In this document: positions 1-64,000 of the stretch, piece after piece
How positions within the stretch are numbered: position 1 is the stretch's first letter
How the letters are laid out: each line of letters opens with the position of its first letter
IMG/VR virus record: IMGVR_UViG_3300050192_000013
Location: 1 to 64,000 of that record
Length of the DNA: 64,000 bases
Origin: a virus
Reading direction: 5' to 3' (one strand)
Translations under genes and position numbers: made by a program
Notes under the pieces: generated by a model
What the model was told of the DNA's origin: nothing
Databases searched by the model: none
What the model saw: only the letters and a program-made list of their open reading frames with translations

Positions 1-2
1 GA

Positions 3-782
3 TTGTGCATCGGCAAGCGCCTGACGTGGAAGGGCCACTTGCTCGATGTATCCAACATGTTCCGCGAGTATTTTACCGCCTGCTCGTATTCCCGCACTCA
101 GCAAGAATTTGGAGTTGGTAGTACGATCTACGTAGACAGAGAACGACGCGCCATAGAGAGAATGTCGCGAACCGATAAGGGGATGTGCCTGCATCTCGGA
201 GCCGTCACCGAAGGCAGCGATAACCGCAAGCCCGACAAGGTTGTAAAGATTCACTATTCCGAACTAAAGCAAGCGCGCAAGGAGGCCGATGCGCTTCGCA
301 AAGCAATGCTGTCGGAAATCGAGGAGGCGCAGGATAATCGATCCATTGAGTCTACCTACGAGCGCTTCCGCAACGCTCCTCGCGGAACTTACAGACATTT
401 TGATATTGAGGATATCCGCAACGCGGCTACAACTAAGCGCGAACAATTAAAGAAAACGGAAAGCGATTCAGACCGAGAACAATTCGCATTGGAGCAATTA
501 GAGCGATGGCGCGCTGGAGAGCGCGTGTCTGTTTGGGGAGGAAGCGTGTGCTTGCGCGTGAGTGGAAACTACATCGAAACTAGCACGGGACAATCTGTGA
601 CCGTTGAATCGGCCCGTAAACTGTTCCCGTTAATACCGGAGTTTCGTCACAAGAGCGAGTCTATTTCGGAACAGCGCATCGATACGTTCGACGTGCGCAG
701 CGTGTCTCCCAATGGGGTCCAGATAGGGTGTACGCTTGTGCCGTGGAAGGAAGTAGAAAGGATTGCTGGTGAACTGGCATGA
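3..782 (+). CDS. Conserved phage-type hypothetical protein, possibly 5'-truncated
   Basis: Open from the first bases; the frame opens with TTG at 3 and the true start may lie upstream of the window. About 259 residues. The middle (about residues 75-160) is charged and helical, likely coiled coil. The C-terminal ~100 residues contain a beta-rich stretch with LRVSG and YIETSTG, resembling a conserved phage hypothetical family with an 'ETS-G' strand motif. No catalytic motif seen. The stop overlaps the next ATG by 4 nt, so it heads a tightly coupled operon. Confidence 0.7.
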   Translation: MCIGKRLTWKGHLLDVSNMFREYFTACSYSRTQQEFGVGSTIYVDRERRAIERMSRTDKGMCLHLGAVTEGSDNRKPDKVVKIHYSELKQARKEADALRKAMLSEIEEAQDNRSIESTYERFRNAPRGTYRHFDIEDIRNAATTKREQLKKTESDSDREQFALEQLERWRAGERVSVWGGSVCLRVSGNYIETSTGQSVTVESARKLFPLIPEFRHKSESISEQRIDTFDVRSVSPNGVQIGCTLVPWKEVERIAGELA

Positions 783-1045
783 ACGACAACTGTAAAATAT
801 TCGTCGCCAACCTTCCCTACGCGGCAACTGAGGACGACTTGGCGGTCATGTTCTCCGACTACGGGGAAGTCGTGGGGACTAAAGTCATCCGCGAAGGCGA
901 GCGCTCTCGTGGCTTCGGCTTTGTGACATTCTCCAACGCCACTGAAGCGAAGGCCGCGCTGGAATTGGACGGCGCGCAATACGGGAGCCGGATACTGGCG
1001 GTGCGGATTGCGGAGCCGCGCAAGTACGGAAAGGACAAGCGATGA
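779..1045 (+). CDS. RNA-binding protein with a single RRM domain
   Basis: 88 residues, essentially one RNA recognition motif. RNP2 is IFVANL (residues 7-12) and RNP1 is RGFGFVTF (44-51), both with the aromatic residues that stack on RNA bases. The C-terminus is a short basic tail. Stand-alone RRM proteins occur in Cyanobacteria and several other phyla but are uncommon in phages. It overlaps the genes on both sides by 4 nt. A role in RNA binding or post-transcriptional control is inferred from the fold; the target is unknown. Confidence 0.93.
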   Translation: MNDNCKIFVANLPYAATEDDLAVMFSDYGEVVGTKVIREGERSRGFGFVTFSNATEAKAALELDGAQYGSRILAVRIAEPRKYGKDKR

Positions 1046-1335
1046 CCAATCATTTCAATGGATTGACCGAGGCCGAAGCGGAGCGATTGGCGCTACTAAT
1101 CGAGGAATGCGCGGAGGTACAGAAGGCAGCTACGAAGATCCTTCGTCACGGATACGACAGCGACAATCGCGGCCAATTAAAGGAGACCAACCGCGCTGCG
1201 TTGACTCGTGAGATGGGGGATTTAATGCACGCATCCGAGCGCCTGATGTATGCTGGCGACGTGCGCGGAGAAGATGCAGCGGCGCACGCAGACCGCAAAG
1301 CAGAAGAAATTCACAGTTGGCTACACCACCAATAA
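1042..1335 (+). CDS. MazG-like nucleotide pyrophosphohydrolase-fold protein
   Basis: 97 residues. EECAE (21-25) and EMGD (57-60) match the EExxE and ExxD metal-binding motifs of the all-alpha NTP pyrophosphohydrolase (MazG/PRA-PH) superfamily. Phages often encode such enzymes, proposed to hydrolyse (d)NTPs or alarmones. It is short but in range for single-domain phage members. Substrate cannot be read from the sequence. Confidence 0.75.
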   Translation: MTNHFNGLTEAEAERLALLIEECAEVQKAATKILRHGYDSDNRGQLKETNRAALTREMGDLMHASERLMYAGDVRGEDAAAHADRKAEEIHSWLHHQ

Positions 1336-1338
1336 CTT

Positions 1339-1635
1339 ATGTTCCCTGAAACCGAGATACAGCACGAATCCGACTCCCGCGTCGGACTGCGCGGAAGATT
1401 CGCCGTAGAAGTGTACCGCCAAGGCGCACGCATCGACCTGGATTCATTTAACAAGGTGCATCCTTGGATAGTAGAGGACCCTGTAACCAGTCTGAGGGTC
1501 AACCCGGAAACCGGCAAGCCGCGCTTCCTTCCGCGTCGATTCACGAGCGAGGATTGCGCGCGGCAGAGCGCAGCGGTTAGCGGCGGAAAGGTTTACGAAG
1601 AGCGTTCGCTGAAGGCGAATCCGGAGGAGATATGA
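1339..1635 (+). CDS. Hypothetical protein
   Basis: 98 residues, basic, starting 3 nt after the preceding stop and overlapping the RusA-like gene by 4 nt. It contains an NPETGKPRF segment and no recognised domain. Support is operon packing and an uninterrupted frame. Confidence 0.65.
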   Translation: MFPETEIQHESDSRVGLRGRFAVEVYRQGARIDLDSFNKVHPWIVEDPVTSLRVNPETGKPRFLPRRFTSEDCARQSAAVSGGKVYEERSLKANPEEI

Positions 1636-2141
1636 CACTTACCTTCACTGTGCGCGGTATGCCTGCACCGCAGGGGTCCAAGAAGTTTATGGGGATGCGC
1701 GGCGGTAAGGGTATCATGGTCGAATCTAGCCAGAAGCTGAAGCCGTGGCGATTAGCCGTGTGCTATGCGGCGCGGGAGGCGATAATGGCCACACGCAAGG
1801 CGAGCGAAGAGGGTACTGTGTCTTGGTATCCTGTCTCTGGGCCGCTATCCGTAACGATGGTCTTCACGCTGCCGCGCCCAAAGTCGTGCCCCAAGTCTAG
1901 GTTGTGGCCGGATAAAAAGCCCGACCTGTCGAAGCTGGTTCGGAGTACGGAAGATGCACTTATAGACGCTGGAATTATCGACGACGATGCGCGTATCGTA
2001 CATTTGGACCCATGGAAAGTATTCCCTATTCCATGGGGCTTCCCGCGTTCTACCGATCAAGAGAAGCATATCTTTGATGGCTTACTCAGAATGTTTGAGC
2101 TTGATTCTCCGGGCGCGGTTATTGAAATAAGACAATTATGA
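1632..2141 (+). CDS. rusA: RusA-like Holliday junction resolvase
   Basis: 169 residues. The N-terminus (TFTVRGMPAPQGSKKF) and the segment KPDLSKLV...EDALIDAGIIDDDARIV (about 97-123) follow the RusA fold, in which acidic residues of the PDL-(K)-(L)...DAL...DD signature bind metal for cleavage of four-way junctions. D98 and D117-D119 are in the expected places; the usual second Asp of D-x-D-N is Ser here (PDLSK), which may weaken activity. Likely acts in phage recombination or replication-intermediate resolution. Confidence 0.88.
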   Translation: MTLTFTVRGMPAPQGSKKFMGMRGGKGIMVESSQKLKPWRLAVCYAAREAIMATRKASEEGTVSWYPVSGPLSVTMVFTLPRPKSCPKSRLWPDKKPDLSKLVRSTEDALIDAGIIDDDARIVHLDPWKVFPIPWGFPRSTDQEKHIFDGLLRMFELDSPGAVIEIRQL

Positions 2142-2326
2142 CTAAAACGAAATTGCGCGACGCCATCTCCGAATCCGAGCGTTTCATCACCAAGGCTAGA
2201 ATTGCTTTGGCGCAAAAGGGGTACGATAAGTGCGACGATTCGCTCTACCCATCGAAACATAACGCGGCGGCTATTCGCGCATCGCTCGATCTTACGCGGG
2301 AGCTTGCGGATTTTAGGAAACCATGA
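2138..2326 (+). CDS. Small hypothetical protein
   Basis: 62 residues, mostly helical and charged, overlapping both neighbours by 4 nt. Pattern YDKCDDSLYPSKHNAAAIRASLDLT suggests a small helical accessory protein. No family recognised. Confidence 0.6.
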   Translation: MTKTKLRDAISESERFITKARIALAQKGYDKCDDSLYPSKHNAAAIRASLDLTRELADFRKP

Positions 2327-2736
2327 GCGACGAATATTCCGCGCTAGAATACGCCTGCCACCAATGCAAGTTTGGCAGCAACCTTGTGTACGGAGAACCG
2401 GACCAATTACTGGCGATGATTGCCGAGATCCGGCGCTTGCGCGTCGTCCTCGCGAATATGGTTGGCGATAGCTTATGCCGGTTTACCAGCACAGAGGAAG
2501 CGGCATCGGAGGCGAAGGCAATTCCCGAAAAGGAGTTCCTTGAGTCCTGTCGGCGATACCGAAATCAAATTGCTAGCGAACGCGGAGAGTTTGATGCGGG
2601 GATGACCATTGCGCAACTGGAAAGTAACTGCGTGCGCCTGAACAACGAGAGCGCCGCCCTCCGCAACGAGAACACGGCGCTTCGCAAGACCGTGGCCGCA
2701 GCCATCGCGGAGATTCTAAAGCTACTGGAGGAATGA
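2323..2736 (+). CDS. Hypothetical protein with C-terminal coiled coil
   Basis: 137 residues. The N-terminal third contains a Cys pair (ACHQCKFGS); the C-terminal ~50 residues have heptad-like leucines and Asn/Glu repeats (LNNESAALRNENTALRK), a coiled coil. Overlaps its upstream neighbour by 4 nt. Function unknown. Confidence 0.65.
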   Translation: MSDEYSALEYACHQCKFGSNLVYGEPDQLLAMIAEIRRLRVVLANMVGDSLCRFTSTEEAASEAKAIPEKEFLESCRRYRNQIASERGEFDAGMTIAQLESNCVRLNNESAALRNENTALRKTVAAAIAEILKLLEE

Positions 2737-2781
2737 GGAGGTACCCGGAACGAACGGACAAACACAGAGGGACAGTTAGCA

Positions 2782-3306
2782 ATGCAACATTATTTGCAGC
2801 GAACCGTAGAGCGCATAGAGAGGAAGTTGGACCTCATCCTTGCGATTCTAAACCCGCCGAAACCAACCGGCTTCATCGTAACAATAACCGGCCCAACGGC
2901 CACAAAGGACAATCTCATGGCAGTGAAATCAGCGGCAGTAGATCAGCAGTTTCTCGACAATGGCAAAGTTCGCATCACGCTTACTGTGGTGGATGCAAAC
3001 GGCAGTGCGACCGATCCGGCAACCGGCTTGGCGGTGGTGCTTCCGGCTGGCACGCCTCCGGTAACGTGTGTGGATAGCGCCGGTAAACTCACGTTTGCGG
3101 TGGACCCGACCGATACCAGCGGCTTCGGGTTGATTCAACTCGGCACTCCCAGCGGCGATACAGTGGGCGACGTCGTAACGGCCAGCACGACGTTGGTTGG
3201 CGCTGCGACGGCGATCAGCGGGAGTGGCGCACCGTTCGATATCATCCAGGTCCCCGTGACACCGGATAACCCGGCCGGATTCGCAGTGGTTGAATCGCAG
3301 GCGTAA
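2782..3306 (+). CDS. Hypothetical protein with Ig-like beta-sandwich region
   Basis: 174 residues. After an N-terminal helix (about 1-25), the remainder is rich in Thr, Val and Gly with alternating beta pattern (VRITLTVVDANGSAT...GLAVVLPAG), like bacterial Ig-like or phage decoration folds. An internal ATG at 2917 could give a shorter form lacking the helix. The ATG at 2782 follows GAGGGACAGTTAGCA, a reasonable ribosome site. Located far from the head genes, so a virion role is not established. Confidence 0.65.
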   Translation: MQHYLQRTVERIERKLDLILAILNPPKPTGFIVTITGPTATKDNLMAVKSAAVDQQFLDNGKVRITLTVVDANGSATDPATGLAVVLPAGTPPVTCVDSAGKLTFAVDPTDTSGFGLIQLGTPSGDTVGDVVTASTTLVGAATAISGSGAPFDIIQVPVTPDNPAGFAVVESQA

Positions 3307-3390
3307 ACAGGTTCGGGTCGCGTTGGCGCTGAGCACGCCGGGGATGGTGAAGCCAGTACACTGGCGCGGCCCGATTAACGAGGTTGATTT

Positions 3391-3813
3391 ATGAGTATGT
3401 ACGATAACGTCGAAGTGAAATACCCACTGCCTCCTCCGGGTGGCGAGAACTTCCAGACGAAAGACTTTGATTGCCAACTTGATTCGCTGGAAATCACACA
3501 GGATGGCCGACTACTCCGCCACGAGTGCGATTATGAGGAAGTACCAAAGGAAGAACTGAAGCATCAAGGCGCGGATGCAGACCCGTTTGAACGCATATTA
3601 GAACCAACTATGCGCGTCAAGGAAGGGTCGCAACGCGCCGTAGAAATACCGCATCATGGCGACGTGTTTATCATCGGCGACAAGACGGGCAGGAATGATG
3701 GCGTCTTATGCGCGGATAACTTGTGCGCAGGTGACTTTGTGGAGTATCGCATTCGTTTCACTAACGGACGCGTGGAATCAGTGGAGTTAATTCCAGAGAG
3801 ACAATGGACATGA
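3391..3813 (+). CDS. Conserved phage/bacterial hypothetical protein (MYDNV...PLP family)
   Basis: 140 residues. The start MSMYDNVEVKYPLP followed by FQTKDFDCQLDSLEIT..DGRL matches a small widespread family seen in phages and plasmids, function unknown. The C-terminal part is beta-rich. Its stop overlaps the next reading frame. Confidence 0.75.
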   Translation: MSMYDNVEVKYPLPPPGGENFQTKDFDCQLDSLEITQDGRLLRHECDYEEVPKEELKHQGADADPFERILEPTMRVKEGSQRAVEIPHHGDVFIIGDKTGRNDGVLCADNLCAGDFVEYRIRFTNGRVESVELIPERQWT

Positions 3814-4040
3814 CCGAAGCACAAATCAAATATGAACACCAGAATCATCACATGGCTGAAGGCGCAGAAATGACTCCATCCCAGCTAGTTCAGGACTATG
3901 ATTTAATCGCGCACGAAGATTTGCGCATCGGCAATATGAGCCGGTCGGCCAGCGGGACAGTCGAAGCGCCAGGGACAAACGTAAAACAGAAGTCTGGACT
4001 GAATAAGTCCATCATGGATGCCGCGTGGGGCCAATTAATA

Positions 4041-4061
4041 GGGAATTATATACATGACTAC
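4041..4061 (+). repeat. TIR, left end of the 267-bp cassette
   Basis: GGGAATTATATAC followed by ATGACTAC. The ATG at 4054 opens a 13-codon leader frame reading into the cassette. Confidence 0.93.
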
Positions 4062-4095
4062 AGCGAAAAGGACGCTGCTGAATGCAACCGCATGA
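4054..4095 (+). CDS. Putative 13-residue leader peptide started inside the TIR
   Basis: ATGACTACAGCG... encodes MTTAKRTLLNATA. The start codon is part of the TIR and the frame overlaps the start of the cassette gene (4082) by 14 nt, an arrangement suited to translational coupling. Expression is inferred only. Confidence 0.4.
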   Translation: MTTAKRTLLNATA

Positions 4096-4282
4096 AGAGA
4101 GGGTAGTTACCGAGCAAAAAGAACTGGGCGACAAACTTGTCAAACTGCGCGAGTTCATCGCCTCGAATCCAATCTTTCAGAAACTTCCCCGCGACGAGCA
4201 GGAGCGACTGAAAACACAAGAGTTTCACATGTCCATGTACTGGAGGGTGCTTGGCGACAGGATCGGCGAATTCCCGAAGTAG
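4082..4282 (+). CDS. Small phage protein, resembles crAss001_48-related family
   Basis: 66 residues: an N-terminal PHEERVVTEQKELGDKL, a central KLREFI and a C-terminal MYWRVLGDRI. This matches the pattern of short helical phage proteins annotated as crAss001_48-related; their function is unknown. It is the sole cargo of the 267-bp cassette. The ATG sits within the leader frame opened by the TIR, and its TAG stop lies 5 nt before the right TIR. Confidence 0.75.
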   Translation: MQPHEERVVTEQKELGDKLVKLREFIASNPIFQKLPRDEQERLKTQEFHMSMYWRVLGDRIGEFPK

Positions 4283-4286
4283 TCCT

Positions 4287-4307
4287 GTAGTCAAGTATAT
4301 AATTCCC
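4287..4307 (-). repeat. TIR, right end of the 267-bp cassette
   Basis: GTAGTCAAGTATATAATTCC plus a final C, the inverse of the left end with one mismatch. Read outward it contains TATAAT near the edge, a potential outward -10 box. Confidence 0.93.
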
Positions 4308-4545
4308 AATTAATATGGCAGATCATTTATAAGGCTGAGAGCGCCGGTAAGTGGGTCGTGCCAGTCAATCCACGAGGCACGAGTCAAAAGTGTTCGCAGT
4401 GCGGCGAAGTTGTCAAAAAGGAATTGTCGGAGCGCAGGCATAAGTGTGCCTGCGGTAGCGACTTGGACCGAGACCACAACGCCGCGATAAACATCCAAAG
4501 GCTCGGGATGAGCCTTGCGGGCCTTGCGCCTTCAGAATGTATGAG

Positions 4546-4566
4546 GTAGTTATGTATATAAATCCC
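4546..4566 (-). repeat. Solo IS1595-type TIR at the tnpB 3' end
   Basis: GTAGTTATGTATATAAATCC plus C matches the right-end TIR at 19 of 21 positions. The TAG stop of the tnpB remnant lies in it. No matching left end is visible before the remnant, so this is probably the surviving end of a cassette that once carried tnpB and lost its 5' part. Confidence 0.85.
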
Positions 4567-4585
4567 AAAAAACAAAAGGACAATC

Positions 4586-4918
4586 GTGATTCAAACACCA
4601 AACTTTGATCCGAACAATAGAATTGAGGTCTACCTCGCGGCGATTCTGGAAGAGTTACGCGAACATCGCAAGCAGGCTACGGAGATGATGAAGCGCGCGG
4701 AGGAGATATCCGACAAACCTGTGCGCTTCGTCAAGATGGCGAACAAATGCCGGGTCATGGGTACAGATACCGCGCGTCTGGAATATGTCATGGAACACAT
4801 GTTCATCGTCCGCGACGTTGGGCCGCGCGCCACACGCGTCTATACAACCCGTGAGGATATCGACGAGGCGATGGCTGTGGACGCGCCACGGGCCAGCGGT
4901 GCGCCGGGAAAGGGGTAA
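4586..4918 (+). CDS. Hypothetical protein
   Basis: 110 residues starting at GTG, 6 nt after AAAAGGA. The N-terminal half is an amphipathic helix with Glu/Arg (AAILEELREHRKQATEMMK). It begins just after a solo TIR, so its upstream context has been replaced. No family recognised. Confidence 0.65.
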   Translation: MIQTPNFDPNNRIEVYLAAILEELREHRKQATEMMKRAEEISDKPVRFVKMANKCRVMGTDTARLEYVMEHMFIVRDVGPRATRVYTTREDIDEAMAVDAPRASGAPGKG

Positions 4919-5053
4919 GGTAAAGTTGAGTGGCTATTGAGACGGCCTGTGGATACATTCGTGACCCCTTGCACACCGGCGTGCGCGGCGGTAGGATATG
5001 GGCTTGCGCGGGATTTTGACGTATGTTAGGATTGAAGGGTAGCAACGGAAACG

Positions 5054-5123
5054 GAGCCGACTGATCCTCGGTTCTAATACGTCCAGTGCCCGGCCAGGAG
5101 CTACTTCCATCCCTGGTCGGCTC
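5054..5123 (+). other. Leader hairpin upstream of a truncated gene
   Basis: GAGCCGAC (5054-5061) pairs perfectly with GTCGGCTC (5116-5123) around a 54-nt interior, ending 28 nt before the ATG at 5152. The interval 4919-5151 has no other convincing gene. It could be a structured 5' leader; no riboswitch class recognised. Confidence 0.4.
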
Positions 5124-5151
5124 TGGCACCCGAATGGAAGCGGGGCCAAAA

Positions 5152-5400
5152 ATGACCGATCAAGATGAAGGCACACGCCAAGCCGAAGCATTCAATTTAA
5201 GCGATACCGAATACGAGTTAGAGTGGCTTGCATCGCTACCCGATATAGAACGCGACGTATCGGCCTACTTCTATCGCATATTTTCTCCTTGCTTTGAGTT
5301 GATCCAGGAAGTGCCAGTAAGGACGGAATGCGGAGATACGCTGCGTGTTGATTACGTCGGCAGAGAACACGCTGGAGACCTAAATGGGGGAATTATATAG
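5152..5400 (+). pseudogene. Phage hypothetical protein truncated by cassette insertion
   Basis: From ATG 5152 (MTDQDEGTRQAEAF) the protein has WLASLPDIERDVSAYFYRIFSPCFELIQEVPVR..DTLRVDYVG, a beta-rich segment typical of a longer phage protein. The last codons (NGGII) derive from the TIR at 5388, so the original 3' end is lost. I do not find it after the cassette at 6224. Confidence 0.7.
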
Positions 5401-5408
5401 ATGACTAC
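5388..5408 (+). repeat. TIR, left end of the 836-bp cassette
   Basis: GGGAATTATATAG followed by ATGACTAC; the ATG at 5401 opens a 13-codon leader. Confidence 0.9.
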
Positions 5409-5442
5409 ACCAAATCAGCAGAATCAGAGGGATAGCCTGTGA
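5401..5442 (+). CDS. Putative 13-residue leader peptide started inside the TIR
   Basis: Encodes MTTPNQQNQRDSL. Its TGA overlaps the GTG start of the PAPS-reductase-like gene (GTGA). Leader length equals that in the 267-bp cassette. AGAGGGA near its end can serve as ribosome site for the main gene. Confidence 0.4.
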   Translation: MTTPNQQNQRDSL

Positions 5443-6206
5443 AGCGAATCGTCCAGTTTTCCGGCGGACTTTGTTCGTTCTTCGCGGCAAAGCGCGTGGT
5501 TGAGCAGTTCGGAAAAGACGATGTAACCCTGCTCTTCGCGGACACTCTCATCGAGTCTCCGGGACTGTACCGTTTCCGTGATGCCGCTGCTGCGTTTCTC
5601 GGCCTCCCTGTGACCGTGATTGCGGAGGGGCGTACGCCGTGGCAGGTATTCAAGGACTGGGGCGTGAAAGGGTTTTTGGGGAACTCCCGCGTGGACATCT
5701 GCTCTCAAGTTCTCAAGCGCGAATTTTGCCGGGGATGGGTCGCCGGACACTGCTTTATGGAGCCAGTGGTCCTGTATGTCGGAATTTCTTGGGACGAAGG
5801 GCGTATAGATGAAATTCGCGCCAACTGGCTACCCTGGGCCGTAGAAGCGCCGATGTGCGACCCTCCGTACCTCACCAAGTGCGACATGATTCGGGAAGCT
5901 ACCGCGCTAGGCTTGCCGCTGTCAGAGGCATACGCGGACGGATTCTCTCATGACAACTGTGGGGGCGGATGCGTCAAGGCCGGGCAGGCTCATTTTGCGC
6001 AACTCTACAAGATTCGGCCAGCGGTTTATGCGGAGTGGGAGCGCAACGAAGAGGACGTGCGTAAGCATATTGGCCAAGATGTCTCAATCCTCAAAGACAG
6101 GAGATGTGGACAGACCAAGCCTTTGACGTTGGCGGCGTTCAAGGCACGGATTGAGACAGGCGATTATGACGTTCACGAATTTGGAGGATGCGGATGTGGC
6201 GTGTAG
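5439..6206 (+). CDS. Phosphoadenosine phosphosulfate reductase-family (PP-loop) protein
   Basis: 255 residues. The N-terminal VQFSGGLCSFFAAKRV contains the SGGxxS PP-loop (residues 8-13) of N-type ATP pyrophosphatases. A Cys-rich C-terminus (CGGGCVKAGQ and GGCGCGV) resembles PAPS-reductase-family proteins of phages, which include relatives of DndC and other ATP-dependent nucleic-acid or sulfur-transfer enzymes; the substrate cannot be fixed from sequence. It starts with GTG coupled to a TIR-borne leader, and its final TAG (6204-6206) lies inside the right TIR, so the coding unit is fully bounded by the cassette. Confidence 0.85.
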   Translation: MKRIVQFSGGLCSFFAAKRVVEQFGKDDVTLLFADTLIESPGLYRFRDAAAAFLGLPVTVIAEGRTPWQVFKDWGVKGFLGNSRVDICSQVLKREFCRGWVAGHCFMEPVVLYVGISWDEGRIDEIRANWLPWAVEAPMCDPPYLTKCDMIREATALGLPLSEAYADGFSHDNCGGGCVKAGQAHFAQLYKIRPAVYAEWERNEEDVRKHIGQDVSILKDRRCGQTKPLTLAAFKARIETGDYDVHEFGGCGCGV

Positions 6207-6223
6207 GCAAGTATATAATTCCC
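6203..6223 (-). repeat. TIR, right end of the 836-bp cassette
   Basis: GTAGGCAAGTATATAATTCC plus C; supplies the TAG stop of the cassette gene. Confidence 0.9.
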
Positions 6224-6251
6224 GAAGCAAACCGTCCGATATTGCTGGATT

Positions 6252-6270
6252 CCACTCACTGAGCAAGTTT
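6252..6270 (+). repeat. 19-bp direct repeat, copy 1
   Basis: CCACTCACTGAGCAAGTTT; matches 6349-6367 at 18 of 19 positions. Lies in the regulatory interval before the gene at 6474. Confidence 0.8.
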
Positions 6271-6274
6271 TATT

Positions 6275-6303
6275 TTGACATTTTGCCGCGCCTGTGTCAA
6301 GAT
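6275..6303 (+). promoter_or_regulatory. Candidate promoter with inverted repeat
   Basis: TTGACA (6275-6280), 17-nt spacer, weak -10 CAAGAT (6298-6303). TTGACA and TGTCAA (6295-6300) form a 6-bp inverted repeat 14 nt apart that could be an operator. It would transcribe the structured element that follows. Confidence 0.4.
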
Positions 6304-6395
6304 AGCGGTGGGGGCGGCACATGCCGCGTGTCGCCGCGCAAGCCGGAACCACTCTCTGAGCAAGTTTGCCTTCCGCGCCGCCCCCTCCTACCGCT
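6304..6395 (+). ncRNA. Candidate structured RNA (long imperfect hairpin)
   Basis: AGCGGT (6304-6309) pairs with ACCGCT (6390-6395), and GGGGGCGGC (6310-6318) with GCCGCCCCC (6377-6385), giving 15 base pairs with a 4-nt bulge and a 58-nt apical region that contains repeat copy 2. An A-rich tract follows. No coding sequence fits 6224-6473. It may be a small RNA, a leader or an origin structure; no known family recognised. Confidence 0.5.
6349..6367 (+). repeat. 19-bp direct repeat, copy 2
   Basis: CCACTCTCTGAGCAAGTTT, within the apical region of the hairpin at 6304-6395. Confidence 0.8.
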
Positions 6396-6418
6396 TAAAA
6401 ATAAATTCTCTGATTTCC

Positions 6419-6447
6419 TTGTAGGAAGCCGTGATTCGCGGTATATT
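6419..6447 (+). promoter_or_regulatory. Sigma70-like promoter for the gene at 6474
   Basis: TTGTAG (6419-6424), 17-nt spacer, TATATT (6442-6447). Transcription would begin near 6454, followed by GGGAGA and the GTG start. Confidence 0.5.
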
Positions 6448-6473
6448 TTATTCAGTCGGGAGATACCTGCTCA

Positions 6474-7229
6474 GTGTCTACGATAGATCCAGATGGACTT
6501 TTTGGTGGCGACCGAATGCGGCGATGTTCCAATCTTGCTCAACTTCACTGGCCTAGATTTTTCCTCGCCTCCGATGGTTTCGGAAGGATCGAAATAAACT
6601 ACGCACGCATCCTCGGGAAGGCTTACGCCACGTTTAACCCGATGCCGGGACAGGATGAACTATTCGGGTACATCAAGGAATACGCAGCGAACTACCTGCT
6701 ATTCCCGTACCTCTGTGACGGTCAACAATGGGGACAATGGGATACGCGGCCTGAGTGTTTGCCTGTTTATAAGACGGCGGTAGATAAGCGTAGCCCCGCC
6801 CCGGATGCGCGGGCATTACAGGAATGGAAGCGGGAGTACATCAAGGAATGTAAAAATCTTCCGCAACTGTTCGGAAAACTTTCTGAAGGCTTTCATGCAA
6901 TCGCAGATGGCGTTGAAGAAATGGCGGTCGCGCTCCCGGCTGGTTCTTCGATGGTATCGGCGGAATGGAAACAATCCGACGACCTAATCGCTGAGATGTT
7001 CCCGACTACGGACGGCGCATTTCGGCGAAAGATTATAGAGGCCGCAATTCAGGCATACATCGGAGCTTCGACAAAGAATACAGCCCCGCTAACCGACGAA
7101 ATTCTTGGCCGCGCTATTGTTAAATCGACAGCAGAGAAGCAGACCAGCGCGGCGCTATACCTGACAAGACTCCCTAACTTTATCGGAAATCAAGTCAGGA
7201 GTTTTGAGAAGAACAGGAGAAGGGCGTGA
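6474..7229 (+). CDS. Hypothetical early protein, possibly replication-related
   Basis: 251 residues. N-terminus MSTIDPDGLFGGDRMRRC..AQLHWPRFFLASDGFGRIEINY describes a family I associate with phages and prophages of Acidobacteriota, not assigned a function. It has its own promoter and hairpin-rich leader and is followed by a winged-helix gene, an arrangement common for replication-initiation modules; that role is inference from context. GTG start with GGGAGA upstream. Confidence 0.75.
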   Translation: MSTIDPDGLFGGDRMRRCSNLAQLHWPRFFLASDGFGRIEINYARILGKAYATFNPMPGQDELFGYIKEYAANYLLFPYLCDGQQWGQWDTRPECLPVYKTAVDKRSPAPDARALQEWKREYIKECKNLPQLFGKLSEGFHAIADGVEEMAVALPAGSSMVSAEWKQSDDLIAEMFPTTDGAFRRKIIEAAIQAYIGASTKNTAPLTDEILGRAIVKSTAEKQTSAALYLTRLPNFIGNQVRSFEKNRRRA

Positions 7230-7483
7230 CTCCTTGGCGCGGAATTGAGATAAACGGGGAGTTGCGCAACCTGAATGCGTGCATCCGGCGCATTCTGTCC
7301 GAAGGCCCTGCAACATCCCTAGAAATAGCCGATTCTCTCGGGATTACGCGAAGTCAGATCCGCAAGTCAATCACAACCATGCGGGTGAGTGGGTATGTCC
7401 AGCCAGATTGCGCCGGTTATCGCAAGGACAAGATCTACTCTCTTACACCGCGCGGCTTAGCGATGTTCAGGAGACGACCATGA
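7226..7483 (+). CDS. Small winged-helix DNA-binding protein
   Basis: 85 residues. ACIRRILSEGPATSLEIADSLG..RSQIRKSITTMRVSGYV..YSLTPRG is a winged helix-turn-helix (MarR/replication-type). It overlaps both neighbours by 4 nt. Likely a regulator or partner of the upstream protein. Confidence 0.75.
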   Translation: MTPWRGIEINGELRNLNACIRRILSEGPATSLEIADSLGITRSQIRKSITTMRVSGYVQPDCAGYRKDKIYSLTPRGLAMFRRRP

Positions 7484-7710
7484 GTAATATCTTCGAGGAG
7501 TTCGGAAGTTCTCGCAAGCTTCCAGAAATAGCTGCCGCTGAAGTGGCACTACTGAATGCAATTGCGGAAACTGACCGCCAGCACGAAGGCCCGCACGCGC
7601 CATACCTCCGCAGCATCGAGCACGGCGTGTTGAACGGCCTTGCGGTGGAGCGCTGGCGCTGCTCGTGCGGGTGGACTGGGCCATATTTCAAGCGGGGATG
7701 GTTGCGATGA
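7480..7710 (+). CDS. Small hypothetical protein with CxC motif
   Basis: 76 residues from ATG 7480 (ATGA overlap). The C-terminus WRCSCGWTGPYFKRGW looks like half of a zinc ribbon. No family recognised. Confidence 0.65.
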   Translation: MSNIFEEFGSSRKLPEIAAAEVALLNAIAETDRQHEGPHAPYLRSIEHGVLNGLAVERWRCSCGWTGPYFKRGWLR

Positions 7711-8000
7711 CGGAAATTCAAGAGCAAGACGTGCTAGTGCTGGGCCATCCGGAAGACTGTACCGGATTGCGGCAGTTCCTTGTGGAGCGCGAGATATGCG
7801 CGTTTGGTGGTAACGCAATTAAACGCCCAACGCTTATATGGGTAAGCCAAAACATAACCATAGAGTCATGTGGCCATGCGGGATACGTCATGGACGCCGT
7901 TTCGGTTGAGGATGCTATACGGAACGGTATGAAACCGGAACCGGTTGGACATAGGGGACCAGTTGTCGTGTGCGGTAAAATGGGGCGGTTCATCGAATGA
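7707..8000 (+). CDS. Hypothetical protein
   Basis: 97 residues from ATG 7707, which overlaps the previous stop; an in-frame upstream extension to 7665 would run into the previous gene. Contains VLVLGHPEDCTG and a beta-rich middle. Function unknown. Confidence 0.6.
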   Translation: MTEIQEQDVLVLGHPEDCTGLRQFLVEREICAFGGNAIKRPTLIWVSQNITIESCGHAGYVMDAVSVEDAIRNGMKPEPVGHRGPVVVCGKMGRFIE

Positions 8001-8158
8001 AGGCGAACGAAGTCCGTTGGAGTTGCGATAAGTGCGGGGCCGAAGGTTGGATACCGGAGCCGCGGTTTGGATGTGAAGCATTAGCGGCAGCGCAGACGCA
8101 GCATACAGAGCACGCCAAGTGGATACGGATCGGGGAGCGGAGGCCGGTAGTCAAATGA
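7997..8158 (+). CDS. Small zinc-ribbon-like protein
   Basis: 53 residues: MKANEVRWSCDKCGAEGW..., with one CxxC knuckle and a later FGCEA plus His residues (QTQHTEH) that could complete a metal site. Overlaps its neighbours by 4 nt. Confidence 0.6.
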   Translation: MKANEVRWSCDKCGAEGWIPEPRFGCEALAAAQTQHTEHAKWIRIGERRPVVK

Positions 8159-8220
8159 CGGATTGTATGGTGGAGTTTCGGCTTAAAAGTGACGTACCGT
8201 TGATAGGGGATGGTAAATGA
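8155..8220 (+). CDS. Very small ORF in operon overlap
   Basis: 21 residues (MTDCMVEFRLKSDVPLIGDGK), ATGA overlap at both ends. The overlaps are the only support. Confidence 0.35.
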   Translation: MTDCMVEFRLKSDVPLIGDGK

Positions 8221-8390
8221 CACTGTACGATCTATTCACAAGCCACTTCACATGGCGCGCGCTATTCTCGGCCTTTTGGCCGCCCGTGATTGTCGCGGTG
8301 TCTGCCTTCTATGCTGGTTACTGGCGCGGAAGAGTTGTCGAACAGCGCGAAACCCCGAGGCTGATGGATAAATTAAAGGTGCCGAGATGA
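8217..8390 (+). CDS. Small single-pass membrane protein
   Basis: 57 residues with one hydrophobic segment (LFSAFWPPVIVAVSAFYAGY, about 16-35) followed by a charged C-terminal tail. Overlaps neighbours by 4 nt. Holin, spanin or exclusion roles are possible but nothing decides between them. Confidence 0.55.
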   Translation: MTLYDLFTSHFTWRALFSAFWPPVIVAVSAFYAGYWRGRVVEQRETPRLMDKLKVPR

Positions 8391-8674
8391 GTATCCAACT
8401 GACCGTTACAAAGACGCTAACAAAGACGCTGAAAGGCTTTGATGAAATGAGCGACGAACAGATTATCGATTACTACTGCGATGAACCGGCTGATTTCTTC
8501 GATGACGCGCAGTGGGATATCAAGCGCGACTCTGGGCGCTGTATCTGTCCGAAGGAATGTGATTGTGAGTATCGTGGCGATGGAAGCGGCTTTCGCGGCA
8601 ACAGCAAGTACTGTCCAAAACATAATACATATCCAGATCCATTGCCGGAATGCCTGGCCGAGGTCCACGGATGA
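8387..8674 (+). CDS. Cys-rich acidic hypothetical protein
   Basis: 95 residues. Two Cys clusters (CICPKECDCEYRG and KYCPKH) suggest metal binding. N-terminus TVTKTLTKTLKGFDEMSDEQIIDYYCDEP. Unknown function; ATGA overlap with the next gene. Confidence 0.65.
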   Translation: MSIQLTVTKTLTKTLKGFDEMSDEQIIDYYCDEPADFFDDAQWDIKRDSGRCICPKECDCEYRGDGSGFRGNSKYCPKHNTYPDPLPECLAEVHG

Positions 8675-8955
8675 AAATACCACAACAGCCACTCGAATGG
8701 ATCTCAATGAATTGCGACTGCAAAAGTGCGCGGCATACAATCCGCTTTTGCTTCGACCCAGACGATGGAGACCTGTACGTCGATGTGCAGTTAGCGCGAT
8801 GGCACGGATTCTTTAAGCGTTGCTGGATTGCTATGCGATACATCCTAGGCTTAACGGATCGGTGCGGACATTGGGATTGCGCGCTGCTGAGTGACCACGC
8901 CAGCCTAATTATCGAACTGTGCGAACGGTCGATTAGTGCAAGGGCGGAAAAGTGA
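8671..8955 (+). CDS. Hypothetical protein
   Basis: 94 residues from ATG 8671. Contains CDCKSARHTIRFCFDPDDGDLYVDVQL, beta-hairpin-like, then a helix rich in Trp. Cys residues again suggest a metal site. No family recognised. Confidence 0.65.
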   Translation: MKIPQQPLEWISMNCDCKSARHTIRFCFDPDDGDLYVDVQLARWHGFFKRCWIAMRYILGLTDRCGHWDCALLSDHASLIIELCERSISARAEK

Positions 8956-9326
8956 TTAACGTCGCTGAACAACTAAGCAAGATATACGCGCGCATACCAG
9001 CGATCAACTGTAAGCGCAAGTGCCAAGAGTGTTGTGGTCCCATTATGATGTCGAAGGCCGAATACGCCCAAGCGTTTGGCAACGCGAGGGCATTCGAGAT
9101 ACTAGAGCCGTACGTCTGCGCGTTCGACCCTATCGCTGGAAGTTGCCCCAAATTGCTAAGGACTGGAGATTGCGGCGTGTACGAGAACCGCCCCGCGATA
9201 TGTCGCCTATGGGGAGTGGTCCGCAAGATGGCGTGTCCGTTCGGATGCGAACCGGAGCGATGGTTGAGCGATAAAGAGGCGCGCGTTATCTTGGGGATGG
9301 TGGACCGGATTGGAAGCGTGAAATAA
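8952..9326 (+). CDS. YkgJ-like cysteine cluster protein
   Basis: 124 residues. CKRKCQECC (20-28), then GSCPKL, GDCGVYENRPAICRLW and CPFGC form the eight-Cys layout of the YkgJ/UPF0153 family, proposed to chelate zinc or iron. Starts at GTG overlapping the previous stop by 4 nt. Biological role in phages unknown. Confidence 0.85.
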   Translation: MINVAEQLSKIYARIPAINCKRKCQECCGPIMMSKAEYAQAFGNARAFEILEPYVCAFDPIAGSCPKLLRTGDCGVYENRPAICRLWGVVRKMACPFGCEPERWLSDKEARVILGMVDRIGSVK

Positions 9327-9845
9327 ATGGAATATGGCATCCTATTTTCCGCGCCGATGGTCCGTGCGATCCTTGCCGGTAGAAAATCCGTCACCCGCCG
9401 CATGTCAAAGCAATGGCTCAAGCGCAAGTGCGGCGACGTGCTCTGGGTGCGCGAGACCTGGGGAATCATCAATGCATGGCCGGATGACGTACAGTACCAG
9501 TACATCCGCAATGGCGGCCCATGGCGACCGAACGAGATGGCTTATCGCGCAGATGAACCGCAAGGTGATTATTGTTGGCGATCTTCACTCCACATGCCGC
9601 GATGGGCGAGCCGGATTACATTAGAGGTGACCGAAGATGCGCGGGAAGAACAGTTGCAAGACATCACCGAGGAAGAGGCAATGCGTGAAGGTTTCTATCA
9701 AGCGGTGCATGAGTCGGAGCATGGCGTAGGGCAGGACGTAATCGGATGGTTTGCGGGCATGTGGAGATCGTTGCATGACAAGCCGGGCGAATGCTGGGAT
9801 GACAACCCCACTGTGGTCCGCATTCCGGTTCGGAGGATTATATGA
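9327..9845 (+). CDS. ASCH/PUA-like phage protein
   Basis: 172 residues. MEYGILFSAPMVRAILAGRKSVTRR, then LWVRETWG, SLHMPRWASRITLEVTEDAREEQLQDITEEEAMREG and W-D-NPTVVRI form a widespread phage family with an ASCH-like beta barrel thought to bind nucleic acid. Sits in the accessory operon next to the DUF5131 gene. Target unknown. Confidence 0.8.
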   Translation: MEYGILFSAPMVRAILAGRKSVTRRMSKQWLKRKCGDVLWVRETWGIINAWPDDVQYQYIRNGGPWRPNEMAYRADEPQGDYCWRSSLHMPRWASRITLEVTEDAREEQLQDITEEEAMREGFYQAVHESEHGVGQDVIGWFAGMWRSLHDKPGECWDDNPTVVRIPVRRII

Positions 9846-10333
9846 ACAGCCGTCGATTAGAAGTGCTCCGCAGCTTGGCGCAACTAACACGCGAATCCGC
9901 GGAGGCTGAATATCGGCGCGTGCCAACGTTGCGCAACCGTTGCATGGTGGTTGCCTATGCGTTCTGGATAATCGCAGCCGAGCACAAAGTTCAAGCCGTG
10001 ATAACTGGCGGTGAGTATCTAAAGAATCCATTCGACGGTAAACTCCAATTTGGAGACACGGAGAGCATCAAACAGAAGTCGTATCGGCCAATCCACGCGC
10101 ATCACTGCTGGAATGTTTGCGACGGCCTAATCTTGGATCTTACACGAACGCAATTCGGAAAGTTTCCCTCGGTCGAAATCCTACCAGTCACGGACACGCA
10201 CTACCTGCCGGATAAAGTTGACTGGGACGGCGCAACCGCATGGTCCACATTGGAACTTATGGGGCAGTACGCGCAACGCGAGGCTGAGAATATTATAAAT
10301 CGAGTGCTGAAGGAAAGGACGAAGGTGGCTTGA
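9842..10333 (+). CDS. Hypothetical protein, possible papain/transglutaminase-like fold
   Basis: 163 residues. A Cys in a helix (NRCMVVAYAFW, about 32-42), then HAHHCWNVCDGLILDLTRTQF (HxW near 98 and D near 111) gives the Cys-His-Asp order of papain/transglutaminase-like folds. The catalytic assignment is inference from motif order only. Confidence 0.6.
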   Translation: MNSRRLEVLRSLAQLTRESAEAEYRRVPTLRNRCMVVAYAFWIIAAEHKVQAVITGGEYLKNPFDGKLQFGDTESIKQKSYRPIHAHHCWNVCDGLILDLTRTQFGKFPSVEILPVTDTHYLPDKVDWDGATAWSTLELMGQYAQREAENIINRVLKERTKVA

Positions 10334-10334
10334 C

Positions 10335-11339
10335 GTGGGACAAACAACAGGTATCGCCTGGACGGATAGTACGTGGTCGCCCCTCCGCGCGCGCATCCGG
10401 CCAGACGCGCTAGAAATTGCGGAGCAAAAAGGTTACACGTCGCTCGTGCAAGTTCTGACAGCGCGCAAGCCGAATGGGGATTTAAGGAGTCCTGCCGGTA
10501 AGGTGGGGCCTCACTGCGAGCACGTTTCGCCGGGGTGTGAAAACTGCTACAGCGAGTTTAATGGCAAGCGCTGTCTTCCCGCGAACGGAACCGGCCTACC
10601 GTTCGACCGGCGCTCGCGTGACCTCGTGGAAATCTTCCTTGACGAAAAGATTCTCATGCAGCCGTTACATTGGAGGCGACCGCGTAGAATTTTCGTGAAT
10701 TCTCAAACCGATACGTGGCTGGAATCCGTTCCATACGAACTGATAGATAGAATGTTCGGTGTTGCCGCGTTATGCCCGCAGCATAGTTTCCAATTCCTAA
10801 CTAAGCGCGCAGCGAGGATGTTTCTATACATGACGGCGCTTCGCCAGGAGGGATGGACGCAAGGATACATCGCCGAACAATACGGACGGCCGGGACGTTT
10901 TTTCCCGACGGAACACGCACTGCCGCTGAATCAATCAGAAAGGATGCGATGGCCGTTGCAGAATGTCTGGCTTGGCATAAGCGCAGAAGACCAACAGCGA
11001 TGGGATGAACGGTCCAAGTGGTTACGGAAGACACCAGCAGCGGTGCGGTTTGTTTCGTATGAACCGGCTCTCGGACCCATTGATTTCGGCGACCTATCCG
11101 GCATTCATCAAATAATTACAGGAGGAGAAAGTGGACGCGGAGCGCGGCCATCACAACTAGCATGGTATCGTTCAACAATTACCCAGTGCCGGGCTGCGAG
11201 CATTGCGTGTTTTGTGAAGCAGTTTGGCAAGCGCCCGCTCGCTAGATGTCTCCAGTACGCCTGTGAATCCGACCCAGGCCACGGCGCTAACCCGATGGAT
11301 TGGCCTAGGGAATATCGCATACAGGAGTTTCCGGCGTGA
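10335..11339 (+). CDS. DUF5131 (phage Gp37/Gp68) family protein
   Basis: 334 residues. TTGIAWTDSTWSP, then CEHVSPGCENCYSE and the long SFQFLTKRAARM...NVWLGISAEDQQRWDERSKWL...SYEPALGPIDF...ITGGESGRGARP is the full DUF5131 pattern. The C-x3-C-x2-C-like cluster resembles a radical-SAM site, but the enzymatic activity of the family is not established. An insertion after TWSP (RARIRPDALEIAEQKGYTSL) lengthens the N-terminus. Starts GTG 10335. Confidence 0.9.
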   Translation: MGQTTGIAWTDSTWSPLRARIRPDALEIAEQKGYTSLVQVLTARKPNGDLRSPAGKVGPHCEHVSPGCENCYSEFNGKRCLPANGTGLPFDRRSRDLVEIFLDEKILMQPLHWRRPRRIFVNSQTDTWLESVPYELIDRMFGVAALCPQHSFQFLTKRAARMFLYMTALRQEGWTQGYIAEQYGRPGRFFPTEHALPLNQSERMRWPLQNVWLGISAEDQQRWDERSKWLRKTPAAVRFVSYEPALGPIDFGDLSGIHQIITGGESGRGARPSQLAWYRSTITQCRAASIACFVKQFGKRPLARCLQYACESDPGHGANPMDWPREYRIQEFPA

Positions 11340-12031
11340 TTCCAGAACCACCCACACCAGACTTCGCCGTCGCACCCGTCCGCGTCCTCGTCCAGGACGG
11401 CAAGCCGCTGGTACCCGGCGCGGAGCAGTTGATAGCCGCCAAACAGACCAATCAGCCATTCCCAAACCTCTCACAGCAACGCAAAGGCTTTATCGCTAAC
11501 TTTCCGAGCACAACAATAGCGCAGCGGAAGCGAGCGCGGAAGCTCATGCGCCCAGCAGAAAAGCATGACGACCTTGCGCGTCAAGCACTTAGCATAGTCG
11601 AAGGTGGTCAGATCGTGCTCGTGAAACCGGAGGAAGTGTCGGTCGAAGCGTTTCAATCGCGCATCCTTACTTCGCTAAGTCATAGAAAAGATACACGTTC
11701 TTGGAAATTCTCCATGAAATCGCTCGGATGTAACCGCGTGGCGCTGGTTTGCAAGGGGAAATCGGCCAGGAATGGCGCACAAGGCGTTGGGGTATCCGAT
11801 ACTACCTCCAGCACCCATCCGATAGCGCCTGAAGCCACCTACGCGCGGGAATCCAGCATTCCTGCGAAGCTCGGCAAGCGCCTGCGCGACCCGAAACCGG
11901 ATGTGATTCGCCGTGGGTTGGAAAATCGACGGCAGAAGGCTACGCGGAAGGTGGCGGAACTGGAGATGCGGCTGGAGGCTGAACGCGGGAAGTTGGCGGG
12001 GATTGCGGATTCACTGGGACGGTTAGCGTGA
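11336..12031 (+). CDS. Hypothetical basic protein with C-terminal coiled coil
   Basis: 231 residues. Pro-rich start (MIPEPPTPDFAVAPV), basic middle (TTIAQRKRARKLMRP), and a C-terminal helix (QKATRKVAELEMRLEAERGKL). Possibly nucleic-acid binding from its charge. Coupled by 4-nt overlaps to DUF5131 and the methyltransferase. Confidence 0.65.
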   Translation: MIPEPPTPDFAVAPVRVLVQDGKPLVPGAEQLIAAKQTNQPFPNLSQQRKGFIANFPSTTIAQRKRARKLMRPAEKHDDLARQALSIVEGGQIVLVKPEEVSVEAFQSRILTSLSHRKDTRSWKFSMKSLGCNRVALVCKGKSARNGAQGVGVSDTTSSTHPIAPEATYARESSIPAKLGKRLRDPKPDVIRRGLENRRQKATRKVAELEMRLEAERGKLAGIADSLGRLA

Positions 12032-13650
12032 ATTACATTTCCCTATTCAGCGGGATCGACGCCGCATCGGTCGCTTGGATTCCGTTGGGATGGAAGCCAC
12101 TTCTGTTCGCGGAGATTGAAAAGTTTCCGTGCGACGTCCTTAAACATCACTATCCAGACGTGCCGAACTTGGGTGATGTAACCGCAGAAGATTTTATTGA
12201 ACGAGCGAAAAAGGAACTGAATGGAACAATTGTTGATGTTCTCATCTTCGGAAGCCCGTGCCAAGGATTTTCCGTCGCGGGAAAGCGCCTTGGATTGGAT
12301 GACCCGCGCAGCAATCTCGCATTGCACGCCCTTAGAATTTGCCGCGCGCTTGCTCCAACCTGGATCTTATTCGAGAACGTCCCTGGCTTGTTTTCCAGTT
12401 GGTCCGGTGCTCCGCAAAGTCCATCAAGAATGGACGCTGGATTTGCAGACGGGGGAACCGTTGTGCGTGAGTTCATTGAGTCAAGTGACTTCGCCGAGTT
12501 CCTTCGATGGGTTTCGGACATCGGGTATTCTGGCGCATGGACAGTGCTTGACGCTCAATACCGCGACTTGGCGCAACGGCGGGAGCGCGTGTTCTTTGTC
12601 GGATGTGTTGGAGACTGGGCCGGTCCAGCCGCAGTATTACTTGAGTCGGAGAGCTTGTCTGGGAATATTGCGCCGAGCAGAGAAGCGCGGCAAGGAACTG
12701 CCGAAGGCGCTAATGAATGCGCTAATGCAAGTAGTGAATGGGGGGATGTCGGAAGCCTCTGTGCCAGAGATAGCAAGACAGTCGGAAATCAATTCGTCAA
12801 CGAAGGTAAAGTGTTCGCTGCCCCCGAACGATCCATGTGCCTCAACGGGGGGGGTAATAACAGAATAGACGCGGAGTCCGAAACGTTCATCTGCGAAGTC
12901 GCGCCAACTATTGATGCTAGTTATGGACGCCTACAGGGGCAAGACGATCAGCATATCAACAGCGGCGCTGGATTGTTTGTTGCGTTTCAAAATACGGGGC
13001 AGGGATGGTTCAATGAATCAGATACCGCAGGGACAATCCGTGATTTAAGCGCCGGTGGTGATTCACAGCACTCCAATATTGTAGCCTTTCGTGCCAGCGG
13101 ACAGAATGGATTTATCCCCGATGCAATTGCGCCGCCCGATACTACGCAAGTGACCAGCAAAGCGAATCGCAGTAACCCAAAGCAAGGCGACCCGTGTCAC
13201 ACCCTGGCGAAGGGAGCGGAACCGCCTACAATCGCAATAGGGTTCTACGCCAACGATAGCGGTAACGACGCAGGCCGCGACGTAAGCCCTACGTTACGGT
13301 CTATGGAACACGGAGGCGGTAATGAACCAGCGGTAGCCTTTCAGTCAAGCCAGAGCGGAATGCGGGAAGTTGAAACTCACGCTACACTTGATGCCAATAA
13401 CGGAAGCCGCCGTCACAACGGAGTCGCGCAGGGTATGGCGGTACGAAGGCTTACCCCAAAAGAGTGCGCTAGATTGCAGGGGTTTGGTGATAAATATCTG
13501 GATATCAAGTATCGCGGGAAACCAGCGGCAGATGGCGTGAAGTATAGGGCTCTCGGTAACTCTATGGCCGTTCCGGTCATCCGCTACATCGGGGAACGGA
13601 TACAGATCGTTCATGAATTAAAGAAAGCGGCGTTGGAGCGGCTAGGCTAA
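12028..13650 (+). CDS. C5-cytosine DNA methyltransferase
   Basis: 540 residues. Motif I FSGIDAAS (7-14), motif IV GSPCQGFSVAG with catalytic C78, motif VI FENV (115-118), motif VIII QRRERVF (182-188), motif IX RRLTPKECARLQGF and motif X YRALGNSMAVPV near the end are all present. The region between VIII and IX (about 190-455) is very long and low in hydrophobics, with repeated DS/GND stretches; it holds the target-recognition part and is probably extended. Likely protects phage DNA from host restriction. Its stop overlaps the convergent gene by 9 nt. Confidence 0.95.
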   Translation: MNYISLFSGIDAASVAWIPLGWKPLLFAEIEKFPCDVLKHHYPDVPNLGDVTAEDFIERAKKELNGTIVDVLIFGSPCQGFSVAGKRLGLDDPRSNLALHALRICRALAPTWILFENVPGLFSSWSGAPQSPSRMDAGFADGGTVVREFIESSDFAEFLRWVSDIGYSGAWTVLDAQYRDLAQRRERVFFVGCVGDWAGPAAVLLESESLSGNIAPSREARQGTAEGANECANASSEWGDVGSLCARDSKTVGNQFVNEGKVFAAPERSMCLNGGGNNRIDAESETFICEVAPTIDASYGRLQGQDDQHINSGAGLFVAFQNTGQGWFNESDTAGTIRDLSAGGDSQHSNIVAFRASGQNGFIPDAIAPPDTTQVTSKANRSNPKQGDPCHTLAKGAEPPTIAIGFYANDSGNDAGRDVSPTLRSMEHGGGNEPAVAFQSSQSGMREVETHATLDANNGSRRHNGVAQGMAVRRLTPKECARLQGFGDKYLDIKYRGKPAADGVKYRALGNSMAVPVIRYIGERIQIVHELKKAALERLG

Positions 13651-14049
13651 CCCATCTTTCCGCAGCCGCACCAGATGCCTGAACCACTCCAACTTGAGCG
13701 CCTCCCACTCCGCGCGATTATCCTTACGCCAGCGCTCTGCCGCTACCCTTCTGTCGGCATGAAGCGACGTGGTGCTTCGATGCCCGTACTGACCCACGCA
13801 TCCTTGGTCGATATCCGCATCGCAATCGGGACACGGTACAACCGCGCAGGTGACTTCGCCATACTGCCGAGAAATCAACGGCTGGTACCGTAGTACGATA
13901 TCCGCGATTTGGTAGGCAGTTAGGGAAGATTCAGCGTCCGTTGGCGGAGGCGGCTCTTTCTTCTGACGGCCCCATGGCTTCTTCTCGGCGCAAGTGTGGT
14001 CTTCGGTCCACGGTTGAAGGCAGGTGGAACAGATGGGATGCGGGGTCAC
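13642..14049 (-). CDS. Zinc-binding phage hypothetical protein
   Basis: 135 residues. CSTCLQPWTEDHTC near the N-terminus and CPDCDADIDQGCVGQYGHRSTTSLHADRR in the middle are two metal-binding clusters; the second matches a phage zinc-finger pattern with trailing His-x2-R. The segment LTAYQIADIVLRYQP resembles the start of the gene at 15320. Last gene of the minus-strand operon. Confidence 0.7.
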   Translation of the reverse strand: MTPHPICSTCLQPWTEDHTCAEKKPWGRQKKEPPPPTDAESSLTAYQIADIVLRYQPLISRQYGEVTCAVVPCPDCDADIDQGCVGQYGHRSTTSLHADRRVAAERWRKDNRAEWEALKLEWFRHLVRLRKDGLA

Positions 14050-14282
14050 CGAACTAAACCGTGAGTGTGGCAGTCCAGATTCAGCCCCGGCTTTCGCTTC
14101 CGCTGCGTGGTAATCTTCCGGCGCAACGTGCGAATGCGCTTAGCACGTTCCCTACTCCAATCCTGATGCTCCGCATCGTACGAATCATTATCGTACGAAT
14201 CGCTTATATTGCGGTATTCCGCAGCCGCAAGGCAGCGCATCAGTAGACCAACTTCACGGTCGGACAGGGCAAGTGTGGTCAT
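14046..14282 (-). CDS. Hypothetical protein
   Basis: 78 residues: LSDREVGLLMRCLAAAEYR then a Tyr/Asp-rich linker and a basic C-terminus with CHTH. Overlaps both neighbours by 4 nt. Confidence 0.6.
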   Translation of the reverse strand: MTTLALSDREVGLLMRCLAAAEYRNISDSYDNDSYDAEHQDWSRERAKRIRTLRRKITTQRKRKPGLNLDCHTHGLVR

Positions 14283-14512
14283 GGCTTCCCCGCCGAATCG
14301 TAGAACCGTACCGCGCTCGGCAGCGAGTTGAAGGTCTTGACGGCCCCGGCGATGGTAACGTGGAAAGTGATATCGAACAAATTAAACTGATCCACCGACA
14401 GGACGGCCTTCAATTCCTTGCGGCCGGATTCGTTAGAAGAGTACGCCAGTTCGATTTCATGCGCGCGCATCAGCGTGCCGGTTATCTGGGGATGCGGGTG
14501 ACCGGGGGCCAT
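14279..14512 (-). CDS. Hypothetical protein
   Basis: 77 residues, beta-rich (AVLSVDQFNLFDITFHVTIAGAVKTF). Starts directly after the stop of the gene at 14513. No family recognised. Confidence 0.6.
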   Translation of the reverse strand: MAPGHPHPQITGTLMRAHEIELAYSSNESGRKELKAVLSVDQFNLFDITFHVTIAGAVKTFNSLPSAVRFYDSAGKP

Positions 14513-14734
14513 TTACAAATCCCTCCATCCCCGCTGCATGCGCAGCGCTTCTGGTTGGTCTACCGTTACCGCCGTTCCGTCGATAACCTTTCCCCAACCC
14601 TCGATTCCGGTCTCGCAATTGCGACCAAGTGGAACCCATCCGTTGTCCAATAGGAATTGCCTGTTGGGATCTGACGTGGCCGCGAATTCAAGCGCTGACA
14701 TCATCGCAGCCAGTACCGATAGTCTTTCGTTCAT
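14513..14734 (-). CDS. Hypothetical protein
   Basis: 73 residues (MNERLSVLAAMMSALEFAAT...). The ATG at 14734 lies 18 nt from the IS1595-type insertion; before the insertion it overlapped the stop of the upstream 62-residue gene. It now depends on a start region next to the element. Confidence 0.65.
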   Translation of the reverse strand: MNERLSVLAAMMSALEFAATSDPNRQFLLDNGWVPLGRNCETGIEGWGKVIDGTAVTVDQPEALRMQRGWRDL

Positions 14735-14760
14735 GGTTTCTGCGCCTCCCCGAAAAGAAA

Positions 14761-14781
14761 GGGAATTACATACATGACTAC
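14761..14781 (+). repeat. TIR of the IS1595-family element (left)
   Basis: GGGAATTACATAC followed by ATGACTAC. Confidence 0.93.
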
Positions 14782-14783
14782 CC

Positions 14784-15569
14784 CTAGCTTTTGGCCGCAT
14801 CGCGTTTCTTCTTTCGTATCCGTCCATGCAACCCGCGTTTAAGAACTGCCCAGACGGACTCGATTCCATTCGTGTGCGCCGCACCGCGTTTGTACTCGCC
14901 CGCCGAATGGTTCACGGCGTCATGCCGGAAGAAAAGGCCGTCCAGGTCGGAGTAAGCCATGTGCTCATCGGTGTACAGTTGCGAACCGACTTCCACATTG
15001 GCGTGGATCTCACCTTGAATGGTCTGGATGGTCCGATCCTCGATAACCTTCGCTACGGTGCGCCCGCCGCGTTCTCGCAAGCCCATGACGGCGACCTTGC
15101 CGACTGGCCCGCGTCCCATGCGGAGCTTCTTGGATTCGTGCTTGTTCGCTTCCTTGCCACCCACAAAGCACTCGTCGATTTCGACCGTGCCGCGAAGCTT
15201 GTCAATCTCATCGTCGGAGCCGCAAGCTTCACGGAGCCGGGACAGCATGAACCATGCCGACTTCTGGGTTACACCAATCTCCTTGGCAAGTTGAAGGCTG
15301 CTGATTCCCTTACGAGCGGTCACCAGCAGATACATGGCGTAAACCCACTTGTGAAGCGGGATATGCGACCGCTCGAAGACGCTTTCGACTTCGGTTTCGG
15401 ACGGTAGTTCAGCACCAAGTCCGCTATCTGATCCAGTTCGACCGGGGCCTTCATGCGGCCTCCTTGCGGTCCACTCGGGTGTGATGCGGATAAATAAGGC
15501 TCCATTGCCAGCAACCCGAACCGCGCCCGCCAAGACTGCGCTTGACCCATTGCGGTCTTCGCATGGCAC
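14784..15569 (-). pseudogene. IS1595/ISXO2-like transposase, catalytic region only
   Basis: Recognisable from VFERSHIPLHKWVYAMYLLV onward: TARKGISSLQLAKEIGVTQK (helix-turn-helix-like), then VEIDECFVGGKE (first catalytic Asp), LYTDEHMAYSDL (second Asp) and HTNGIESVWAVLKRG (third acidic position). It ends at IRKKKRDAAKS right at the TIR, lacking the usual RYVNEF...GKRL.Y tail. The first ~85 residues of this frame are not transposase-like; they overlap the ORFs at 15320 and 15451 in other frames. Activity is doubtful. Confidence 0.85.
15320..15454 (-). pseudogene. 5' part of a phage gene joined to transposase DNA
   Basis: MKAPVELDQIADLVLNYRPK resembles AYQIADIVLRYQP in the gene at 13642, so this is probably the 5' end of a phage gene. 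After about 25 residues the DNA becomes transposase sequence read in another frame, and the ORF ends at 44 residues. Overlaps the upstream ORF by 4 nt. Confidence 0.6.
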
Positions 15570-15702
15570 AGCAACCAGGGCACGCCTCAGGCTTGATAGG
15601 GGCGTTACATTCGTATTCCATTATCTCCTGTCGCGTGAAGTTAGCGAAGTCCATCTCTATGATTTTGTGCCCGCTGTAATAACACCTTCGTTGCCCGCCC
15701 AT
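15451..15702 (-). CDS. Cys-rich ORF inside the IS1595-family element
   Basis: 83 residues (MGGQRRCYYSGHKIIEMDF...). Contains YECNAPIKPEACPGCCAMRR, a likely zinc site, and GCWQWSLIYPHHTRVD. It directly follows the transposase tail ORF (TAAATG). It looks like one of the small zinc proteins of the surrounding operon rather than a transposase domain, so it may be passenger DNA. Confidence 0.55.
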   Translation of the reverse strand: MGGQRRCYYSGHKIIEMDFANFTRQEIMEYECNAPIKPEACPGCCAMRRPQWVKRSLGGRGSGCWQWSLIYPHHTRVDRKEAA

Positions 15703-15921
15703 TTACGCAACCTCCTTGCCGATGAGCCGTTTGTACGTGAGCCGCTTGCCGACAGATGCGGCCACGAAGCTATTAAGCCGCGCTGTGGTGTGGTTGCGGA
15801 CGTTACCTTCGTTCAGTCGGAAGGTGAACTCATCGACGTAGCGCGGCGCGGAAACGGGCGAAAAAGGCTGCGCGAAAGGCGAAGGGCTAACGCTATGACT
15901 TATCAGCCTAAAGGTAGTCAT
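15703..15921 (-). pseudogene. Transposase C-terminal tail, started from the TIR ATG
   Basis: From the TIR's ATGACTAC: MTTFRLISHSVSPSPFAQ..., then APRYVDEFTFRLNEGNV and AASVGKRLTYKRLI. The latter two match the C-terminal tail that the transposase at 14784 lacks. It is on the same strand but upstream, so the gene is permuted rather than simply truncated. Confidence 0.7.
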
Positions 15922-15934
15922 GTATATAATTCCC
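15914..15934 (-). repeat. TIR of the IS1595-family element (right)
   Basis: GTAGTCATGTATATAATTCC plus C. Outward TATAAT is present. Confidence 0.93.
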
Positions 15935-16101
15935 AAAAGAAACAGTGCCCGGTCTTGCATTGGCTTAACCTGATGCGTGCTCCATCCTCCAAATTGGGAT
16001 TGGTTCGCCCATCGTATCAACTGATTCGCCTCATCATTTAGCAGCCATTCCAAGTGCGCGATGCGTAGCTTAGCCTGCTTCAACTCTTCCTCTGTAGTCA
16101 T
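15935..16101 (-). pseudogene. 62-residue phage gene interrupted near its 3' end by the IS
   Basis: Starts MTTEEELKQAKLRIAHLEWL, an amphipathic helix. Excising the IS and one target duplication restores ...ALFLFGEAQKP followed by TGA that overlaps the ATG of the gene at 14734, the operon's usual ATGA coupling. At present the frame reads through the TIR into the transposase tail and stops at 15703 (132 residues). Its own start ATGACTAC and upstream GGGAATT look like a shortened TIR. Confidence 0.75.
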
Positions 16102-16109
16102 AATTCCCG
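16095..16109 (-). repeat. Possible degenerate TIR at a gene start
   Basis: On the minus strand: GGGAATT directly joined to ATGACTAC, equal to the TIR with a 6-nt deletion of its middle. It provides the start codon of the 62-residue gene. Could instead be convergent ribosome-site sequence. Confidence 0.45.
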
Positions 16110-16322
16110 AACCTCTTTGACTGAAAATATTGGAGCAACGTACTCCGACCGGCCAACTTCCGCGCCACGCCGCATCGTATCCATCGAATATTGCCATTCA
16201 CGACCACAAGACAAGCACGTTACGCGACATGGACCAATCGGCTTCCCGTGGCGCGTTGGAGTAAAGGGGAACGTGAGCCTTCGATGGCGACAGGGGAATA
16301 GTATAGCTAAGAGCCAGTTCAT
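16098..16322 (-). CDS. Small zinc-ribbon phage protein
   Basis: 74 residues: NWLLAILFPCRHRRLTFPFT, then GPCRVTCLSCGREWQYSM. This Cys/His pattern is a recurrent small phage or prophage protein. The ATG at 16322 overlaps the stop of the gene at 16319 by 4 nt, which decides the start. Confidence 0.75.
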   Translation of the reverse strand: MNWLLAILFPCRHRRLTFPFTPTRHGKPIGPCRVTCLSCGREWQYSMDTMRRGAEVGRSEYVAPIFSVKEVREL

Positions 16323-16486
16323 TGCAATCCTTTCTTGAGATTCCGATACTGACATAACAGGCACAGCCGGCGCAACGAAATACCCTTCCATTTCCCGCAC
16401 TTACAGCAATGCAGATGAGTGATGGCCTGCAACTTGATGGCGAAGATGCGCCACGCAAGTAACCAACGGCGAGAGCGTTCGGTCAC
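16319..16486 (-). CDS. Small zinc-ribbon protein
   Basis: 55 residues from a GTG that overlaps the preceding stop (GTGA). HLHCCKCGKWKGISLRRLCLLCQYR forms a CxxC...CxxC ribbon. Function unknown. Confidence 0.65.
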   Translation of the reverse strand: MTERSRRWLLAWRIFAIKLQAITHLHCCKCGKWKGISLRRLCLLCQYRNLKKGLQ

Positions 16487-16653
16487 TGCTTCACCTCGAA
16501 CTTGGCGATGATAGCGCGCGCCATATCGCGGTCTGCTCGAAGTGCCTCTATCTCATCGAGGCATTCCGTTATGCAGATTTCGTCCTGCGATTTCGGAGCG
16601 CCGGGGTAACGGGCTTTCCAAATCAGCAATCGATCGTCGGTCATGCGCGCCAT
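16483..16653 (-). CDS. Small hypothetical protein
   Basis: 56 residues (MARMTDDRLLIWKARYPGAP...), with an acidic helix ECLDEIEALRADRDMARAII. Coupled by overlaps on both sides. Confidence 0.6.
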   Translation of the reverse strand: MARMTDDRLLIWKARYPGAPKSQDEICITECLDEIEALRADRDMARAIIAKFEVKQ

Positions 16654-17000
16654 CAGTGGGCCTCTTCGATTTTAGCGATTAACATCAGACCCGCAGTGAC
16701 TCCACAACTACACTCGTATTCTGCACCCAAAGCATGTGAGCAGGTGTCATGGTGGCCTTTTTGTAGGCAAGCTACCAGCGCCGCCAGGATTGTGGTGCGT
16801 TCGGCGTTGGACTTTTCCGCCCGCGCTCGCTCTGTGGCTACATCTTCGCTCCAAGACAAGAGCAGCCGATTATCTACCAGTTCGGCGTTCCGTAATTCGC
16901 CGGAAAGCGCCAGTATTTCAGTGGTGCATTCCTTAACTACCGAATCAGGTAGCGCGATTTGGTCTAACTTCTGCGCTCGTTCTAGTGTCATTCGTGGCAT
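16653..17000 (-). CDS. Hypothetical protein
   Basis: 115 residues from ATG 17000, chosen because GGAGGT sits 4 nt upstream and the stop of the preceding gene overlaps. A long helix with RARAEKSNAERTTILAALVACL is followed by GHHDTCSHALGAEYECSCG, a His/Cys cluster likely binding zinc. Confidence 0.65.
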   Translation of the reverse strand: MPRMTLERAQKLDQIALPDSVVKECTTEILALSGELRNAELVDNRLLLSWSEDVATERARAEKSNAERTTILAALVACLQKGHHDTCSHALGAEYECSCGVTAGLMLIAKIEEAH

Positions 17001-17143
17001 CACGACCTCCATGCAATCCAAAACGTGAGCGAAACCACAAGTACCATCCCAGCAGGGTAGAGTATGAGCCATAGCCACTTCCGGCTGCGCTTGCGGAAAA
17101 CGGGAAGTCCGTCAAATGGGGTGAGCGAATTGGAATTGTTCAT
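17000..17143 (-). CDS. Small membrane protein
   Basis: 47 residues with a basic patch (FRKRSRK) before a single hydrophobic segment (WLWLILYPAGMVLVVSLTFW). ATGA overlaps on both sides. Function unknown. Confidence 0.6.
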   Translation of the reverse strand: MNNSNSLTPFDGLPVFRKRSRKWLWLILYPAGMVLVVSLTFWIAWRS

Positions 17144-17595
17144 GATGATGCCTTCTCTTTTAGCGCGGCGGCGCAGATGCGGACTTGTTCCTCTGTGAGG
17201 TATCCGCCGATACGCCAGAAATGCTTCTCGTCCACAAATGGAGCGTCAATCCATATTCCTTCAGGGAATAATGTCTGAAGCTTCAGCCGCGTGACCTCAC
17301 GTGCTTCCTCTTGCCGCTTAGTTTCGTTGTAGGCTTCAGTCTCGCACTCCTGCTTTGCCGTCCACTCCCGAATTTCCTTTCGCGTAGCGCGGGAACCTAA
17401 TTGGTCACAACGAAAGCTCGATCCGCCTACTTCATATCCGCTCTTTATCCAGAAACGACGCTCACGTCCGTCATTAACTATCACCCAAGCAGCAGTGAGG
17501 CGAGTTACAGTACAAATGCCCGTGTGCGCCCATTGGCTATTACCGACCCACACGCGATTGCCGGGCTTAAGGTTACTCCGATCATTATCCATCAT
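17140..17595 (-). CDS. Hypothetical protein with SH3/KOW-like N-terminus
   Basis: 151 residues from ATG 17595, which overlaps the previous stop. LKPGNRVWVGNSQWAHTGICTVTRL...WVIVNDGRERRFWIKSGYEV is a small beta-barrel pattern. The middle is a charged helix and the end IWIDAPF..FWRIGGYLTEEQV is globular. No family assigned. Confidence 0.65.
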   Translation of the reverse strand: MMDNDRSNLKPGNRVWVGNSQWAHTGICTVTRLTAAWVIVNDGRERRFWIKSGYEVGGSSFRCDQLGSRATRKEIREWTAKQECETEAYNETKRQEEAREVTRLKLQTLFPEGIWIDAPFVDEKHFWRIGGYLTEEQVRICAAALKEKASS

Positions 17596-17795
17596 CGCAC
17601 CCCCAGGTAAATCAGCCGCGCTACCGCAAGTCCGAACGCCGCCCATCCGGCCATCGCCCACCACACGAAGCGCTGATTGCTGCGGGCGAGGCGCGCGTAC
17701 TTCTCTTGGAGCGATGCGTGTTCGCGGAATAGTGTTTCGTAACTGGTGCCCATGGCATCAAGCTTCTCCGAGACGTAGGCGCAGAGGTCGTTCAT
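17592..17795 (-). CDS. Coiled-coil membrane-anchored small protein
   Basis: 67 residues: a helix of about 40 residues (LFREHASLQEKYARLARSN) then a hydrophobic segment WWAMAGWAAFGLAVARLIYL near the C-terminus. Function unknown. Confidence 0.6.
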   Translation of the reverse strand: MNDLCAYVSEKLDAMGTSYETLFREHASLQEKYARLARSNQRFVWWAMAGWAAFGLAVARLIYLGVR

Positions 17796-18064
17796 CGCGC
17801 CACCTCGAAAACGTGGAATATCAGTGTGCCACCGTGAAGTTGGTACGTCCCGAGATAGTCCAAGTGGCTCAGCGGTACTTCTATCTGCTGGTAGGTACCG
17901 TACACGCGGAATTTGCGCTTTTCGTTTACCGTTTCGGCCTCATTAACCATCGCCCACATCGAAGGCGCATTGCCTTTCGCCTGCACTGCGAGAATCTTCG
18001 CGTGAAGCGGCATGGATAACTCGAACTCATCTGTTGTTTCAAATACGTACCGGAATATCGTCAC
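17792..18064 (-). CDS. DUF7352-like protein
   Basis: 90 residues. FRYVFETTDEFELSMPLHAKILAVQAKGNAPSMWAMV...FRVYGTYQQI...YLGTYQLHGGTLIFHVFE matches a small beta-rich phage family annotated as DUF7352. Function unknown. Confidence 0.7.
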   Translation of the reverse strand: MTIFRYVFETTDEFELSMPLHAKILAVQAKGNAPSMWAMVNEAETVNEKRKFRVYGTYQQIEVPLSHLDYLGTYQLHGGTLIFHVFEVAR

Positions 18065-18381
18065 TTCGTGTTCTCCTTCGCGGCCAACAGCCGCTTTGTT
18101 TCGTGCCGCGCGAACCGCCGCAGTTCCCGCAGTCGGCGCTTGAAATCAAGATCAGGTTGGCGCATCAACCGGAGTACCGCCTTCCGTGTTTCTTCGCTCG
18201 GTAGCTTACCGCCCGTTCGGCTGGTGTGCGCCATATTCAGTCGCACATCGGCATCGTCCAGCATTCGCCACTGAAACGTATCCATATTCAGCGCTTGCGC
18301 TGACGTTACGTGCCACGCAACCAGGAGCGCGGCTAGGCGTTCAGCCTTCGCGATGCGGTTGCTGGATTCGTTGGATGTCAT
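18061..18381 (-). CDS. Hypothetical basic protein
   Basis: 106 residues from ATG 18381 (overlap with the upstream stop). Helical, C-terminus strongly basic (KRRLRELRRFARHETKRLL), possibly nucleic-acid binding. Confidence 0.6.
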   Translation of the reverse strand: MTSNESSNRIAKAERLAALLVAWHVTSAQALNMDTFQWRMLDDADVRLNMAHTSRTGGKLPSEETRKAVLRLMRQPDLDFKRRLRELRRFARHETKRLLAAKENTK

Positions 18382-19880
18382 GCGGCGACCGCCTTCGCAG
18401 TATCCCGCGCAGCCCATGCGTCGTAGCAGGCTCGGCAGCAGGGTACGTATTGGGGCAGCGCCGTGTTGGCTTCCGCAAGTTCGACCGGAAGGTAGTAAAA
18501 TTCCTGCGGTTGGCCGGCGTACGTTACGTTGCCGTAGTTTACTTCCTGGGGGTGAGTGCAAGCGTAGCGCGCTTTGATGAGTTTCTTGGCGGCGGTGCGA
18601 GCTACCTTCGCGGCCTTCTCCGCTGCTTCGTCCCAAATCGTCACCCGGCTCAACTGCGTCTGCTTGCTGGCCTTGTACTCTTCGTGCGCCTTCACGTTCG
18701 CCTTGACCGTTACCGTCGCGTCTAGCGCGAAGCCAGCGCCATCAGAAGCGAACCATTTTGCTTTGTCGCCGGATGCGGTGCGGAATAAAATCAGCGACGT
18801 GCAGCCCCACTCAGATTCAATCTCGCGGCGCCCGATGACCGTCAGAGTGAAGACTTCGCGCTTGCCGACAGTGCCGAAGTACTCACTGGGATGGTCACGG
18901 TCATACTTGCGCGCTACCTCGGCTTCCAAGTGCTTTTGGTACGCTACGATGATGCTGCCAGCCAGTCCGGCGTCGCGCCCCTTGACTGCTTCCTTGTGGC
19001 TAACTACCCGGACATTCCAAAGGTAGTCCGATCCGCAATCCGCAGGCAATTCCTGCGCCCATGCGATAGCGGCGGTGGCCTGCGCCAAGTCCGCTTCGGT
19101 TGGCTCGTACTGCTCGCGTTTGGCGCTGGTCTGTTTCTGACGGAACTTAGAGTCAAACCACTGCATCGCTTGGTCAACGCTGGCCGTCTTCGGGATGCAG
19201 CTATCGCGGGATTCCTTCCGGCTGCACCATCCGTCGTTACGAACGCAGCAGGCTACTTGCGCGAGCAGGACCGGCAGGCCAAGGTACGTTTCGCGGCCCG
19301 AACCGCCGCCCATGTCGTCTTCGTACTGGCCAATATCGTCGGCAAGTCCAGCCATGATTTCGGCCCACTGTGCGATACCGCTCGGGTCGGCGCAACGCAG
19401 GAAGTCCGCCAAGCAGTTGCGCCCGACCTGCTTCCACTCGCTGGTCTCGCTCTGGAGTATATATGTATCCTTACGGATGCGCTGCGTGTGGCAGTGCTCG
19501 CAGGCGGTAGTGGCTGTTCGGTACTGGAGCGGCAGCATCGTCTCAAAGCCGGGGACTACGCGGAGAATATTCCCCGCATCTTCGTGTTCAATCGTCGCGC
19601 AGAAGAGCCACCCGTTGATGCGCGGGCAGGTGCCGGTTACGGTGACGAGTACGAAGCGGATCTGGTATTCTAGCCAGCGCTGCGGGTCGTTGCAGATTAG
19701 TTTTTTGCGCGTTACGAACTCCTCGCCGGTCTCCGTGAGCACCAGTGGTTCCATCCCTAGCTTCGCCGCGCGGCGGTTCAGCTTAGTGATGCGCTCGTGG
19801 AGTTTGGGAATGCTCTCTTCCGGGATGCGATACAGCGCGTTTCCTGCGGCGTCCAGGGGGCGAGAGGTTTCGGGAGTCAT
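18378..19880 (-). CDS. Large conserved phage/plasmid protein with zinc finger
   Basis: 500 residues. RIPEESIPKLHERITKLNRRAAKLG at the N-terminus, a zinc site TACEHCHTQRIRKDTYIL...WKQVGRNCLADFLR (about 125-160), and a CRACYDAW cluster near the C-terminus. This matches a family in phages and actinobacterial plasmids whose members read 'R..C...ETGE..QVGR.CL.DFLG'. Function unknown; likely nucleic-acid related. Largest gene of the minus operon. Confidence 0.8.
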   Translation of the reverse strand: MTPETSRPLDAAGNALYRIPEESIPKLHERITKLNRRAAKLGMEPLVLTETGEEFVTRKKLICNDPQRWLEYQIRFVLVTVTGTCPRINGWLFCATIEHEDAGNILRVVPGFETMLPLQYRTATTACEHCHTQRIRKDTYILQSETSEWKQVGRNCLADFLRCADPSGIAQWAEIMAGLADDIGQYEDDMGGGSGRETYLGLPVLLAQVACCVRNDGWCSRKESRDSCIPKTASVDQAMQWFDSKFRQKQTSAKREQYEPTEADLAQATAAIAWAQELPADCGSDYLWNVRVVSHKEAVKGRDAGLAGSIIVAYQKHLEAEVARKYDRDHPSEYFGTVGKREVFTLTVIGRREIESEWGCTSLILFRTASGDKAKWFASDGAGFALDATVTVKANVKAHEEYKASKQTQLSRVTIWDEAAEKAAKVARTAAKKLIKARYACTHPQEVNYGNVTYAGQPQEFYYLPVELAEANTALPQYVPCCRACYDAWAARDTAKAVAA

Positions 19881-20194
19881 TAGTCATCGCTCCCTAGCAC
19901 AAAATTACCATTACGGTCGGTGAAACTCATACCGCCGTGCGAGCATTCGAGGCATGTGCGATAGCGAGGATTACAGGAATCGCCGCAATGCGCGCATACG
20001 CCGCGCCCTTGGCTGCTATAGCCGTTGTTGCTGGATTTGCGAGATGCCCGCGCTGGTGCGTCAACTACTAGTTTGCGGGCCGCCTCTGCTTTGTCGTCCG
20101 GGACAGCCCAACACTTCTGATCTGGATTCCAGCGGCCCCCGAGCGCCTTGATGGCGTCCTTCACGGGGTAGGTGTTGCCTGTTATCTTTGTCAT
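19880..20194 (-). CDS. DUF5710-like N-terminal domain with zinc ribbon
   Basis: 104 residues. ITGNTYPVKDAIKALGGRWNPDQKCWAVP is a small motif found in phage and mobilisation proteins that binds an unknown ligand, followed by a four-Cys ribbon (CAHCGDSC...CLECSHGG). The start codon lies 8 nt from the -10 box, so the mRNA may be leaderless. First gene after a promoter with a strong operator. Confidence 0.72.
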   Translation of the reverse strand: MTKITGNTYPVKDAIKALGGRWNPDQKCWAVPDDKAEAARKLVVDAPARASRKSSNNGYSSQGRGVCAHCGDSCNPRYRTCLECSHGGMSFTDRNGNFVLGSDD

Positions 20195-20202
20195 ATATTA
20201 TG

Positions 20203-20231
20203 ATCCTACGCTCGAAATAAGATATTGTCAA
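20203..20231 (-). promoter_or_regulatory. Sigma70-like promoter of the minus operon, likely leaderless
   Basis: On the minus strand: TTGACA (20226-20231), 17-nt spacer, TAGGAT (20203-20208). Only 8 nt separate the -10 from the ATG at 20194, so transcription should begin at or just before the start codon. Confidence 0.7.
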
Positions 20232-20237
20232 TATCTT
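20219..20237. promoter_or_regulatory. 19-bp perfect palindromic operator
   Basis: AAGATATTG-A-CAATATCTT (minus strand): two perfect 9-bp arms around a single base, overlapping the -35 box. A repressor dimer site that would occlude RNA polymerase. Confidence 0.7.
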
Positions 20238-20245
20238 TGGCATGT

Positions 20246-20431
20246 TTATTTGTCGCGTGTTTTCATATACTTACGGTCAGGACGTTCCAGACATGCCGGA
20301 AAGTGTTGGCGCGATCCGCTGATCGTGATGGGCTCCTGGCACCATGGGCACGGGAACGTCAACTTCGGCGGACGCCCGCCCCAACCTGGATGCCCGACCT
20401 GACCACCGCGCTTCTTTGGCTTGGGCGTCAC
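20246..20431 (-). CDS. Small zinc-finger protein with basic N-terminus
   Basis: 61 residues from a GTG overlapping the upstream stop. MTPKPKKRGGQVGHPGWGGRP is AT-hook-like; FPCPWCQEPITISGSRQHFPAC is a C2HC-type finger. Probably nucleic-acid binding. Confidence 0.65.
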   Translation of the reverse strand: MTPKPKKRGGQVGHPGWGGRPPKLTFPCPWCQEPITISGSRQHFPACLERPDRKYMKTRDK

Positions 20432-20619
20432 GCCGCTGCCGCCTTCGTCTTCTGTTTCTTCTCGTCCACCATCCGTACAACCTCCACGTCGCACCCACAA
20501 CCGCAGATAGCCGCTAATTCCCAAGCGGAGCGCAAATCTTCGCGCGGGTCACCAGGATTCATGCGGAAGCCGCAGATGGGGCGATGGTCGGGGCCGACGA
20601 TGACGGCGTAGCGGGTCAT
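20428..20619 (-). CDS. Small hypothetical protein
   Basis: 63 residues: MTRYAVIVGPDHRPICGFRMNPGDP..., with ICGCGCDVEVVRM. Overlaps both neighbours by 4 nt. Confidence 0.6.
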   Translation of the reverse strand: MTRYAVIVGPDHRPICGFRMNPGDPREDLRSAWELAAICGCGCDVEVVRMVDEKKQKTKAAAA

Positions 20620-20879
20620 TCGTTTTTACTCCAGACTCCGCAAGCCTTACCCCAGTCCGGCCAAATGGTGCGGCTATTCGTTAGCGCATTTATATTGACT
20701 AGGTTGCTTCGCGAGACGGCGCACTCGGGCAACGACTTAATAAAGTTAGCGGCAACTTGTTCCGTTGGGTAGCTACATCTCCCGGATTTATTCCGTAATG
20801 GTCGGGGTCTGGAGTGATTGCTCATCTGGAACCGTGCCCATTTGCAAGTAGCATAATGATGCGATTCTTCGGTCGGCAT
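20616..20879 (-). CDS. Small Cys-containing hypothetical protein
   Basis: 87 residues from ATG 20879 (MPTEESHHYATCKWARFQM). His and Cys residues spread through the N-terminal half could bind metal; LPECAVSRSNLVNINALTNSRTIWP follows. Unknown function. Confidence 0.55.
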   Translation of the reverse strand: MPTEESHHYATCKWARFQMSNHSRPRPLRNKSGRCSYPTEQVAANFIKSLPECAVSRSNLVNINALTNSRTIWPDWGKACGVWSKNE

Positions 20880-20880
20880 G

Positions 20881-21195
20881 TCACCCTCTTGCCTTACGTG
20901 CATCCTTAAACGCCATTACTTCGTAAATATGGTCGCGAATCTGGCAGACTTCGGTGAGTACTTCGGTCAATCGTTCCTCACGGATACAGTGTTCCTTAAT
21001 CGCGCGTTGCTCACTCCGGTCTAGGTAATGGTCGCGCGAGTTTGGCGCTGCATGCCCCATCGCCGTCATAAGCACGCGGAACGCCTGCACCACGCCGTCG
21101 ATTTGGCTGCGCAATTCCTCCGCGCTCGTGCCGTTGTAATGGATGGTTGGCACGGATACGGTATGCGCGATTTCACAGAAGGGGCAGTTAGTCAT
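20881..21195 (-). CDS. Hypothetical protein with N-terminal CxxC
   Basis: 104 residues from ATG 21195 (MTNCPFCEIAHTVSVP). Helical after residue 20, with paired charged residues (REERLTEVLTEVCQIRDHI). Unknown function. Confidence 0.6.
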   Translation of the reverse strand: MTNCPFCEIAHTVSVPTIHYNGTSAEELRSQIDGVVQAFRVLMTAMGHAAPNSRDHYLDRSEQRAIKEHCIREERLTEVLTEVCQIRDHIYEVMAFKDARKARG

Positions 21196-21211
21196 TACTC
21201 GACCATCCTCG

Positions 21212-21433
21212 TTACGCCACGTCGAAATGCGCCATAACCACCTGTAGTACGTGGTCGTAGTCTCCATCCATCATCTCGGATTGCACTGCATCCCACTGTT
21301 CAGGTTTCCATCCAGCCCTACGTGCGGCCTTGTGGCAGCGCCCCATGATGGAGAATACGTTGCCGTCTTCGTCGATCAGTTTCACGGTCGGCTTCGTGGT
21401 TTCGGTAGTAGTTTTAGTTGCCATACGATTCAC
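21212..21433 (-). CDS. Hypothetical protein
   Basis: 73 residues from GTG 21433, or 70 from ATG 21424 (MATKTTTETTKPTV). VKLIDEDGNVFSIMGRCHKAARRAGW..QWDAVQSEMMDGDYDHVLQVV is a compact alpha/beta pattern common in phage accessory genes. Shares its N-terminal MATKT with two neighbours. Confidence 0.65.
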   Translation of the reverse strand: MNRMATKTTTETTKPTVKLIDEDGNVFSIMGRCHKAARRAGWKPEQWDAVQSEMMDGDYDHVLQVVMAHFDVA

Positions 21434-21609
21434 CGTGCCATCCTTGCGGTAGCGGCGATAAGGTCGCGATTCAGCCGGTCAACTTCATCGCTCATGGCGT
21501 TCAACAATATACAGCAGGAGGCCCGATTGGTCTCGGCGGCGCACAGGGCGCGGATGAGGTTCTCTACTTCGGTTGTATCGGCAGGTGCAATGTTCGTTCG
21601 AGTTGCCAT
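21430..21609 (-). CDS. Small helical hypothetical protein
   Basis: 59 residues from ATG 21609 (MATRTNIAPADTTEVENLI). Two helices with a Cys pair (RASCCILL). Unknown function. Confidence 0.6.
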   Translation of the reverse strand: MATRTNIAPADTTEVENLIRALCAAETNRASCCILLNAMSDEVDRLNRDLIAATARMAR

Positions 21610-21616
21610 ATGGTTA

Positions 21617-21874
21617 TCACTCGCCGATTGCGACTTCACGGGAAGCGGGCAGTCCCTCGGCGTCCTCGCCCCAGAGTACAACATTGGCTCGTGGCGCATC
21701 CTTAAGGGCCGTCAAAACTTTGTATTCCCCAGACGGCATCGCGAGTTTTACTATGGCAAAGACACCTTGCCGCTTCAGGCCGTCCCTTATTGCTGTGCAT
21801 TCCGGCTTGCTGCGGGAAACGTACACCGATATCGCCAGACCTTCGATTGTTTTGGCTGCTGTTTTGGTTGCCAT
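21617..21874 (-). CDS. Hypothetical protein, probably leaderless
   Basis: 85 residues from ATG 21874 (MATKTAAKTIEGLAISVYVSRSKPEC...). Beta-alpha-beta pattern. The start lies 6 nt from a -10 box; first gene of this minus transcript. Confidence 0.65.
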   Translation of the reverse strand: MATKTAAKTIEGLAISVYVSRSKPECTAIRDGLKRQGVFAIVKLAMPSGEYKVLTALKDAPRANVVLWGEDAEGLPASREVAIGE

Positions 21875-21880
21875 ATGGAA

Positions 21881-21909
21881 AGTGTACGCCACAGCGGGGC
21901 GCATTGCAA
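21881..21909 (-). promoter_or_regulatory. Sigma70-like promoter (minus), leaderless
   Basis: TTGCAA (21904-21909), 17-nt spacer, TACACT (21881-21886), 6 nt, ATG at 21874. Confidence 0.62.
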
Positions 21910-21938
21910 GAGATTTCTAAACTTTATTTTCAAAACTA

Positions 21939-21968
21939 TTGACTTGGAGCTGCGCACCATGCGATTAT
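21939..21968 (+). promoter_or_regulatory. Divergent sigma70-like promoter (plus), leaderless
   Basis: TTGACT (21939-21944), 18-nt spacer, GATTAT (21963-21968), 8 nt, ATG at 21977. Back to back with the minus promoter at 21881-21909. Confidence 0.55.
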
Positions 21969-21976
21969 CGGTTAGG

Positions 21977-22147
21977 ATGAATGCAAAAACGGCATTACAA
22001 CCAAAACCCAATACGACGGTGTTCACGCCGCGAGGTCTATGGGTGCGATTCCGCGAGGAAGCTAGACGGCGCGATCTATTCCTATGGAAAGCGCATCGGG
22101 AAGCGCTGGAGTTGTGGCTAAAGCACGGGAAGGGCGGCGCAGTATGA
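21977..22147 (+). CDS. Small putative DNA-binding protein
   Basis: 56 residues from ATG 21977; an ATG at 21959 would lie inside the promoter. A strand-like start (TTVFTPRGLWVRFREEARRRDLFLWKAHREALELWL) is followed by two helices, similar to ribbon-helix-helix regulators. Could be the repressor of the divergent promoters; inference only. Confidence 0.55.
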   Translation: MNAKTALQPKPNTTVFTPRGLWVRFREEARRRDLFLWKAHREALELWLKHGKGGAV

Positions 22148-22308
22148 GTACGGCAAAGCAAAACATATGCAAAACTGCTGTTGATGTAGCGCAAAAAGAA
22201 GTGGACGCCGAACTGGAACGCATGGCAGTTCTTGGTACCAATGTTGAGTCAATGTCCAGAACTGTTCGAGAGCCGCGAAGGGAAATGGCACGCACGAGAT
22301 TGAAATGA
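22144..22308 (+). CDS. Small hypothetical protein
   Basis: 54 residues from ATG 22144 (overlap ATGA): MSTAKQNICKTAVDVAQKEVDAEL..., helical and basic at the end. Unknown function. Confidence 0.5.
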   Translation: MSTAKQNICKTAVDVAQKEVDAELERMAVLGTNVESMSRTVREPRREMARTRLK

Positions 22309-22466
22309 GCGCCAGCACTATATACGCCTACGCCGCGCTTCTATTTGGGTCGGTAGCCAGTTACATGCTACCCTCTTGGGAATCGTTTGCAAAAATGGCG
22401 CTATTGTCGTTCATGCTGTTTATGATGGCGGTCGTCCTTGCGGTAAAGGAAAACCGGCCTCGATAG
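22305..22466 (+). CDS. Small membrane protein with two hydrophobic segments
   Basis: 53 residues: AYAALLFGSVASYML and MALLSFMLFMMAVVLAV, short basic tail. Operon overlap at the start. Could be a holin or exclusion factor; nothing decides. Confidence 0.55.
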   Translation: MSASTIYAYAALLFGSVASYMLPSWESFAKMALLSFMLFMMAVVLAVKENRPR

Positions 22467-22513
22467 TGCGCCGTGCCGTGCTGGATCATATGCGCGCGGT
22501 GCGGGACAGGCCA

Positions 22514-22548
22514 CGATAACCGCGGAAACCTAGTTACTGCGGTTATCG
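22514..22548. terminator. Hairpin between convergent genes
   Basis: CGATAACCGC (22514-22523) pairs perfectly with GCGGTTATCG (22539-22548), loop 15 nt, between the + gene ending at 22466 and the - gene ending at 22530. No strong T-run, so a weak or factor-assisted terminator. Confidence 0.45.
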
Positions 22549-22667
22549 CGGCACGCGAGACGTAGCCGGGTTGCCCGCGCGTTGGTGTGTTTTCCGCAGG
22601 CGCAGCGGGCTTTGGTGAGGGGTGGGCGGCCGGCACCTTTGCGCTTGCCGCCCCAAGTGTTATTCAT
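22530..22667 (-). CDS. Small basic zinc-finger/AT-hook-like protein
   Basis: 45 residues: NNTWGGKRKGAGRPPLTKARCACGKHT. GGxRxGAGRPP is a frequent opening of small phage proteins. ATGA overlap with the gene at 22664. Confidence 0.65.
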   Translation of the reverse strand: MNNTWGGKRKGAGRPPLTKARCACGKHTNARATRLRLACRDNRSN

Positions 22668-23026
22668 CGATCCACCCTGCCCGCAAACCGCTTGAAATCG
22701 GCGGCTCTTTTGAATCGTGCGTCAGCCTCCATGCGGTCGAGTAACGCGCTTTTGCAGCGCATTCCGTCAAATACTACCGTGTCGCGCATCTCGGGCGACC
22801 ACAGAGTCACTTTATGCGCCTCTCGGTCGGTGACCGTGTAGCCCAATTCGGCGAGCGATGCGGTTAAAGCGGCAGCAACGTTATCGAATCTTTCCCGCGC
22901 AACCGCGTAGGTTTCGTCGGGATAACGAATCGTGGACATGGACTCGTGATCCACGAGCGGACTGACGATTGCGCTTAGCGCCCCGATCCGCTGCGTATCT
23001 GGCCGTTTCTGTTTGGCTGTTGCCAT
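22664..23026 (-). CDS. Hypothetical protein
   Basis: 120 residues from ATG 23026 with AGGAGA 7 nt upstream. Helical N-terminus, then LAELGYTVTDREAHKVTLWSPEM and a basic C-terminus (ADARFKRAADFKRFAGRV). Unknown function. Confidence 0.65.
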   Translation of the reverse strand: MATAKQKRPDTQRIGALSAIVSPLVDHESMSTIRYPDETYAVARERFDNVAAALTASLAELGYTVTDREAHKVTLWSPEMRDTVVFDGMRCKSALLDRMEADARFKRAADFKRFAGRVDR

Positions 23027-23045
23027 TTCTGTATCTCCTATCTTG

Positions 23046-23074
23046 ATTATGTAGCACGCCGCGCAAAATGTCAG
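23046..23074 (-). promoter_or_regulatory. Sigma70-like promoter for the gene at 22664
   Basis: CTGACA (23069-23074), 17-nt spacer, CATAAT (23046-23051). Gives a ~12-nt leader with AGGAGA. Confidence 0.55.
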
Positions 23075-23182
23075 CATTGAATTTGTAGCTTTTCTCGCCT
23101 CGGGCGAAGATTTTAGCGAAGGAAGGGCGAAGGTATAATACCGCCCTCGACCCCGGGCCGCCCCCGTCGTCTTCCACTGCAC

Positions 23183-23275
23183 TTGACAATACATTTAAAG
23201 CCGTGCTTAAATTCTAGTCAATGCTTCATCCTGGAAGGTCGGATGCGTCGGGCGGTAGCGGAACCTCCCGCCCGA
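23183..23275 (+). promoter_or_regulatory. Weak plus promoter and GC-rich hairpin
   Basis: TTGACA (23183-23188), 18-nt spacer, TTAAAT (23207-23212), then a hairpin TCGGGCGG/CCGCCCGA (23248-23255 with 23268-23275). No other gene found in 23080-23398. Confidence 0.35.
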
Positions 23276-23398
23276 TAGCACTTCATTCTTCCTTTCCCTT
23301 CCAAATTAAGCAAAACAGCACCCGCTTTTGTAACGCGGCGTAACGCCCCACCGGCACGCGCCGGTTACCCATCAGGGTCCCACAACCCCAATCACGCC

Positions 23399-23740
23399 AT
23401 GGCGAAATCCGTTCGCATCATCGACAGTTCTGGATCAGAATCGCGCATGAAATTGAAGCGCGTTCTCGAACACCATACAGCCGGCAGCGGCGAGTTCCAT
23501 CGCGGAACATTCTACTTCCGCCGCGCGTCCGAAGTCTCCCCCATCCTCGCGCAAGCCGGATTGCAAGCGGACCATCGGCCCAGTCTGGCAGACAGGCTTT
23601 CCGCACTCCCGTGCTGGCCGGATACCGATGGCCGCAGGTACACTGACGGCGTTTCGATTGAGGGCTTTCTACCCTATCCGCAGCCTTCCCTATGCACTGC
23701 CGGGCTGAAGTACGCGGGCATTGCAAACTTCGGAAAGTGA
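23399..23740 (+). CDS. Hypothetical protein
   Basis: 113 residues (MAKSVRIIDSSGSESRMKL...). Basic, no recognised domain and no clear ribosome site. Kept because the frame is long and the opposite-strand frame looks less protein-like. Confidence 0.4.
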   Translation: MAKSVRIIDSSGSESRMKLKRVLEHHTAGSGEFHRGTFYFRRASEVSPILAQAGLQADHRPSLADRLSALPCWPDTDGRRYTDGVSIEGFLPYPQPSLCTAGLKYAGIANFGK

Positions 23741-23835
23741 TGGTAAACTGTTTGTTTGTACTATTGATTGGTTCGATTTAAGCCCTACCGATAGTGCTCA
23801 TGCTTTGCGCACGAATGGGCAATACGTCTTGGGTT

Positions 23836-23919
23836 GGGCCAGTCGTTCAACTTAGTTACGGCGGCCAGGATACCGGGCTAGAAACCCGGAGATACGGGTT
23901 CACGTCCCGCTTTGGTCCA
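23836..23919 (+). tRNA. tRNA-like sequence, probably degenerate (anticodon position AGA)
   Basis: Acceptor-like GGGCCAG pairs with TTGGTCC (two G-T), an anticodon-type arm CCGGG-CTAGAAA-CCCGG has a 7-nt loop with T33, and a T-type arm CGGG-TTCACGT-CCCG. Odd points: the D-arm is about 10 nt too long (extra CGGCGGCC-like stretch), an unpaired base lies between T-stem and acceptor, and the T-loop lacks the usual A58. A longer outer pairing TGGGTTGGGCCA/TGGTCCAACCCA is also possible. Confidence 0.45.
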
Positions 23920-24200
23920 ACCCATCAACTACTTGATTCCCATGTTCCTGATTACATCAACGACGGCTGCGAACGGCGAACGGCTTGTGCGGAATCGCGG
24001 GCTAAATCTGGCGCGAACGGCAGCGGCTCAGCGTAACTTCCAACGGACCAATGTATCGACCAAACTATGCCCTGGCCGACGCGACGGGAGCGCTGGCTGT
24101 GGCCGTAGGATCTCCGCGAATAAGGAACAGTGCGCAGCGTGCCAATCCTAATCAACCCCAGGGGTCGAATCGGCCCCTGTAGTTCCACTCTATAAAAATC
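23920..24200 (+). other. Interval without a confident gene; hairpin before 24201
   Basis: Two overlapping short frames exist (23942-24151, and 24051-24182 encoding 43 residues starting MYRPNYALADATGALAV); neither has a good ribosome site. A hairpin CAGGGG/CCCCTG (24159-24164, 24174-24179) precedes the methyltransferase gene and may end upstream transcription. Confidence 0.35.
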
Positions 24201-25502
24201 ATGGCACTTGAAATCGAAATGTGGCCCACGGACAAACCTGTGGATTATGCGCGTAACGCCCGCAAGATCACAGAGAAGGCTGTCGATAAAGTTGCCGCGT
24301 CAATCAAGGAATTCGGATTTCGTCAACCCGTGGTCGTGGATAAAGAAGGCGTTATCTGCATCGGGCATGTGCGCCGGCGTTCCGCGAAAAAGTTAGGGCT
24401 GGCAGAGATACCAGTTCACATCGCCTCAGATCTGACTCCTGGTCAGATTAAAGCCTTGAGAATTATGGACAATAGGAGCAGCGACGAAGTGCAGTTCGAC
24501 TTCGAGCTACTTGGTCCCGAACTACTCGACTTGAAGCTACTCAACATCGACCTCGCGCTAACGGGATTTGATATGCCGGAGTTGGACCGCATCCTAAACG
24601 TGGGCGGCGCGACCGAGGGCGAGGACGATGTACCCGAGCCGCCCGTTAACCCGGTAACGCGGTTAGGTGACATGTGGCTGCTGGATAGCGCGGCTAAGGG
24701 CGCTAGCGGCGAAACGCTCCAGCATCGCGTGTTGTGCGGCGACAGCACGAAGGCGGAAGATGTCAGCGTGCTGTTGGGCGGCGTGCCTGCGCCGTTCCTG
24801 ATGTGCATCGACCAACCATACGGTGATTCGTACGATCCTGAGTGGCGTCTAGACGCTGGCTTGAATAAGCCGTGGCAAACGCGTGCTGAAGGTAAAGTAA
24901 AGAACGACGACCGTGTGGATTGGTCCGCTGCTTACGCGCTATTCCCTGGCGACGTTATCTACGCGTGGCATGCGGGCATCCACGCAGGGGAAGTGGCCGT
25001 TGGCCTTCATTCGCAAGGGTTTCACATCCGCGCGCAAATCATCTGGGCAAAGCCCAGTTTAGTTATCGGGCGTGGCCATTACCACTGGCAGCATGAGCCT
25101 TGCTGGATGGCTGTCCGTAAAGGAAAAACTACCCATTGGTCGGGCGACCGCAAGCAGTCGACTCTCTGGCAAGTCGAGAATATGCATCGGACGCAAGGCA
25201 ATGTGGATGACGGGAAAACGTCACACGCAACTCAAAAACCCGTAGAGTTGTACAGGCGTCCAATCCTAAACCATACCAAAGCGGGCGACGCAGTCGAAGA
25301 TTGCTTTCTCGGATCAGGTACGTGCCTCGTGGCTTGCGAGTTGACGGAACGCGTCTGCTACGGATGCGAGATCGAACCAAACTACGTTGATATGGCGGTG
25401 ATTAGGTGGCAGAATTTAACGAAGCGCACCGCCGTGTTGCACGGGGATGGGCGTACTTTCGCTGAGGTGGAATGCGAGAGGGCGCAAAAGGCTGCCGCGT
25501 GA
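24201..25502 (+). CDS. ParB-domain DNA methyltransferase (fusion)
   Basis: 433 residues. N-terminal ParB/sulfiredoxin-like domain (about 5-115; NARKITEKAVDKVAASIKEFGFRQPVVVD, IGHVRRRSAKKLG, ALRIMDNRS). C-terminal amino-methyltransferase of the beta type: motif IV reads DQPYG (204-208), later ATQKPVEL and motif I CFLGSGT (368-374) with CEIEPNYVDMA. Motif IV normally is DPPY; the second residue is Gln here. Likely an orphan adenine- or cytosine-N4 methyltransferase modifying phage DNA. Confidence 0.9.
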   Translation: MALEIEMWPTDKPVDYARNARKITEKAVDKVAASIKEFGFRQPVVVDKEGVICIGHVRRRSAKKLGLAEIPVHIASDLTPGQIKALRIMDNRSSDEVQFDFELLGPELLDLKLLNIDLALTGFDMPELDRILNVGGATEGEDDVPEPPVNPVTRLGDMWLLDSAAKGASGETLQHRVLCGDSTKAEDVSVLLGGVPAPFLMCIDQPYGDSYDPEWRLDAGLNKPWQTRAEGKVKNDDRVDWSAAYALFPGDVIYAWHAGIHAGEVAVGLHSQGFHIRAQIIWAKPSLVIGRGHYHWQHEPCWMAVRKGKTTHWSGDRKQSTLWQVENMHRTQGNVDDGKTSHATQKPVELYRRPILNHTKAGDAVEDCFLGSGTCLVACELTERVCYGCEIEPNYVDMAVIRWQNLTKRTAVLHGDGRTFAEVECERAQKAAA

Positions 25503-26137
25503 AAGCGCCCTACGCCGTCATGTGCGGGGATGCGCGCGACCTGCCAACAGTGCGCCGCCTGATGGATGGCGAGAAGGCGCAGGTCGTCATCACTAGTCCG
25601 CCATACGCTGCGCAGCGTGAGTACGATAAATCCAGCGGCTTCGAGCCGATTCAGCCAGACAAGTACATCGAGTGGTATAAGGCGGTCGCGGAGAACATCG
25701 CAACAGTCCTCGCGCCAGATGGCAGTTACTTCCTGAACATAAAGGAGCACGCGCAGGACGGCCAGCGCCACTTGTACGTGAAGAAGTTGGTCATCGCGCA
25801 CGTTGAGCAGTGGGGTTGGCGCTTCGTGGATGAGTTCTGCTGGCGGAATACGGCGAACGGTGACCCCGGTGACCTAATCTTCGACCCCTTTGGAGGGTCT
25901 GCGTCAACTCTAGTGGCGGCGCTGCTCACTGGCAGGCGTGGCCGGATGACGGAACTGTCGCCAACGTATTGCGACGTCGCTGTATCGAGACTCCTCAAAC
26001 AAGACGCTAAACTCTCCGCGCGTCTCGCCAACGGCGGCGCATCATTCGACGAGGCGCGCGTAGGTCGCATGATGGAGCAGGAAGACGCCATCAAGGAAGA
26101 CGTGATGGAACGGTTGGAAGCGCGTGCCGCGCAATAA
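25499..26137 (+). CDS. DNA methyltransferase with internal deletion
   Basis: 212 residues from GTG 25499, overlapping the previous stop. VITSPPYAAQREYD carries motif IV SPPY (33-36), typical of N4-cytosine or N6-adenine enzymes, and FDPFGGSAS (128-136) is motif I. Only about 90 residues separate them and the junction CWRNTANGDPGDLIFDPF reads like two family segments fused with the middle removed. The substrate-recognition region is therefore missing, and activity is doubtful. Confidence 0.82.
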   Translation: MKAPYAVMCGDARDLPTVRRLMDGEKAQVVITSPPYAAQREYDKSSGFEPIQPDKYIEWYKAVAENIATVLAPDGSYFLNIKEHAQDGQRHLYVKKLVIAHVEQWGWRFVDEFCWRNTANGDPGDLIFDPFGGSASTLVAALLTGRRGRMTELSPTYCDVAVSRLLKQDAKLSARLANGGASFDEARVGRMMEQEDAIKEDVMERLEARAAQ

Positions 26138-26138
26138 A

Positions 26139-26166
26139 AGAAAGCCGCCAGCTTTCGCCAGCGGCT
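26139..26166. terminator. Bidirectional-position terminator, oriented for the minus operon
   Basis: AGCCGC (26143-26148) pairs with GCGGCT (26161-26166); on the minus strand it is followed by TTTCTTTTATT. Sits between convergent genes at 26137 and 26181. Confidence 0.65.
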
Positions 26167-26180
26167 CGTGGACGCGAGCG

Positions 26181-26849
26181 TTACGCCGCGATGAAATACC
26201 GCCGAGGTTCCTTGGACTCCTTATCCTTGGTGGTCTCGATGTGCAACCCTAGCTTCTTGCCGAGTGTCGCCGAAATGAAAGCTCGTGTGGTATGCGGCTG
26301 CCAATCTGTCTTGGCTTGGATTTCCGGCACGCTGGCACCGTTTTTCCGTTTGAGAAGGTTAATGACCAACTCCATCTTGCTGCCGACGCGGGGCGTGTGC
26401 TCCGTAGGCGTGTCCACGCGTGGGGGATGCGTGGGCTTGCGTGGGGCCTTCGCTTCCTTTGGCGCTTTCTTGGCGCGTGCAGCCTTGGGCGTGGGTATGG
26501 ACTCAGTATCCGTCTTGACCGGCTCCGGCGCAACGTCGGGCAGCGTGGGCGCGGCGTTGGCTGTTTCTTCGACTTCCGCGGTCGGGTTACCCAGCCGGCG
26601 GATAGCGTTCCAGAGCCGGGCGATTGCGGTCACCCGGTTCTCAAACTTCTTGACCGGCTTCAGATTCAGCGGCGGTCCGCCAGCCATGTCGTTCCAGATA
26701 TCCACGAAGCGGGTTAGCGACCAGTCTTTGCTGGTCGATTCGAATTGCTTGGCGTTGGTGAATACGGCCAGGCCGGTGATATCCTGGACGTTGGGATCGA
26801 AGCTTTCAAAGGCTTCGACTGCGTTGCTGTCGTCGATCACGAAGTACAT
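26181..26849 (-). CDS. DUF3489-domain protein
   Basis: 222 residues. The N-terminal part (residues 1-90) is a globular domain (YFVIDDSNAVEAF); a Pro/Ala/Lys-rich linker follows (about 95-150); the C-terminus VGSKMELVINLLKRKNGASVPEIQAKTDWQPHTTRAFISATLGKKLGL is DUF3489, a winged-helix-like domain. Likely DNA-binding regulator or accessory factor. Confidence 0.85.
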   Translation of the reverse strand: MYFVIDDSNAVEAFESFDPNVQDITGLAVFTNAKQFESTSKDWSLTRFVDIWNDMAGGPPLNLKPVKKFENRVTAIARLWNAIRRLGNPTAEVEETANAAPTLPDVAPEPVKTDTESIPTPKAARAKKAPKEAKAPRKPTHPPRVDTPTEHTPRVGSKMELVINLLKRKNGASVPEIQAKTDWQPHTTRAFISATLGKKLGLHIETTKDKESKEPRRYFIAA

Positions 26850-26858
26850 GGTTTCTCC

Positions 26859-27125
26859 TTATTGCTTCTGGTTCGTTACTTGGTCGCGGGCGGCTTCGTA
26901 TGTCATCCCGCCAGCGCGAAGGTTGCGAATTTGCGTGAGCCGGTCAACCGGTAGCACTTCCCGCCGCAGGCGTTGGGCGCTCCTTATGCGCACGTCGCGC
27001 TTGGTGGCGACGTTGATGGCATTCCAGCCGCCGTATACGGACTCGCCAGTAATACGGACGTTGGCCAGCCTGCCGCTGACCTTGGCTTCGTAAGTGGTTC
27101 CGATCTTGACTTCGGCTTTCTTCAT
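26859..27125 (-). CDS. Conserved small beta-barrel hypothetical protein
   Basis: 88 residues from ATG 27125 ([26 protein letters not shown]...[26 protein letters not shown]). This opening recurs in small phage and bacterial proteins. Function unknown. Confidence 0.72.
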
Positions 27126-27135
27126 GGCTGTATCC

Positions 27136-27465
27136 TTAGAATCTGCTGGCCATCTTGCTTCGGATCTCGTTGTACCGGCGCATGCCAGCGACTCGGCTGG
27201 CGAAGGATCGCGTCGTGCGTTTGCCGCTATGCCATTCGGACCCGTCACCCAAGCGGCGTGTCTCTGCTGCTGCCTTTGCCGCCGCGCTGCGCTGCACCTT
27301 CCGCTCCGCCCGCCGTTCTGCTTCCCGCGCGGCATACATGGCGTTCAACTCAGCGAAGCAGTGGGCGCAAAACCAGTCGTTCCCAGTGCTCGGGTCGCCG
27401 CCGCAGGCGGGGCAAACGCCAGGGACTCGGGATTCGCTAAATTGGATGGCTTGCTCGTGCGTCAA
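27136..27465 (-). CDS. Zinc-ribbon hypothetical protein
   Basis: 109 residues starting at TTG with AAGGAG 8 nt upstream. CPACGG...[10 protein letters not shown] is a CxxC...CxxC ribbon; the rest is a basic, Ala/Arg-rich helix. A weak promoter TTGCGC-17-TAAGTT lies upstream on the minus strand near 27485-27520. Confidence 0.65.
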
Positions 27466-27604
27466 TTGTCCTTCTCCTTACATGATCAACTTACCTTCGA
27501 TCCGTTTGATGCGCAAGATAAATCTGCTGCTACTTCGCCTCACTTTCGCTTATTTCTTCAGCGCGCTGCGATTCGGCGCGTCCATGCACGTTTCGGTCCA
27601 CTAA

Positions 27605-28033
27605 ATGGGACGCCCCGCATACAAACCGACAGATAAGCAACGTGCGGAAGTGATCCTGCGCGTAACGCGCGGGGAGACGCATCAGCAGATATCGGAATCG
27701 CTGAACATCGACAAGCACACCCTGCACAAGTACTTTAAGCCGGAGTTGGTCGATGCAGGTAGGCGGCTGAATCAGTTAATCGGTGGTACGCTGGCGGCCA
27801 AGGCATTATCTGGCGATGTGACGTCTTGTATTTTCTGGCTTAAGTGCAAGGCTGGCTTCCGCGAGAAGGGCAGCGAATACTCACAGCAGCAGGGCGGGCG
27901 TGTCACATACGGTTGGTCTGACGATGTGGACGCTGCCGCTACCCAACAGGCGAAGACCAAGCCATCCAAGCCGACGGAACAGCAGCAGACCGAACCGGTC
28001 GTGGATGCGCCAGTAGGGATGCGACCAAACTGA
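27605..28033 (+). CDS. terS: Terminase small subunit (putative)
   Basis: 142 residues. GRPAYKPTDKQRAEVILRVTRGETHQQISESLNIDKHTLHKYFKPEL is a helix-turn-helix of TerS type, followed by ALSGDVTSCIFWLKCKAGF and a Gln/Thr-rich tail. It directly precedes the large subunit. Expected to recognise the packaging site. Confidence 0.82.
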   Translation: MGRPAYKPTDKQRAEVILRVTRGETHQQISESLNIDKHTLHKYFKPELVDAGRRLNQLIGGTLAAKALSGDVTSCIFWLKCKAGFREKGSEYSQQQGGRVTYGWSDDVDAAATQQAKTKPSKPTEQQQTEPVVDAPVGMRPN

Positions 28034-28034
28034 T

Positions 28035-29447
28035 ATGCGACCCGGTACAGAGTCAGACAACCTCGCGACGAATCCAGCGGTCATCAGCAACGCGCTAGGG
28101 ACGTTTCGTCGCATCAAATATAATCCGCTCCCATCGCAGAATCGGTTTCATGGTTCACTCGCGAAGTTTCGCGGATTTTCTGGATCGATCGGTAGCGGCA
28201 AATCTGCTGCGTTAGTGCAGGAGTCAATCAAACTCGCGCTGTGTAACGCCGGCCTGCTTGGCGTAGTTCTGGCACCTACGTTCCCGGTCCTGCGCGATAG
28301 CACAGAGCGTTCGTTCTTCGATGTGCTCGAACGTAACGAGATCCCGTACGAACACCAGAAGTCAGAAAACCTCGTAACGCTAACGGAGCCTGGAAGTGAA
28401 ATCCTCTTTCGCTCCGCAAATGAGTTTGAGCGCCTGCGCGGCACCAACATCGCGTGGTTTGCGTTTGATGAGTTGACTTATTGCGAGAAGGAATCCTGGC
28501 TGCGAATGATGGGCCGCTTACGCCATCCACTCGCATCCAAACTGTCCGGCATAGCTGCATGGACGCCTAATGGATTTGATTGGGTCTATGACATGTTCGT
28601 TGGGCCGAACAAGGGTGACGACTACGAAGCAATCTTGGCTACTCCGCGTGAGAACACTTACTTACCGTCTGATTTCTACGACACCCTCGCTCGTACTTAC
28701 GACACCCAATTCGCCGCGCAGGAAATCGAAGGCCAGTACCTCAATATCTTCGCGGGCCGCTGCTATCACGCATTCGACCGCGAAATACACCTGAAAAACT
28801 CCATTTCCTACGGCTTTGACACAGGCTATCCGCTCTGCTGGTCGATGGACTTCAACATCAACCCAATGGCGTCGGTGCTGCTTCAGTTTATCGACAACAC
28901 AACACCAGCCGACCGATACGCGGGAATCAAGGTACAACGCGCGCATGTGATTGACGAGATCTGGATTCAGAACGCGACGACATTGCAGGCGTGCGAGGAG
29001 TTCGGCAACCGCACGCGCAAGATAGCGGAGTCGCTGCACGGCGGCTTGCAAGTGTACGTCTACGGCGATGCTTCAGGTGGCGCGCGGCAGACAGCGGGTA
29101 GCGGCGCTCCTTCCGATTGGCAGACCGTGCGCGAGTGGTTCAGCCGGCATCCCGAGTACAAGGTTAGTTTCAAATACAAGAAGGCGAACCCGTTTCAGAA
29201 AGACCGCGTGGCGGCGGTTAACGGCGCACTACGGTCATCCACTGGCCTCATCAACATGTTCATCGATGCGAAGTGTAAGCATTTGATTGAGGACTTCGAG
29301 AAGGTGTCATGGAAGCCGGGTACGGCGATGATCGATAAGGATACGGACAAGATGCTTTCACATATCTCGGACGCGTGCGGGTACGCGCTGGAGGCAGAGA
29401 TGGGCTTGCGCACGGCGGGCGGTTACAGCGCGCGTCAGTTGATATAA
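28035..29447 (+). CDS. terL: Terminase large subunit
   Basis: 470 residues. Walker A GSIGSGKS (50-57), Walker B IAWFAFDEL (139-147; D145, E146). The C-terminal nuclease has acidic residues in SMDFNINP (D272), VYGDASGG (D345) and SDACGYALEAE near the end. Drives ATP-dependent packaging and cuts concatemers. Length is usual for the family. Confidence 0.95.
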   Translation: MRPGTESDNLATNPAVISNALGTFRRIKYNPLPSQNRFHGSLAKFRGFSGSIGSGKSAALVQESIKLALCNAGLLGVVLAPTFPVLRDSTERSFFDVLERNEIPYEHQKSENLVTLTEPGSEILFRSANEFERLRGTNIAWFAFDELTYCEKESWLRMMGRLRHPLASKLSGIAAWTPNGFDWVYDMFVGPNKGDDYEAILATPRENTYLPSDFYDTLARTYDTQFAAQEIEGQYLNIFAGRCYHAFDREIHLKNSISYGFDTGYPLCWSMDFNINPMASVLLQFIDNTTPADRYAGIKVQRAHVIDEIWIQNATTLQACEEFGNRTRKIAESLHGGLQVYVYGDASGGARQTAGSGAPSDWQTVREWFSRHPEYKVSFKYKKANPFQKDRVAAVNGALRSSTGLINMFIDAKCKHLIEDFEKVSWKPGTAMIDKDTDKMLSHISDACGYALEAEMGLRTAGGYSARQLI

Positions 29448-29537
29448 TCGGAGTTATGAGCGACATTCCTGCACGGCTGGCTTGAAACCGGCCCGCTTTA
29501 CTGGAATATTCAAAAACGACGGACGCTTATTGTAAAA

Positions 29538-29819
29538 ATGATCATTCGCATTGACCCGCCGATTCCCCTGACCACGCCGCGAGGTCCGGCCTACGCCCAT
29601 TTCTTGATCGACTACGGAACAGAGCACGACTTGCTTTGGCAAGTCTTCGTTAAGGAGACGGGCGAATCGTGGTGCATTCCAAATCGCGACGTGCGGCTTG
29701 ATGCGAACTGGAGTTTAGGCGTTCGCACGGAGCAGAAGCATACAGCAGTGCCGGTCTGGTATCCGAAAGAATGTACCGCGTTTACGTGGAAAGACGCGGC
29801 GGTAGAAACGATTCACTGA
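29538..29819 (+). CDS. Conserved small phage protein
   Basis: 93 residues: IRIDPPIPLTTPRGPAYAHFLIDYGTEHDLLWQVFV...WCIPNRDVRLDANWSLGV, a small family seen in phages between packaging and head genes. Function unknown. Confidence 0.7.
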   Translation: MIIRIDPPIPLTTPRGPAYAHFLIDYGTEHDLLWQVFVKETGESWCIPNRDVRLDANWSLGVRTEQKHTAVPVWYPKECTAFTWKDAAVETIH

Positions 29820-29828
29820 GGTAATCCT

Positions 29829-30167
29829 ATGGCAGCATACAATGCAACGGTAACCTTCGGCGCGACCGTCACAAGCGTAGAAACCGCGCTCGGCATACCT
29901 GCTAACGAATTTCTACGGCGCCTGATTATCGAGCCACTCCGCGCCAACACGCATGCCGGCTGGGTCGGATTCATCGCACCTAACGCGGCGGCGCTAACCA
30001 CGTCTGGCGTGAATAAGGTGCAGGAGTTGGGCATTCCGCAGGCAGGTTCACCCCTTGACCGATTTATAGATGTGGCATCCGGCTCGGATCACAACATAGA
30101 CGAAGGCGTGTACGCTGTCGCTGGAACCACGGGCGAAGGTTGCACGATTTCGGCGTTGACTATATAG
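29829..30167 (+). CDS. Putative minor virion protein
   Basis: 112 residues, beta-rich with Thr/Ala and Gly (MAAYNATVTFGATVTSVETAL...VGFIAPNAAALTTSG). Position between terminase and portal suggests a structural protein; not recognised. Confidence 0.55.
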   Translation: MAAYNATVTFGATVTSVETALGIPANEFLRRLIIEPLRANTHAGWVGFIAPNAAALTTSGVNKVQELGIPQAGSPLDRFIDVASGSDHNIDEGVYAVAGTTGEGCTISALTI

Positions 30168-30276
30168 CGATCACGGTCGAACGCCAAGTAATGTGCCAGC
30201 GTTACTGGTCCTTCACGCTCAGCCCAAGCACGCATCGCTGGCCGGATGTAGTTATCCCGGGTTTTTCCGTTAACAC

Positions 30277-31941
30277 ATGGCCGCACCCGCGTTAGTTCAG
30301 GCATCCACGTATCAAGTCCCAAGCCGCAAGGATGATAGCATCCGTGTGCCAGTGACGAAGCTCGACGTGCAGAGCGCGGAGCATATGCTCTACGCGGATG
30401 CATGGACTTCCATTGACCTGATCCAGGCGTCCGGCGTGCGGATGAAAAATCAGGCCGAGCGATTCCTTATCAAGCGGCCCAAGGAATTGTTCGACGTTTA
30501 CCAGGAACGCATCCGGCGTTTCACTCACGAGCCGATACTTGGCGTAGCGATTGGCTGGTACATCTCGGCCATGTTCCGCAAAGACCCGACTATTCAGCAA
30601 CCGAAAGGCGGCGGGACGGCAAGCGGCACTTGGTATGATGCGTTCCTTCAAAACTGCGACGGTGCGAATACGACGTTCATCGACGTGTGGCGCGAAATAT
30701 TCAAGCAGTTGTGCTTGAATCGCACCTGCTACGTATTGGTGGACCTGCCTAACAGTGGCGATATCGGCAACCCCGGCGTAATTCCCATCAGCCGCGCGGA
30801 CGAGCAGGCGCAAGGACTCGACAGGCCGCTGCTCACCGTTTACGATGCGCGGCAAGTGATTAACTTTAGCGCAGATAGTCGCGGGAATCTGCAATGGATC
30901 GTAATAAAGACGGAGCGCAAAGACCAGGAATTTCTTGGTGAGACGAAAGACGTAACGACGTGGTATTACTTCGACCGCCAGGAATACCGCGTGTATGAGC
31001 GTAAAGCTACGCACGGCACGACGTTGGACCAAACTTATGTAATCTACAACAGCAGCGGTGACCGCATCGATAACAACTCTCCGATGGCCACGTTAATCGA
31101 CCGTGGTCCGCATTCGCTGTCGAAGTTCAATCGCGTTCCCGTGCGGCGCATCGAAGTGCCCGACGCTCTGTGGTTAGGCAACCGTGCGTACATGCAGATG
31201 ATGACGCACATCAACAAAGAGAACGAGTACGACTGGGCGTTGACGATGAGTTGCCTCGCGCAACTGCTGGTTATCGGGCAGCAGGATCTTACCAACCTCA
31301 CAATCACAGAGGCCGGCTTCCTGCATTTGCCGGATGCCGCCGCGCATATCGAGTGGCTAGAGCCAAAAGGCACGTCATTCGAGGCGATGCAAAAGCGCAT
31401 CGACAACTTGCGGCAGGAAATCTTCCGCGTGCTGTATCTGCAAGCGCAGGGCAAGGATTCCAGCGCGACAGCAGCGGGTGCCTCCGGTTACTCGAAAGAA
31501 GTAGACATGATTCCGGCGTCCGATGCACTAAACGGATTCGGCAAGGTCGTGCGCCAAGGGATGCAGAACGTGCTTGATGATGTATCGATGGCGCGCGATG
31601 GCATCAGTACGCTCAAGTGGGACGTGAACGGCTTCCGGTTCGAGGTCAAGCCTGCAACGATTTCAATTGCGCTGTGCGATGAATATCTCTCGCTGCAAAT
31701 TCCCTCGGTAACTGCCGAAAAGGAAGTTCAGAAGCGAACCGTGCGCGACGTTCTGGACGGCTACAACCAAGACGTGATCGATAAGGCGTGCAAAGAAGTG
31801 GATGCGGCTCCATCGCAGCAAGAGCTAAAGGATCAACAGGCGCAAACGCAGGCTTCGATGTACCAACAGGCTTTCGATAAGGCCGACAATCGGGCTACGG
31901 CGAAGGATGAGCTTGGGCAGTTGAGTACGGCGAGTATTTGA
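30277..31941 (+). CDS. Portal protein (DUF4055-like)
   Basis: 554 residues. AWTSIDLIQASGVRMKNQAERFLIKRPKELFDVYQERIRRFTHEPILGVAIGWYIS is a portal-type N-terminus; the middle has NRVPVRRIEVPDALW...HINKENEYDWALTMSCLAQL and the end is a long Gln-rich helix. Forms the dodecameric ring for packaging and tail attachment. Position after TerL supports the call. Confidence 0.88.
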   Translation: MAAPALVQASTYQVPSRKDDSIRVPVTKLDVQSAEHMLYADAWTSIDLIQASGVRMKNQAERFLIKRPKELFDVYQERIRRFTHEPILGVAIGWYISAMFRKDPTIQQPKGGGTASGTWYDAFLQNCDGANTTFIDVWREIFKQLCLNRTCYVLVDLPNSGDIGNPGVIPISRADEQAQGLDRPLLTVYDARQVINFSADSRGNLQWIVIKTERKDQEFLGETKDVTTWYYFDRQEYRVYERKATHGTTLDQTYVIYNSSGDRIDNNSPMATLIDRGPHSLSKFNRVPVRRIEVPDALWLGNRAYMQMMTHINKENEYDWALTMSCLAQLLVIGQQDLTNLTITEAGFLHLPDAAAHIEWLEPKGTSFEAMQKRIDNLRQEIFRVLYLQAQGKDSSATAAGASGYSKEVDMIPASDALNGFGKVVRQGMQNVLDDVSMARDGISTLKWDVNGFRFEVKPATISIALCDEYLSLQIPSVTAEKEVQKRTVRDVLDGYNQDVIDKACKEVDAAPSQQELKDQQAQTQASMYQQAFDKADNRATAKDELGQLSTASI

Positions 31942-31973
31942 CGCGCATCCGCGAATGTGGTAACATGTAGGCT

Positions 31974-32273
31974 ATGGCAAATCGAGCAGTATCAATCCTT
32001 GACCCAATGAATCCCGAGCCGACAACTCCGGCTGCTATCGCCGCAGAACAGGCCGAATTAGCTGAACGGCAGAAGAAACTCGCGGACCAGTTGGCAGCAG
32101 GCAAGGATGCGGAGTTCGGGAAACTCACAAAGTCGGTCGCCGAGTTCAACCGCATCTTCAACGAGTCTTACATGCTTCAATTGGAAAAGGCTGCGCGCAA
32201 GTGTTCGCTGTGCCACCAGCCGGGGCATCGCGCCAAGGCGTGTCCGACGAAGGCGCAAGGCGGCGCGGAGTGA
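31974..32273 (+). CDS. Small protein with a CCHC zinc knuckle
   Basis: 99 residues. A charged coiled coil (AAIAAEQAELAERQKKLADQL) is followed by CSLCHQPGHRAKAC, a perfect C-x2-C-x4-H-x4-C knuckle of the retroviral nucleocapsid type. Such knuckles bind single-stranded nucleic acid. It follows the portal gene directly, so it may act on packaging or ejected DNA; that is inference. Confidence 0.8.
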   Translation: MANRAVSILDPMNPEPTTPAAIAAEQAELAERQKKLADQLAAGKDAEFGKLTKSVAEFNRIFNESYMLQLEKAARKCSLCHQPGHRAKACPTKAQGGAE

Positions 32274-32545
32274 CGAAGACGCTTTCTAGCGACGGCTATA
32301 CACGCGAAGGCTACAAAGGGGTGCTGTGGGCTTGCGATCAAGCGTTAGCCATGCGCGATGGTTACAATGTCCACCTAAGTAACGTCACGGCTTGTATCAG
32401 GTGGGCCAGTCGCGAATACACCCAAGCGAAACTAGCGCGGCACTTGGGTTTCTCCACATCCTACGTGAACGACGTGGTGAAGGGCAAGCGCGCGATTACG
32501 GAGGCATTCGTGCAGCGGGTGATTGAGCGCGGGGAGATGAAATAA
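32270..32545 (+). CDS. Cro/C1-type helix-turn-helix protein
   Basis: 91 residues from a GTG overlapping the preceding stop. REYTQAKLARHLGFSTSYVNDVVKGKRAITEAFVQRVIE is an XRE helix-turn-helix. An unusual place for a regulator, within the virion operon. Confidence 0.75.
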   Translation: MTKTLSSDGYTREGYKGVLWACDQALAMRDGYNVHLSNVTACIRWASREYTQAKLARHLGFSTSYVNDVVKGKRAITEAFVQRVIERGEMK

Positions 32546-32811
32546 TGGCCGGAGATGGAATGATGATTAGTTTTGAAACCGCTGCGAATGCTCCGTCAAT
32601 CAGCACAACTGTCGTCGGACCTCCGGTTCCTATTGGCGTCACGACGGCATTGCGCCGCGCTGGCCTGCTTCGTGATGATGAGCGCGTGCAGGGCATCTCG
32701 CGGTTCCCGAACGACGACACGATTCACATAACGGTTGAAGGGGAGCCGGTTCCAATGGGAGAATGTGCGACCTGCCATGAACGATGGGCCGCGTGCGTAT
32801 GCGATTGGTGA
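32545..32811 (+). CDS. Hypothetical protein with C-terminal Cys cluster
   Basis: 88 residues. Beta-rich body, C-terminus CATCHERWAACVCDW likely binds zinc. Starts at the last base of the previous stop (TAATG). Confidence 0.65.
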   Translation: MAGDGMMISFETAANAPSISTTVVGPPVPIGVTTALRRAGLLRDDERVQGISRFPNDDTIHITVEGEPVPMGECATCHERWAACVCDW

Positions 32812-32814
32812 ACA

Positions 32815-33126
32815 ATGTTCAAAATAGTCAGAGTCCAATTAACGCCGCAAGGAACACTCGAAAAGCTAACCACGCCAATAGCCGTCGTGTCGTGCGATGA
32901 ACGCGACTGCGGCGCATACATATCGCTCCAGTTCCCGTTCGCCAATGCGCGCGAAGGCCACGTCCAACTACTTCCTGCGCTGGCGCAGAACGGATGGCTG
33001 ATTGACCTCGACATGCATCGATGCCCAGGCCACGCGAAAGAATTATTGGCCGCGCAGAATCTTGTGCAGATCGCCAAATCCATGCCGCACGTTATCGACG
33101 TGAATCCAGACAGAAAGGTCCAGTAA
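32815..33126 (+). CDS. Hypothetical protein
   Basis: 103 residues: FKIVRVQLTPQGTLEKL..VVSCDERDCGAYISLQFPF, Cys/His scattered (HRCPGH), possible zinc site. Unknown. Confidence 0.6.
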   Translation: MFKIVRVQLTPQGTLEKLTTPIAVVSCDERDCGAYISLQFPFANAREGHVQLLPALAQNGWLIDLDMHRCPGHAKELLAAQNLVQIAKSMPHVIDVNPDRKVQ

Positions 33127-33293
33127 TGGCAACCGTGGAAATGTATTGCTTACTTGACGCGAACGGATGCACAAAGCCAGCGCCGGGATACGAACATTTG
33201 ATCGGCAACCCTCCTGAGTACCGGTTGGTAATCGGGAGCAACGGCCTGCCGGTGTACACGGAAATAATGGATGACAATGGGGGCGGTGATTAG
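33126..33293 (+). CDS. Small hypothetical protein
   Basis: 55 residues (MATVEMYCLLDANGCTKPAPGYEH...). TAATG overlap with the previous gene; its TAG abuts the next GTG start. Confidence 0.55.
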   Translation: MATVEMYCLLDANGCTKPAPGYEHLIGNPPEYRLVIGSNGLPVYTEIMDDNGGGD

Positions 33294-35495
33294 GTGGCAG
33301 CCATTGGGGGCGCTCCGCTGATTACGACGTTCAAGACGACTACCACAGGAGAACTGGTCGCCGCGTTTCTCGTCGAAGTCGCCAAACATAAGCCGCAGGA
33401 CGACAACGCGCTGCGATGCTACGAATGGGCTTACCTATTAGACCCTACGTCGGGCGTGGCAGTAAATGCCATGGGCCGGTGCCTTCTGCTGCAAGGTCAA
33501 CATAGCGAGGCAGTGAGTGTATTTGGTGTCGCGTGCTTATTGCTGCCGAAATCACCGGAGCCGTTGGTTAATCTGGCTGCTGCGGCTATCGCGCTGGGCG
33601 ATTACGGCGCTGCTGAGCGGGCTTGTTCTATCGCGGTTAAGCTGAACAAGCAATTCCCCGCTGCATACTCGCATTGGGCTGCTGCGCTAGAACGCCAAGA
33701 AAAGTGGGATGCGGCTGAGGACATCATATGCACTGGATTGCTTGCATGCCCAGACGACCACGATCTGCTGTACGCGCAGTCGATGTACCTACTGAAGTCC
33801 GCCAGCACGCCAGCGGAATGGAAACGCGCGTGGGAAGGTTACGAACATCGCCCCGCGCATGTGCAGTTAGTTGAACGACTCGACAACATTCAGGAATGGA
33901 AAGGTGAATCGCTGGTAGGCCACAACCTACTGGTGTGCGCAGAACAGGGACTGGGCGACCAAATCATGTTCTCGCGGTACATCACGGATTTATTGAAAAC
34001 AGCCGAAACTGTGCATGTGCATGTCAGGCCGGAACTGGCGCGCTTATTTGTGAATACGTTCGGATGGGGCGATTTCGTAAGGCTGCCCGGTGCTCACATC
34101 ACCACAACCGAATCCGAACTACCCGCCGATATCGACCGCTGGGTAGCAATGGGAAGCCTGCCTTCGCGATTTCCATACGTTACCGGTCGTCCAAATCCTC
34201 GTTATTTGGCTGGCGAGCGTAAGCCCGTGAACGATGGCACGTATCGCGTCGGCCTGTGCTGGAAGGGCAACCCGGCGCACTATCAAAATCCGATGCGGTC
34301 GATGAGCTTCGATGCGTACCGTCCATTGCTTGACATTCCAGGATGTCAGTTCTTCTCGCTGCAACAGGACGACACTGAATCCGGCTTGCCTAATCTGTGC
34401 GCAGATGCGGTGGACATGCAAGCCACAGCGGACGCCATCGACACGCTGGATTTGGTAATCACGGTGGATACGGCCATCGTGCATCTGACTGGCGCATTAG
34501 GAATACGGACTTGGCTCATACATCCGACTACGTATAAGGACTGGCGATGGAATCACGGATGGTACGCCAGCGTTTCGCATAACACGCCTACCGATCTGCG
34601 CAGCAAAGTGTCGCAATATTTTTACACACTCAACGAACCATCCGTCGAAGTGGTAAAGCGCGCGCTGTACGATAACTACGAAGTACCGCTTGCAATCGAA
34701 GACAACTCCGATGTGCCGATATTCTTCATTTCCGATTGCCGTTACGGTCGCATGAAGTACTATCCGACCGACAAATGGCTAGGCCGAAGTCTCCAGACGT
34801 ATGGCGAGTGGAGCGAATCCGAGGTTGACCTATTCCGTGCGCTGGTGAAACCCGGTAACCACGTGGCGGATATCGGCGCGAACATCGGTAGCCATACTAT
34901 CGCACTAAGTGCCATTGTTGGGGCGGAAGGCATGGTCCACGCGTTTGAGCCGTTCCCGGCAACCTACAAGGCGCTGCTCGACAACATAACGTCGTGCTTG
35001 GCGCTTGGCGACGTGCTGCTAGACGTCCGCAACTGCGCGTTGGGTGAACGTGAGGAAATCATTCGCTGCGGCAAGCCAGACCCGCGCAACCCCGGTGGTT
35101 ACGAATTGAAGGAAGGCGACGAAGCGGATATTCAGGTGCGCCGGTTGGACGACCTGGATATCGAGCGGCTGGACTTCGCTAAGATCGACGTTGAGGGATT
35201 CGAGATGCAAGTGCTCAACGGCGGCGAGGAAACCATCGCGCGGTGTCGCCCAATTCTATACGTGGAGGCAGACAGGCCAGGAGCGTATTCCGCTATCTCG
35301 CATTGGATGATGGAGCACGGTTACCGCGTGCATTTGCACAAGCCGCCGCTGTTTAATCCCCAGAACTTCAACGGGTATCCCACTAACATCTGGGGTAATA
35401 TCGTTAGCCTGATGCTGTTGGGGATTCCGTGCGAGAAGTTCCCCGAGGTAGATGGGATCAAGAATTTGGAACGGGTACGGCTAAAGAAGATATGA
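33294..35495 (+). CDS. TPR - glycosyltransferase - FkbM methyltransferase fusion
   Basis: 733 residues, GTG start. Residues ~20-190 are TPR-like helices (PTSGVAVNAMGRCLLLQGQHSEA). Residues ~196-460 are a GT-B-type glycosyltransferase half: AEQGLGDQIMFSRY (216-229), VGLCWKGNPAHYQN (319-332), DLVITVDTAIVHLTGALG (386-403), as in TPR-linked transferases. Residues ~500-733 are an FkbM-type methyltransferase: VADIGANIGSHT (524-535), HAFEPFP and FAKIDVEGFEMQVL. Suggests synthesis of a methylated glycan on a virion or host-surface target. It lies inside the head module. Confidence 0.88.
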   Translation: MAAIGGAPLITTFKTTTTGELVAAFLVEVAKHKPQDDNALRCYEWAYLLDPTSGVAVNAMGRCLLLQGQHSEAVSVFGVACLLLPKSPEPLVNLAAAAIALGDYGAAERACSIAVKLNKQFPAAYSHWAAALERQEKWDAAEDIICTGLLACPDDHDLLYAQSMYLLKSASTPAEWKRAWEGYEHRPAHVQLVERLDNIQEWKGESLVGHNLLVCAEQGLGDQIMFSRYITDLLKTAETVHVHVRPELARLFVNTFGWGDFVRLPGAHITTTESELPADIDRWVAMGSLPSRFPYVTGRPNPRYLAGERKPVNDGTYRVGLCWKGNPAHYQNPMRSMSFDAYRPLLDIPGCQFFSLQQDDTESGLPNLCADAVDMQATADAIDTLDLVITVDTAIVHLTGALGIRTWLIHPTTYKDWRWNHGWYASVSHNTPTDLRSKVSQYFYTLNEPSVEVVKRALYDNYEVPLAIEDNSDVPIFFISDCRYGRMKYYPTDKWLGRSLQTYGEWSESEVDLFRALVKPGNHVADIGANIGSHTIALSAIVGAEGMVHAFEPFPATYKALLDNITSCLALGDVLLDVRNCALGEREEIIRCGKPDPRNPGGYELKEGDEADIQVRRLDDLDIERLDFAKIDVEGFEMQVLNGGEETIARCRPILYVEADRPGAYSAISHWMMEHGYRVHLHKPPLFNPQNFNGYPTNIWGNIVSLMLLGIPCEKFPEVDGIKNLERVRLKKI

Positions 35496-35746
35496 TGCGG
35501 CGTTTTGAGCTAAGCGATGGCGCATACGTGGAGTTGCGATGCAATGGAAGGCGTGCAGAAGTAGCATCGTTTATCAAAGATTCGCGAATGCTAAAGTATC
35601 ACAAGATTAAACACCGTCGCGGCGCGTGGGCTCCGATGCGTAGCATCCCAATACTACTGGAACTTCGCGGCTCGAATGAATGGACCGAAGCGTTATTCTG
35701 GCTGGCGATGCACGAACGGGTACGGCTGAAGAAGGTAGGGATATGA
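35492..35746 (+). CDS. Small basic hypothetical protein
   Basis: 84 residues from ATG 35492, overlapping the previous stop. Ends HERVRLKKVGI, nearly the same as the ERVRLKKI end of the preceding fusion protein, with matching DNA, so one junction is a duplicate of the other. Confidence 0.6.
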   Translation: MMRRFELSDGAYVELRCNGRRAEVASFIKDSRMLKYHKIKHRRGAWAPMRSIPILLELRGSNEWTEALFWLAMHERVRLKKVGI

Positions 35747-36240
35747 GTTTCGGTTTTGAGAATATCGACGGAAAGTCGGTGCCATGGGGATACTCCAGCG
35801 TTCGCGACTGGTTCGACTCGGTAATTATGTCATTCCCCGCGCCATGGAAAGTCGCCCCACTCGAAGGTAAGTACTACGGCACTACGATACTTGACGCCAG
35901 GAACTTTGAGATACTAAGCTTCTGGAACTCTGTTGGAGAGCCATCTCGTAGGGAGAAGGAAGACTTCACTAAAGGCTGGACGCCGGAAGCGTGGGCTGAA
36001 TATTGTTGCGATTCTCACTGGGAATCAGCGGCTACGTTGAGCGTAGCTGAAGCGGTTGTGGCATTGCGGAATGTATCAGAAAGGAGTTGGATTGTTGCAG
36101 AAGGCGGCGAACTAGCGCAAATCATCTTCATGTACGGACACTGGGAAACGCCAATACTTAAGGACGTCCAATGCGGCGGCCCCGGAAAGCGCGCAATAGA
36201 ACCTCAAGATAAGGATATGCGAAGGATGATGGGGATATGA
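35743..36240 (+). CDS. Hypothetical protein
   Basis: 165 residues from ATG 35743 (ATGA overlap). SVPWGYSSVRDWFDSVIMSFPAPWKVAPLEGKYYGTTILDARNFEIL is globular with several Trp. No family recognised. Confidence 0.6.
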   Translation: MSFGFENIDGKSVPWGYSSVRDWFDSVIMSFPAPWKVAPLEGKYYGTTILDARNFEILSFWNSVGEPSRREKEDFTKGWTPEAWAEYCCDSHWESAATLSVAEAVVALRNVSERSWIVAEGGELAQIIFMYGHWETPILKDVQCGGPGKRAIEPQDKDMRRMMGI

Positions 36241-36491
36241 CGCAACGCGAAGGAAGAAAGCAACGAACAGTTAGGCGGATCGGCGCTGGACTGCCAGATG
36301 GTGATCGACGTAACAAAGCGAATTACGCTACTGGCAAGATGAAGCGTGCGGGTGTTTACGCGACGTCCCATTCGTTGCCGGTCGTCCCAATCGTCGGTAT
36401 TTGGCCGGAAAACCGATATGAATTTAACAAGAAATTCCCGTTGGTGTCACTAGATGCGTCGGCACTAACCGATCAAAATGAGCGACAGTAA
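36237..36491 (+). CDS. Chimeric small ORF containing an out-of-frame glycosyltransferase fragment
   Basis: 84 residues. DNA at about 36366-36410 is roughly 82% identical to the FPYVTGRPNPRYLAG-coding segment of the fusion gene (34168-34212) but is read here in a different frame. The C-terminus LDASALTDQNERQ and the following bases match the end of the gene at 37084. Probably a recombination product. Confidence 0.45.
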   Translation: MTQREGRKQRTVRRIGAGLPDGDRRNKANYATGKMKRAGVYATSHSLPVVPIVGIWPENRYEFNKKFPLVSLDASALTDQNERQ

Positions 36492-36793
36492 TGGCTAAAG
36501 TCTTGCCGCGCAAGAAGGCGGTCACTTTCGCGCGGGCTGACGTTAATCCGCGTAATTCCTATTACCCGCGATTGATGCTTGGAGACATCGTGCGGCTCAA
36601 CTCTGGCGGCCCAAATATGAGGGTAGAGTTCCAGAACTCATTGCGAGACAAGTCTGGAAACTTCCACTACGCCACTTGCTCTTGGAATACTACTCAAGAC
36701 TGGGATGCGCAACTTGGCGGAGGCGCGTATTGCGCAACTTTCGATGAACGAATGCTAACGTTGGTGGATGGAAAGATAGCAAAATCGCTTTAG
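36491..36793 (+). CDS. YodC/DUF2158-like small protein
   Basis: 100 residues. LMLGDIVRLNSGGPNMRVEFQNS...CSWNTTQDWDAQ...CATFDERMLTLV follows the DUF2158 pattern (GD.V.L.SGGP.M.V...C.W....F....L), an SH3-like barrel of unknown function. Confidence 0.72.
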   Translation: MAKVLPRKKAVTFARADVNPRNSYYPRLMLGDIVRLNSGGPNMRVEFQNSLRDKSGNFHYATCSWNTTQDWDAQLGGGAYCATFDERMLTLVDGKIAKSL

Positions 36794-36807
36794 CGTCATT
36801 CGATGCC

Positions 36808-36864
36808 ATGGCGCGATACCGTGAGGAACCTGTGCCGTATCTGGAAGCCAAGGAGTCCGTATGA
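36808..36864 (+). CDS. Tiny ORF
   Basis: 18 residues (MARYREEPVPYLEAKESV); TGA overlaps the next ATG. Overlap is the only support. Confidence 0.25.
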   Translation: MARYREEPVPYLEAKESV

Positions 36865-37097
36865 TTCGCGGAATGGCCTACCGCGCGACGATGCGCATCG
36901 CGCACCATTTCAATTGGCACTACGCGCCTCCAGTGCATCCAGAAGGTGATACGGTGCTGTGGTGTAAGTGGTGCGGATTACGACAGAAGACGGCGAGTGC
37001 GCCGGTGAACAGCATCCACATACGCGCGCTCGTGACGTCACTCCGAAAAGAATTAGGCTCAGCCTACATAAAAGGAGCATCCAATGAGTCGCTTTGA
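36861..37097 (+). CDS. Small hypothetical protein with CxxC
   Basis: 78 residues: AHHFNWHYAPPVHPEGDTVLWCKWCGLRQ, a His/Cys cluster. Overlaps the next gene by 14 nt. Confidence 0.55.
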   Translation: MIRGMAYRATMRIAHHFNWHYAPPVHPEGDTVLWCKWCGLRQKTASAPVNSIHIRALVTSLRKELGSAYIKGASNESL

Positions 37098-37440
37098 TCC
37101 TGAATGGAAATTACTCCCGCACTATGCGCGCTTGTACGTTGACAAACACACAGGAATCGTACTCGGCTCTATCGATACTGGCGATGTGTTTTACGCGGCA
37201 GGCGAAGTGTCGCCGGATGCCATTTGGTATAGCCAGATCGATGATGTCGTAGCGGGCAAGACGATGAAGTCCCGCCACGTTGGCGAAGACTCGGCAACCG
37301 ATACAGTGGAACGATTTGTGCGGATGGCAGAGAATGGGACGCCTAACTGGTATGAATTTTACAGAGCCAAGGCCTGCGAATCTCGCCAGTTTGTACCGTG
37401 CGATGCGTCGGCACTGGCTAACGAAAAGGAGCGACAGTAA
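37084..37440 (+). CDS. Hypothetical protein
   Basis: 118 residues starting after AAAGGAG. Globular (WKLLPHYARLYVDKHTGIVLGSIDTGDVFY). C-terminus CDASALANEKERQ duplicates that of the ORF at 36237. TAATGG junction to the next gene. Confidence 0.6.
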   Translation: MSRFDPEWKLLPHYARLYVDKHTGIVLGSIDTGDVFYAAGEVSPDAIWYSQIDDVVAGKTMKSRHVGEDSATDTVERFVRMAENGTPNWYEFYRAKACESRQFVPCDASALANEKERQ

Positions 37441-37907
37441 TGGCAAACGCAACGACAATCGACAACCTAATCACAGCAGCACAGATGGAAGCATCGCTGG
37501 CTGGTCAGTACTCGCTCGACATGACCGTCTTGAAGTATCAGGACGTGAAATGGGTCGGCAAATTCATTAAGGGCATGTACAAAGACGCCGAATGCTGGCT
37601 GCGCGGCGACATTATGGAGCGCCTGTGCCAACTGGGCGCCAGCGTCAAGTATCAGGCAGACGCAGTGGTCTACAACGACACCGTTACCGCTGTGTTCGAT
37701 CTTGCCATCGGCAACGAGACGGCGGTCGCGGAATTTGCGGAGAAGGCCGGAGAAGCAGCGATGAACGAAGGCGACCGGCATACAGCACATCTATTCGATC
37801 ATCTCCAGAAGCGCACAGACCGTCACGTCGGCGAACTGAAGGCGCAACGCGCGCTTGTCTCCAAGTTAGACGAAGCGAATTACATCGGCTCGCGTCTCGC
37901 GGACTAA
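37440..37907 (+). CDS. Bacterioferritin-like fold protein with eroded diiron site
   Basis: 155 residues. Helical order and sequence (MEASLAGQYSLDMTVLKYQ..., IMERLCQLGASVKYQ, HLFDHLQKRTDRHVGELKAQRALVSKLDEANYIGSRL) follow bacterioferritin; the last segment matches its E-E-x-H-I-D-W-L-E...L...NYL pattern. The first ligand Glu (E18) and a His in DRH remain, but the ExxH pairs read DAEC and TDRH. So the fold is likely kept while classical iron oxidation is probably lost. Neighbour genes give no function. Confidence 0.6.
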   Translation: MANATTIDNLITAAQMEASLAGQYSLDMTVLKYQDVKWVGKFIKGMYKDAECWLRGDIMERLCQLGASVKYQADAVVYNDTVTAVFDLAIGNETAVAEFAEKAGEAAMNEGDRHTAHLFDHLQKRTDRHVGELKAQRALVSKLDEANYIGSRLAD

Positions 37908-37916
37908 GGTAACGAA

Positions 37917-38312
37917 ATGACGCGATTTGAAGAACTAGCCAAGCAGATTGAAACCAATGCGGGAACGGGCACGCCAATGCCAGCGTATCGCTGCCACAAG
38001 GAAGTATGGGCGCTGAAAATCAAGGAGATTCAACGCGAGACACTTCCGGTCTGGAAAGGCGCTACGTGCAGGGGGAGCTTCGCGCTTGGAAGTGCTTGTG
38101 GACATTGCGAACGCTGTAAGTGGGAACTAGTGCACGGGCCAAAAATGGGCACAATCGTCGTACCGGAAGGCCACTTCGGACCCATCGCGGTTACTGCGGA
38201 GTTCATAGAAAAGCATCAGCCGCATGTTGGCGGCTATCTCGTCTTCTATAAAGACGGCTACAAGTCGTTCTCGCCCGCCGAAGCATTCGAGGACGGCTAC
38301 ACCAGAATCTAG
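37917..38312 (+). CDS. Conserved phage hypothetical protein
   Basis: 131 residues. MPAYRCHKEVWALKIKEIQ...PEGHFGPIAVTAEFIEKHQPHVGGYLVFYKDGYKSFSPAEAFEDGYTRI is a common phage/bacterial family of unknown function. An insertion with four Cys (CRGSFALGSACGHCERCKW) lies in the middle. Confidence 0.78.
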   Translation: MTRFEELAKQIETNAGTGTPMPAYRCHKEVWALKIKEIQRETLPVWKGATCRGSFALGSACGHCERCKWELVHGPKMGTIVVPEGHFGPIAVTAEFIEKHQPHVGGYLVFYKDGYKSFSPAEAFEDGYTRI

Positions 38313-38409
38313 TAGTATCGCAAAGAATACCGCAAGTTTACTTTGCAATGTTTTCGTAGTACCAATCAAACGGGCCGCGCCGTCTCGCGGGAGAATCACA
38401 AAGGACAGT

Positions 38410-39210
38410 ATGGATAAACAGGGACAAGCCGCCGCTGCGGGCGCTTCCGATACAAACAACGCAGGAGCAGGTACGGGTACGGCAGATGCGCCGCCAGCAT
38501 GGTTCGCGGCAGCACTGGCGACAGCACTCAACGATACGAGTAGCAAACTGGAGCAGTCGATGGACAAGAAAATCAACGCCATCGATAAACGGTTGAAGGC
38601 ATTCTCGAAAACGCCGGAGGCGCAAGCGGACGCTACCAACGGAACGGCTGCCGCCGCCGAAGGTGCGGACGCCGCGCACGCGGGCGAAGCGGCGAACGGG
38701 GCGACCAACGGAACTGCCGCTGCTGGCGATAGCGACCCGAAGGCAAACGCCGCAGTCCTTCGCTTACAGCGTGAACTTTCAGCAGTGATGAGTAAAGTGA
38801 CCGTGCTGGAGCAGGACAAGGAAACGCTGAAGAAAGACGGCATGGCGAAGGATCGAGCCATAGCGCTGAAGGATGCGATGGAAGGCGTTCCGTGGTTCAA
38901 CGACACTACGCGGGATATCGTGTTCAAGACTCAACTGCCAGAGATGAAGCAGGACGACCGAGGCGCGTACTTCTTCGAGACCACGGACGGCAAGCCGTTC
39001 TTCGCTAAGGATTGGATTGAGAAGATCGCCACAGAAAATCCCAACTGGCTCAAGGCGGAAGGTCGGCGTGGCTCCGGCGCTACCAACGGCAATATCCTAT
39101 GGCAAAAGGGCGGAACGAACCTGGGGGATATCACGCAAGAAAACGTCAAAGACAGAGGTAAGCGAGACGCAATCGCCGCCGATATCGTTTCGGTCTTGAC
39201 AAACAGATAG
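38410..39210 (+). CDS. Putative scaffolding protein
   Basis: 266 residues from ATG 38410, preceded by AAGGACA. Ala/Gly/Thr-rich N-terminus, a coiled coil around 105-150 (VLRLQRELSAVMSKVTVLEQDKETLKK) and a C-terminal basic region. Immediately upstream of the capsid gene, the usual scaffold place. Confidence 0.72.
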   Translation: MDKQGQAAAAGASDTNNAGAGTGTADAPPAWFAAALATALNDTSSKLEQSMDKKINAIDKRLKAFSKTPEAQADATNGTAAAAEGADAAHAGEAANGATNGTAAAGDSDPKANAAVLRLQRELSAVMSKVTVLEQDKETLKKDGMAKDRAIALKDAMEGVPWFNDTTRDIVFKTQLPEMKQDDRGAYFFETTDGKPFFAKDWIEKIATENPNWLKAEGRRGSGATNGNILWQKGGTNLGDITQENVKDRGKRDAIAADIVSVLTNR

Positions 39211-39225
39211 AAGTGTGCGTACTAT
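39196..39225 (+). promoter_or_regulatory. Strong sigma70-like promoter for the major capsid gene
   Basis: TTGACA (39196-39201), 18-nt spacer, TACTAT (39220-39225). The -35 lies within the last codons of the scaffold gene. Gives a leader of about 115 nt. Confidence 0.7.
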
Positions 39226-39238
39226 TTACTTAAGCCTG

Positions 39239-39301
39239 CCGTGGGGTTAATCACGGGGTATTTCCTGCAAAAGTAGTCCAACGGCCCAGCGTTTCTCTGG
39301 G
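39239..39301 (+). other. Structured leader of the capsid mRNA
   Basis: Two hairpins: CCGTG/CACGG (39239-39243, 39252-39256) and CCCAG/CTGGG (39285-39289, 39297-39301). TTAGGAG is at 39333-39339 before ATG 39346. May stabilise the abundant capsid mRNA. Confidence 0.5.
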
Positions 39302-39345
39302 GGGTCGGCAAAAACCACAAAATCAGATTCTCTTAGGAGACTTGC

Positions 39346-40287
39346 ATGCTAACTTCGCAAAACGTCGCGGAAGCGATTGTTAAGCTGGTAGCCGCCGAAG
39401 CCCTTGCTCCGATTGTGGGTAACTTAGTCCTCGGTGGACTGGTTAACCGCGATTACGAACGCACGCTGGCCCAGGCCGGGGATACCGTTAACATCGCCAT
39501 TCCGCCTATTATGGCGGCAAACGTCATTGGTGAGGGCGGCACGGTTACCAACCAGCAGCCAAATCTTGGCAACGCCCAGATCGTGCTTAACACGCACGTT
39601 GAATCGACCTTCTCGATTCCCGACGTAACCAAGGCCATCGCCGTACCAGACTTGCTGCAAACGTATGTCCAACCGGCGATTATCGCGATTGCCGAGAAGA
39701 TCGAAACGGACATCCTTTCGCTGTACTCCAACTTCACGGCCAACACCCCAGTCGGCTCCGCATCGTCCATCACCGAATCGTTTATCGACTCGGCTGAGAC
39801 GGCCCTGTTCACCGCTAAGGTTCCAACGAACCAACCAAAGTTCCTACTGGTGAGCGCCGGTACCTTTTCCGCGATGCGCCAGATTTCGCGCTTCACCGAA
39901 TTCCAGACGATGGGTTTTGCGGCCGGCGGTCCTGGCGGAACGAACGGTATCGAGACCGCTAACATGGCCGGCGCTGGTCCGATGGGCGCAAACGGGAAAA
40001 TCAAGGACTTCCTTGTATTCCGTTCGCAGTTTGTGCAGAAGCCTTCGACCACGACCTACAACATTGCGTTCGCCCGCGACGCCATCGGCTTGGCGATTCG
40101 CTCTCTCGCGCAGCCGATTCCCGGCACTGGCGCGGTCGCAGCGTATACCGAAATGGGTAACTTCGGGCTTCGCATCATCATGAGCTACGCGCCCAATTCG
40201 CTCGCGCAACAGTTCACCGTCGATTGCCTGTATGGTGTTGCGGTCATTCGTAACAACTTCGGCATCCAAGTTCAGAGCAATAACTAA
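39346..40287 (+). CDS. Major capsid protein (P22 coat-like)
   Basis: 313 residues. NVAEAIVKLVAAEALAPIVGNLVLGGLVNRDYERTLAQAGDTVNIAIPP is typical of P22-like coat proteins, with PDLLQTYVQPAIIAIAEKIETDIL as the long spine helix and NIAFARDAIGLAIRSL in the A-domain. The gene has its own promoter and structured leader, as expected for the most abundant virion protein. Confidence 0.9.
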   Translation: MLTSQNVAEAIVKLVAAEALAPIVGNLVLGGLVNRDYERTLAQAGDTVNIAIPPIMAANVIGEGGTVTNQQPNLGNAQIVLNTHVESTFSIPDVTKAIAVPDLLQTYVQPAIIAIAEKIETDILSLYSNFTANTPVGSASSITESFIDSAETALFTAKVPTNQPKFLLVSAGTFSAMRQISRFTEFQTMGFAAGGPGGTNGIETANMAGAGPMGANGKIKDFLVFRSQFVQKPSTTTYNIAFARDAIGLAIRSLAQPIPGTGAVAAYTEMGNFGLRIIMSYAPNSLAQQFTVDCLYGVAVIRNNFGIQVQSNN

Positions 40288-40318
40288 TCGCAACCGGGAG
40301 AAATAGGAAAAAACAACC

Positions 40319-40789
40319 ATGGCAATTCTACAGATGGAAGAAACAGTTAACCCGGCGACGATGACAAAGAACCAAGCATACTGGTTCGCTATCAAACAGA
40401 AGACCACGGAACTGAAGAAGTTCGCGTGGGATTCCGCCACGGACGAAGAGCGAAAAGAGAATCGCGTTAACGACGCGGTTTTCATCACATCCGAAGAGCT
40501 AACGGATCGCGGCATTACGGCGGGCAGTGTGTGTGACATGTCGTGTCACGACGCGGCCAAGCGTATCGTCGAAAAGACGCATCGGCAATCGACGCCGGAA
40601 GAAATCGCTGGCTTCAAGCGCGCCCAACATGAGCGCGGTCGGCGGTTGCGCGAAGACGACCAGCGGATCGCGGAAGCGGCCGGCAAGGTCAGTTACACGC
40701 AGTTCGCGCCAGAGACTATCGCGGTTCTGGCAGGCCTTGCCCAGCCCGGCAAGGGCAGGACGCAACAGGCACAAGGAGGCAATAACTAA
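40319..40789 (+). CDS. Hypothetical head-module protein
   Basis: 156 residues. Charged, helical (TDEERKENRVND; AQHERGRRLREDDQRIAEAAG). Overlaps the next start by one base (TAATGG). Unknown function. Confidence 0.6.
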   Translation: MAILQMEETVNPATMTKNQAYWFAIKQKTTELKKFAWDSATDEERKENRVNDAVFITSEELTDRGITAGSVCDMSCHDAAKRIVEKTHRQSTPEEIAGFKRAQHERGRRLREDDQRIAEAAGKVSYTQFAPETIAVLAGLAQPGKGRTQQAQGGNN

Positions 40790-41175
40790 TGGCCGTACCG
40801 ACCGATATCACGACTGGCGTACAGACCGTAACCGCAACAGGTGCGGTCGCGCCAACTACGGGACTGGCGATTTCCGGGTATACCGGAGATGTGACGCTGT
40901 GTCTCGAAGTAACCAACCTCTCGCAGGTATCGGGCACTGCATCCGCCCGTATCCAGTTCGAGGATTCGACCAATGGCTTTACCGCCGCTACCGCCCTGTG
41001 GGTCTTCGACGTGCCGACCGGGACAACCTATCAGGCATCCACTCGCGTATCGAAGCGCAAGTACGAACTACCGAACAACCAGTTCGGCGTATCGAGCGCA
41101 GTGATTCGCGTCAACGTTACCGCGCTGGCCGGCACTACGCCCAGCCTGTCGCTGCACGCTTGGCTCGAATCGTAA
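40789..41175 (+). CDS. Putative head decoration/structural protein
   Basis: 128 residues, beta-sandwich pattern (VQTVTATGAVAPTTGLAISGYTG...IQFEDSTNGFTAATALWVFDV). Position after the capsid gene suggests a decoration or virion protein. Confidence 0.6.
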   Translation: MAVPTDITTGVQTVTATGAVAPTTGLAISGYTGDVTLCLEVTNLSQVSGTASARIQFEDSTNGFTAATALWVFDVPTGTTYQASTRVSKRKYELPNNQFGVSSAVIRVNVTALAGTTPSLSLHAWLES

Positions 41176-41250
41176 CAAGCGCTGCGTGATTTCGGGCCGC
41201 GTTTATTAGCGCGGCCCAGTGCTTCCAGATATTGACCAAGGAGAATCACT

Positions 41251-41934
41251 GTGGAAACCATCGAAACAAGGACCGACGAACAGCCAGTCAAGACAGTAAC
41301 TACCCGCCACGAATCAGCGGTTGAATTCCTACTGCGATGGGTGCGCGACAAGCAAGCCGACAATCAGTGGGCCGATCAGGCGCAACATCACCTGAACGGC
41401 ATTTTCGACGTGCGCTCGAAAGCGGTTGCCGAAGACTATCACGGAAAATTCGGCGCAGAGGGCGTCTATGTCGCCTCACTTCCGCGCCAGGGACAGTCCG
41501 GCCCAGGTGGCAAGGTAACGATGGCGACCCACGAAGCCGCCGCTCATATGGTGGTCGAAGGTTCGCACCGACTCGCGACCGGCGAAGAGGTTGAAGTAGC
41601 CAAGCGAGAGCGGGATATCAACAGAGATGCACTTGCCGCCGAGTTGAAGGAATCCTTCAAAGGCACGCCGGATAACCCCGGAGTCGTTGGCGACGTGTTC
41701 ATCGCCACGCTACAGGCCACGCCAATGCAAGTGTCTGCCGTAGGTCCGGACGAAGCCGCCGCCAAGATCTCGGCCGGAACGCATCGCCGCGCTACTGGTG
41801 CGGAAACGGAAGCGTTCAAACTCGGCAAGCTGGACGCTCCACCGACGCCGTTCCTGTTTAAGTCCACACCTACACCGCCGAAGCCACCCGCGCCACCTGT
41901 CCCGTTGGTACCGCCTGCGCCGCCGCAGAGGTAA
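41251..41934 (+). CDS. Hypothetical protein with internal repeat and Pro-rich tail
   Basis: 227 residues. Two copies of an ~25-residue unit: HEAAAHMVVEGSHRLATGEE and DEAAAKISAGTHRRATGAE. The C-terminus is proline-rich (PTPPKPPAPPVPLVPPAPP). A structural or linker role is possible. Confidence 0.6.
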   Translation: METIETRTDEQPVKTVTTRHESAVEFLLRWVRDKQADNQWADQAQHHLNGIFDVRSKAVAEDYHGKFGAEGVYVASLPRQGQSGPGGKVTMATHEAAAHMVVEGSHRLATGEEVEVAKRERDINRDALAAELKESFKGTPDNPGVVGDVFIATLQATPMQVSAVGPDEAAAKISAGTHRRATGAETEAFKLGKLDAPPTPFLFKSTPTPPKPPAPPVPLVPPAPPQR

Positions 41935-41946
41935 GGAGATAACTTC

Positions 41947-42153
41947 ATGGCCGCATCCGTCAGTGGGTCGAAGACTTGCAGCACCACGCTATCGCCAAGC
42001 CTAACGGCAAGCACTCTTACTACGTTGCTGGCTGTCGCGCCAGAGAACATGACACTAAAGCAAGTGCATCAGCTTAACGATGCGCTTTTACGCGTGAAGG
42101 GCGGGGGCGAGATGTTGGACGGCATTACTACCGTTGGGTCGCTGCTCTCTTAG
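41947..42153 (+). CDS. Small hypothetical protein
   Basis: 68 residues, Ser/Thr-rich start then ENMTLKQVHQLNDALLRVKGG, helical. Convergent overlap of 4 nt with the J-domain gene. Confidence 0.55.
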   Translation: MAASVSGSKTCSTTLSPSLTASTLTTLLAVAPENMTLKQVHQLNDALLRVKGGGEMLDGITTVGSLLS

Positions 42154-42626
42154 AACGCGCGTTTAAAGCGTTCCTTCGCCTTATTGAGAAGTTGCATCGA
42201 TTCGGTATCGCCTCCGTGGTCCGGGTGATACCGCAACGCGGCAGCGCGAAAACCAGCTTGAAAGATGGCGTTAATAATATCCTCCGGACTGTCCGATTTG
42301 TTAAAGCAGGGTGCATTGTCCGGAATAGGCATAGTGCTAGGCGGAGCCCGTTTTTCAAGTTTGGAAATCTTCGACAGTGCATCAGATAGGTGCTGGCTCA
42401 AAAAGGCTACTTGGCTTACGGCACCAGCGAACTCGCGTTGCACTTCTGCGACCTTGGCGCGAAGTCGAACAATAGCATCGTCCTTCACTGCGATCTGCGC
42501 CGCGTGTATCCGCAGCCCCTCGGCAACGCCAGCAGCGCGCGTTTCCCTGAGCAGCAGATCCATCGCGTTTGCGTTAGGCGCGTTGTTCATCTGGAACAGA
42601 AACGGGCTTCCGATGCTTTCAGCCAT
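42150..42626 (-). CDS. J-domain (DnaJ-like) protein on the opposite strand
   Basis: 158 residues. A coiled coil (about 30-90) precedes a C-terminal J-domain: helix II (FQAGFRAAALRYHPDHGGD) with the HPD tripeptide at 134-136, then QLLNKAKERFKRAF. J-domains activate Hsp70 ATPase, so it could recruit host DnaK during assembly. It is a single antisense gene within the plus-strand virion operon, the layout of a moron. Start 6 nt from an extended -10. Confidence 0.82.
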   Translation of the reverse strand: MAESIGSPFLFQMNNAPNANAMDLLLRETRAAGVAEGLRIHAAQIAVKDDAIVRLRAKVAEVQREFAGAVSQVAFLSQHLSDALSKISKLEKRAPPSTMPIPDNAPCFNKSDSPEDIINAIFQAGFRAAALRYHPDHGGDTESMQLLNKAKERFKRAF

Positions 42627-42632
42627 GGCTTT

Positions 42633-42641
42633 ATAATATCA
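42633..42641 (-). promoter_or_regulatory. Extended -10 promoter for the J-domain gene
   Basis: On the minus strand TGATATTAT gives TGn plus TATTAT (42633-42638), 6 nt before the ATG. No good -35 is seen. Another candidate leaderless start. Confidence 0.4.
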
Positions 42642-43669
42642 TGCTGTTTAACGATTACGACCCGGTATGCGGCTTAGACCTTCAGGTGATCGACCCTGAA
42701 GTATTAGCCGTGGCTGCGGTCGAAAACATCGTAGTAGATGGTCCCGCATCCATTACCCGCGAGACCGTTGAATCGTGCGGCCACGACATCATGGCGCGAT
42801 TCCAGAACTTCAGCGGATACTTGCTTTCTCCGGGAGTGAACCTTAACCATCAAGCAGCCGTAATGAACATTCTCACGACGGCCATTTCGCGTCCGCGCAT
42901 GAGGTTAAATCAGGTGGTTGTGATGGAGCCAGATCCATCGCTGTGCATGATGCATCGGTGGGTTAAGTTCCGCGTCCTGAAAGAGATTTATGCGGCAGCG
43001 TTTCGCCGCTTCAATAAATCAGCGGATCGCTATCAGGCGAAACGGGATGCATGGGACGAAGAGGCTACGAAATGCTGGCGTCGGATTGAATCTCAAGGCG
43101 TGAGTGTTGTCCTGATTCCGCTTCCGGTTCCAGGTGCCGTACGTGAGTTCAATGTCGGCACGTTCACGCAGTCGAATGTGAGTATGGGCGGAAGTGGCTC
43201 TGCCGATCCAGGTGCCCAGCAGTATATCGTTGCGATTACATGGACAGGTTCGCAACCATACGGGCAAGGCTACCAGAACCCATTGACGAAGAACAACAGC
43301 GAGAGCGGATGGTCCGCAATCATTTCCGTCAACAGCACAGTCGGGCAAGTCATCTCCGTAAGCATCGCCAATCTCACCCCGCCGAACAACGCCAGCTTCC
43401 CTGCTATTGGAACGGCTGCTGGCCTCTACACTGTAATGTCGGCCACTGGGTGGAATATCTACGTGGGACAATCTCCGGTAGGACTAGGTGCTGCGCCAAC
43501 CGGGCAGCCGAGTATCAACACGCTGTGGTTGCAGAATTCCACGCCGATTCCGATTGCTACTACAAGTTTTACCCTACCGAATGCGCCGATTGGGAATACG
43601 TATCCGTTGCAGCCCGGACAAACTCCCGATTATAGTTTTGCGTGTATGAATGTCCTCCAGCGGGCGTAG
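42641..43669 (+). CDS. Putative neck/adaptor or minor virion protein
   Basis: 342 residues. N-terminal half is alpha-helical with many conserved-looking Trp/Arg (MHRWVKFRVLKEIYAAAFRRFN), the C-terminal half is beta-rich (fibronectin/Ig-like; VSVSIANLTPPNNASFPAIG). Position between head and tail genes suggests neck or decoration. Confidence 0.6.
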   Translation: MLFNDYDPVCGLDLQVIDPEVLAVAAVENIVVDGPASITRETVESCGHDIMARFQNFSGYLLSPGVNLNHQAAVMNILTTAISRPRMRLNQVVVMEPDPSLCMMHRWVKFRVLKEIYAAAFRRFNKSADRYQAKRDAWDEEATKCWRRIESQGVSVVLIPLPVPGAVREFNVGTFTQSNVSMGGSGSADPGAQQYIVAITWTGSQPYGQGYQNPLTKNNSESGWSAIISVNSTVGQVISVSIANLTPPNNASFPAIGTAAGLYTVMSATGWNIYVGQSPVGLGAAPTGQPSINTLWLQNSTPIPIATTSFTLPNAPIGNTYPLQPGQTPDYSFACMNVLQRA

Positions 43670-43681
43670 AAGGAGTTATGA

Positions 43682-44386
43682 ATGCGTAAAACAATCGCTC
43701 TACTATTCGCGCTTGCCGCGTGTTTGGCAGCACAAGAAACGGTAGACCACAGGAATGCGCAGCAAACGTTTCCAGTGCGCGTTAGCCAGGCAACTCCAGG
43801 CACATGCACGCAGTATGAGTGGTACATCAACGCTACGACTGGCCTTACATATCCATGCATCGCTCCGAACGTTTGGGGTAACCCATTTGGTGCAAGTAAT
43901 GTCGTCACTCAACTGACCGCCCCAACGTCCTCGATCAGCACAGCAGAGACAGCGATCCTAGCCTACAGCGTTCCAGCCAACGCGCTTAACGTCGGGACGA
44001 CCTACGGAATCCACTTCAGCGCCACTGTGAACGATGCCTCGACGCCATCCGGCACGCTGACCTATAACGTTCGGTTTGGAACCACGACTCCGCCGTCAGG
44101 CAACATCGTGGCCACGCTACCGATCACGCTAAGTACGACCGTATCGAGCCTGAGCGCCACGCTTGGCGTCGATTGCTACGTGACCGTGATAACTACCGGC
44201 TCCAGCGGCACCGCCGGCGGGTGGTGCAACGGCTACGGCGCTGGCGGCGGATACTCCAACGTCACGACTTCCAACGTCACGATAGACACCACGCAGATTC
44301 AAAACCTTCAAGTAACTGGCGTTCTTAGTGCTGGTGGTCCAACGACGACCGTGTACGCTGGGTACGCGGCGCTAGTGAAGCAATAA
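43682..44386 (+). CDS. Secreted Ser/Thr/Gly-rich protein
   Basis: 234 residues. N-terminal MRKTIALLFALAACLAAQ is a classical Sec signal peptide with likely cleavage after LAA. The mature part is beta-rich with Thr/Ser (TYGIHFSATVNDASTPSG). Unusual inside the neck region of a phage operon: it would be exported before lysis. Confidence 0.7.
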   Translation: MRKTIALLFALAACLAAQETVDHRNAQQTFPVRVSQATPGTCTQYEWYINATTGLTYPCIAPNVWGNPFGASNVVTQLTAPTSSISTAETAILAYSVPANALNVGTTYGIHFSATVNDASTPSGTLTYNVRFGTTTPPSGNIVATLPITLSTTVSSLSATLGVDCYVTVITTGSSGTAGGWCNGYGAGGGYSNVTTSNVTIDTTQIQNLQVTGVLSAGGPTTTVYAGYAALVKQ

Positions 44387-44391
44387 CCCGA

Positions 44392-45234
44392 ATGCCGCTA
44401 GACGAAATCAACGGGCGATACGGCAAGTACTTGGACTCCATGACGCTTGCGTTCCAGAATCATCTTAAGGACATCATCGCCAAAGCGCAGGCGAAGGTAA
44501 TCAGTAAACTCCAGCGAGACCTCAAGATAACGGATGGCGTCCTCGATTCAGTCCCGAGTAACCTGCGGCTCTTGCGGCAGTTCGACGATATCTTCGCGCA
44601 GGCGATGGACGACGCTGGCTATCAGCAGTTAATCGAGGCGTTCGTCTCGCGATTCCCCGGTCAACTGCGATTCATGCAGGAGATTATCTCAGATCTAAAT
44701 GACTCCATCAAGCGTAAGTTGATTCCAGAGAAGGTAACGGCGGCGACTAGGGATATCCTCAATAGCTTCCAGGTGAACGCAACGCAAGTATTGGAATCAC
44801 TAGTCACGCGAGCCGCGCAAATCACGATGAACCGCACGCTATTCGCCGTGGCGGGGATGGAGTTTGGCGACCTCGTATCGCACATCGCAAAGACGTTTGA
44901 CCGCTCGCTAGCGGAAAGCGTCGGATTAGCGGAAACCTCATCGTCCATGTTCCTTAGGATTGCAATGAATGGGCAGTTTGATGCCGCGCAAAAGGGGCAG
45001 AATGAACCGCTGCGTTTTGAGTATAGCGGGCCGCGCGATCTGCTAAACCGCGAGTTCTGCCGAAAGATGCTTGATAAGACACGTGCTGGGGAATCATGGA
45101 CGAAAGAGGAAATCGAAAAGATGGATAATGACCAGGGATTGCCAGTATTTACTTGCGCGGGTGGATTCAGATGTCGCCACCAATTCATTCTGGCCGTAGC
45201 GGCGCTGCAATCGTCCGAACAACAGGCCGCGTAA
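44392..45234 (+). CDS. Minor head protein (SPP1 gp7 / Mu F-like)
   Basis: 280 residues. Long helices then PLRFEYSGPRDLLNREFCRKMLDK...SWTKEEIEKMDNDQGLPVFTCAGGFRCRHQFI, matching the C-terminal CxxH-type motif of Mu F/SPP1 gp7-like minor head proteins, which associate with portal and are injected or structural. Confidence 0.8.
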   Translation: MPLDEINGRYGKYLDSMTLAFQNHLKDIIAKAQAKVISKLQRDLKITDGVLDSVPSNLRLLRQFDDIFAQAMDDAGYQQLIEAFVSRFPGQLRFMQEIISDLNDSIKRKLIPEKVTAATRDILNSFQVNATQVLESLVTRAAQITMNRTLFAVAGMEFGDLVSHIAKTFDRSLAESVGLAETSSSMFLRIAMNGQFDAAQKGQNEPLRFEYSGPRDLLNREFCRKMLDKTRAGESWTKEEIEKMDNDQGLPVFTCAGGFRCRHQFILAVAALQSSEQQAA

Positions 45235-45447
45235 ATGCCATTAACTGTCTATCCCAACCACCGCGTACGGCGCGTCTCAATCGCGGACATCCGCGAAGCG
45301 CTGCAAGCGCTACAAGATCTGGACGTGGACGTGGACGACATTCCGCTGGACAAGACTGTTCGCGAGTTAATCGTCATGGCGAACACCGCGACGCGTGAGG
45401 CGCAATTCGGCGTGCACGTGAATCTACGGGAACTTCTCAATGGCTGA
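45235..45447 (+). CDS. Small hypothetical neck-region protein
   Basis: 70 residues, acidic helix (ALQDLDVDVDDIPLD). Overlaps the next gene by 8 nt. Unknown. Confidence 0.6.
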   Translation: MPLTVYPNHRVRRVSIADIREALQALQDLDVDVDDIPLDKTVRELIVMANTATREAQFGVHVNLRELLNG

Positions 45448-46204
45448 CGCAACGTTTACCGGCACTGGTGGTCAATCTGCATCCGCTGTCGTACGTCGGC
45501 TAATCGTTGCGGCGCAGCCTACCGCTGGCGATTGCCTCCTGGCCGGCCAGATTGGCAGGTCGCAAATCCGCAGGCGCACGCTGGCAGGAGAAAGCGCAGA
45601 TGGTGGCAGTTTTGCTCCGTACTCCGAAAAAGGGCCCTATTACCTCTACGTGAATAGAGATGCGGTGGGCACGCGCGGCGCTGCTGCGCTTAAAGCCCGC
45701 GCTACGGCGTCCAAGGGGCGCTGGAACGCGTTGAAGCTAGGGAAGCAGGCTAATAGCCTATCCGGCGCATCAATCGCGCGTGGGGCTATTTACGGCGCTT
45801 CCCGTACTCCACTGGGCATCAAGTTTGCTTCTTATGCAGCAGCCAAGGCAGCGCACGGTGGCGACACGGTCAACCTGTACGGTATGGAACAACACAGCCA
45901 CCTTTTAGATGGAATTATCGTCAAGGCCGGAAGCGCCACGTCGGACCCCACGCATGAAATGGCAGATATGGGATTCTCGATGAACGAGGCTTCGATGCTG
46001 AATGCGGTCACTGCGTATAACGAGCCATGTGCTGAGTTTATGATCGGAGTATACGACGAGCGTGCCGCGCGTGGCCGCGGCCACAACGAAGGTACGCGCA
46101 CCCTACCACGTCGCCATTGGCTTGGTCTGAATGACGTGGATATGCTGATTATGAAGGGGACGATAGTAAAGCGCCAGCAAGCGCGGATTATGGGTCGAAC
46201 ATGA
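45440..46204 (+). CDS. Putative virion morphogenesis (tail-completion) protein
   Basis: 254 residues. QIGRSQIRRRTLAGESADGGSFAPYSEKGPYYLYV resembles phage morphogenesis proteins of the gpG/tail-completion type. Basic C-terminus. Position before the tail terminator supports a neck role. Confidence 0.68.
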   Translation: MADATFTGTGGQSASAVVRRLIVAAQPTAGDCLLAGQIGRSQIRRRTLAGESADGGSFAPYSEKGPYYLYVNRDAVGTRGAAALKARATASKGRWNALKLGKQANSLSGASIARGAIYGASRTPLGIKFASYAAAKAAHGGDTVNLYGMEQHSHLLDGIIVKAGSATSDPTHEMADMGFSMNEASMLNAVTAYNEPCAEFMIGVYDERAARGRGHNEGTRTLPRRHWLGLNDVDMLIMKGTIVKRQQARIMGRT

Positions 46205-46353
46205 CCGCCGTCGAATCCACCACCGAACTAATGGAGCGCGAATTACTCGCGGCAGGATGGAAACGTCGCCGCGCTACGCTTTGGGAGTCGCCGTGGGGTG
46301 GGTGGTACTTCGGTCCATACGGCGCATGGAAGGTAATGAGGCAAGTTGGTTAA
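46201..46353 (+). CDS. Small hypothetical protein
   Basis: 50 residues (MTAVESTTELMERELLAAGWK...WGGWYFGPYGAWKVM), ATGA overlap with the previous gene. Unknown. Confidence 0.5.
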   Translation: MTAVESTTELMERELLAAGWKRRRATLWESPWGGWYFGPYGAWKVMRQVG

Positions 46354-46354
46354 T

Positions 46355-46513
46355 ATGTATCGCTGTCCGCATTGCCACGGCCAACTTCAGCAACTAGGTA
46401 CCGCGAGTAACGGCGCGTGGACTCCAGAGAATATTTGGCGCTGTCAAGAATGCAAATACGGCGCTAATCGATTCGAGATTCATGATGGTGCTCCAGTGAA
46501 GGCAGACGTATAA
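46355..46513 (+). CDS. Small zinc-ribbon protein
   Basis: 52 residues. MYRCPHCHGQL...WRCQECKYGANRFEIH is a CxxC...CxxC ribbon. Lies within the neck genes; function unknown. Confidence 0.6.
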   Translation: MYRCPHCHGQLQQLGTASNGAWTPENIWRCQECKYGANRFEIHDGAPVKADV

Positions 46514-46514
46514 A

Positions 46515-47105
46515 ATGCCAAAGATTGGGTTCGTGGTTCGCACAGACATAGGTCTTCGCCTCGCTGGCGTCCAAGCGGCAGGAAATGGTTTCAACGGCAA
46601 CTTCATTGCTGCGATGTCCACTTACGGACTCGACCCTAGTATTATCGGTTGGCCGTCTGCTGGCATCGATTTTCCAACGAGCGCGATAGATGTTCCTCCA
46701 GCGAAACCGTACAACTTCTTCTATGGCGACGTAAACCCTGATCTGATGGAAGAGTCCACCGCGTTCACGTACCCAATGATGAGTGTGGACGTGGCTACCA
46801 GTTCACACGCGCCGGGAAGCCAGTCCTACGTAAAGGGCGCTACTTTCGCCGGTCCAGTAGTTGCCGTGATTCGGTTTCATCTGTCGTGGAAGTCTGAAGA
46901 TGTACCGCGAAACTTGGCCGCATGGGGTGATGCTGTCGAGGATGCGATGTTCGGGACGATAACCAATCCGAATTACCAAGACTGGACATTAAATAATGTG
47001 TTTGGAGGCCCACTCATGCTAACGCGAGGGCCGATTACGGGCGACGGCGAAGGACTGCGGCGCAGTTACTTGTTTCAGGGAACGTGGAACATGGTGGTAG
47101 CGTAA
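46515..47105 (+). CDS. Putative tail terminator/completion protein
   Basis: 196 residues. Beta-rich with GLRRSYLFQGTWNMVVA at the end; located just before the tail tube operon. Assigned by position; no motif recognised. Confidence 0.55.
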   Translation: MPKIGFVVRTDIGLRLAGVQAAGNGFNGNFIAAMSTYGLDPSIIGWPSAGIDFPTSAIDVPPAKPYNFFYGDVNPDLMEESTAFTYPMMSVDVATSSHAPGSQSYVKGATFAGPVVAVIRFHLSWKSEDVPRNLAAWGDAVEDAMFGTITNPNYQDWTLNNVFGGPLMLTRGPITGDGEGLRRSYLFQGTWNMVVA

Positions 47106-47118
47106 AAGGAGAATCACA

Positions 47119-47424
47119 ATGGCACTGTATCGACAAATAGGCGGCGAGTTTCAAATCCTCGACACGCAAATCCAAGGCGACCGCGTAGGGCAGACATTCG
47201 ATATCGACCCAGCGATAGCGGAAAAGGCCATCATCGAAGGCGCTTCCATGTTGCCGGAAGAGACCGCCTCGCAAATCATCACAGAGGAAGACTGGAAGCA
47301 GCACGACACTGCGGCGAAGTTGGCGAGAGCCAAGCCAGACTTCCAGGACAAGTTGCGCGCGGCGCGAGTCGCGCACTACGAATACAGAAACGGCTTAATC
47401 GCCGCGATTAACAAAGGAGAATAA
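47119..47424 (+). CDS. Hypothetical protein
   Basis: 101 residues; AAGGAGAA ribosome site. Acidic helix rich (AIAEKAIIEGASMLPEET). Unknown; between terminator and tube genes. Confidence 0.6.
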   Translation: MALYRQIGGEFQILDTQIQGDRVGQTFDIDPAIAEKAIIEGASMLPEETASQIITEEDWKQHDTAAKLARAKPDFQDKLRAARVAHYEYRNGLIAAINKGE

Positions 47425-47428
47425 GCCC

Positions 47429-48517
47429 ATGCCGAATTTCAACACTCCGCGCACAGAACGACTCTTCGCCCAAATCCAATCTGGCGGTCTTGGCATCGTC
47501 AACAACACCGCTGGCGCTTGGACTTCTACTGGAGCGCAATTGCTCCGCGTCAACGACGGCAGTTCGTCGCTCATGGCGAATATCCCGCTCACTCCGCAGG
47601 ATTGGAAGACCGGCACACGGTCGAACCTGCCGGGTATTTTGGGGCGCAAGTCCGGTTCTTGGTCGCTGAATAACATTCCAATCGCCCCCGCTGGTACTGC
47701 CGGTACCGTGCCAGACGTAGACGCGCTATTGCAGAGCGTGTTTTGGCAGGCGGCAACGGTCAGCGCGGGGATAAGTGCGACGTATACATTCTCAGACAGC
47801 ACGCCGATACCGATTACGCTGCTGAAGTTCGCGCATAACGTCCCCACGCTAACCGAAAAGATTATCGTTGGCGCGAACTGCGAACAGGCGACGTTTACGT
47901 TCAACCAGAATACTTTTGAGGGCTCGTTCTCCGGTACGGCATTCTACGAACTGGATAACGACAACTTTTCCAACGAAGACACGATTGGGCAGGCAGGTCT
48001 AACCGCATTCCCGACCGAACCTGGAAGTCCTTCGATTCATGGAGCGATCATCCCTGGCTTCCTTGGACAAGTAGCCTACGCAACCGGGACCACTGTTCCA
48101 ACCTTCGGAACGAATCCGCTGAATCCTACCACTGCGCCGATTATCGGCATGAGCACCACCATACGAACCGGCAACCTGCTCTATAACGACGGCATTTACT
48201 TCGGCTATCCGATTCTGCAAGGCGGCGGCGCTCGCATGATCGACGTGGCGACGGACTTCATGGATACCGACGCGGCGGCTTTGATTGCGTTGAAAAACAT
48301 GGCGAAGACCAAGACAGTGGTAAATCTTGGTATTCAAATCAGCAGCACGGCAGCGGGCGCGGCTGGCTATACCGTAACATTCTACTTCATGCAGGTACAG
48401 TTGAATATCCCGGAAATGAAGGACGACACCGCGCGTATCCGCACATCGTTTGCCGCATCCCCGGCGCACGCCACGACAGTTAGCGCTACTAACGATTGCA
48501 GTGTCGTTTTCTCGTAA
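47429..48517 (+). CDS. Major tail (tube) protein
   Basis: 362 residues, all beta, Thr/Gly-rich (LRVNDGSSSLMANIPLTPQDWKTGTRS...). It immediately precedes the frameshifted chaperones and tape measure, the fixed siphovirus order. AAAGGAGAA is upstream. Confidence 0.8.
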   Translation: MPNFNTPRTERLFAQIQSGGLGIVNNTAGAWTSTGAQLLRVNDGSSSLMANIPLTPQDWKTGTRSNLPGILGRKSGSWSLNNIPIAPAGTAGTVPDVDALLQSVFWQAATVSAGISATYTFSDSTPIPITLLKFAHNVPTLTEKIIVGANCEQATFTFNQNTFEGSFSGTAFYELDNDNFSNEDTIGQAGLTAFPTEPGSPSIHGAIIPGFLGQVAYATGTTVPTFGTNPLNPTTAPIIGMSTTIRTGNLLYNDGIYFGYPILQGGGARMIDVATDFMDTDAAALIALKNMAKTKTVVNLGIQISSTAAGAAGYTVTFYFMQVQLNIPEMKDDTARIRTSFAASPAHATTVSATNDCSVVFS

Positions 48518-48524
48518 AGACTTT

Positions 48525-49175
48525 ATGAACTATCGCACAACAGTTACAGTACAATCCAAGATCGCTCCAGATATAGCGTACGTCATCCGCAGGTTATCCG
48601 CTCCCGCTCGATTCGATATCGAGATGGAGAACCTTTCCATCTTGCAGCGGCAGCAGGAATGCCGCGCAATGTATCCTCCAGTGACCAGCGAGGAAACTAA
48701 ACTGTATTCGCAGTTGAATCTGGCGAATCAGGCAATGAAGCGAATTTCGCCTGACGACACAGAGGCGGTTGACAGGTTGGTAGTTGAGGTTGGAGAGATC
48801 CAACGGGCGCTTGGTGCGGTAGTGCCGCAAGATGTAGCCAAGGCTCGCGCACCGCTCGACGTAGAGCTACAGCGATTGGTCAACAAAGAAAAGCCTGCGT
48901 ACGTCAGAGCCGCGCTGATCTCCGTATCAGGTTTGGAATTTGACGGTGCTCCGGTAACACCTGAATCGTTCCTGAAAAGCGCTCCCAGCGAATTGTTCGA
49001 TGAGGTGTACGGATTCATTATGGAGCACGCTTCGCTGACACAGGAAGAAGCAAAAAACTCGCTGTCGCTTACCAATTCGGTAGAAGTGCCTCGGCAAGCG
49101 ACCTCCAGTACCGTTGGCACTGCGGAAACTGTAGAGCCGAAGCCCTCCACATCAGTCATGAGCGCAACTGTCTGA
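48525..49175 (+). CDS. Tail assembly chaperone, first frame (gpG-like)
   Basis: 216 residues from ATG 48525. Helical and acidic, C-terminus ending SVMSATV after a Thr/Ser-rich stretch. A slippery heptamer at 49052-49058 allows a -1 shift into the next frame at codon 178, producing a longer gpGT-like fusion. Position between tube and tape measure is diagnostic. Confidence 0.85.
   Translation: MNYRTTVTVQSKIAPDIAYVIRRLSAPARFDIEMENLSILQRQQECRAMYPPVTSEETKLYSQLNLANQAMKRISPDDTEAVDRLVVEVGEIQRALGAVVPQDVAKARAPLDVELQRLVNKEKPAYVRAALISVSGLEFDGAPVTPESFLKSAPSELFDEVYGFIMEHASLTQEEAKNSLSLTNSVEVPRQATSSTVGTAETVEPKPSTSVMSATV
49052..49058 (+). promoter_or_regulatory. Programmed -1 frameshift site A AAA AAC
   Basis: In the first frame the codons are GCA AAA AAC, exactly the X XXY YYZ phase. 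After a -1 slip the frame is open from 49058 to 49522 without a stop. The product is about 332 residues (178 + 154). Confidence 0.88.
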
Positions 49176-49522
49176 AGTATTTCGCGCGAGACGTGGAACC
49201 TCAAAAGGGCGAGCGGTGGATTCCAATACACACCACGCAAACCGTGTCGCGTGTTTCCGGTTCGCGACTGCGCTACGTGGATCTTCCGTACTACATCAAC
49301 GAATTAGAAATCAACGAATGCCCGATGTCGTACATCACAGAGAAATCGCGCAGGCTCGTGAATATCGTAATGGGTATGAATAAGAGTCACGACCAAATCG
49401 GCGCAATTGTGAACTTGGATGAGACGCCAGGATTAATTGTGGATGCGGCGCGCGAGATTCACCGGCAGGGAATACTCATCGAGAATGCCCGCATAGAAGC
49501 GGAGACGGCGGCGGCAAGGTAA
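49058..49522 (+). CDS. Tail assembly chaperone, -1 frame extension (gpT-like)
   Basis: The -1 frame reads through LAVAYQFGRSASASDLQYRW, then a Cys/His cluster CGNCRAEALHISHERNC and LKYFARDVEPQKGERWIPIHTTQTVSRVSGSRLRYVDLPYYINELEINE. Coding character upstream of the GTG at 49193 shows that it is expressed as a frameshift fusion rather than from its own start. The T-part is expected to bind the tape measure while the G-part binds tail tube protein. Confidence 0.85.
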   Translation, partial: LAVAYQFGRSASASDLQYRWHCGNCRAEALHISHERNCLKYFARDVEPQKGERWIPIHTTQTVSRVSGSRLRYVDLPYYINELEINECPMSYITEKSRRLVNIVMGMNKSHDQIGAIVNLDETPGLIVDAAREIHRQGILIENARIEAETAAAR

Positions 49523-49523
49523 C

Positions 49524-52500
49524 ATGGGCGACTTCGGACCATTAGAGTTAAAAATACCGGTTTCCGTTCCTGGCATGGCTGAGTTTGAGAAACTCGGCAC
49601 CACCACGGATTCTCAGACGGATAGGACCAAGCGTCTATCTGCCGCGCTGCAGGACTACCTCGCCAAGCAACAGAACGTTATCTCCGCACAGAAGACCTAC
49701 GCCGAGCAACAGGCAAAGACGGCAGAGTTAACAGAGAAGTACTGGGACCAACAGACAGCCGCTATGCGCCGGATGAACACAGCGCATGAAGCCGCCATTA
49801 AGGAACAGGCAAAACGCGAAGAGGATCTAGCCAAGAAACGCGAGTCTGCCAATCAGGCGCAGGCTGATTCGATCCAGAGATGGATTACTAACCCGATGGC
49901 TGCTGCTGGCGACGCGGCCAAGAACTTCGCCCTCCGTTTCGGCGAGGCGGGCATACAGGCCGTTGGGGCCGTGGTTGGCGTTGCTGCGCTTGGAGCGGCA
50001 ATCTTCAAGTTGACGAGTGAGGTATCCCAATACGCCAGGGAACAATCCAACTTAGCGGCCAGTACCGGCATGAGCGTCGGTGAAGTGCAAAAATTTTCGC
50101 GCATGGCGGAAATCGCCGGTGTTCCCGTCACTGGGCTGATGCGTGCCGTGCGGCAAATGTCGCAGGCGATGGCCGATGGAGGAGAAGAGGGAAAGAAGCA
50201 ACAAAAAGCACTACGCGAACTAGGGGTCGATTATCAGAAGTTCGGCGATGACGTAGGGTCGCTATTTGAGGAGACCGCGCGCAAACTGCAAGCGATGCCG
50301 CAGGGCGGCGAAAAGAACTGGATCGCGCAAGTTCTGGGATTTGGCGGACGTGGGGGCGCTGGCTCGATAATGCCAGTAATCAACCAGTTCTCGGACCTAG
50401 AACAAAAAATCCATGGCGTAATGACCGACGCCGATATCCAGCGAGCCACGTTGTACGCGCAGAAAGTTAGCGAGCTAGGACAGTGGGTTGACCAGTTAAA
50501 GCAAAAACTGGCAATGCCATTTATTCTGGATATCACGTTCCGCGATGGGCCTGCGTTAGGTTTATTGCGTAAGTTGGGGTTCGGATATCCAACAAGTAAC
50601 GTCCCGACCAACGATCCCCATGCGATTGGATATGCTGGGAGTGGCGCAAAATCAGCAGGCGGATACCCTGATTATTTGGTTACGGATAGCGCAGCCAATG
50701 ACACTATTGAAATCCCTGTAACGAAAAGCAATGCTGATTTGCGCGCTGCCGCGTTGGCCGCATCGGCGACAGCAACGCAGGCACGCATCAAGCAGTTGCT
50801 TGCAACGGAAGCGCAGCGCGGTGGCCGGGATAGCCAGATCGGACAACTCCAGGCGCATCTTTCGACCATACCCTCATATGAATCATTAAGTGCGGATGCT
50901 GTGCGCCGGGACGTAAGCAAGGATGTGCAAGACAGACAGCAGACCGAGGCTAAGATTCGTGGCATTCAGGCGGCTGTAAAGGCCGAAGAGAAATTGGCGG
51001 AAGCCCGTAAGCAAGCCACTGCGTGGACCGAACGTGCTAAAGAGGCCGAAGACAAGGCCGGGAACCGCACACCGCTTGAGCGCCGGATGGGAGAGTATAC
51101 CGCAATAGAAGACCAACGCAAAGCGCGGATGGCAGAACTTCAGAAAACATTTCCGGGTGGTGTCCCTGCTGATTTACAGCAGAGCGCCACGAACGCGGCG
51201 TTGATGGAACAGGCCGGAAGCATCAAAAAATACAACGAAGCAATCGCAAAGGCGACCGATGAAATAAATAAACTGTACAGCAAGATGCAGTTCGATGTCA
51301 CGGAGGAAGCCAAGCAGGGGCTAACTAAAAACCTGAAAGACTTCTCCATCGACCATCCATTGATAAGCCGCATGCTTGAAGACGCTACTCCGACTGCTCC
51401 GTACATTCCCGGAATGGATACCCAGGATCGTATTAAGCGGTTACAGATAGCCAGCGGCGCGCAGTTGAAATTCGCCCAAATGCGAACAGCTACCGAAGGT
51501 GGCAGAATCGGCCTGTCGCAGTCGATGGATGACGAGGAAGCCAAGAAGGTATACGACCTTCAGAAGCAATACAACGATACCGTACTTGAAGGCCAGAATC
51601 GACAACGCGCAAACGAGAAAGCGCTGGAGGAGTTACAGGACCGCCGTTACTCGAACGCCATCAAGTATGAAGAGCAGATGGCGGATTTGCGGCTCAAGCA
51701 GGAGCAGGAATTTGCCAGCAAGGGCGTTGAACTATTTCACGCACTGACAACAGGTCACGGTGCATCGTTCGTTCGTGGGCAGGCCGTCCACATGGGCGAT
51801 ACTGTGATGAGCAACTTCCTACAGCAATATATTGCCCCCACCGCGTTAAAGATGATTCCGCAAGCGGGCGAAGGATTCCTTGGTAATCTACTTAAAGGCA
51901 CGCCGTTCGCGATGGGTAGGGATGACCCGGCGATGGCGGCTAAGGACAACGCGGAGAAGATAAAGGAAAACAGCGACAAGACGGCGTTCAATACTAGCTC
52001 GATGGACCAATTGAACGCCCAAATCGCCACGATGGTTAGCCTGTTCGGCGGTACTCCGTCCAACGTGCCGACCGATGCAAGCGCCAATTTAAGCCCGCTC
52101 AGCACGGCGCTAGGCGGTCCCGCGACGCTGGCCGGAGCCGTCATAGGGACGCTAGGACTAGGGAGCGCGGGTCTCGGCGGCACAGCGGGCGCGCTAGGGG
52201 CCACAGCGTCGAATCTGACGGGTGGGCCAACCAGCATGATTGGCTCGATACTGAAGTCGGTGGGACTGGGCGGTTCTCCGTCCACTGGCGCGTCCGGTTC
52301 TTCCGCGCTTAGCGCCATCGCAGGATTGTTCGTCGGTGGCCCGTCCGGTACGGTCCAAGCCGGCGCACAGGCGCAGACGGACGCCATAATCAACGGCATC
52401 GTGACAAATCCGCTTGGGTCGCCCGTAGCAATGCCGGGGATGCCTGATCTGTCCAGCAGTCCATACGGGCTGTCGTGGCCCGGAACAGACATCGATGGGG

Positions 52501-53348
52501 GCTGGGGCGCACAGGCGCTGCCGGGGATGCCTGACATATCCGGCAGCAGCCCATGGAATGCAAATAACATGGGGCCGGCATCATCTCCTAGTGGCGTTGC
52601 AGCAGCCGCTGGACTTACCGCATCGGCGTCTAGCGGTATGTCAAAAACATCCGGGGAATTCGCTAGCGGCGTAAAGGACCCAATTGGCGTGCTGTTTGGC
52701 CAGGGCGGTACCTACTCGCCCAATACCGCGCAGACAGCTGGCGCGATTGTAGGATTAGCTGGTGCTGGATTCGGCGCGTTCAAGGGTATCTCAGAAATGA
52801 CCAAAGGCGGCGCGCAGAACATCGCGGGGGGACTCGGGACCACACTGATGTCCGTAGCGCCGTTGACCGGTCCAGCGGCGCCTTTCGTGATGGCCGCCGG
52901 CCTGCTATCCGACGTTGTATCGGCGGCCTTCGGTGACCCGCGCGCTAATCGCGCCAAGGATATTTCTAAAAAGTTGCAATATTCGCAATTTATGGCCCCC
53001 GAAGCGCTCAACGTCACAATGGACACGTCCGGTAATTACGCGGACTACAGCAGCAGCGGACAGGCGCGCGGATCGGACCTCAGCCCGTGGCCTATCGTGC
53101 AGCAGCCATATTATGATCCGTCTCACAGTACGTGGGTGCCCGGTAGAATCATTTCGCAGTTTGGCGGACCTTCCGGTATTACTTCCTCGCCAGCGCCTAC
53201 CGTGAATATCGCGGCGTTGGATTCGCAGAGCTTCCACGATGCCATGACGCGCAATTCGGATATGCTCGAAGACGTCATGACGCACGTGGCGAGCAAGGCC
53301 AGCGGGCCGTTCCTAGGGACGCTAAGGAATCAGTTGGGGAGCGCTTAA
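49524..53348 (+). CDS. Tape measure protein
   Basis: 1274 residues. Long N-terminal coiled coil (about 30-130, EKYWDQQTAAMRRMNTAHEAA...), hydrophobic segment FGEAGIQAVGAVVGVAALGA (about 145-165), further helices to ~770, then a Gly/Ala/Ser-rich C-terminus with hydrophobic patches. By the usual ~1.5 angstrom per residue scale this predicts a tail near 190 nm (inference). Confidence 0.92.
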   Translation: MGDFGPLELKIPVSVPGMAEFEKLGTTTDSQTDRTKRLSAALQDYLAKQQNVISAQKTYAEQQAKTAELTEKYWDQQTAAMRRMNTAHEAAIKEQAKREEDLAKKRESANQAQADSIQRWITNPMAAAGDAAKNFALRFGEAGIQAVGAVVGVAALGAAIFKLTSEVSQYAREQSNLAASTGMSVGEVQKFSRMAEIAGVPVTGLMRAVRQMSQAMADGGEEGKKQQKALRELGVDYQKFGDDVGSLFEETARKLQAMPQGGEKNWIAQVLGFGGRGGAGSIMPVINQFSDLEQKIHGVMTDADIQRATLYAQKVSELGQWVDQLKQKLAMPFILDITFRDGPALGLLRKLGFGYPTSNVPTNDPHAIGYAGSGAKSAGGYPDYLVTDSAANDTIEIPVTKSNADLRAAALAASATATQARIKQLLATEAQRGGRDSQIGQLQAHLSTIPSYESLSADAVRRDVSKDVQDRQQTEAKIRGIQAAVKAEEKLAEARKQATAWTERAKEAEDKAGNRTPLERRMGEYTAIEDQRKARMAELQKTFPGGVPADLQQSATNAALMEQAGSIKKYNEAIAKATDEINKLYSKMQFDVTEEAKQGLTKNLKDFSIDHPLISRMLEDATPTAPYIPGMDTQDRIKRLQIASGAQLKFAQMRTATEGGRIGLSQSMDDEEAKKVYDLQKQYNDTVLEGQNRQRANEKALEELQDRRYSNAIKYEEQMADLRLKQEQEFASKGVELFHALTTGHGASFVRGQAVHMGDTVMSNFLQQYIAPTALKMIPQAGEGFLGNLLKGTPFAMGRDDPAMAAKDNAEKIKENSDKTAFNTSSMDQLNAQIATMVSLFGGTPSNVPTDASANLSPLSTALGGPATLAGAVIGTLGLGSAGLGGTAGALGATASNLTGGPTSMIGSILKSVGLGGSPSTGASGSSALSAIAGLFVGGPSGTVQAGAQAQTDAIINGIVTNPLGSPVAMPGMPDLSSSPYGLSWPGTDIDGGWGAQALPGMPDISGSSPWNANNMGPASSPSGVAAAAGLTASASSGMSKTSGEFASGVKDPIGVLFGQGGTYSPNTAQTAGAIVGLAGAGFGAFKGISEMTKGGAQNIAGGLGTTLMSVAPLTGPAAPFVMAAGLLSDVVSAAFGDPRANRAKDISKKLQYSQFMAPEALNVTMDTSGNYADYSSSGQARGSDLSPWPIVQQPYYDPSHSTWVPGRIISQFGGPSGITSSPAPTVNIAALDSQSFHDAMTRNSDMLEDVMTHVASKASGPFLGTLRNQLGSA

Positions 53349-53569
53349 CGCAATGAACGTATTAAAGCGGCGTACTTTCTGCGCAACATTCGCAAACGCG
53401 CCACATCATCAGCGTCCCATCCGTGAAGCGCAGCTACCTCGCGTAGGGCGCTCCCCTATCCGCAGACGATAGCGTAAATCCAGGCATCGTATGGGTCGAT
53501 GGACCAGTCACGCGGAGAGAAAACAATAACGGAATGAATGCTCTCTAATGGTTCAGTTTCTACCGGCAT
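53345..53569 (-). pseudogene. Conserved phage gene interrupted by an in-frame amber codon
   Basis: From ATG 53569: ESIHSVIVFSPRDWSIDPYDAWIYAIVCG then TAG (53456-53458) then GSALREVAALHGWDADDVARLRMLRRKYAALIRSLR. The two halves are in the same frame. The amber sits where related proteins carry Trp (CGW), consistent with TGG to TAG. Either a nonsense mutation or readthrough. The end overlaps the tape measure stop convergently. Confidence 0.72.
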
Positions 53570-53573
53570 ATAG

Positions 53574-53981
53574 TCAGTACGTAGCCGCAGGCATCGGCAA
53601 CTTAACCGTCTTCGTTACGACCACCTGCCCCATGGCCGCTGTGACCGCGATGCTTTTGATGACCACATTCGGCGCATCGGATACCATCCAAGGCATCAGT
53701 GAGACGCGGTTGCCATCCACTACCGCGCTATACGGTATCGACTGCGTAGCGGTTCCGGCGTGACCGTTCAGCGAAAACGATACGGTTGCCGTGTACGAAT
53801 CGACTATCACGTCCTGGCTGGACGAGAAGAGAACCAAGACGCCAGCGGTTCCAGTGCAGAATATTCCGCCTTGGAATTGCGAAAGAGGCGGCGTGCAGCC
53901 GACCGGGAAGAATTGAAAGTTGACCTCGGCAGCGAATGCCGGGGCGATTAACAGCAGCGTGGAAAGCAGTAAACGTTTCAT
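53574..53981 (-). CDS. Small secreted protein
   Basis: 135 residues. MKRLLLSTLLLIAPAFAAEV is a clear Sec signal peptide with AFA-A cleavage. Mature part is beta-rich (TATVSFSLNGHAGTATQ) with two Cys, possibly disulfide bonded. AAAGGAGCAAC precedes the ATG. Exported accessory protein, function unknown. Confidence 0.72.
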   Translation of the reverse strand: MKRLLLSTLLLIAPAFAAEVNFQFFPVGCTPPLSQFQGGIFCTGTAGVLVLFSSSQDVIVDSYTATVSFSLNGHAGTATQSIPYSAVVDGNRVSLMPWMVSDAPNVVIKSIAVTAAMGQVVVTKTVKLPMPAATY

Positions 53982-53999
53982 TGTGTTGCTCCTTTGATT

Positions 54000-54101
54000 T
54001 TAGATGTTGATGCATTCGGTGGTGTGCTTCTGTAAGCGGCTGATAGGGATCTTGCGCTTGCACTTCGGACACTTTCCTATCCATTGTCCTGCGTTTTGCA
54101 T
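54000..54101 (-). CDS. Very small zinc-finger protein
   Basis: 33 residues (MQNAGQWIGKCPKCKRKIPI...). CPKC with HTTEC makes a complete C2HC site. It overlaps the preceding gene by 25 nt in another frame. Confidence 0.5.
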   Translation of the reverse strand: MQNAGQWIGKCPKCKRKIPISRLQKHTTECINI

Positions 54102-54223
54102 TCGCAGTTCTCTACGGTTTTGCCGCAGCCGCCATCACAAAGTTCATCGCCTACATCGCCGCAATCGATACAGGTCTCGTCATGCGATTCCTTGTCACAG
54201 GTCAAACAGTAAAATCGTGGCAT
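54077..54223 (-). CDS. Small zinc-ribbon protein
   Basis: 48 residues (MPRFYCLTCDKESHDETCIDCGDVGDE...), eight or more Cys in CxxC pairs. AAAGGAGAAACGACA gives a good ribosome site. Function unknown. Confidence 0.68.
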   Translation of the reverse strand: MPRFYCLTCDKESHDETCIDCGDVGDELCDGGCGKTVENCECKTQDNG

Positions 54224-54266
54224 TGTCGTTTCTCCTTTTGAGTTTAGAATGTTGAGCCTCACGTTC

Positions 54267-54422
54267 TCAACTGGTGCGCGCTCCAGCTGCAAACCGTGCG
54301 CGCCGCGCTCCGCAACTGCGGAGGGCATGACTGCCGAGACAGTCAGCGGAGATCAGTTTCCACTTCTTGGATCGTCGCCGGTCAAGGCCGCAAAGGTCAG
54401 AACTTGCGGACCTTTCGGCCAT
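54267..54422 (-). CDS. Small basic ORF
   Basis: 51 residues (MAERSASSDLCGLDRRRSKKW...), TAATG-coupled to the ORF upstream. Low-complexity basic; support is only the overlap. Confidence 0.35.
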   Translation of the reverse strand: MAERSASSDLCGLDRRRSKKWKLISADCLGSHALRSCGARRARFAAGARTS

Positions 54423-54511
54423 TATGGCGGGCCTTTTGCTTCTGGTGGGTGCGGCGAATGAATTTGTATTGCGCAAGGAACCCCGATCAGAATCTCAGTG
54501 TTGATTGTCAT
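54422..54511 (-). CDS. Very small ORF after the junction repeat
   Basis: 29 residues (MTINTEILIGVPCAIQIHSP...), starting just after GGAGGAAAAG contributed by repeat copy 1. Function unknown. Confidence 0.4.
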   Translation of the reverse strand: MTINTEILIGVPCAIQIHSPHPPEAKGPP

Positions 54512-54517
54512 CTTTTC

Positions 54518-54579
54518 CTCCTACCCCTGTATCGCTGGGGGAGCGTTAGTTCCATCCCTCCGGCGAGTAATCGCCGTAC
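54518..54579 (-). repeat. Gene-junction repeat, copy 1 (long)
   Basis: Spans the end of the gene at 54546 (YGDYSPEGWN and stop) and the following CTCCCCCAGCGATACAGGGG with its GAGG ribosome site. Nearly identical to 55106-55168. Confidence 0.85.
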
Positions 54580-54785
54580 TTATCCATTGCTTGCCTGATT
54601 CGCTCCTCCGCGCCCGCGTCCTCGTCGCGGAGGACGAACGTCGGCAGAACGAGCCGACTACTGCCCAGACACGGGCATTCGCCCGTCACATGCGGGTCGC
54701 TATCAGCACAGATATGGCCGTCATGGTGGAGCGTAGCGGAGGCAAATCGCCCACGCAAGATGTTCAGTGCTTGTTCGTTAGTCAT
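54546..54785 (-). CDS. Hypothetical protein with His/Cys cluster
   Basis: 79 residues (MTNEQALNILRGRFASATLHHDGHICADSDPHVTGECPC...), His/Cys-rich and so possibly metal binding. Ends KYGDYSPEGWN, within repeat copy 1. Start lies right after repeat copy 2. Confidence 0.65.
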   Translation of the reverse strand: MTNEQALNILRGRFASATLHHDGHICADSDPHVTGECPCLGSSRLVLPTFVLRDEDAGAEERIRQAMDKYGDYSPEGWN

Positions 54786-54793
54786 CTCTTTTT

Positions 54794-54822
54794 CCTCGTA
54801 CCCCTGTATCGCTGGGGGAGCG
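54794..54822 (-). repeat. Gene-junction repeat, copy 2 (short)
   Basis: CGCTCCCCCAGCGATACAGG continuing GGTACGAGG, directly upstream of the ATG at 54785. Confidence 0.85.
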
Positions 54823-54849
54823 GACGGCTTCGGCTCGTCGGGCCTGGAC

Positions 54850-55098
54850 TTACGCGGACCAGGAACAGAAACCGTTACTCGTGCCAGTGACGGAGTAGCC
54901 ACTCTTGCGGAGTGCATCCACGGCAGCCTGGGCTACCTCCTCCACGTCGTCGATGTCGTCTTGAGAGCGGCAGCCCACCATTTGGCTTGTTCGCGCATGG
55001 TGATATCTGGCGATGGCGTTGACCTCTCGCGGGGTTTCTGCGATTATCATGGCCGTGCCCACTCCGGGAGCTACTCCGTTGATGTGTACGTTTATCAT
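54850..55098 (-). CDS. Hypothetical protein
   Basis: 82 residues (MINVHINGVAPGVGTAMIIAETPREVNAIARYH...DDIDDVEEVAQAAVDALRKSGY). Alpha/beta. Starts right after repeat copy 3 (GAGGGAAGCAAATG). Confidence 0.65.
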   Translation of the reverse strand: MINVHINGVAPGVGTAMIIAETPREVNAIARYHHARTSQMVGCRSQDDIDDVEEVAQAAVDALRKSGYSVTGTSNGFCSWSA

Positions 55099-55199
55099 TT
55101 GCTTCCCTCGTACCCCTGTATCGCTGGGGGAGCGTTAGCTCCATCCCTCCGGCGAGTAATCGCCGTACCTATCTGTACGTGCGTGGCTGTAGTTTTCAT
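55095..55199 (-). CDS. Small ORF spanning repeat copy 3
   Basis: 34 residues (MKTTATHVQIGTAITRRRDG...), with AGGAGA upstream and a TGA overlapping the next ATG. The DNA also encodes, in another frame, the RYGDYSPEGWS remnant, so this is likely a recombinant junction now used as a leader ORF. Confidence 0.45.
   Translation of the reverse strand: MKTTATHVQIGTAITRRRDGANAPPAIQGYEGSK
55106..55168 (-). repeat. Gene-junction repeat, copy 3 (long)
   Basis: Same as copy 1 apart from a few bases; carries a remnant of the YGDYSPEGW-stop coding end followed by the conserved hairpin CCCC/GGGG and GAGG. Confidence 0.85.
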
Positions 55200-55331
55200 T
55201 TTCTTCTTTTCTCCTGCCCGTTTGCAGCGGGTAATTACAATATCGCACGGTTGTGATCGTAACGCAAGAGGCGGAATGAAGATAGTAGCGAAACTTTAGC
55301 AAAACGTGATGATTACAAAAGGAATAAAGTT

Positions 55332-55574
55332 ATGGGAACGGTAATGGAAATGCCGAAGAAGACGTACGTCGCAAAATTGCACGAGGCGCAATGGGGACCC
55401 TGCATCCTTAAAGTGGCTGGAACTTTGGACGGATTCATCGACCTTGCTATGCCGGGCCGTACATATCCGCTAAGCCTGAGTGAAGCGCGCGCTTTAATCG
55501 CTGCGCTGAGCGGAACCATTGCCGACGTGGAAGCCAACTGCATGTACGACCGCGACAGCCTTCTGGTGAAATAA
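55332..55574 (+). CDS. Hypothetical protein
   Basis: 80 residues, good ribosome site (AAAAGGAATAAAGTT). VAKLHEAQWGPCILKVAGTLDGFIDLAMPGRTYPLSLSEARALIAAL is a small alpha/beta phage protein. First gene of the distal tail block. Confidence 0.65.
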   Translation: MGTVMEMPKKTYVAKLHEAQWGPCILKVAGTLDGFIDLAMPGRTYPLSLSEARALIAALSGTIADVEANCMYDRDSLLVK

Positions 55575-55575
55575 A

Positions 55576-56556
55576 TTGGCGGGAATCCTACCGCTGGTCC
55601 GGGGCACGGCAACCGCTTTATATCCCCTCACGCGCAACGTTTTATACAACTCTGGCGTGAATATAGCTTGGGCTGCGTCCGAGCAGCGGTACCGCAAAAT
55701 CCCGCCGCTGACAACGCTTCAGTTCGTCTATAACAATCTCACGAAGGCCGACAAAAACACCCTAACGACGTTCTTTGAGACGCAGAAGGGAATGTTCGAC
55801 CCGTCCTGGTTCCTCGTGCTCGGGCTGGCTGATACGGGAACGATAAGCGCAGCATCGCACAACCTGACCATCGCGCATCGCAAGTTTCTGGGGTCTCTGG
55901 TCGTCGGCCAATCGGTTTACGTTGCTGGTGCTGGCGTGGCTGGCGCGCCACTTATCACCACCATCAGCGGTTTCACGTCGCCCACGCAGGTCACGTTGAC
56001 GGCGGCGGCTTCAATCGCGGCGAGCGGGGCCGACACGCGCTGGGGCACGTACTACGGCAACATGACACTGACGGCGGATACATTCGAGGCGGTCGAGACG
56101 TTAAGCACTACGTACACCGTAAAGTTCAACGCACGGCAGACGCAGAATATGGGCGTGGCGACCCCGAGTATTGGAGCGGACTACCCGACGCTCGCGAATG
56201 GCTTGACTGCACAACGGCCATACACGCAGGCGCGAAGATTCTACACAATGATTGCGGATCAGGCATCCGGTCCAAGGTATGCGTTCGAGTACTATGATGC
56301 CGGCTTCGCCAACTTCCCGACGGGCGCATTGAGCGCATGGCAAATTCAGTATGGGGCGCTTGCAGATAATGATCTAGCGACTATTGAGAATTTCTTTCGC
56401 GGCTGCTGTGGGCGGTACGGTAGCTTTACCTTTATTGATCCAGATGACAGCGTATCGTATCCGAACTGCCGATTCGACCAAGACCAGTTAACTATTCAGA
56501 TGGCGCAATATAATCTCAGCCAGGTAAGCCTGCGTGTGATTCAAACGAACGGCTAG
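55576..56556 (+). CDS. Distal tail protein (DUF2460-like tandem)
   Basis: 326 residues, TTG start directly after the previous stop. Two related halves: FETQKGMFDPSWFLV...and FFRGCCGRYGSFTFIDPDDSVSYPNCRFDQDQLTIQ. The second matches the DUF2460 ending of distal tail proteins, which connect the tube to the hub. Confidence 0.78.
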   Translation: MAGILPLVRGTATALYPLTRNVLYNSGVNIAWAASEQRYRKIPPLTTLQFVYNNLTKADKNTLTTFFETQKGMFDPSWFLVLGLADTGTISAASHNLTIAHRKFLGSLVVGQSVYVAGAGVAGAPLITTISGFTSPTQVTLTAAASIAASGADTRWGTYYGNMTLTADTFEAVETLSTTYTVKFNARQTQNMGVATPSIGADYPTLANGLTAQRPYTQARRFYTMIADQASGPRYAFEYYDAGFANFPTGALSAWQIQYGALADNDLATIENFFRGCCGRYGSFTFIDPDDSVSYPNCRFDQDQLTIQMAQYNLSQVSLRVIQTNG

Positions 56557-56559
56557 CCA

Positions 56560-59500
56560 ATGGCACTAACTACCGTCGCCGCGTCGAAAGAGCAATCGCC
56601 GTTAGGTTATCAGCCGCTCTGTCTTGTGACGCTCACGTCCCAGGACAACACGACGATATACCTGTGTTCGTACCCGTTAAACACGGGCGAGGGCGGATAC
56701 GTTTACGAAGGCAATAGTTACTTGGCGCGCGTCACGGCGTACAGTATCGCGGCAACACAGAGCCGCAGTGAACTTGGTATAGACAGAATCCCAAGCGTTA
56801 CGCTTAAATTGGCTGATCCCGATTTCTACCTGTGGAACAACTTTGAGTTGAACTCCACGCGGGGATTCTGCGGCGCGCAACTTGTACTGATACTGATCCT
56901 AAAAGACATCAATCCAGCAGACGGCACGTTTCAGTATTCAAGCGACTCCGTACAGAAATTCGTAGGGATATGCGACTCCCCGAACCGCGAGATGGACGGC
57001 GTAACGCTCACGCTTACGGCAACCTCGAATCACAACATGGGGAAGGTCTACCTTCCCAATTGGAGCGTCCAACAGCGATGCTCGAATGTGTTCCCAGCGA
57101 CCGCCGCTCAGCGGTTGTCTGGAGCCACGGACCCGTCGAGCCAGTATTACTTCTGCGGCTACTCGCCAGACGTGACGGGAACAGACCCGGATATCGGCGG
57201 CTCCGCAGCGCGCGGCAACGAGATCGCCGGAAGCCCGTACACCGTGTGTGATTACACAAAGGCTTCCTGCGTGGCGCGTGGGATGTACACGGAAGACTCT
57301 TCCAGCCGCCAGACGGGGCGATTCTCTGGTATTCAGTGGAACCCAACCACACGCGAGGCGCGGAGTAAGTCTTACGTCACAGGCAAAAATGTAACCGTTT
57401 TCGACGCGGCTAACGACTCCATCTTCACGTCTCGATTCCCGATGCTCTACGGGACGCAATGGGTGACTTACCCGATTAACGCGAATGAGTTAGGAGATGG
57501 CAATAGCACTCGCGGGGAAACGGTAATATGCCAAGGCGCGATTCTTAATTACGGTGTCCAGAACGTTGTGCTAAACGGGATTATCCTGCCACAGAATCTT
57601 GGGGCTGGAAGTACCGATCCGCTTGAGCGATGGAACTACATAAACAACGAATGCGGCTCGCGCAACGGGACGGCCACGGGGGACGTTCCGTGGAACGGGC
57701 AAGGCGACCCATACGGAAATCTAGCCTGCATTGAGTGGGTAGTCTACCGTGAATTGCTGGATAGTAGCCAACTGCCCACGTTCCAGATTCTCGCAAGTGG
57801 TCCTCGTGTGTGGACCTATCAGACAATCGCCACATACAATAACGGACTTGTAACGCTTACTGGCGAGAACTTCTACGTACAGGGTGCGGGAAGTTTTATC
57901 GTCATCATCGCTGGTAACTCCCTCTCTGCCGCAAACGGAGTATGGACAGCGACGACTTTCGCGGGCGGCCCTCCAGGGACGGTCACGCTAACCGGCGCTC
58001 CTTCCGGTACTGGCACGGGAGGCTTCATCTGTGCACAGTTGAAGACCAGTAATCCGGTGTGGATTCTAGCAGACGTAATGAAGAAGGCAAACTGGGCCGC
58101 GACTGAGTTCGACTGGAATAGTTGGTACCTCGCGGCGCTCACCTGCGACATACAGATCTCTTATTTGGATTTAACTGGCGCGACAGCAACGCACGCGGCT
58201 TATAATTGCGGCTTCGTCATTCAGCAGCGGCGCACCGCGGCGGAAATCGTCAATATGCTTCTGCGCAGCTTCAATGCGCAGTTAGTCTACAACGCGCAGA
58301 CTGGGTTACTCCAGTTAATCGTCCGGCAATCCGTAGCGGACCAGCAGCAGACAGCGATAACTGGATCAAACTACAATACGGCTGTAGGTTCGATTCACGC
58401 GGACGGCACTTCCGGTAATGGCTATTGGGCTTACCTGTTCGATGAGACGACTATCTATCGTCCCGCGAATGATGGCCCTCCCACGTTCCGGTTATATACC
58501 CTACCGAACGTCCAACGTCCCAACTGTATTATTGTTGCGTTCCAGGATGAAGACAATTCCTACGTTCAAGACTCTCTACGTTTGCTTGACGAAGAGGCCA
58601 TGGCGCGTATCGGTGGCCCAAGCGGAACGCAGATCGAGAACGACGAGCAACTTCAGCAAATCGGCATTACAAACTTCGACCAAGCGGTACGAGTGTCGAA
58701 CGTCTACATGGCCGAGCAGAACTACGGCAATCCGTACTCGCAACCGCGAGGGACGATTTATGTGGAGTTCGAGACTACGGTTCGGGGCGAGCACTTAACC
58801 AGTGGAGCAATCTTCGGGCTGAATCTCATCAACCCAGCGATATCGATGCAGAGTTTTCGAGTACTCAGCATCACGCCTACGGGGGACTATGAGCGCGTTC
58901 GCATCGTCGCCTCGTGGCATAACGACATCTGGTATACGTGGCTATTTGGACAAGCCCCAGCGCCATTCTACAGTCAGTTGAGCCAGGGCATCCCAGCGCG
59001 GCTTCCGTTCCCGTGGCAACCATACGGAACACAGGATCTATCAACCGGAGCGACCGACTATGGCATGGGCATCGCCGTGTTGTATACACCCAACGCGGAC
59101 GGTACGGCGCTGGCGCAAATTCAGATATACGGTTGCGGCCCAGTCAATCAATTCTCGCCCGGCCTAAACCCGCCGTTATGCGACATGCAGGGCCTGTCAG
59201 CCAATACGGGAGGCTCACTCCTAAATGGGCAGGCCGTGTATATGTTTCTGTGCGGCGTGGACTCTGCCGGACTACTGACCGCGTTGTCGCAGGCATGCAC
59301 CGCTGTAATGCCAGGAACCTACGACGGGGTTACCGGAGCAAACACGGCGACCATTCCGGAGTTGTACTGGCCGACCGGCATAGTATCCTACATTCTGTTT
59401 GGCGGAAGAAGCCAGAACAGCCTCGCTGCGCAACAGACTGGAGCGGTTGTAGGTACGACGAATCCATCTAGCCTGACCATAACATCCTTGGTTAATGGAA

Positions 59501-60594
59501 ATTACGGACCACCGGACCAACTTGCAACCCAGATCGTGTTCAAGTGGAAGCGCGCCATTCACGCTGGCGATTGGGGCGCGGCCTGTTCCGCCGTAGCGCA
59601 TGTTAGTACCGGAGTGGGAAGCATTACTTTCGCGGGACACAGCTTCGGACCTACCAGCGTCTTCCTGGTACTGCTGGGCAACCCAAAAGGGATTACTACT
59701 CAGGTTCCACTAGTAACGTTCGCCGTGGCCGGCACTGCCGGGGCTACTTTGACGGTCACTCCAGATCCTACCGCAATTGGCGTAGTTGCTGGTTCGGTAT
59801 TCGCTCAAGTTAGTATCGGCCATCTCGATTCCACATCAACGATTATATCGAACGCGAACTTCGTGAACACCTTTTCGGCTGGTGGCTTGACGTCTGGAGC
59901 GGAAGTCGGAAATGTCGTTATGATTACTTCCGCACTAGGCAACCCACTCGGATTGCAGGGAACGATCATAGCCAATACATCGACAACTATAACGCTGTCA
60001 TCCCCGCTTCCACTCCCCGGATTATCCGAGGTTCTGTTCGTCGTTCTGGAGCCAGCATGGCAGGCAACGTATGGCGTGCCGTACACCGCCAGCAAACCGG
60101 AAGTGTCCCCTGCGCCGTTAATCGCCACGATGGATGCGACGAACTACGAAGGCGAGACCGTATTTGTTCAGGCGTTTACATCCGACTCTCAAGAGGACTT
60201 AGCAATCGCGGCGTTTTCGCCGTACCGGTTCCTGTACTTGTGGGGAGATCAGGGTACGGGTTCGTGGGGGGCTAAAGTTCTTACATACACTTCCACTATC
60301 ACGCCAGATTACACTAATGGAGCAACTCAGTACGTCGAGCTAACTGGCAATGTTCACTTTAACGCGATAATCAATCCCCCATCGGGCGCTGGTCAGCCGT
60401 TCGACTTATTCGTAGTGCAGGATTCTGTCGGCAATCATACCGTCACGTTCGACGCCAGCTATGGACCGTTTGGAGGATTCGGAATTGTCCCTGGCAATCC
60501 AGGTCTTCTACCTAATGCCCAAACCCGGTACCAGTTCTCCCAATTCACCACTCCGGGGGAATGGATTTTGAAGAATGCAGCGAGTACTTTATGA
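56560..60594 (+). CDS. Tail hub/tip protein (DUF2163 + J-like)
   Basis: 1344 residues. The N-terminal ~260 residues (YLCSYPLNTGEGGYVYEGNSYLARVTAYSIAATQSRSELGIDRIPSVTLKLADPD...CDYTKASCVARGMY) correspond to a DUF2163/BR0599-type domain that is often a separate gene; the rest is J-like hub with RTAAEIVNMLLRSFNAQLVY and long beta-rich C-terminal repeats. Fusion of hub elements in one chain. Likely central tail tip. Confidence 0.82.
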   Translation: MALTTVAASKEQSPLGYQPLCLVTLTSQDNTTIYLCSYPLNTGEGGYVYEGNSYLARVTAYSIAATQSRSELGIDRIPSVTLKLADPDFYLWNNFELNSTRGFCGAQLVLILILKDINPADGTFQYSSDSVQKFVGICDSPNREMDGVTLTLTATSNHNMGKVYLPNWSVQQRCSNVFPATAAQRLSGATDPSSQYYFCGYSPDVTGTDPDIGGSAARGNEIAGSPYTVCDYTKASCVARGMYTEDSSSRQTGRFSGIQWNPTTREARSKSYVTGKNVTVFDAANDSIFTSRFPMLYGTQWVTYPINANELGDGNSTRGETVICQGAILNYGVQNVVLNGIILPQNLGAGSTDPLERWNYINNECGSRNGTATGDVPWNGQGDPYGNLACIEWVVYRELLDSSQLPTFQILASGPRVWTYQTIATYNNGLVTLTGENFYVQGAGSFIVIIAGNSLSAANGVWTATTFAGGPPGTVTLTGAPSGTGTGGFICAQLKTSNPVWILADVMKKANWAATEFDWNSWYLAALTCDIQISYLDLTGATATHAAYNCGFVIQQRRTAAEIVNMLLRSFNAQLVYNAQTGLLQLIVRQSVADQQQTAITGSNYNTAVGSIHADGTSGNGYWAYLFDETTIYRPANDGPPTFRLYTLPNVQRPNCIIVAFQDEDNSYVQDSLRLLDEEAMARIGGPSGTQIENDEQLQQIGITNFDQAVRVSNVYMAEQNYGNPYSQPRGTIYVEFETTVRGEHLTSGAIFGLNLINPAISMQSFRVLSITPTGDYERVRIVASWHNDIWYTWLFGQAPAPFYSQLSQGIPARLPFPWQPYGTQDLSTGATDYGMGIAVLYTPNADGTALAQIQIYGCGPVNQFSPGLNPPLCDMQGLSANTGGSLLNGQAVYMFLCGVDSAGLLTALSQACTAVMPGTYDGVTGANTATIPELYWPTGIVSYILFGGRSQNSLAAQQTGAVVGTTNPSSLTITSLVNGNYGPPDQLATQIVFKWKRAIHAGDWGAACSAVAHVSTGVGSITFAGHSFGPTSVFLVLLGNPKGITTQVPLVTFAVAGTAGATLTVTPDPTAIGVVAGSVFAQVSIGHLDSTSTIISNANFVNTFSAGGLTSGAEVGNVVMITSALGNPLGLQGTIIANTSTTITLSSPLPLPGLSEVLFVVLEPAWQATYGVPYTASKPEVSPAPLIATMDATNYEGETVFVQAFTSDSQEDLAIAAFSPYRFLYLWGDQGTGSWGAKVLTYTSTITPDYTNGATQYVELTGNVHFNAIINPPSGAGQPFDLFVVQDSVGNHTVTFDASYGPFGGFGIVPGNPGLLPNAQTRYQFSQFTTPGEWILKNAASTL

Positions 60595-61877
60595 CGAACC
60601 GAATACTGAGACTGGCGCTTTTGAGTTTGGCGGCTTGCGGTTTGGCTATGCCCCAAAGCACCCAGGGCTTTAACCAGATAGACCTAAACCCACTCTCTGG
60701 CAATCCCGGCGTGATATACATCTACGATCCCAGCGCCTTCAACACCCTCACCGGAGAACTCACAGCCAGTCTTCTCGCAGGCATGGACATTACGGTTGGA
60801 TCGTATAAGAATGGAGCCACATGGTTTCCCACCAGCACATCCGCCGCTGAGTTAATAGTCCAGACAACCGGGTTCAATTTCTACCTAAACGGCAGTCTGG
60901 ACCCAGTGACTCCCACGCCTTTCACCCCTACTCTTGCGGCTTTCATAGGACCCACACTAAGCACTTTCACCGGCGGCATAACTACCACCGAGTTTCACCT
61001 CCAAACCACCCCAGCCTATTCCCTCCTAACTTACGGCGGAAGCCCCACGTTGATGAACATCAACACAGACGGGTCTATCCTCCTTGGGCCGGGGCCGACA
61101 TCTACATCTCCAGGACTGTACTTCAAAAACAGCGTCAGTGATATCTGGCAGATCCAAGCTACAAACACCGGAACTCAATCGCTTCTTACGTTGAATCAAA
61201 TCGTGGCGCTTAATCCAGAGTTCGACATTGCCAGTCCGATCACCGTAGGCATTCTCGGAAAGTTGCTCGTGCCCGTAGAGGAAGACATTGGGACAGGCAC
61301 GGAGCAATGGGATGTCACCACGTCAACGATTAGTGCCGGATTCGGTTGCCCTGTGGGGACGTGCGATGTTCTGCTCTTGACCTCCAATATAGGTGCTACT
61401 TCTCCAACGCTGGAAGTAACTGGTGGCTTATACCTTAACGGCGGCCAGATGGCCGTTACTGGCGCTGGGTTTATCGGCGGAAATCTGAGCGTAGGCGGAA
61501 CTACCGTATTATTTAGTGGCGCTCCGTTCGTTAGTGGTGGGGCGATGTGTCTGGACACTTCCGGATTTCTAGTCGTTGGTACATGTGACCTTGCCAGTAC
61601 TATCGTATCCAATACCTTCTCCGCATTGCAGACATTCTCTGCTGGTATAGATATCACAGGAGGCGGAATTACCGGAGTTGTTGGGTCTTCCGATTTCTCT
61701 GGGGCCATGACAATTCATAACACTCTAACCGTCACAAGCGGCTCGCTTGTACTTGGAGCCGGAACGCACCTTGTGTACTCCTGCACAACCGCTGGCGCTG
61801 TGCTACCAGCTGGGTCACTGACGCTCGTAGCGGCGGCTTGCGGAAGCGCGACCGCCGCGCCCATGAACTTCCCGTAA
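60591..61877 (+). CDS. Putative tail-fibre-like protein with signal peptide
   Basis: 428 residues from ATG 60591, overlapping the hub stop by 4 nt. MTNRILRLALLSLAACGLAM is a Sec signal (possibly lipobox-like LAAC). The body is beta-helical, Gly/Thr/Ser-rich with repeats (GGNLSVGGTTVLFSGAPF). Close to the hub, fibre or receptor-binding seems likely, but the signal peptide is odd for a virion protein. Confidence 0.65.
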   Translation: MTNRILRLALLSLAACGLAMPQSTQGFNQIDLNPLSGNPGVIYIYDPSAFNTLTGELTASLLAGMDITVGSYKNGATWFPTSTSAAELIVQTTGFNFYLNGSLDPVTPTPFTPTLAAFIGPTLSTFTGGITTTEFHLQTTPAYSLLTYGGSPTLMNINTDGSILLGPGPTSTSPGLYFKNSVSDIWQIQATNTGTQSLLTLNQIVALNPEFDIASPITVGILGKLLVPVEEDIGTGTEQWDVTTSTISAGFGCPVGTCDVLLLTSNIGATSPTLEVTGGLYLNGGQMAVTGAGFIGGNLSVGGTTVLFSGAPFVSGGAMCLDTSGFLVVGTCDLASTIVSNTFSALQTFSAGIDITGGGITGVVGSSDFSGAMTIHNTLTVTSGSLVLGAGTHLVYSCTTAGAVLPAGSLTLVAAACGSATAAPMNFP

Positions 61878-61896
61878 CAAACAGCCAAAGGAAACC

Positions 61897-63846
61897 ATGC
61901 GACAACTGCTAGTCATATTATCCCTGTGCGCCGGAGTGGCCTTCGCGCAGCCGACACCACCAACGCAGACAACCGTTAGCGATACCGTGTTCTTTAGCTA
62001 CGGGTCTCCAGCGAAAGGTGCGAATTGCGTCATGTCCATAACTGGACCGGACAACGGGCCGACAAGCATCAGCACAACTACGGTATTTCCCTCCACAGTG
62101 ACGGTGGTGATACGTGCCGGTGTTGCGCTGTTTGCGATTACGCCAAATTATAATAGTTCGACATACAGCGCGGCGGTCACCTGCCAACCTCCGTTTCAAT
62201 CTCAGTTCACGATGTATCTCTCGATTCCGGTGTCTGGCTCTCCGGTGACATTCTCGCAGATTATTGTCCCCAATCCTTTCGTTCCGGTCACGACAATCAA
62301 CGTCTCGCAAATCATAGCGAGTGGATTCTCCAATGGACAGGTAATCTGCTGGTCTTCTACGGCTAACTCATTTGGCCCGTGCGTTCCTACAGCAAATACG
62401 CTATTCAGCGGCATCCTACCTGGAACAAATACCGGCGCGCTGGTGGTTGGAACGAATGGCTCGTTTACCTTCTCTGGCGCTGGGATAATCAACGCGAATG
62501 AGGTGAACGGCGTACTGCTTAGTGGGTTAGCGACTGGCCTCTTGCTCAACACTTCCGGCGTGCTTACTGCGGCGGTCGATTGTACGAATTACGTCTCGCC
62601 TACATGCCTCGCCAGCGGCGCGCTCCCGATATCAGTCACCACCATCGCGGGAAGCAGCAACGTCACAGTGAATGGCTCTATCGCGGCTGGCACGATTGGC
62701 ACACCCGGTTCGTTACACCTATCGGACGCGAGCGGGTTAGACGGTGGATTTATACAGCCATCCGTTGGCGCTGGCGTGCTATGGACGCTACCGACAGTGG
62801 AAGTGGCGAACTCCGCGTTGGAGACTAATCCATCCACGCATCAACTGTCATTCATTCCCGTCTTGAATCTCGGCTCCGTTGGACCGCAAACGATCTATAA
62901 CCCAACCGGATCGTTTTACACCACGACCATATGGCAGGAATCGTCATCTCAGGCCGGTGCGACTTGCGGGCTTTCGCCAGTTGGGTGCCAAGCCGAGATC
63001 CTATTGCAGGACAATGCCGGTTCACCCGTCATGTACGCTGGCGCGAGTTCCGGTATGGCGCTCGGGAATGGTACCGTCTGGGATTGGTTCTACAGCAGCC
63101 CGAATATCGCGCTATCGTCTGCCGTACAACTGCGCTGGAATAGCGCCGACACCGTACTTGGTTCTGGCGCTGGTTCTGCCGATGTGGCGCTAGGTCGCGA
63201 ATCTGCTGGCGTCCTGGAAGTGCAGAATGGCGGCGCGGGGAGAGGGACACTGGATATAGGCGCGTTGCAGATTGGTGGGGCCGCGATTGCCTATGGTAAT
63301 ATCGCTGGGTTCCCTTCGGTGTCTGAGTTGGTCCTTAACGGCTCAAGCAGCGGAACTTGTCCAATCACGGTTTCCGCAACTGGCGGAAATGCGACCATCT
63401 GCGGGAACTTCACGGTAGCGGCCAATGGAGCGGTCGGGTTGGGCGCTGGAAGTACAGGTCCAATCTCGAATTATTCGGGTGAAGGCGTGGGACAGATTGG
63501 CACAGCCAATGCGACAACGTACTATTTGTGGCCGGGCGGCACATCGCCGACGTTAGCATCATCCACGGGGCATCCTGGAATTCCAGTTCCAGCAACCTGC
63601 ACGGCGCGCAATCTCTACGTGGAGGCGTCCGCTGGTCCGACTAGCGCTGGTGGAACCGTTACCCTCTACCACAACGCCACCGCGGCTGCGTTGACCTGCA
63701 CGCTGCCTTCTGGTTCCAGTGTGAACTGTTCGGACACAACGCACACCGTCGCGTTTACTGCCGGAGCGTTGTGGTCTATCGGCGTACTGACCACCCAAGC
63801 CACGGACACCACAACTAACGTAACAGCGAGCTTTCAATGTCAGTAA
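61897..63846 (+). CDS. Large secreted fibre-like protein
   Basis: 649 residues. MRQLLVILSLCAGVAFAQPT is a Sec signal peptide ending AFA-Q. The mature chain is beta-rich (repeated INANEVNGVLLSGLATG-type units; C-terminal LYHNATAAALTCTLPSGSSVNC) like phage tail-fibre or spike stems. Receptor-binding is inferred from place. Confidence 0.65.
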   Translation: MRQLLVILSLCAGVAFAQPTPPTQTTVSDTVFFSYGSPAKGANCVMSITGPDNGPTSISTTTVFPSTVTVVIRAGVALFAITPNYNSSTYSAAVTCQPPFQSQFTMYLSIPVSGSPVTFSQIIVPNPFVPVTTINVSQIIASGFSNGQVICWSSTANSFGPCVPTANTLFSGILPGTNTGALVVGTNGSFTFSGAGIINANEVNGVLLSGLATGLLLNTSGVLTAAVDCTNYVSPTCLASGALPISVTTIAGSSNVTVNGSIAAGTIGTPGSLHLSDASGLDGGFIQPSVGAGVLWTLPTVEVANSALETNPSTHQLSFIPVLNLGSVGPQTIYNPTGSFYTTTIWQESSSQAGATCGLSPVGCQAEILLQDNAGSPVMYAGASSGMALGNGTVWDWFYSSPNIALSSAVQLRWNSADTVLGSGAGSADVALGRESAGVLEVQNGGAGRGTLDIGALQIGGAAIAYGNIAGFPSVSELVLNGSSSGTCPITVSATGGNATICGNFTVAANGAVGLGAGSTGPISNYSGEGVGQIGTANATTYYLWPGGTSPTLASSTGHPGIPVPATCTARNLYVEASAGPTSAGGTVTLYHNATAAALTCTLPSGSSVNCSDTTHTVAFTAGALWSIGVLTTQATDTTTNVTASFQCQ

Positions 63847-64000
63847 AATCTATCATTTTCGCCTTATTGTCACTCCCGTTGTTCGGACAGATTGTCGTGA
63901 CGCCGCTTGCGCTGCCGACCGAGCCAATCAATAACTATTATAGTTTCTCGGAAAAGCCCGGAACGGTGAATACGTTCGCTGCGACTGGCGGAACTGGCCC
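63837..64000 (+). CDS. Secreted protein, truncated by the window end
   Basis: Starts at ATG 63837, overlapping the previous stop: MSVKSIIFALLSLPLFGQ is a signal peptide, followed by VTPLALPTEPINNYYSFSEK. No stop before 64000. Confidence 0.6.
   Translation, partial: MSVKSIIFALLSLPLFGQIVVTPLALPTEPINNYYSFSEKPGTVNTFAATGGTG

Follow-up and report, generated by a model that had tools for sequence, protein, structure and literature searches.

A 267-bp segment of a phage genome, at positions 4041 to 4307, is very probably a non-autonomous one-gene transposon, that is, a mobile insertion cassette, of a phage-associated IS1595-family lineage. The segment (cassette A) lies in a stretch of 64,000 nucleotides, referred to here as the window, which belongs to a 68,528-bp IMG/VR virus contig carrying terminase, major capsid and tape-measure genes. 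As is typical of a mobile insertion cassette, IS ends enclose a gene other than a transposase, and autonomous partners share these ends, namely element D in the same phage and 48 further transposase-bearing elements of the same TIR family. The ends of cassette A are terminal inverted repeats (TIRs) with a target duplication (TSD), the mark of DDE transposition, and they probably set it apart from an integron gene cassette. The first-pass annotation had treated it as a single odd cassette. This had to be given up, as two more elements and a solo end with the same TIR are found in the window and the family is widespread.

The left TIR (GGGAATTATATACATGACTACAG, 4041 to 4063, plus strand) is the inverse of the right TIR (GGGAATTATATACTTGACTACAG, 4285 to 4307, minus strand), with 22 of 23 positions identical. 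The inverted ends noted at first pass were thus real, while their length had been given as 21 bp (20 of 21 matching) instead of 23 bp. The perfect 8-bp target duplication reported then was recovered as well, with AATTAATA present at both 4033 to 4040 and 4308 to 4315. Between the ends there is no transposase but, as had been claimed, a single phage-type gene of 66 residues (4082 to 4282, plus strand), which is related to crAss001_48 (Pfam PF21825, E 8e-17; PHROG_774, E 5e-14). It is 77% identical to a free homologue (L298) with a dN/dS of 0.08, a comparison that includes evolution outside the cassette. TIR-like ends around this gene at homologous sites without target duplications had been named as evidence against transposition; seven further phage contigs contain relatives of it (L298 and six more distant ones), and none of these is flanked by TIRs. 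The 66-residue frame is a real phage gene, and an ordinary one elsewhere.

When the window was searched with the TIR pattern (up to three mismatches), seven matches were observed where 0.00 would be expected, and 100 dinucleotide shuffles of the window yielded none. These matches are both ends of cassette A, of cassette B and of element D, along with a solo end at 4545 to 4566. Cassette B (5388 to 6223, plus strand, 836 bp) has the same TIRs and no matching TSD (CTAAATGG and GAAGCAAA). It carries a phosphoadenosine phosphosulfate (PAPS) reductase-like gene of 255 residues (5439 to 6206, plus strand; PHROG_424, E 4.5e-38), and a gene of the same family is the passenger of an autonomous element (L089).

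Element D (14761 to 15934, minus strand, 1174 bp) is an IS1595-family element with TIRs of the same family and a perfect 8-bp duplication, AAAAGAAA, at 14753 to 14760 and 15935 to 15942. The core of its transposase (DDE_Tnp_IS1595, 14784 to 15569, minus strand; PF12762, E 9e-33) is 74% identical to residues 59-253 of the reference transposase of the family (L067), and a detached C-terminal tail (15703 to 15921, minus strand) is 67% identical to residues 258-303. It is without the N-terminal zinc ribbon, and the tail lies upstream of the core, in a permuted order; the small basic ORF that usually stands behind the transposase is here split around the core. The permutation reflects either a rearranged copy or an assembly artefact. 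There is no second transposase in the 68.5-kb record, element D being the sole match to the transposase query. Because its transposase is split, permuted and the only one in the record, element D is probably not the active source, and the enzyme itself is probably inactive.

The scan of IMG/VR with the TIR pattern returned 78 stretches, and two variants of the pattern returned 84 and at least 120; the reversed pattern, used as a control, returned none against the 78. Elements were called by pairing ends with a TSD match of 7/8 or 8/8. The first-pass annotation had proposed such a search for the TIR pair in viral and bacterial genomes, and it yielded at least 115 distinct elements, at least 112 of them in viral contigs and three in bacterial MAG contigs. 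Their TSDs are 81% A+T. Sampling was by near-exact TIR patterns.

Two classes are seen among these elements. The first comprises 49 of the 115 listed, with a match to the L067 transposase (partial copies counted) and a median length of 1660 bp. The second, transposase-less class has at least 66 members, all viral, mostly with a single gene and with a median length of 524.5 bp (range 191-2459). There are 38 transposase ORFs of at least 290 residues; the DDE triad and the four zinc-ribbon cysteines are present in 37 of them, and their median pairwise identity is 67%. L067 itself matches PF12762 (E 7e-47) and the zinc ribbon PF12760 (E 3.5e-9). The autonomous partners have the DDE domain, the N-terminal zinc ribbon and the 8-bp TSD; in the IS1595 family the zinc ribbon is present in all groups except IS1016, and an 8-bp TSD is usual (PMC8101967). 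Autonomous elements usually carry passengers as well; these are small ORFs immediately upstream of the transposase or larger genes downstream of it. In many autonomous elements, for example L067, L140 and L171, the transposase gene is followed by a basic ORF of about 35-55 residues whose motif resembles LD-IAD-VL-YRPKPKSK. Four transposase-less elements look like deletion derivatives of autonomous ones: in L127 the first residues of the transposase gene survive, and in L105, L260 and L097 its tail or the small basic ORF that follows it. It was also observed that a 476-bp cassette sits 20 bp inside the TIR of a DHH phosphoesterase cassette (L012:7107-8583).

IS1595 elements are common in bacteria and plasmids, and it may be asked whether the cassettes are moved by a transposase encoded by the bacterial host, with the phages as passive targets. 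The broken look of the window's own transposase would fit such a proposal, and so would two bacterial MAG elements that have the same TIR and transposases 57-63% identical. At least two bacterial full elements lie in chromosomal surroundings, adjoining ribonucleotide reductase or restriction-modification genes; the lineage is therefore not strictly phage-only, and bridges to bacteria exist. The distribution of the elements nevertheless makes a host source unlikely. A slightly stricter TIR pattern matched 23 times in 257 Gb of GTDB genome contigs, with at least nine of the matches from one Rhodobacteraceae MAG, as compared with the 78 viral matches of the slightly looser pattern. Moreover, 46 of the 49 transposase-bearing elements are viral, and plasmid transposases reach only about 49% identity at best. 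Among cultured phages, only three unannotated faecal records match the transposase, at 34-38% identity, and there is therefore no isolate model. As the best plasmid match stands at about 49% and the best cultured-phage match at 38%, the lineage is a separate, mostly viral one.

Evidence of mobility comes from elements that are shared between contigs. L143 carries a TnpB cassette that matches the one in L141 and L092 at 95.7% identity; the identity is bounded by the element ends, and the flanks are unrelated. Likewise, the element is shared and the flanks are not in L121 and L136 (75% identical) and in L109 and L143 (65%). A C5 methyltransferase cassette is common to L093 and L131 (93%), the latter contig ending within the cassette. 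The base composition also differs by 15-25 points of G+C between cassette and phage in six cases (L065, L095, L122, L133, L173, L222), for example 0.56 versus 0.34 in L065, 0.45 versus 0.70 in L122 and 0.45 versus 0.65 in L222. The cassettes at L065:1514-2028 and L095:6653-7192 have 51-56% G+C in phages of 34-35%, which suggests that they moved between very different phages. Identical cassettes with identical flanks were recovered from independent metagenomes (for example L014/L015, L019/L028, L065/L080), which argues against misassembly.

It is conceivable that such cassettes were put together by recombination between TIR-bearing elements, or by homologous exchange in phages, with the TIRs acting mainly as recombination sites. 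TSDs are absent from cassette B and from the TnpB copies in L141/L092, L118 and L038, and the IS of the window is permuted, as this proposal would have it. It is, however, very improbable, since the identity of L143 to L141 ends at the element tips and since 111 of the 115 elements listed have TSDs of 8/8 (four have 7/8); the set was selected for having TSDs, but moving one flank by 1-3 bp gave only 8 matches in 2250 tests.

The cassettes have a simple and recurrent layout. It was derived from 57 cassettes with an assignable main ORF (the longest one; nine were set by hand and nine elements skipped). The median distance from the 5' end of the element to the start of the main ORF is 42 bp, that from its stop to the 3' end is 22 bp, and this one ORF makes up a median of 87% of the cassette; between the two TIRs there is thus the gene, preceded by a short stretch in which a ribosome-binding site would fit. 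Some exceptions occur among the 66 transposase-less elements, a few of which are larger, carry several ORFs or lack a clear gene. At position 5 of the TIR, A is found at the gene's 5' end and T at its 3' end in 16 elements of the same set of 57, against one reversed (p = 0.0003); thus, the cargo tends to keep one orientation with respect to the two ends. The idea of a start codon inside the TIR was dropped: NTG often follows TATATA, yet it is used by only 7 of the 57 chosen cargo ORFs, and the excess at 5' over 3' ends is not significant (p = 0.09). Disruption of target genes could likewise not be read from ORFs spanning the joints, as those of at least 80 residues occur in 77 of 115 joints, too many in high-G+C DNA to be meaningful.

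The cargo of the transposase-less elements is rich in DNA modification. It includes N6/N4 methyltransferases (L071, L087, L105, L153, L198, L216, L222, L223), C5 methyltransferases (L074, L093), Dam (L014, with L106 just under the Pfam cut-off), D12 (L119), MT-A70 (L152), a DNA methyltransferase recognised by PHROG (L135) and Mom (L173, L216, L268, L124). The others are TnpB (L109, L143), ASCH (L065), DUF3307 (L019), a DHH phosphoesterase (L012) and PHROG_12600 (L079, L112), and many cargo genes have no known family. Among main ORFs of at least 100 residues, 14 of 41 match a Pfam methyltransferase or Mom family, whereas for the 114 flanking genes none of the 25 Pfam families listed is of this kind (nine further families lie beyond these). 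Fisher's test gives p = 1e-9, or 2e-4 if all nine further families were methyltransferase or Mom. Terminase, Mu F, head decoration and SU10 adaptor are among the flanking families listed, and they confirm the phage surroundings of the cassettes. N6/N4, Dam and C5 methyltransferases are carried by both classes of element.

This cargo also bears on whether cassette A is an ordinary MITE, a functionless deletion derivative in which the ORF is accidental. Its small size would suit a MITE, as would the transposase-region remnants retained by the four related elements. In addition, 100-bp gene-less elements with similar TIRs occur in the Rhodobacteraceae MAG CAR3_bin_1 (L270, L272, L274, L285, L286, L289, L292; L286 with an 8-bp duplication), and these are plain MITEs that belong to a related IS of a bacterial bin. 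A MITE has no coding capacity, though, and cassette A carries a PF21825 gene under purifying selection. Across the family, most of each cassette is one ORF and the cargo matches known phage families. The dN/dS is likewise low between cassettes (0.27 for tnpB, 0.09 for L121/L136), in line with the 0.08 of the window gene. Conserved cargo genes under purifying selection thus largely refute the MITE proposal, which is highly implausible.

The gene into which cassette A has inserted is a tnpB remnant (3870 to 4549, plus strand), with the TNB domain PF07282 on 4358 to 4549 (E 2.5e-15) and an alignment to the TnpB proteins of L038, L258, L109 and L143. When the element and one TSD are removed, 3804 to 4040 joins 4316 to 4549 in a single open frame, and the rejoined protein aligns unbroken with these four homologues across the joint between KSIMDAAWGQLI and WQIIYKAESAGKW. 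The restoration of the frame on excision, asserted at first pass, thus holds; the gene so restored is not an intact tnpB but its C-terminal third. At the DNA level, the empty site is spanned by L038 and L258 with 71-72% identity. The first-pass annotation had advised looking for the empty site in related phages, and it was found for cassette A alone, in tnpB homologues about 70% identical and not in any near-identical phage. For L065 and L143, a search by way of the flanking proteins did not turn up any close relative lacking the insert. The same annotation had held that tnpB homologues naturally containing the segment would speak against an insertion; the 267-bp segment is absent from the four homologues compared. 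The ends are complementary and sited in a transposon gene, but with these continuous homologues, the 8-bp TSD and the same ends around unrelated genes, there is practically no chance that the segment is an ancestral part of tnpB or a chance or structural palindrome such as an intron-like or regulatory stem.

The claim of a precise transposition by IS1595-type ends is accordingly well founded in the TIRs, the TSD, the empty sites, the presence of element D in this phage and the 65 transposase-less elements of comparable build in other viral contigs. That it was also recent is plausible from the perfect TSD and the nearly perfect TIRs.

The solo end mentioned above (end C, 4545 to 4566, minus strand) is a right TIR with three mismatches that overlaps the tnpB stop codon. 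TnpB cassettes with the same ends are present in L143 and L109, and by analogy the tnpB of the window was probably carried by an earlier cassette that has since decayed. Position 4041 and end C (4566) were also considered as the ends of one 526-bp element, which was rejected, as the TSDs differ (AATTAATA and AAAAAACA). It was further observed that TnpB (OrfB_IS605, Cas12f1-like) recurs as the cargo of IS1595-type ends or beside them (L143, L109, L141, L092, L038, L258, L118 and 3870 to 4566 of the window), and no IS200/IS605 partners were noticed near these copies.

A phage-associated IS1595 transporter-IS lineage with non-autonomous cassettes moved in trans is, with high confidence, the best explanation of these sequences. 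Autonomous members are transporter IS made up of TIR, passenger gene(s), DDE transposase and TIR, and non-autonomous members consist of the ends and typically one gene with its ribosome-binding region. The cassettes may be cut out or copied out in trans by an IS1595 transposase that an autonomous member supplies within the same cell, and their insertion makes the 8-bp, A+T-rich target duplication. By such mobilisation and insertion, cassettes would pass between unrelated phages during co-infection or superinfection of a prophage. The cargo is presumably expressed from neighbouring upstream phage promoters. In this way, ready-to-translate single genes would be delivered, many of them for DNA modification (methyltransferases, Mom), probably to the benefit of the phage.

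The support in hand at the sequence level comprises the ends, the TSDs, the empty site of cassette A, the finding of one cassette at unrelated sites, the cognate elements that encode transposase, the shared cargo families and the derivatives with transposase remnants. Against this explanation stand the split and permuted state of the only transposase in the record, the lack of a TSD in cassette B, an empty site for cassette A alone and the three complete elements in bacterial MAG contigs. A broader proposal has about an even chance of being right. It holds that the lineage forms a gene-exchange system among unrelated phages, in which a pool of standardised one-gene cassettes, rich in DNA modification against restriction, is moved by phage-borne IS1595 transposases and serves as a route of moron acquisition, with a role like that of integrons.

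The family shows concretely how phages can acquire genes one at a time, those of DNA-modifying enzymes included. With methyltransferases, Mom, TnpB, PAPS reductase and many unknowns, the cargo list is also a set of candidate counter-defence genes, and any virome can be searched for mobile phage genes with the TIR as the key.

Several known systems resemble these elements in part. Mobile insertion cassettes (MICs) are represented by IS231-MIC231 of Bacillus cereus and mic-qnrS2 of Aeromonas (PMC4444841 and PMC3129680, which cite de Palmenaer et al. 2004). In those as in the present cassettes, IS ends surround a passenger gene that replaces the transposase, and mobilisation in trans is expected. 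Those MICs are bacterial and belong to other IS families (PMC4444841, PMC3129680), whereas here the ends are of IS1595 type and the carriers are phages; further, one phage gene typically fills the element almost entirely, and dozens of cargos share one TIR family. The autonomous members resemble the IS1595 transporter IS (tIS) MTnSag1/tISSag10 and tISCpe8 (PMC5704250, which cites Siguier et al. 2009): all have a DDE transposase of the IS1595 family, carry passenger genes and duplicate their target, and their TIRs measure about 25 bp. Unlike these bacterial tIS, which are mobilised by conjugation (PMC5704250), they are carried by phages and have phage-type cargo (methyltransferases, Mom, PAPS reductase, TnpB). 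With MITEs, the cassettes share a short, non-autonomous form with TIRs and TSDs, but a MITE has no functional gene, while here a single ORF takes up most of the element.

In the open-access papers that were searched, no description of one-gene phage cassettes with IS1595 ends was found. The parts are of known kinds, and the phage-borne pool of one-gene cassettes appears to be undescribed. Phage morons are single extra genes gained one at a time, and integron cassettes consist of one gene with minimal flanks and depend on a tyrosine recombinase and attC sites. For morons, we know of no defined vehicle, nor of a generally accepted one for a clean-bordered entry into phage genomes. Unlike both, the vehicle here is a DDE transposon with visible ends. 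Its borders, TSDs and empty site can be seen in the sequence, as can the autonomous partners and one cassette shared by two unrelated phages, and moron entry thereby becomes directly testable.
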